Assembly: GCA_016789785.1 (NCBI GenBank)
Contig: JAEUQE010000257.1
Coordinates: 1-11,740, forward strand
DNA: 11,740 nucleotides
Source: Bryobacterales bacterium
GTDB taxonomy: Bacteria > Acidobacteriota > Terriglobia > Bryobacterales > Bryobacteraceae
Direction of reading: 5' to 3'
Below are positions 1-11,740 of this stretch, one piece after another. The translations under genes were made by a program, and so were the position numbers. Below the pieces are notes generated by a model. It was not told the DNA's origin. It saw nothing but the letters and a program-made list of their open reading frames with translations, and searched no databases. Position 1 is the first letter of the stretch. Every line of letters begins with the position of its first letter.

Positions 1-445
1 CATTGCGGCCGCCATGCGTGAACACATTCCAGCCGCCGCCCGCTCTTCGCCGCGCATCAATGGCAAGCACCACGGCTTGCGCGCCGAACTCCTCACTCAG
101 TTCGGAGATTAACTCCGGACGCCGCACAGCCGCTGTGTTGACGCTCACCTTGTCCGCGCCGGCCATCAGAATCTTACGGCCATCGGCCACCGTACGAATG
201 CCGCCGCCGACGGTGAGCGGAATAAACACCTTGCGCGCGGTGCGGGCCACCACATCCACCATCGTGTCGCGATGATCGCTGGATGCCGTGATATCGAGAA
301 ACACGAGTTCATCCGCGCTTTGCTCGTTGTAGCGCTCGGCGAGTTCCACCGGGTCGCCCGCATCGCGCAGATTCACGAAGTGAACCCCTTTCACCACGCG
401 CCCATCGGTGACGTCCAAACAGGGAATGATACGTTTCGCAAGCAT
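1..445 (-). CDS. hisF: Imidazole glycerol phosphate synthase cyclase subunit HisF (partial, C-terminus outside window)
   Basis: HisF forms the cyclase half of imidazole glycerol phosphate synthase: it uses ammonia made by HisH to convert PRFAR to IGP and AICAR in the cytoplasm. The first 148 codons are present and the gene runs off the left edge. The N-terminus [12 protein letters not shown] is typical. The two expected catalytic aspartates are D11 (CLDV) and D130 (AIDARR). Phosphate-binding TVGGGI is at 78-83, and [11 protein letters not shown] follows D130, as in the family. The ATG lies two bases after the hisH TAA. I see no clear Shine-Dalgarno, so translation is probably coupled to hisH. 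In many operons hisA sits between hisH and hisF; here it does not. Identity is certain. Confidence 0.97.
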
Positions 446-447
446 GG

Positions 448-1041
448 TTAGAGATCCACGAAGTTCTTCACGATGCGAAGTCCCAGCGGCCCGGACTTCT
501 CGGGGTGGAACTGAACACCGAACAGGTTCTGGCGTTCGAGCACGGCGGTGTAGGGAACACCATACTCGCACGTGGCGGCAGTCGCGTCCACCACGGGGCA
601 ATAGTAGCTGTGCGCGAAATAGAGATAGGGCCTGGGGCCGAGATTCTTCACAAGTGACGCATCGTCGCGCGGCGCGATCTCGTTCCAACCCATATGCGGC
701 ACGCGCAATTCGTGCGAGAAGCGCTTCACCACGCCGGGCACCAGGCCGAGGCCCTTCAATCCCGGAGCTTCCTCACTCGATTCGAACAGGGCCTGCAGTC
801 CAAGACAGATCCCTAGAAACGGCACGCCATCGTTGATGTTGCGCAGAATCGGCTCGCGCAGACGCATCATTTCGAGCGCCCGGATCATCTGTCCGAAATG
901 CCCCACGCCCGGAAGAATGATCTTCGATGCTGCCCTAAGCTGATCAGGGGTATGCGCCAAACGGTAGGCTGCTCCGATTTCCGCAAGCGTGTTCTGCACG
1001 CTGCGTAGATTGCCTGCACCGTAGTCGATGATGGCGATCAT
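448..1041 (-). CDS. hisH: Imidazole glycerol phosphate synthase glutaminase subunit HisH
   Basis: HisH is the glutamine amidotransferase partner of HisF and releases ammonia from glutamine for imidazole ring formation. At 197 residues it has the usual length. It starts [15 protein letters not shown], the standard class I GATase opening. The triad is visible: nucleophile C79 in GICLGLQ, then H179 and E181 in [10 protein letters not shown]. The oxyanion-strand motif is PGVGHFG (44-50). The ATG shares four bases (ATGA) with the end of hisB, and an AAGGGA sequence lies about six bases upstream. The stop is two bases before hisF, so the two subunits are made together. Confidence 0.97.
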
Positions 1042-1625
1042 AACAGTCCCTTCGTGGATGGCAGTTCATCCTTCAGGCGTTGATCCTTCGAGCACGCGAA
1101 CTTCATGGCGCGCGCGAAACACTTGTAGATGGCCTCGATCTTATGGTGATTCGAACGGCCGTATAACACCTTGACGTGCAGGTTCGCGCCGCAGTTGCTC
1201 ACAAAGCCATCAAAGAAATCGTGCACAAGCTCCGTTTGCAGATCGCCCACCAAGCGCACCTTCACCAGATCCTTATACGCGAGAGCGGGACGTCCGCCAA
1301 GATCCACCGCAACCACGGCCAACGTCTCATCCATCGGCAACACAAAGTAGCCCGCGCGATTGATCCCTTTCTTGTCGCCGAGCGCCTGCTTGAAGAGCTG
1401 GCCGAGAAAGATGCCGCAATCCTCCACCGTATGATGCTGGTCGACATCCAGGTCGCCGGCCGCTTTCAAGGTGAGATCGAAGCCGCCATGCTTGGTGAAC
1501 AACTCGAGCATGTGATCGAGAAAGCGAATGCCCGTGGAGATGTCGTACCGGCCCTTGCCCTCGATCTTGAGCTGGCCGCGGATCTGCGTCTCCTTCGTGT
1601 TCCGTTCAAGCTGAGCGCTGCGCAA
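1038..1625 (-). CDS. hisB: Imidazoleglycerol-phosphate dehydratase HisB (monofunctional), TTG start
   Basis: HisB dehydrates imidazole glycerol phosphate to imidazole acetol phosphate. The protein has 195 residues, the length of the monofunctional enzyme without the phosphatase domain found in E. coli HisB. The metal-binding repeats are clear: HHTVED (64-69) and HHKIEAIYK (160-168), with FLDHML at 35-40. The frame stays open further upstream, but I place the start at the TTG that gives (M)[14 protein letters not shown], because family proteins begin at ERxTKET and a GGAGGA sits five bases before it. This start lies 20 bases inside the upstream HAD gene, in another frame. The stop overlaps the hisH start by four bases. 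Confidence 0.95.
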
Positions 1626-2295
1626 AGAAATCCTCCAGAGCGTTGATGTCTTCGAATACGGCAACCGCGTCTTCCGCGGCAAACAGGTCGAGCAGTTCCT
1701 GGCGCCGCGAGTGCGACTGGCTGGCCACTCCAATGAACGGAACACCGGCCGCCTTGGCACAACGTGCATCATCCACGGTGTCGCCCACGTACCACATCGG
1801 CTGGCCCGGACGCATCGCCGCGATCTTGTGCAGCCCCTCGGGATGTGGCTTGCCATGCGTCACATCATCGGCGGTCATCAGCGGATCGAAGGTCAGATGC
1901 GGCGCGAAACGATCGAGTGTCAGGCGCGCTTCGTCGCGCGGGCGGCCCGTGTACACCGCAAGATCGAGCATGGAGGCCAGCCGGTCGAGCATGCCGTCGC
2001 GCGAAATCCAACGCTCGCGCAAGATGAGACCGTTGGTGCCATCACCAAGAAACAGCTTCTGAAAATAGTCCACTACGGTATCGTAAGCGACCTCGACACC
2101 AAGATCGGCAGCCATGCGGTGCGACAGCTTCCAGTCGTTGTTCCAGCCCCCGGCGTTCTTGTACTGCTGGATATCGTCGTAGCTGACGGGCTTGCCCGTG
2201 AAGTGCTCCACGGTTTGCCGGATCGTCTCCCGGTACGACTCGGTCACCTCCACCAGAACGCCGTCCATGTCAAAAACAAGCAGTTGACGAGCCAT
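1606..2295 (-). CDS. HAD superfamily subfamily I phosphatase, probable histidinol-phosphate phosphatase
   Basis: This 229-residue protein has all four HAD motifs: nucleophile D9 and acid D11 in FDMDGV, T116 in YTGR, K149 in HGKPHPEG, and the acidic motif GDTVDD (171-176). About 100 residues separate motifs I and II, enough for a helical C1 cap. That makes it subfamily I, unlike the capless N-terminal phosphatase of E. coli HisB. It sits between hisC and hisB: its ATG shares one base with the hisC stop (TGATG) and its end overlaps hisB by 20 bases. No other histidinol-phosphatase gene is visible in the operon, so this step is the most likely role. The role is inferred from position; the family is certain. 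Another small-phosphate substrate is possible. Confidence 0.85.
1631..1636 (-). promoter_or_regulatory. Ribosome binding site deciding the hisB TTG start
   Basis: GGAGGA on the minus strand lies five bases before the TTG at 1625-1623 and inside the end of the HAD gene. No ATG or GTG in the hisB frame is near it, so it supports TTG as the true start. Confidence 0.75.
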
Positions 2296-3359
2296 CACCA
2301 GATCCGCTCCAGTTCGGCGAGGAATCGCCCCACCTGTTCGCGGGTGCCGATGGTGACCCGCACACATCCCGCAATCTCATAGCTCCGGTCGCGCACCAGC
2401 ACGCCCGCCGCACGCAGCTTGTCGCGAATCTCGATCGCGCGTGTGCCCGCGTGGAACAACACGAAGTTCGCCTGGCTTGGATAGAACGGAATGCCGAGCT
2501 TCCCGAGTCCTTCGTAGACCAGATCCTTGGCCTGCAGCACTTCCGCGACGTAGTTCGCGACGTAGCCGGTGTCCTCCACCGCCGCGCGCACGGCGATCGC
2601 CGCCAGCATGTTCACACTGTAAGGCGACTGCCCCTTGCGCAGATATGCGACGTTCGCAGCCTGGCTCATCAGGCAGCCCATGCGCATCGCGGCCATGCCG
2701 TAGACCTTCGAGAATGTGCGGCTCACGAACAGGTTGGGATACTCCGCCAGCAGACCCATCGCAGTGACGCCGGAAAACTCGTAGTAAGCCTCGTCAATCA
2801 GCACCGCGGCGTGTGGCGCCGCATCCAGAATCCGGTGAACCGAAGCCAGATCAACTCCCGTTCCTGTCGGATTGTTCGGATTCGCGATGAGGATCGCGCG
2901 CGTTTCGGGACGTACGGCCGCAAGCAGTTCTTCGAGCGGGAAGGCAAGATCCTTCTCCCGGTAGCAGAGCTCGCGCACCGAGGCTCCGGCCACCTCTGAG
3001 TAGAAGCGGTACATCGCATAGGAAGGATGGAGCACGAGCACATCGTCGCCATCATCCACATAAGTGTTGACCAGCACCTGAATCGCCTCATCGGTGCCGT
3101 TGGTCAACGCGAGTTGCGCATCGTCAATCGAGAAGAATCGCGAGAGCACGGCCCGCGTCTCGGCGTATTCGGGATACACCGTGAAGATGTTCGCGTTGAG
3201 ATGCTCCTTCAGATAGGCGATCACACGCGGCGAGCAACCCACGGTGTTCTCATTGAAGTCGAGCCTTAGCTTGTCGGCACGTCCCGCCGTGGGCGGCGAG
3301 TATGGCGCCATCTTCTCAATCGCCGCGCGAGGCTTCAGTGTTGCGGCGTCACTTGGCAA
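2295..3359 (-). CDS. hisC: Histidinol-phosphate aminotransferase HisC, probable TTG start
   Basis: HisC is the PLP enzyme that transaminates imidazole acetol phosphate to histidinol phosphate. It has 354 residues from the chosen start. Family marks are LDFNENT (33-39), TNGTDEAI (86-93), NPNNPTGTG (160-168), IDEAYYEF (188-195) and the Schiff-base lysine K218 in RTFSKVYGMAAMRMG. The open frame extends further upstream inside hisD, but TTG at 3359 is preceded four bases away by GAGGTG and gives a leader of usual length before KPRAAIEKMAPYSPP. A CTG seven codons further in is the alternative. The start overlaps hisD by 11 bases and the stop shares a base with the HAD gene. Confidence 0.95.
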   Translation of the reverse strand: MPSDAATLKPRAAIEKMAPYSPPTAGRADKLRLDFNENTVGCSPRVIAYLKEHLNANIFTVYPEYAETRAVLSRFFSIDDAQLALTNGTDEAIQVLVNTYVDDGDDVLVLHPSYAMYRFYSEVAGASVRELCYREKDLAFPLEELLAAVRPETRAILIANPNNPTGTGVDLASVHRILDAAPHAAVLIDEAYYEFSGVTAMGLLAEYPNLFVSRTFSKVYGMAAMRMGCLMSQAANVAYLRKGQSPYSVNMLAAIAVRAAVEDTGYVANYVAEVLQAKDLVYEGLGKLGIPFYPSQANFVLFHAGTRAIEIRDKLRAAGVLVRDRSYEIAGCVRVTIGTREQVGRFLAELERIW

Positions 3360-4593
3360 GCCGCACCTCAACACTGCGCGCGTGCGCTTCCAAACCCTCC
3401 GCACGGGCGAGCGTCGTAATCACGGGTGACAAACGGCGCAACGCTTCGCCATTGAGTTCCTGCACGGCGATCACTTTCACGAAGTCGGCAGCCGATAGTC
3501 CGCCGCGCAGACGCGCCGCACCGTTGGTGGGAAGCACATGGCTCGGTCCGGCCGCATAATCGCCCGCGGCCTCGGGCGAGTTGCCTCCCACAAACACCGT
3601 GCCCGCATGCTTCACCTGATCGAGCAACCGCAGTTCGGGAATACTGAGATGCTCGGGGGCAAACTGGTTCGACATCTCCACAGCCTGGTCAAGCGAGTTC
3701 GTGATGATGATGGCGCTGTTCTTGTCGATCGACTTGCGCGCCACCTTCGCGGTGGAGAGATCGGCAAGCTGCTTCTCTACTTCCATCGCGACAGCGGAGG
3801 CGAGTTTGCGAGAGGGCGTGAACAGTATCGCAGCGGCGTCGACATCGTGCTCTGCTTGCGCCAGCATGTCGGCGGCGATCCAGCGCGGATCCCCATCCGC
3901 GGCGATGATCACAACCTCGGTCGGCCCGGCCACAAAGTCAATGCCTACCTCGCCGGCAAGCAGTTTCTTGGCGGCCGTGACGTACGCGTTGCCGGGACCG
4001 ACAATGCGGTCCACTTTTGGCACGGATTTCGTGCCGAATGCAAATGCTGCAATCGCATGTGCGCCGCCCATCTGAAACACCGTGGTCACATCGAGCATCG
4101 AAGCCGTGCCGTAGATCTCCGTAGTGGGCCTCGGCGATGCGACAAATACGTTCGTCACTCCAGCGGCCTGCGCCGGAATCACCGTCATCATCAGAGTGCT
4201 CGGCAGCGGATAGCGGCCGGAGGGCACGTAAGCGGCAACCGCATCCAACGGGCGGACAATCTGCCCCAGGCGGATGCCCGGCGCGAGTGCCTTGCGGAAC
4301 GGCTTCGGCACCTGGAGTTTCGCATAGCCGCGGATGTTGTTGGCGGCCGTTTTCACGGCGCTGCGGAAGTCCGGCGAGAGCTGATGTTCGGCGGCGCGCA
4401 ATTCGTCAGCGGGCACGACGACGCTCGAGCGAGTAAGTCCATCGAGTTTCTTGGCGTACTGAACCAGCGCTTTATCGCCCTTCTTCCGGACGGCTTCGAG
4501 GATGGGTTTTACGGTCTTTTCAGCTTCCTCGAGCCGTGTCTTGCGCCGCTCCAGTAATGTCGAGGCCTGGTTAGATTCAAGAATACGGATCAT
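3349..4593 (-). CDS. hisD: Histidinol dehydrogenase HisD
   Basis: HisD is a zinc enzyme that oxidises histidinol to histidine in two NAD-dependent steps, the last in the pathway. It has 414 residues, close to the family norm of about 430. Residues matching the zinc ligands of the E. coli enzyme are Q246 and H249 (AQAEHD), D345 (AGDYAAG) and H404 (LEAHARS). The catalytic pair E314/H315 is in FAPEHLS. Other marks are GRYPLPSTLMM (126-136), RIVGPGNAYVTAAK (196-209) and the AGPSHVLPTNG loop (348-358). The start is the ATG giving MIRILES; the open frame continues upstream into hisG but without family-like sequence. The gap after the hisG stop is five bases and the ribosome site is weak. Confidence 0.97.
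   Translation of the reverse strand: MIRILESNQASTLLERRKTRLEEAEKTVKPILEAVRKKGDKALVQYAKKLDGLTRSSVVVPADELRAAEHQLSPDFRSAVKTAANNIRGYAKLQVPKPFRKALAPGIRLGQIVRPLDAVAAYVPSGRYPLPSTLMMTVIPAQAAGVTNVFVASPRPTTEIYGTASMLDVTTVFQMGGAHAIAAFAFGTKSVPKVDRIVGPGNAYVTAAKKLLAGEVGIDFVAGPTEVVIIAADGDPRWIAADMLAQAEHDVDAAAILFTPSRKLASAVAMEVEKQLADLSTAKVARKSIDKNSAIIITNSLDQAVEMSNQFAPEHLSIPELRLLDQVKHAGTVFVGGNSPEAAGDYAAGPSHVLPTNGAARLRGGLSAADFVKVIAVQELNGEALRRLSPVITTLARAEGLEAHARSVEVRLAK
3364..3369 (-). promoter_or_regulatory. Ribosome binding site deciding the hisC TTG start
   Basis: GAGGTG on the minus strand lies four bases before the TTG at 3359-3357, within the last codons of hisD. It favours the TTG over longer in-frame starts. 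Confidence 0.6.
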
Positions 4594-4598
4594 GTCAC

Positions 4599-5468
4599 TT
4601 ACATCACTATCTTGTTCAATGGATATTCCACGATCCCTTGCGCACCGGCCTCTTTCAGGCGCGGAATGATGTTTCGAACAGTGGTCTCGTCGAGAATGGT
4701 ATTCACAGCGAGCCACTCTCCGTCGCTCAAGGGGGAAATGGTCGGGTTTTTGAGGGCCGGCAGAGCCGAAAGTACCGTGGCCAGGTTGTCCTTGTGGACG
4801 TTCAGCATCAGGCCGACCTTGCCCAGCGCCGCGATGGCGCCCTCAAGCAGCATGCGAATATCTTCCAGCTTGCGCCGCTTCCACTCATCGTTCCAGGAGT
4901 CCTTGTTTGCGACGAACTGCGTGTTCGATTCCATGACGGTATCGAGAATGCGGAGTTTGTTGGCCCGCAACGACGATCCGGTCTCGGTAACCTCCACGAT
5001 CGCGTCCGCAAGTTCGGGCGGCTTCACTTCCGTGGCTCCCCACGAAAATTCGACCTTCGCGGTAACTCCGTGCGAGGCGAGATAGCGTTTGGTCGCGCCC
5101 ACTAATTCCGTCGCAATGATCTTACCCTCCAGATCCGTCACCTTCTGAAAGGGGGACGCCTCGGGCGCGGCGAGAACCCATCGCACCTTGCCGAAACTCT
5201 GCTTCGCGTAGATTAGGTCCGCCACCGTGACCACATCGGCGTCGTTCTCGATCACCCAGTCATAGCCGGTGAGACCCGCGTCCAGGACGCCGTCCTCGAC
5301 GTAGCGGGCCATTTCCTGAGCCCGGATCAGCATGCAGTCGATTTCCGGATCGTCAATTCCCGGAAAATACGAACGGCTGCTGGTGGTGATGTTAAATCCC
5401 GCCTTGCGGAACAACTCGATCGTCGCGTTTTCCAGACTCCCCTTCGGAATCCCTAACTTGAGTTTCAA
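4599..5468 (-). CDS. hisG: ATP phosphoribosyltransferase HisG, long form, TTG start
   Basis: HisG joins ATP and PRPP in the first committed step and is the usual target of histidine feedback. At 289 residues it is the long form. The catalytic part opens [11 protein letters not shown], has GLTGYDW (65-71) and the PRPP loop [13 protein letters not shown] (160-172). A C-terminal ACT-like regulatory domain covers roughly 215-289 ([10 protein letters not shown]...PTISPL). Long-form enzymes do not need a HisZ partner and bind histidine themselves, so feedback inhibition is expected. The start codon is TTG, four bases after GGAGGT and just beyond the hisI TGA. The genome copy thus combines transcript attenuation with enzyme feedback, if both work as in known systems. 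Confidence 0.97.
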
Positions 5469-5469
5469 C

Positions 5470-5844
5470 TCAACCTCCGTAGACTTTGCCGGGATCGAAC
5501 TTACGTTCGTCGGTAACTACCCAGTCAGTGTGAACCAGCTTACGGTAGAAGCAGCTTTCATAGCCGTTGTGACAGACGCCCGGCCCGAGCGCCTCCACCT
5601 TGACAACCACCGAATCCAAATCGCAATCCGTGGTGATTTCCTTGACGACGAGGCGGTGTCCCGAGCTTTCACCCTTCAGCCAGAGCTTGTTGCGGGAACG
5701 GCTGTAAAAAGTGGCAAAGCCGGTTTCCACTGTCTTTTGAAACGCGACGTCGTTCATGAAGCCGACCATGAGCACGCGTCCGCTGACATGATCCTGGATC
5801 ACTGCCGGAATCAGGCCATCGAGTTTTGAAAAATCGAGTTGCAT
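5470..5844 (-). CDS. hisI: Phosphoribosyl-AMP cyclohydrolase HisI (single-domain)
   Basis: HisI opens the purine ring of phosphoribosyl-AMP, the third step of the pathway. The 124-residue protein is the cyclohydrolase alone; the HisE pyrophosphohydrolase domain fused in E. coli is absent. Family marks are the [16 protein letters not shown] segment (48-63), the Mg-binding D73, D75 and D77 in TDCDLD, and zinc cysteines C74, C91 and C98 ([11 protein letters not shown]). It is the first structural gene of the operon: its ATG is 20 bases after the leader terminator stem, with only a weak GGGG ribosome site. A separate hisE should lie elsewhere in the genome, possibly beyond the left edge. Confidence 0.97.
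5473..5478 (-). promoter_or_regulatory. Ribosome binding site deciding the hisG TTG start
   Basis: GGAGGT on the minus strand lies four bases before TTG at 5468-5466 and overlaps the last codons of hisI. The TTG gives [11 protein letters not shown], the expected N-terminus. Confidence 0.75.
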
Positions 5845-5855
5845 TCGAGCCCCAC

Positions 5856-5888
5856 AAAGAAAAAGCCCGCCGGAACCGCGCGGCGGGC
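5856..5888 (-). terminator. Intrinsic terminator of the his leader (attenuator)
   Basis: Read on the minus strand, GCCCGCCG (5888-5881) pairs perfectly with CGGCGGGC (5872-5865) across an 8-base loop and is followed by TTTTTCTTT. This is a strong Rho-independent terminator. It lies between the leader peptide and hisI, pointing into the operon, where only a conditional terminator makes sense. Confidence 0.9.
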
Positions 5889-5940
5889 CACTTACCTAAC
5901 CTTGGAAACGGTTCTTTGATTTAGAACCAAGCCCGTCGCG
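5879..5940 (-). promoter_or_regulatory. Antiterminator pairing of the his attenuator
   Basis: CGCGACGGGC (5940-5931, codons 21-24 of the leader peptide) can pair with GCCCGCCGCG (5888-5879, the first arm of the terminator plus part of its loop) at nine of ten positions, with one A-C mismatch. The two structures exclude each other. A ribosome stalled on the His codons leaves the 5940-5931 arm free; one that reaches the stop codon covers it. A third element, GCCGTC (5989-5984), can pair with GACGGGC (5937-5931) with one bulge, and would act as the protector hairpin when the leader is not translated. Confidence 0.7.
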
Positions 5941-6001
5941 GCACGTTCCCACGGCGAAAGTGGCGGTGATAATGAAAGTGCGGGACGGCGTGCAATGGCA
6001 T
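5921..6001 (-). CDS. hisL: Candidate histidine operon leader peptide
   Basis: This is a short open frame of 26 codons plus TAA, starting with ATG nine bases after a TATAAT box. Its peptide holds histidines at positions 4, 8, 10, 12 and 14, four of them in HFHYHRH, followed by an arginine-rich tail. Attenuator leader peptides of amino-acid operons carry runs of the regulated amino acid; a ribosome stalls there when charged tRNA is short. Here the His codons end about 20 bases before an antiterminator arm, and the stop codon is about 30 bases before the terminator. No Shine-Dalgarno is possible if transcription starts where the box predicts, so translation may be leaderless. It is called from composition and position only. 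Confidence 0.8.
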   Translation of the reverse strand: MPLHAVPHFHYHRHFRRGNVPRRAWF

Positions 6002-6010
6002 GAATTTCTC

Positions 6011-6016
6011 ATTATA
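6011..6016 (-). promoter_or_regulatory. -10 box of the his operon promoter
   Basis: A perfect TATAAT on the minus strand is placed nine bases before the leader-peptide ATG. The -35 region is poor: the best candidate, TTGGTG at 6042-6037, would need a 20-base spacer. The predicted start of transcription is only about 0-4 bases before the ATG. Confidence 0.55.
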
Positions 6017-6083
6017 CAGTACTCGCGACCGGATGGCACCAAGGCTTTGATTGCGAGGTACCATGCGCAACATAGACCGGGTG

Positions 6084-6089
6084 TAGAAT
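6084..6089 (+). promoter_or_regulatory. Possible -10 box for the sugar isomerase gene
   Basis: TAGAAT is placed eight bases before the ATG at 6098, again a near-leaderless layout. No convincing -35 box is seen 16-19 bases upstream, so this is tentative. Confidence 0.3.
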
Positions 6090-6097
6090 GGGCACCG

Positions 6098-6934
6098 ATG
6101 CTCAGCCGCCGCGAACTGTTGGCCCTTGCCTCGACCGGGTTGCCTGGCGCCGCAGCCACGCAGATTCGTGCCGGCTGCCAGACACGCTGCTTTGGCATGC
6201 CGCTGAAGGAAAAGGACCGTTTCCTGGCGGCGCTGGATGATATCGCGGCGACGGGATATGAGGGCTTCGAGACGAATTTCATCAACCTTCAGGCTCACTT
6301 CGATGAGCCCGCTGAGATGTTGGAGTCCTTCCGGAAGCGGAAGCTTGCGCTGATCGGGCTGCATGGCGCGCCAAGGTTGCACCGGCGCGACCTCCTGGAT
6401 GCCGAACTTGCGCAGGCAGTGCGCATTGCCTCCGGAATTCGCGCGCTCGGCGGCGCTTACTTTGTGATGAGCGGCAGCAGTCTGCCACGAGGCCCGGAGT
6501 TGAAGCCGTGGGCGAATCAGGTGGCTCGTTTCGGCAGGCTGTGCAAGGATCACGGCGTGACTCTCGCCTATCACAACCACGCGAGCGAACTGGAAAACGA
6601 TGGCGAGATCCTCAACGGTTTGCTCCACGAGACGCGCCCGGAAGACGTCGCGCTCCTGCTTGACGTGAGCTACTTCGCGGAAGCCCCGTCGAATCTGTCA
6701 GGCGTCCTTTCAAAATACGCCAGCCGGCTGGCAGGCGTGCACCTGCGAACCATGCGCGGCAAGGACGAAGCGATGCTGGAAGGCGCGCCGGACCTTGCCG
6801 AAATGGCGGCGCTGCTGCACCGCCAGCGATGGAGTGGTTGGGCGATCGTCGAATTGAATGTTCGGCAGGATCTATCGAGCCGCGAAATGGTGGCGCAATG
6901 CCGCAAGTTCATGCGCGAGAAGATGAAGATCTGA
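6098..6934 (+). CDS. Sugar phosphate isomerase/epimerase (TIM barrel, xylose isomerase-like) with Tat-type signal
   Basis: This is a 278-residue protein of the AP-endonuclease-2/xylose isomerase-like TIM-barrel family. These enzymes bind a divalent metal and isomerise or epimerise sugars; the substrate cannot be told. Family marks are FETNF (57-61), LIGLHG (85-90), the metal-site YHNHASE (158-164), LLLDVSYF (186-193), GVHLRTM (213-219) and VELN (251-254). The N-terminus MLSRRELLALAS has a twin arginine and a short apolar stretch ending near GAAA (17-20), so export through Tat is likely. The frame is open from 5960, but that part overlaps the his leader and lacks family sequence; ATG 6098 with the Tat motif is chosen. 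The next gene starts 16 bases later, suggesting a two-gene unit. Confidence 0.85.
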   Translation: MLSRRELLALASTGLPGAAATQIRAGCQTRCFGMPLKEKDRFLAALDDIAATGYEGFETNFINLQAHFDEPAEMLESFRKRKLALIGLHGAPRLHRRDLLDAELAQAVRIASGIRALGGAYFVMSGSSLPRGPELKPWANQVARFGRLCKDHGVTLAYHNHASELENDGEILNGLLHETRPEDVALLLDVSYFAEAPSNLSGVLSKYASRLAGVHLRTMRGKDEAMLEGAPDLAEMAALLHRQRWSGWAIVELNVRQDLSSREMVAQCRKFMREKMKI

Positions 6935-6950
6935 AGCGAGGACCAACCAC

Positions 6951-8042
6951 ATGACACGACGCCACTGGATCACAGCCTCGGCGCTCGCCGCCCCCGTTCT
7001 TCAGGCACAGGATGCGCCCCACAAGATCGGAATCATCGGACTCGGAAGCCGCAGCCGCGCGCATCTTGGCGCTCTCACCACCATGCCCGAGGCTCGCGTC
7101 ACTGCATTGTGCGACCTCGATCCCGCTCGCATGCGGAACGCGAAGCAGCAGGTGGGAGATGCGGCGACCTATGCGGATTACCGGGAGTTGGTGCGTGACC
7201 GCAACGTCTCACTCGTGGTGATCGTGTCACCGAATTATCTCCATGCGGAGATGGCGATTGCGGCGTTGAAAGCGGGCAAGGACGTGCTGCTGGAGAAGCC
7301 GCTTGGGATCAGCTATCGCGAAGCGCAGGCGATTCTTCAGGCAGCGAAGCAGTCAGGACGCACACTCGCCGTTTGCATGCAGCGGCGCTACATGCGGCAG
7401 GACGTCGAGGTTCAGCAAGCCGTGGATCGCGGCATGCTCGGCGCGGTGCGCCTCGTCCAGATCACCGAAATGCGCGGCGATTGGAATCCGCAAACGTGGA
7501 AGTATCCCGATGCTTCCGGCAAGCAGACGAGTTGGCGCCTGCTCCGGAAGACCGCCGGATCGACGGAACTCGAATTCTCGATCCATTCCCTGGCGCATGT
7601 GTGCATGCTGGTGAAGTCGCCGATGGCGCGAGTGTCGGCGACGGGTGGTGTGACGTTTTACAAGGATCGCGATACGCGCGATCTGTCGAGCCTGTGGTGC
7701 GAATTCTCGAGCGGCGCGAGGCTCAGCTATTCGTTCTCGTGCTACGCTCCCGGCGCGGGCGGCGCGATGTTCTCGATTCTTGGAGATCGAGGGACACTGC
7801 GCCGCGAGCGAGGCCAGTTGGTGTATCAGGCGCACGGCGGAAAGCCCGAAACACTCCCGCCTGCGAATGTTTCGGACGATCGTGCCGAGGTTGCCCTGTA
7901 TCGCGACCTGTTTCGAGATATCCGCGAGAATCGGCCCTCCGCGCTGGGGCCGGAATTCGCAATGGAGCCCATGAAGATTGCCTTTGCCTGCGAGTTGAGT
8001 ATCGCCGAGGGGCGCGTGGTGACGGCGCGGGACTTCGCCTGA
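6951..8042 (+). CDS. Gfo/Idh/MocA family oxidoreductase with Tat-type signal
   Basis: This is a 363-residue NAD(P)-dependent sugar dehydrogenase-like protein. The Rossmann start is KIGIIGLGSRSRAHL (25-39), the acidic residue closing the second strand is D55 (ALCDLDP), the family LLEKPLG motif is at 113-119 with lysine 116, and the second domain has FSIHSLAH (209-216). The N-terminus MTRRHWITASALAAPVLQAQ looks like a short Tat signal with cleavage near residue 20. GAGGA lies eight bases before the ATG. It follows the isomerase gene closely; such pairs are commonly linked in acidobacteria and planctomycetes and are thought to work on the same exported or periplasmic sugar. The substrate is unknown. 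CDS length is normal for the family. Confidence 0.88.
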   Translation: MTRRHWITASALAAPVLQAQDAPHKIGIIGLGSRSRAHLGALTTMPEARVTALCDLDPARMRNAKQQVGDAATYADYRELVRDRNVSLVVIVSPNYLHAEMAIAALKAGKDVLLEKPLGISYREAQAILQAAKQSGRTLAVCMQRRYMRQDVEVQQAVDRGMLGAVRLVQITEMRGDWNPQTWKYPDASGKQTSWRLLRKTAGSTELEFSIHSLAHVCMLVKSPMARVSATGGVTFYKDRDTRDLSSLWCEFSSGARLSYSFSCYAPGAGGAMFSILGDRGTLRRERGQLVYQAHGGKPETLPPANVSDDRAEVALYRDLFRDIRENRPSALGPEFAMEPMKIAFACELSIAEGRVVTARDFA

Positions 8043-8111
8043 ATGGGAATGGCCTGACTCGGACTCGGCGAGTAGCAAGGGCCATGTTCCGGACGTTGTG
8101 ATCTGGGCATA

Positions 8112-9521
8112 ATGAAACTTCTGCCCATGATCAAGAACGACCAGTACATTAAGAGCTTGTTGAAGCTCGCACCCGGCGCCGTCGCGACTGCGCGCGGATG
8201 GGTGAAGACGCGGCGCGACAGCAAGGGTGTTCACTTCATTCAGCTCAACGACGGATCGTGTTTTCAGGATCTGCAAATCGTGATGGACGCGGGGAGCGCG
8301 CCGGCTGAGGTGATGGCCAAGGTCACAACCGGCGCGTGCGTACGGGTGGAAGGCGAGATGGTGGAGTCGCCCGGCAAGGGCCAGTCGGTCGAGTTACGGG
8401 GTAAGTCGATTGAGGTGTTGGGCGCGGCGCCACCGGAAAGCTATCCGCTCCAAAAGAAGAAGCACACGCTCGAAACCTTGCGCGAGTTCGGCCACTTCCG
8501 CACGCGCGCCAATACGTTCGGCGCGGTGTTTCGCGTGCGCAATGCGCTGGCGTTCGCGGTGCACAAGTTTTTCCAGGAGCGCGGATTCCTCTATGTGCAT
8601 TCGCCGATCCTCACAACGTCGGATGCCGAAGGCGCGGGCGCGATGTTTCAAGTGACGACGATGAACCTCGCGAATCCGCCCAGAGTGCCCGAGACAGGCG
8701 CGATCAACTACGCGCAGGACTTCTTCGGCAAACCCGCCTATCTGACCGTGAGCGGCCAGTTGGAGGCCGAGATTTTCGCGCTGGCATTCAGCAATGTCTA
8801 CACCTTCGGGCCGACATTCCGCGCCGAAAATTCAAACACACCGCGTCACTTGGCCGAGTTCTGGATGATCGAACCCGAAATGGCGTTCTGCGACCTCGAA
8901 GGCAACATGGAACTGGCCGAGGAATTTCTGAAGTATCTCATCGGGCATGTAATGGACAACTGCCGGCCGGATCTCGAGTTCTTCCAGCAACGCTATGAGC
9001 CGAATCTGCTGGCGACGCTGGAGAACGTGGCGAGCAGCGAGTTCGCGCATGTGCCGTACACAGACGCGGTCGACATTCTGGTGAAGGCGGATCGCAAGTG
9101 GGAGTTCCCGGTGGGTTGGGGGAGCGATCTGCAGAGCGAGCATGAGCGCTTCCTGACCGAGGAGACATTCAAGAAGCCTGTGATTGTGACGGACTATCCG
9201 AAGCAGATCAAGGCGTTCTACATGCGTGCCAATGAAGACGGCAAGACCGTGCGCGCGATGGATGTGCTGGCGCCGGGGATCGGGGAGATCATTGGAGGCA
9301 GCCAGCGCGAGGAGCGTGAAGACGTACTGCTGGCGAGGATCCGCGAACAGGGCCTGGAGGAGCATCCCTACTGGTGGTATCTCGATCTGCGCCGGCACGG
9401 CGGTGTGGAGCATGCGGGCTTCGGCCTGGGCTTCGAGCGAATGATGATGTACGTGACGGGAATGAAGAACATTCGCGATGTGATCCCGTTTCCACGCACG
9501 CCGGGTCACGCGGATTTCTAA
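8112..9521 (+). CDS. asnS: Asparaginyl-tRNA synthetase
   Basis: This class IIb synthetase charges tRNA-Asn with asparagine. It has 469 residues, close to the 466 of the E. coli enzyme, which it follows throughout. The N-terminal OB-fold anticodon domain opens with [19 protein letters not shown] (from residue 27). Class II motif 2 is [21 protein letters not shown] (around 235-257), and motif 3 is [15 protein letters not shown] (around 435-449). The end, [13 protein letters not shown], is the standard family C-terminus. Two starts are possible, ATG 8112 and ATG 8127; neither has a Shine-Dalgarno. A CATAAT (8108-8113) could be a -10 box, which would favour 8127. Its presence means Asn-tRNA need not be made by amidation. 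Confidence 0.96.
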
Positions 9522-9668
9522 ACGCGGGTTCTCTGTCGCCGGCGCCAACCGGCTCCGCAAGCGGCGTGCCCCCGGCCCTCCGACGTCCGACGGGGCAACA
9601 CGGGAGGCATATTCAATGCGGCCCGGCGGCGATCCAGGGCAGCACACCGCTTGCGGCGAATCGAGAGG

Positions 9669-10094
9669 CTATGGACCGAGCCTCGCAACGATGCTGATGG
9701 TGTCGCGCGCTCCTCCCGCGATCAAGCGCGACGTAACCAGTTCTTTTTCCTGCTTCGACTTCACGACCCCGTGGGCCCCGCGAGGGTGCCTGGCTTCCGC
9801 GAGGAAGCGACGGTCTCCGTACCGGAGGAAGACCAGCTTTGCATCCACGCCATCCGGGGGGTCTGCCGGGATTGGGAACGAAACGACGGCGGCGGACTGG
9901 CCACCGGCTGACTTCAGCAGGACCCACTTGATCGTGACGTTGAACTCGACTGTATAGTCTCCCGGTGGCAAACGCTGGCCAGCCACTTCGAAGCTGAACG
10001 GGACGTTGACCCACATCACAGGGGCCATCGTTTCCTGGGCGAACAGCAGCGAGGCCAGAACGAGTGCGAGACCGAGAGCGCGTAGGATGGCCAT
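9669..10094 (-). CDS. Small exported protein of unknown function
   Basis: This is a 141-residue protein with a clear Sec signal: MAILRALGLALVLASLLFAQ, cleaved near residue 20. The mature part has NVPFSFEVAGQRLPPGDYTVEF and later VDAKLVFLRYGDRRFLAE, a predicted beta-rich layout. I have seen this VPFSFxVxGxxLPxGxY pattern in acidobacterial proteins of unknown role; I do not assign a function. A TTG three codons upstream is possible, but it is only one base from AAGGAG, so the ATG, with GGAG about ten bases before it, is preferred. It is convergent with asnS (147-base gap) and divergent from the winged-helix gene, which may regulate it. Confidence 0.7.
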   Translation of the reverse strand: MAILRALGLALVLASLLFAQETMAPVMWVNVPFSFEVAGQRLPPGDYTVEFNVTIKWVLLKSAGGQSAAVVSFPIPADPPDGVDAKLVFLRYGDRRFLAEARHPRGAHGVVKSKQEKELVTSRLIAGGARDTISIVARLGP

Positions 10095-10135
10095 TCCTGA
10101 CAATCTCCTTCGCGTTTCCAGCTTGCGGTTTCAAA

Positions 10136-10147
10136 GACAGTTCTGTC
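10136..10147. promoter_or_regulatory. Short palindrome in the divergent promoter region, possible operator
   Basis: GACAG-TT-CTGTC has perfect five-base arms. It lies about 40 bases before the exported-protein gene and about 120 bases before the winged-helix gene. No known regulator can be named. Confidence 0.3.
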
Positions 10148-10169
10148 CTTCGAGTGAGCTTCCGATTCG

Positions 10170-10186
10170 CTCAAGTTTTTCTCAAG
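10170..10186. promoter_or_regulatory. 11-base-period direct repeat, possible OmpR-type operator
   Basis: CTCAAG-TTTTT-CTCAAG is an exact direct repeat with one helical turn between the copies. Winged-helix proteins of the OmpR/PhoB type bind such tandem sites, and one is encoded immediately downstream, so autoregulation or control of the divergent exported-protein gene is plausible. Confidence 0.35.
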
Positions 10187-10264
10187 CGCCCGCAATGGGT
10201 TTGGAGTTACACTTGGGGCGAGAGTGGGGCGGGATGCTGGCGGTCTGGGCGTGAGGCTGAGACG

Positions 10265-10723
10265 ATGCAACCCGCGGAATCAGCCGGAGGATCAGGGAAT
10301 TGCCTGGAGGCCGGCGAACTGCGAATCAATCCTGCGCGGCGCACTCTGATGCGGGGCCGCGACCCGATTCATCTGACACCCAAAGAGTTTGAGATCCTGA
10401 TTTTGCTTCTGGAGCACCCGGAAAGGGTAGTCCGGAAGGAAGAGCTGATGGCACGAGTGTGGCCGGACGCGTGTGTGGAGGAAGGGAATCTCACCCAGAA
10501 CATCTCGCTATTGCGGAAACAGTTGGGGGAGACGGCCGATGGAAAGGCCTACATTGAGACAGTGCCGAAGGTGGGCTATCGCATCGGGGTACCCGTTCAC
10601 GTTTGCGCGGACCCGGCGCCGGCGATCGCGGAGAGTGCCCGGCGCGTGGTGTGGATTGTGCTGTTCCTGCTATGGAGCGGATTGTGTTTCTGGATGGGGC
10701 AGAAATTCGGAGCGAACGGTTGA
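10265..10723 (+). CDS. OmpR/PhoB-type winged-helix protein with a C-terminal membrane helix and no sensor domain
   Basis: The protein has 152 residues. A winged-helix DNA-binding domain covers about 14-110: LEAGELRINPARRTL, HLTPKEFEILILLLEHPERVVRKEELMARVW, the recognition-helix part VEEGNLTQNISLLRKQLGE, and the wing YIETVPKVGYRI. A linker then leads to one membrane helix (about 127-146, VVWIVLFLLWSGLCFWMG) and six more residues. CadC/ToxR-like proteins share this order but continue into a large periplasmic domain, often TPR or beta-propeller in acidobacteria; here nothing follows. It may be a naturally short form that answers to a partner, or a trimmed copy. GAGG lies eight bases before the ATG. 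The promoter of the next tRNA gene overlaps its stop codon. Confidence 0.85.
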   Translation: MQPAESAGGSGNCLEAGELRINPARRTLMRGRDPIHLTPKEFEILILLLEHPERVVRKEELMARVWPDACVEEGNLTQNISLLRKQLGETADGKAYIETVPKVGYRIGVPVHVCADPAPAIAESARRVVWIVLFLLWSGLCFWMGQKFGANG

Positions 10724-10749
10724 CCATGGCGCCGGTTGGTTGCTAGCAT
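10720..10749 (+). promoter_or_regulatory. Promoter of the initiator tRNA gene
   Basis: TTGACC (10720-10725) and TAGCAT (10744-10749) are separated by 18 bases. Transcription would begin at or within a few bases of the tRNA 5' end. The -35 box overlaps the TGA of the winged-helix gene. Confidence 0.45.
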
Positions 10750-10754
10750 ATGAA

Positions 10755-10831
<77 letters not shown>

Positions 10832-11020
10832 AAACGCCATCATCCAACACGGGTTCCGGAAATGGATCCCGATTGAATATCGGGTTCTACACTACGCCTA
10901 CCTCTGGTTCGATTAACCGCACTCCTGAGCATTTTCTAATCCAAGAATGATCCTGAAATCGGGTTCGGTTTCCAATGGTGGTTGATCCTGAAAAAGGATG
11001 ACGAGGATGGCCTGTAGCGG
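10832..11020. other. Intergenic stretch after the tRNA, no credible gene
   Basis: No reading frame here has coding character. There is a weak hairpin CCCGAT-TGAAT-ATCGGG (10868-10884) without a T-run, which might help end tRNA transcription. TGATCCTGAAA occurs twice, at 10948 and 10983, and the second copy forms ATCCT-GAAAA-AGGAT (10986-11000). Confidence 0.6.
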
Positions 11021-11023
11021 TCG

Positions 11024-11085
11024 GGTTCCTTTCTTTGGTTTTGGGATGGAAAAGAAGAAAGAACCGCCGTCGTCGCAAGCGGCGG
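11024..11085. repeat. Two adjacent stem-loops
   Basis: GGTT-C-CTTTCTT (11024-11035) pairs with AAGAAAGAACC (11055-11065) as eleven base pairs with one bulged C. Next to it CCGCCG (11064-11069) pairs with CGGCGG (11080-11085). The two share two bases, so they are alternatives at the junction. No T-run follows, so they do not look like terminators. Confidence 0.6.
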
Positions 11086-11250
11086 TGGGAAAGTGGGAAA
11101 CCGCCAGGTTATCCACTTTTCCACGGGCGCGAAGCCGGGCTGTGGGAATGTGGGAATCTCGCGTTGTTGGCGAGATTTCCAAGGGGCGGTGGGAAGAGTG
11201 GGAAAGCTGTTTTTGCTTTTCCACGCTTTCCACGGACCCGGCATTTCCAC
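11085..11250. repeat. Array of eleven 8-base GTGGRAAN units forming three large hairpins
   Basis: Units read GTGGGAAN on the plus strand at 11085, 11093, 11142, 11150, 11189 and 11198, and as the complement (TTTTCCAC or close variants) at 11109, 11117, 11217, 11226 and 11243. They come in head-to-tail pairs with an 8-9 base period. Opposed pairs fold as hairpins: 11085-11100 with 11109-11124 (16 positions, one mismatch, two G-U); 11151-11162 with 11170-11181 (12 pairs, one G-U, 7-base loop); 11189-11207 with 11215-11233 (19 positions, one mismatch, two G-U, 7-base loop). I see no open frame with coding character. Function is unknown: structured RNA, protein-binding array or interspersed repeat. 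Confidence 0.7.
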
Positions 11251-11271
11251 AGCCACTGCCCGAACTCGCCG

Positions 11272-11664
11272 TCATGCTTTGGCAACCTGCGGGGACTCGA
11301 TTTTGACGCGCCTCAATAACTGGCTCTTGGCGGCGGCCATCTTCCGCGCACATGCGGTGTCGCTCATTTTCTGGGCGGCTTGTTCCAACGGTGTCCAACT
11401 CAGATTCGGCTTCAGGTACTGCTGAGCATCTTCCAAGCTTTTGAACTTCTCGTAGGGGGTCGCGTAGTCCTCCCGCCGGTAATGCCGCTGGCGCTTGCCC
11501 CGCGCGTCCAGACTCACTGTGGCAAAGCCACACGGGCGATGAAGGTTCAAATACGGGTTCAGGTGCGAGGTGTAGAACTTGTGCACCAGTTCGGCGTGTT
11601 CTGCGGGAATGTGGCCGTAGCCGATGTGCTTGCGAATGATGGCTCCGTTCTTGCCTTCCACCAG
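11272..11664 (-). pseudogene. C-terminal remnant of an integrase-core (DDE) transposase
   Basis: About 131 residues remain, beginning at LVEGKNGAIIRKHIGYGHI and ending SPQVAKA-TGA. The start region matches the end of the rve catalytic core, with the E of LVEGKNG as the likely third catalytic acid. HAELVHKFYTSHLNPYLNLHRPCGFATV and the C-terminal MSDTACARKM helix are typical of a common bacterial transposase group. The two catalytic aspartates and the N-terminal DNA-binding part are missing. Upstream of 11664 the frame continues to a TAG at 11713-11715, but without family-like sequence, so the break lies near 11664. Not functional on its own; it marks a past insertion next to the tRNA gene. Confidence 0.8.
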
Positions 11665-11740
11665 CCGGCGCGTGTCAACGGGTTTGAGACACCTGGCATG
11701 GGAATTTAGTGACTAGCGTCCTCTGTCTTGGGGCCCTCCA

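Follow-up and report, generated by a model that had tools for sequence, protein, structure and literature searches.

The question raised by this locus is what a short, His-rich reading frame does between a promoter-like box and a terminator ahead of a his operon. In the window, by which is meant the whole stretch of 11,740 nt that was analysed, the minus strand carries in order a TATAAT box, a 26-codon ORF with five His codons, an intrinsic terminator and the genes hisI-hisG-hisD-hisC. The -10 box TATAAT occupies positions 6016-6011 (minus strand), nine bases upstream of the ATG at 6001, and a consensus scan picked up a weak -35-like hexamer, GTGCCA (6034..6039, minus), 17 nt upstream of that box. 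The leader ORF, MPLHAVPHFHYHRHFRRGNVPRRAWF, comprises 26 codons plus TAA and spans 5921..6001 on the minus strand (stop codon 5923-5921). According to its translation, His is encoded at codons 4, 8, 10, 12 and 14, the first of these at 5992-5990 and the other four among the seven residues of HFHYHRH (5960..5980, minus). The terminator stem-loop was placed by the consensus scan at 5889-5864 (minus), followed by TTTTTCTTTG; with its U-run, the intrinsic terminator (3:4) covers 5856..5889 on the minus strand, as delimited by consensus scan and comparative filters. An earlier sequence-only reading had pointed out this 26-codon frame with its five His codons between the TATAAT box and the terminator preceding hisI; translation bore out its coordinates and counts, and the consensus scan confirmed the arrangement on the minus strand. 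In the fold, a small hairpin, GGTTCT..AGAACC, lies at the leader stop codon (5910..5928, minus), and in the alignment it can be seen by eye also in the close relatives L060, L050 and L065.

Downstream of the leader, hisI (5470..5844, minus) is the first structural gene, with NCBIfam model PRK00051.1 matched above its cut-off, followed by a long-form hisG with a TTG start (4599..5468, minus), also recognised by an NCBIfam model, for which residues 1-286 were scanned. The rest of the operon, hisD, hisC, a HAD hydrolase gene, hisB and hisH, lies on the minus strand within the approximate limits 448..4716, and hisF, translated from the same strand, runs on to the end of the window. For hisD, hisC and hisB the NCBIfam models were above cut-off, while hisH and hisF are presumably these genes, as judged from their translations. 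Taken together, NCBIfam models back HisI, HisG, HisD, HisC and HisB after the leader. Between hisC and hisB, the product of the HAD-type hydrolase gene (1606-2367, minus) scored 137.6 bits with TIGR01548, just under the cut-off of 140.2, and could be the histidinol-phosphate phosphatase of the operon. The region containing the his promoter is shared with a divergent neighbour (6098-6934, plus), which matches myo-inosose-2 dehydratase only weakly and in part (60.7 bits against a cut-off of 290). A tRNA gene is located at 10755-10828 on the plus strand (Rfam RF00005, 70.4 bits).

Within the window, the promoter and terminator elements alone are weak evidence: in the 1.2 kb covered by the consensus scan, two promoter-like sites were found where 0.3 were expected, and terminator-like sites are not rare, three having been found where 1.6 were expected. 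Folded alone, the leader of the window was no better than its shuffles (z = -0.51). A chance origin of the frame is made unlikely by conservation across the family and phylum, not by window-only statistics; it was ruled out by recurrence of the His-rich frame in family genomes and phylum-wide operons.

A scan with HisG yielded 51 loci, 11 of which were titled Bryobacteraceae or Bryobacterales. The highest-identity HisG match was L050 (91%), titled Acidobacteria, and the family of its genome is what is called the family here. Among the first eight HisG loci listed, seven were titled Acidobacteria, Paludibaculum, Bryobacterales or Bryobacteraceae, and the eighth, L008, was titled Arcobacter. On these matches, the window is likely to come from an acidobacterium. 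It should be noted that L008, together with L028 and L032 (titled Acidimicrobiia), carries an acidobacterial-type his operon with a leader; their titles are probably binning errors in public MAGs, and all three were retained. With 30 loci added from a family search of 200 genomes, 72 distinct upstream regions were available in total, and 58 of them passed the filters for frame, -10 box and terminator, some -10-like box being required of all 58. Among the 14 regions dropped, L003 has a contig that ends inside hisI; L006, L041, L064, L067 and L073 show a visible His-rich frame and were dropped for the terminator or length filter; and L033 and L035-L040, hisI loci with non-acidobacterial titles, have no frame combined with a -10 box and a terminator. 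The last, L021, lacks the leader frame, a -10 box being followed almost directly by the terminator in the ~100 nt that precede hisI; this represents either a natural deletion or an assembly fault.

A further 40 family genomes were hand-picked at steps among the matches listed, ranked below the 30 loci, with the weakest matches left unsampled; a script found the leader in 37 of these 40, and the terminator score was at least 14 in 35 of those 37 leaders. Four of the 40 (L136, L153, L159 and L162) appear to duplicate genomes already among the HisG loci. As for the three exceptions among these listed matches, the contig of L151 begins inside an apparent leader with His codons visible, L131 has a shortened frame of nine codons with two His, and L149 has no His-rich leader frame. 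When the hisI upstream regions were aligned, as the sequence-only reading had proposed, frame and terminator occurred together in nearly all family loci examined. The opposite pattern, a terminator kept after loss of the His-rich frame, had been named there as counting against the proposal; it is absent from nearly all family loci and was encountered in L021.

The survey was also extended to the phylum. Of 119 other genomes searched, 71 had a HisI match and the best 40 were taken, so that the survey leans to operons with a recognisable HisI. A frame was scored when at least four His fell within eight codons no more than 1.4 kb from the first his gene. It was present in 24 of these 40 his operons, and the same frame criterion was met three times in 625 kb of background elsewhere in those loci. 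The terminator score reached at least 14 in only 13 of the 24 frames. Four of the 16 operons lacking the frame had less than 250 nt upstream (L109, L110, L125 and L128). Operons that open with hisI carried the frame in 17 of 19 cases (L089-L107); five hisG-first and two hisD-first operons also had it, where "hisG first" means first among the genes searched, two of the five having another gene between leader and hisG. In L119 (~9831, minus) and L122 (~1549, plus) the His leader precedes a gene upstream of hisG. For L122 this gene matches a model of the HisZ regulatory subunit with E 7.8e-56, below the curated cut-off, and that of L119 is similar by eye. The leader is found ahead of hisI, or ahead of hisG, hisD or hisZ where those open the operon.

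The His codons were compared over 94 pooled leaders. The longest His run is three to six in 79 of them, for example RHHHHHHGMGG or RHHHHHRAISVRRV upstream of hisI, and only two of the 94 have no two adjacent His, which makes HFHYHRH of the window unusual; its near relative L062 has DHRHHHRRFRRENGPRRAWF at that position. The alternation of His with other residues, remarked on in the sequence-only reading, therefore holds for the window but not for most of the relatives. In 91 His blocks, 273 CAT and 167 CAC codons were counted, and CAA or CAG accounts for one of the 98 interrupting codons, compared with 35 CAA/CAG (29 of them CAG) to 28 CAT/CAC in the window's own his genes; as the frames had been selected for His, only the rarity of CAA/CAG is informative here.

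The likely leaderless start of the leader is a new element, absent from the earlier reading. When the 60 nt preceding each start codon are searched for the best -10-like hexamer, it is 8-10 nt away from that codon in 80 of the 94 leaders, a count that is partly circular because the script favoured starts near a -10 box, and the spacing was hence recounted blind. Choosing the nearest in-frame ATG gave 8-10 nt in 75 of 89 leaders, against 3.6% for shuffled upstream sequence, and choosing the 5'-most ATG gave 58 of 82. Moreover, positions -3 to -1 are 90-93% pyrimidine across the 94 leaders, so that usually no purine is met there before the A of ATG, which is, given the 8-10 nt spacing, the natural transcription start. 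The 5' UTR is probably 0-3 nt long. An alternative is a ribosome-stalling leader with an ordinary 5' UTR, in which the transcript begins at a more distant point and carries untranslated sequence ahead of the AUG. It draws on the weak -35 matches (only 2-4 of 6 positions at best in 86 of 94 leaders), on the 14 of 94 leaders whose best -10-like hexamer sits at another distance, and on the first T of the -10 box, located 14-16 nt before the ATG, which is 2-4 more than the ~12 nt that PMC3160421 gives, in the part available, as typical of leaderless genes. Against it stand the 8-10 nt spacing by all three counts, the pyrimidines at -1 to -3 that usually leave the A of ATG as first purine, and the average of 13.3% leaderless genes in three acidobacterial genomes, as stated in the same source. 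We regard an ordinary 5' UTR as unlikely but deserving of some weight, and the bias in the choice of starts, together with the spacing of 14-16 nt, has led us to give it more, at a slight cost to our confidence in the attenuator reading. Leaderless attenuators with any of ten residue types were also sought near 47 trpE/leuA loci in 18 genomes, where no credible counterpart was found, a weak negative because the trpE match was above the family cut-off in only 4 of the 18 genomes; the sole passing frame, in L177, lies ~1 kb beyond the trpE match.

The RNA supplies the second line of evidence. All three alternative pairings known from a classical attenuator can be recognised: 1:2 spans the His codons, 2:3 engages the terminator 5' arm, and 3:4 is the terminator itself. 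In the window, region 1 precedes the His cluster and overlaps its first His codon (5979..5999, minus) and pairs with region 2 as the protector 1:2; the duplex of 6004-5979 with 5953-5926 reaches -25.5 kcal/mol (p 0.06 against shuffles). Region 2, GTGCCGCGACGGGCT, located by alignment and duplex energies towards the 3' end of the leader ORF (5930..5944, minus), encodes ..PRRA... Region 3, the terminator 5' arm and loop GGCCCGCCGCGCGGT (5875..5889, minus), pairs with region 2 as the antiterminator 2:3, with a duplex energy of -22.1 kcal/mol. Fifty of the 58 loci were aligned (L015, L017, L028, L029, L030, L032, L045 and L049 were left out). In 41 of the 50, the leader part contains CGnCGGG or GGGCGGG; the terminator is GCCCGCC...GGCGGGC or a close variant, and an exact CCGTCGC is located before the His codons in nine. 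All these motifs belong to the three pairings. A Shine-Dalgarno-like AAAGGA is also present within the final 75 nt in 21 of the 50 aligned leaders (e.g. L020, L079 and L087), by eye directly before the terminator 5' arm and too distant to serve hisI.

Co-variation was examined by a partner-swap test in which duplex energies of a locus's own segments were compared with those of segments exchanged among the 58 loci in 20,000 permutations. For 1:2, own partners gave -21.7 and swapped partners -19.2 kcal/mol; for 2:3, the values were -20.0 and -18.5 kcal/mol. In both cases 0 of 20,000 permutations were as good, and the negative control 1:3 showed no effect in the same loci (19,346 of 20,000 permutations as good). 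Furthermore, region 2 with arm 3 gave a mean of -18.3 kcal/mol over the 58 loci, against -13.9 kcal/mol for synonymous recodings of the peptide end (Wilcoxon 1.7e-10). All these pooled values, those of the partner-swap test included, are too strong because the 58 loci are related. Locus by locus, p <= 0.05 was obtained in 17 of 58 for 2:3 against synonymous recodings (window p 0.17), in 25 of 58 for 2:3 against shuffles of region 2 (window p 0.07) and in 9 of 58 for 1:2 against shuffles. Over the 58-locus set, both an antiterminator 2:3 that excludes the terminator and a protector 1:2 across the His codons were found; for the window taken alone the pairing tests are suggestive only, its own value for 2:3 not being significant and that for 1:2 standing at p 0.06.

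These pairings bear on another reading of the frame, namely that its product is a small protein with a function of its own, such as metal binding, and that the terminator is unconnected with it. Runs of His do bind metals. A leader peptide can, in addition, act in trans, as described for peTrpL of Sinorhizobium meliloti in the portion of PMC7298713 that was available. However, the residues that recur apart from His in the alignment, RRA or GMGG, are precisely those whose codons form region 2, regions 1, 2 and 3 co-vary as RNA, and within the family the frame is consistently positioned ahead of hisI, with the promoter on one side and the terminator on the other. A small protein is accordingly a very improbable explanation.

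The effect of ribosome position was followed in a fold model, in which the ribosome masks up to 13 nt past the codon and pairing of arm 3 is scored before arm 4 is made. With the ribosome stalled at the first His of the cluster, pairing of arm 3 with upstream sequence exceeded a mean P of 0.5 in 57 of 58 loci, compared with 5 of 58 when the ribosome was at the stop codon. The window was the sole failure of the 58 at that first His, with P 0.25 against 0.38 at the stop; stalled at codon 4 it also gave 0.25, and a long alternative hairpin forms at both positions. At codons 10, 12 and 14 of the window the antiterminator was favoured (P 0.64-0.84 with the 13-nt footprint); when the footprint was 10 nt, codon 10 stayed at 0.25 and the stop state was 0.50. 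With no ribosome, the terminator of the window had P 0.52, the median of the 58 loci being >0.99. Once complete, the terminator is the stable state at equilibrium in most loci, with a median P of 0.96 even when the ribosome is stalled, so that the switch must be kinetic.

What the analysis itself establishes is the ORF with its His codons, the terminator, and a set of alternative pairings that co-vary between related loci. Conservation and the co-varying pairings strongly support the layout of an enterobacterial-type his attenuator that had been recognised at this locus, and the leader is very probably a ribosome-mediated transcription attenuator of the his operon, for which a response to histidine is predicted. 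RNA polymerase would start at or within ~3 nt of the leader AUG, and the ribosome would load on a nearly leaderless 5' end. With ample His-tRNA, the ribosome would reach the stop codon and cover region 2, and the terminator 3:4 would form before hisI. When charged His-tRNA is scarce, the ribosome would stall at the His codons and open 1:2, region 1 being able to pair with region 2 across them; the freed region 2 would subsequently capture the terminator 5' arm (2:3) and allow read-through into hisI-hisG-hisD-hisC. We infer in this way that read-through depends on histidine.

Control by histidine through a protein or another RNA switch, with the frame incidental, is the least probable of the readings and hardly credible: T-boxes and HisR-type repressors do govern his genes in Firmicutes and Actinobacteria (PMC9413887, as far as available), but in the window the tRNA gene alone reaches an Rfam gathering score, and a frame present by accident would not be shared by 37 of 40 family genomes among the matches listed. 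No covariance-model match to a T-box was returned for the leader stretch (Rfam, E <= 10). The 11 matches obtained there at E <= 10, all far below gathering score, include none to the his leader family of Rfam (His_leader); Trp_leader, whose gathering score is 41, reached 14.1 bits (E 2.4).

In enterobacteria, hisG comes first in the his operon, which is preceded by the hisL leader; the window operon differs by opening with hisI. A second difference from hisL is the short distance of 8-10 nt from the -10 box to the start codon, too little to accommodate a Shine-Dalgarno site. In common with the window leader, hisL has a short ORF, tandem His codons and alternative hairpins before the his operon (PMC9413887, in part). 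His attenuators have been described in Proteobacteria and several Firmicutes lineages, according to the available parts of PMC9413887 and PMC2965389. In these sources, the leaders of the Bacillus cereus group, Peptostreptococcaceae and Erysipelotrichales have 3-5 consecutive His codons, as in the relatives studied here, and share alternative terminator/antiterminator hairpins predicted comparatively. They differ in belonging to another phylum and in their targets, which include the his operon, hisS/hisZ paralogues and transporters, and a leaderless start is not mentioned in the parts available. PMC4833913 cites a conference paper of 2015 whose title refers to His-containing leader peptides in Actinobacteria. 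Regarding leaderless attenuators, those of Streptomyces lividans (Leu, Trp, Ile and others; PMC8079986) and trpL of Sinorhizobium meliloti (PMC7298713) likewise combine an ORF lacking a 5' UTR with codons for the product amino acid, and several of them have a terminator, on the available text of both papers. In contrast with the present leader, they concern other amino acids and phyla, and their starts come from transcript data, whereas here the start is inferred; in the portion of PMC8079986 available, no His leader is among the eight listed. It is probable that the device works like the textbook his attenuator, leaderless initiation being a probable variation, known for other amino acids. 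The sequence-only reading knew of no described his attenuator in this group, and no description for Acidobacteria was found in the open-access literature, subscription papers being mostly outside the search.

A more far-reaching proposal may be put forward, tentatively and as a conjecture that is doubtful as a whole: a leaderless his attenuator would be the ancestral his control of the phylum, following the operon whichever of hisI, hisG, hisZ or hisD leads it, with the non-His part of the peptide dictated by RNA pairing, and the terminated leader of ~145 nt would be a small leaderless mRNA possibly acting in trans like rnTrpL/peTrpL of Sinorhizobium.

According to a broad survey, a function was associated with hardly any of the attenuators predicted for Acidobacteria (PMC2965389, available part). 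The present analysis provides a likely function for one of them and gathers 94 distinct natural variants. The design, which is probably leaderless, would be useful for studying how ribosome and polymerase keep step when there is no Shine-Dalgarno site. It also illustrates the case of a leader peptide that seems to owe its sequence to the RNA that it must form.
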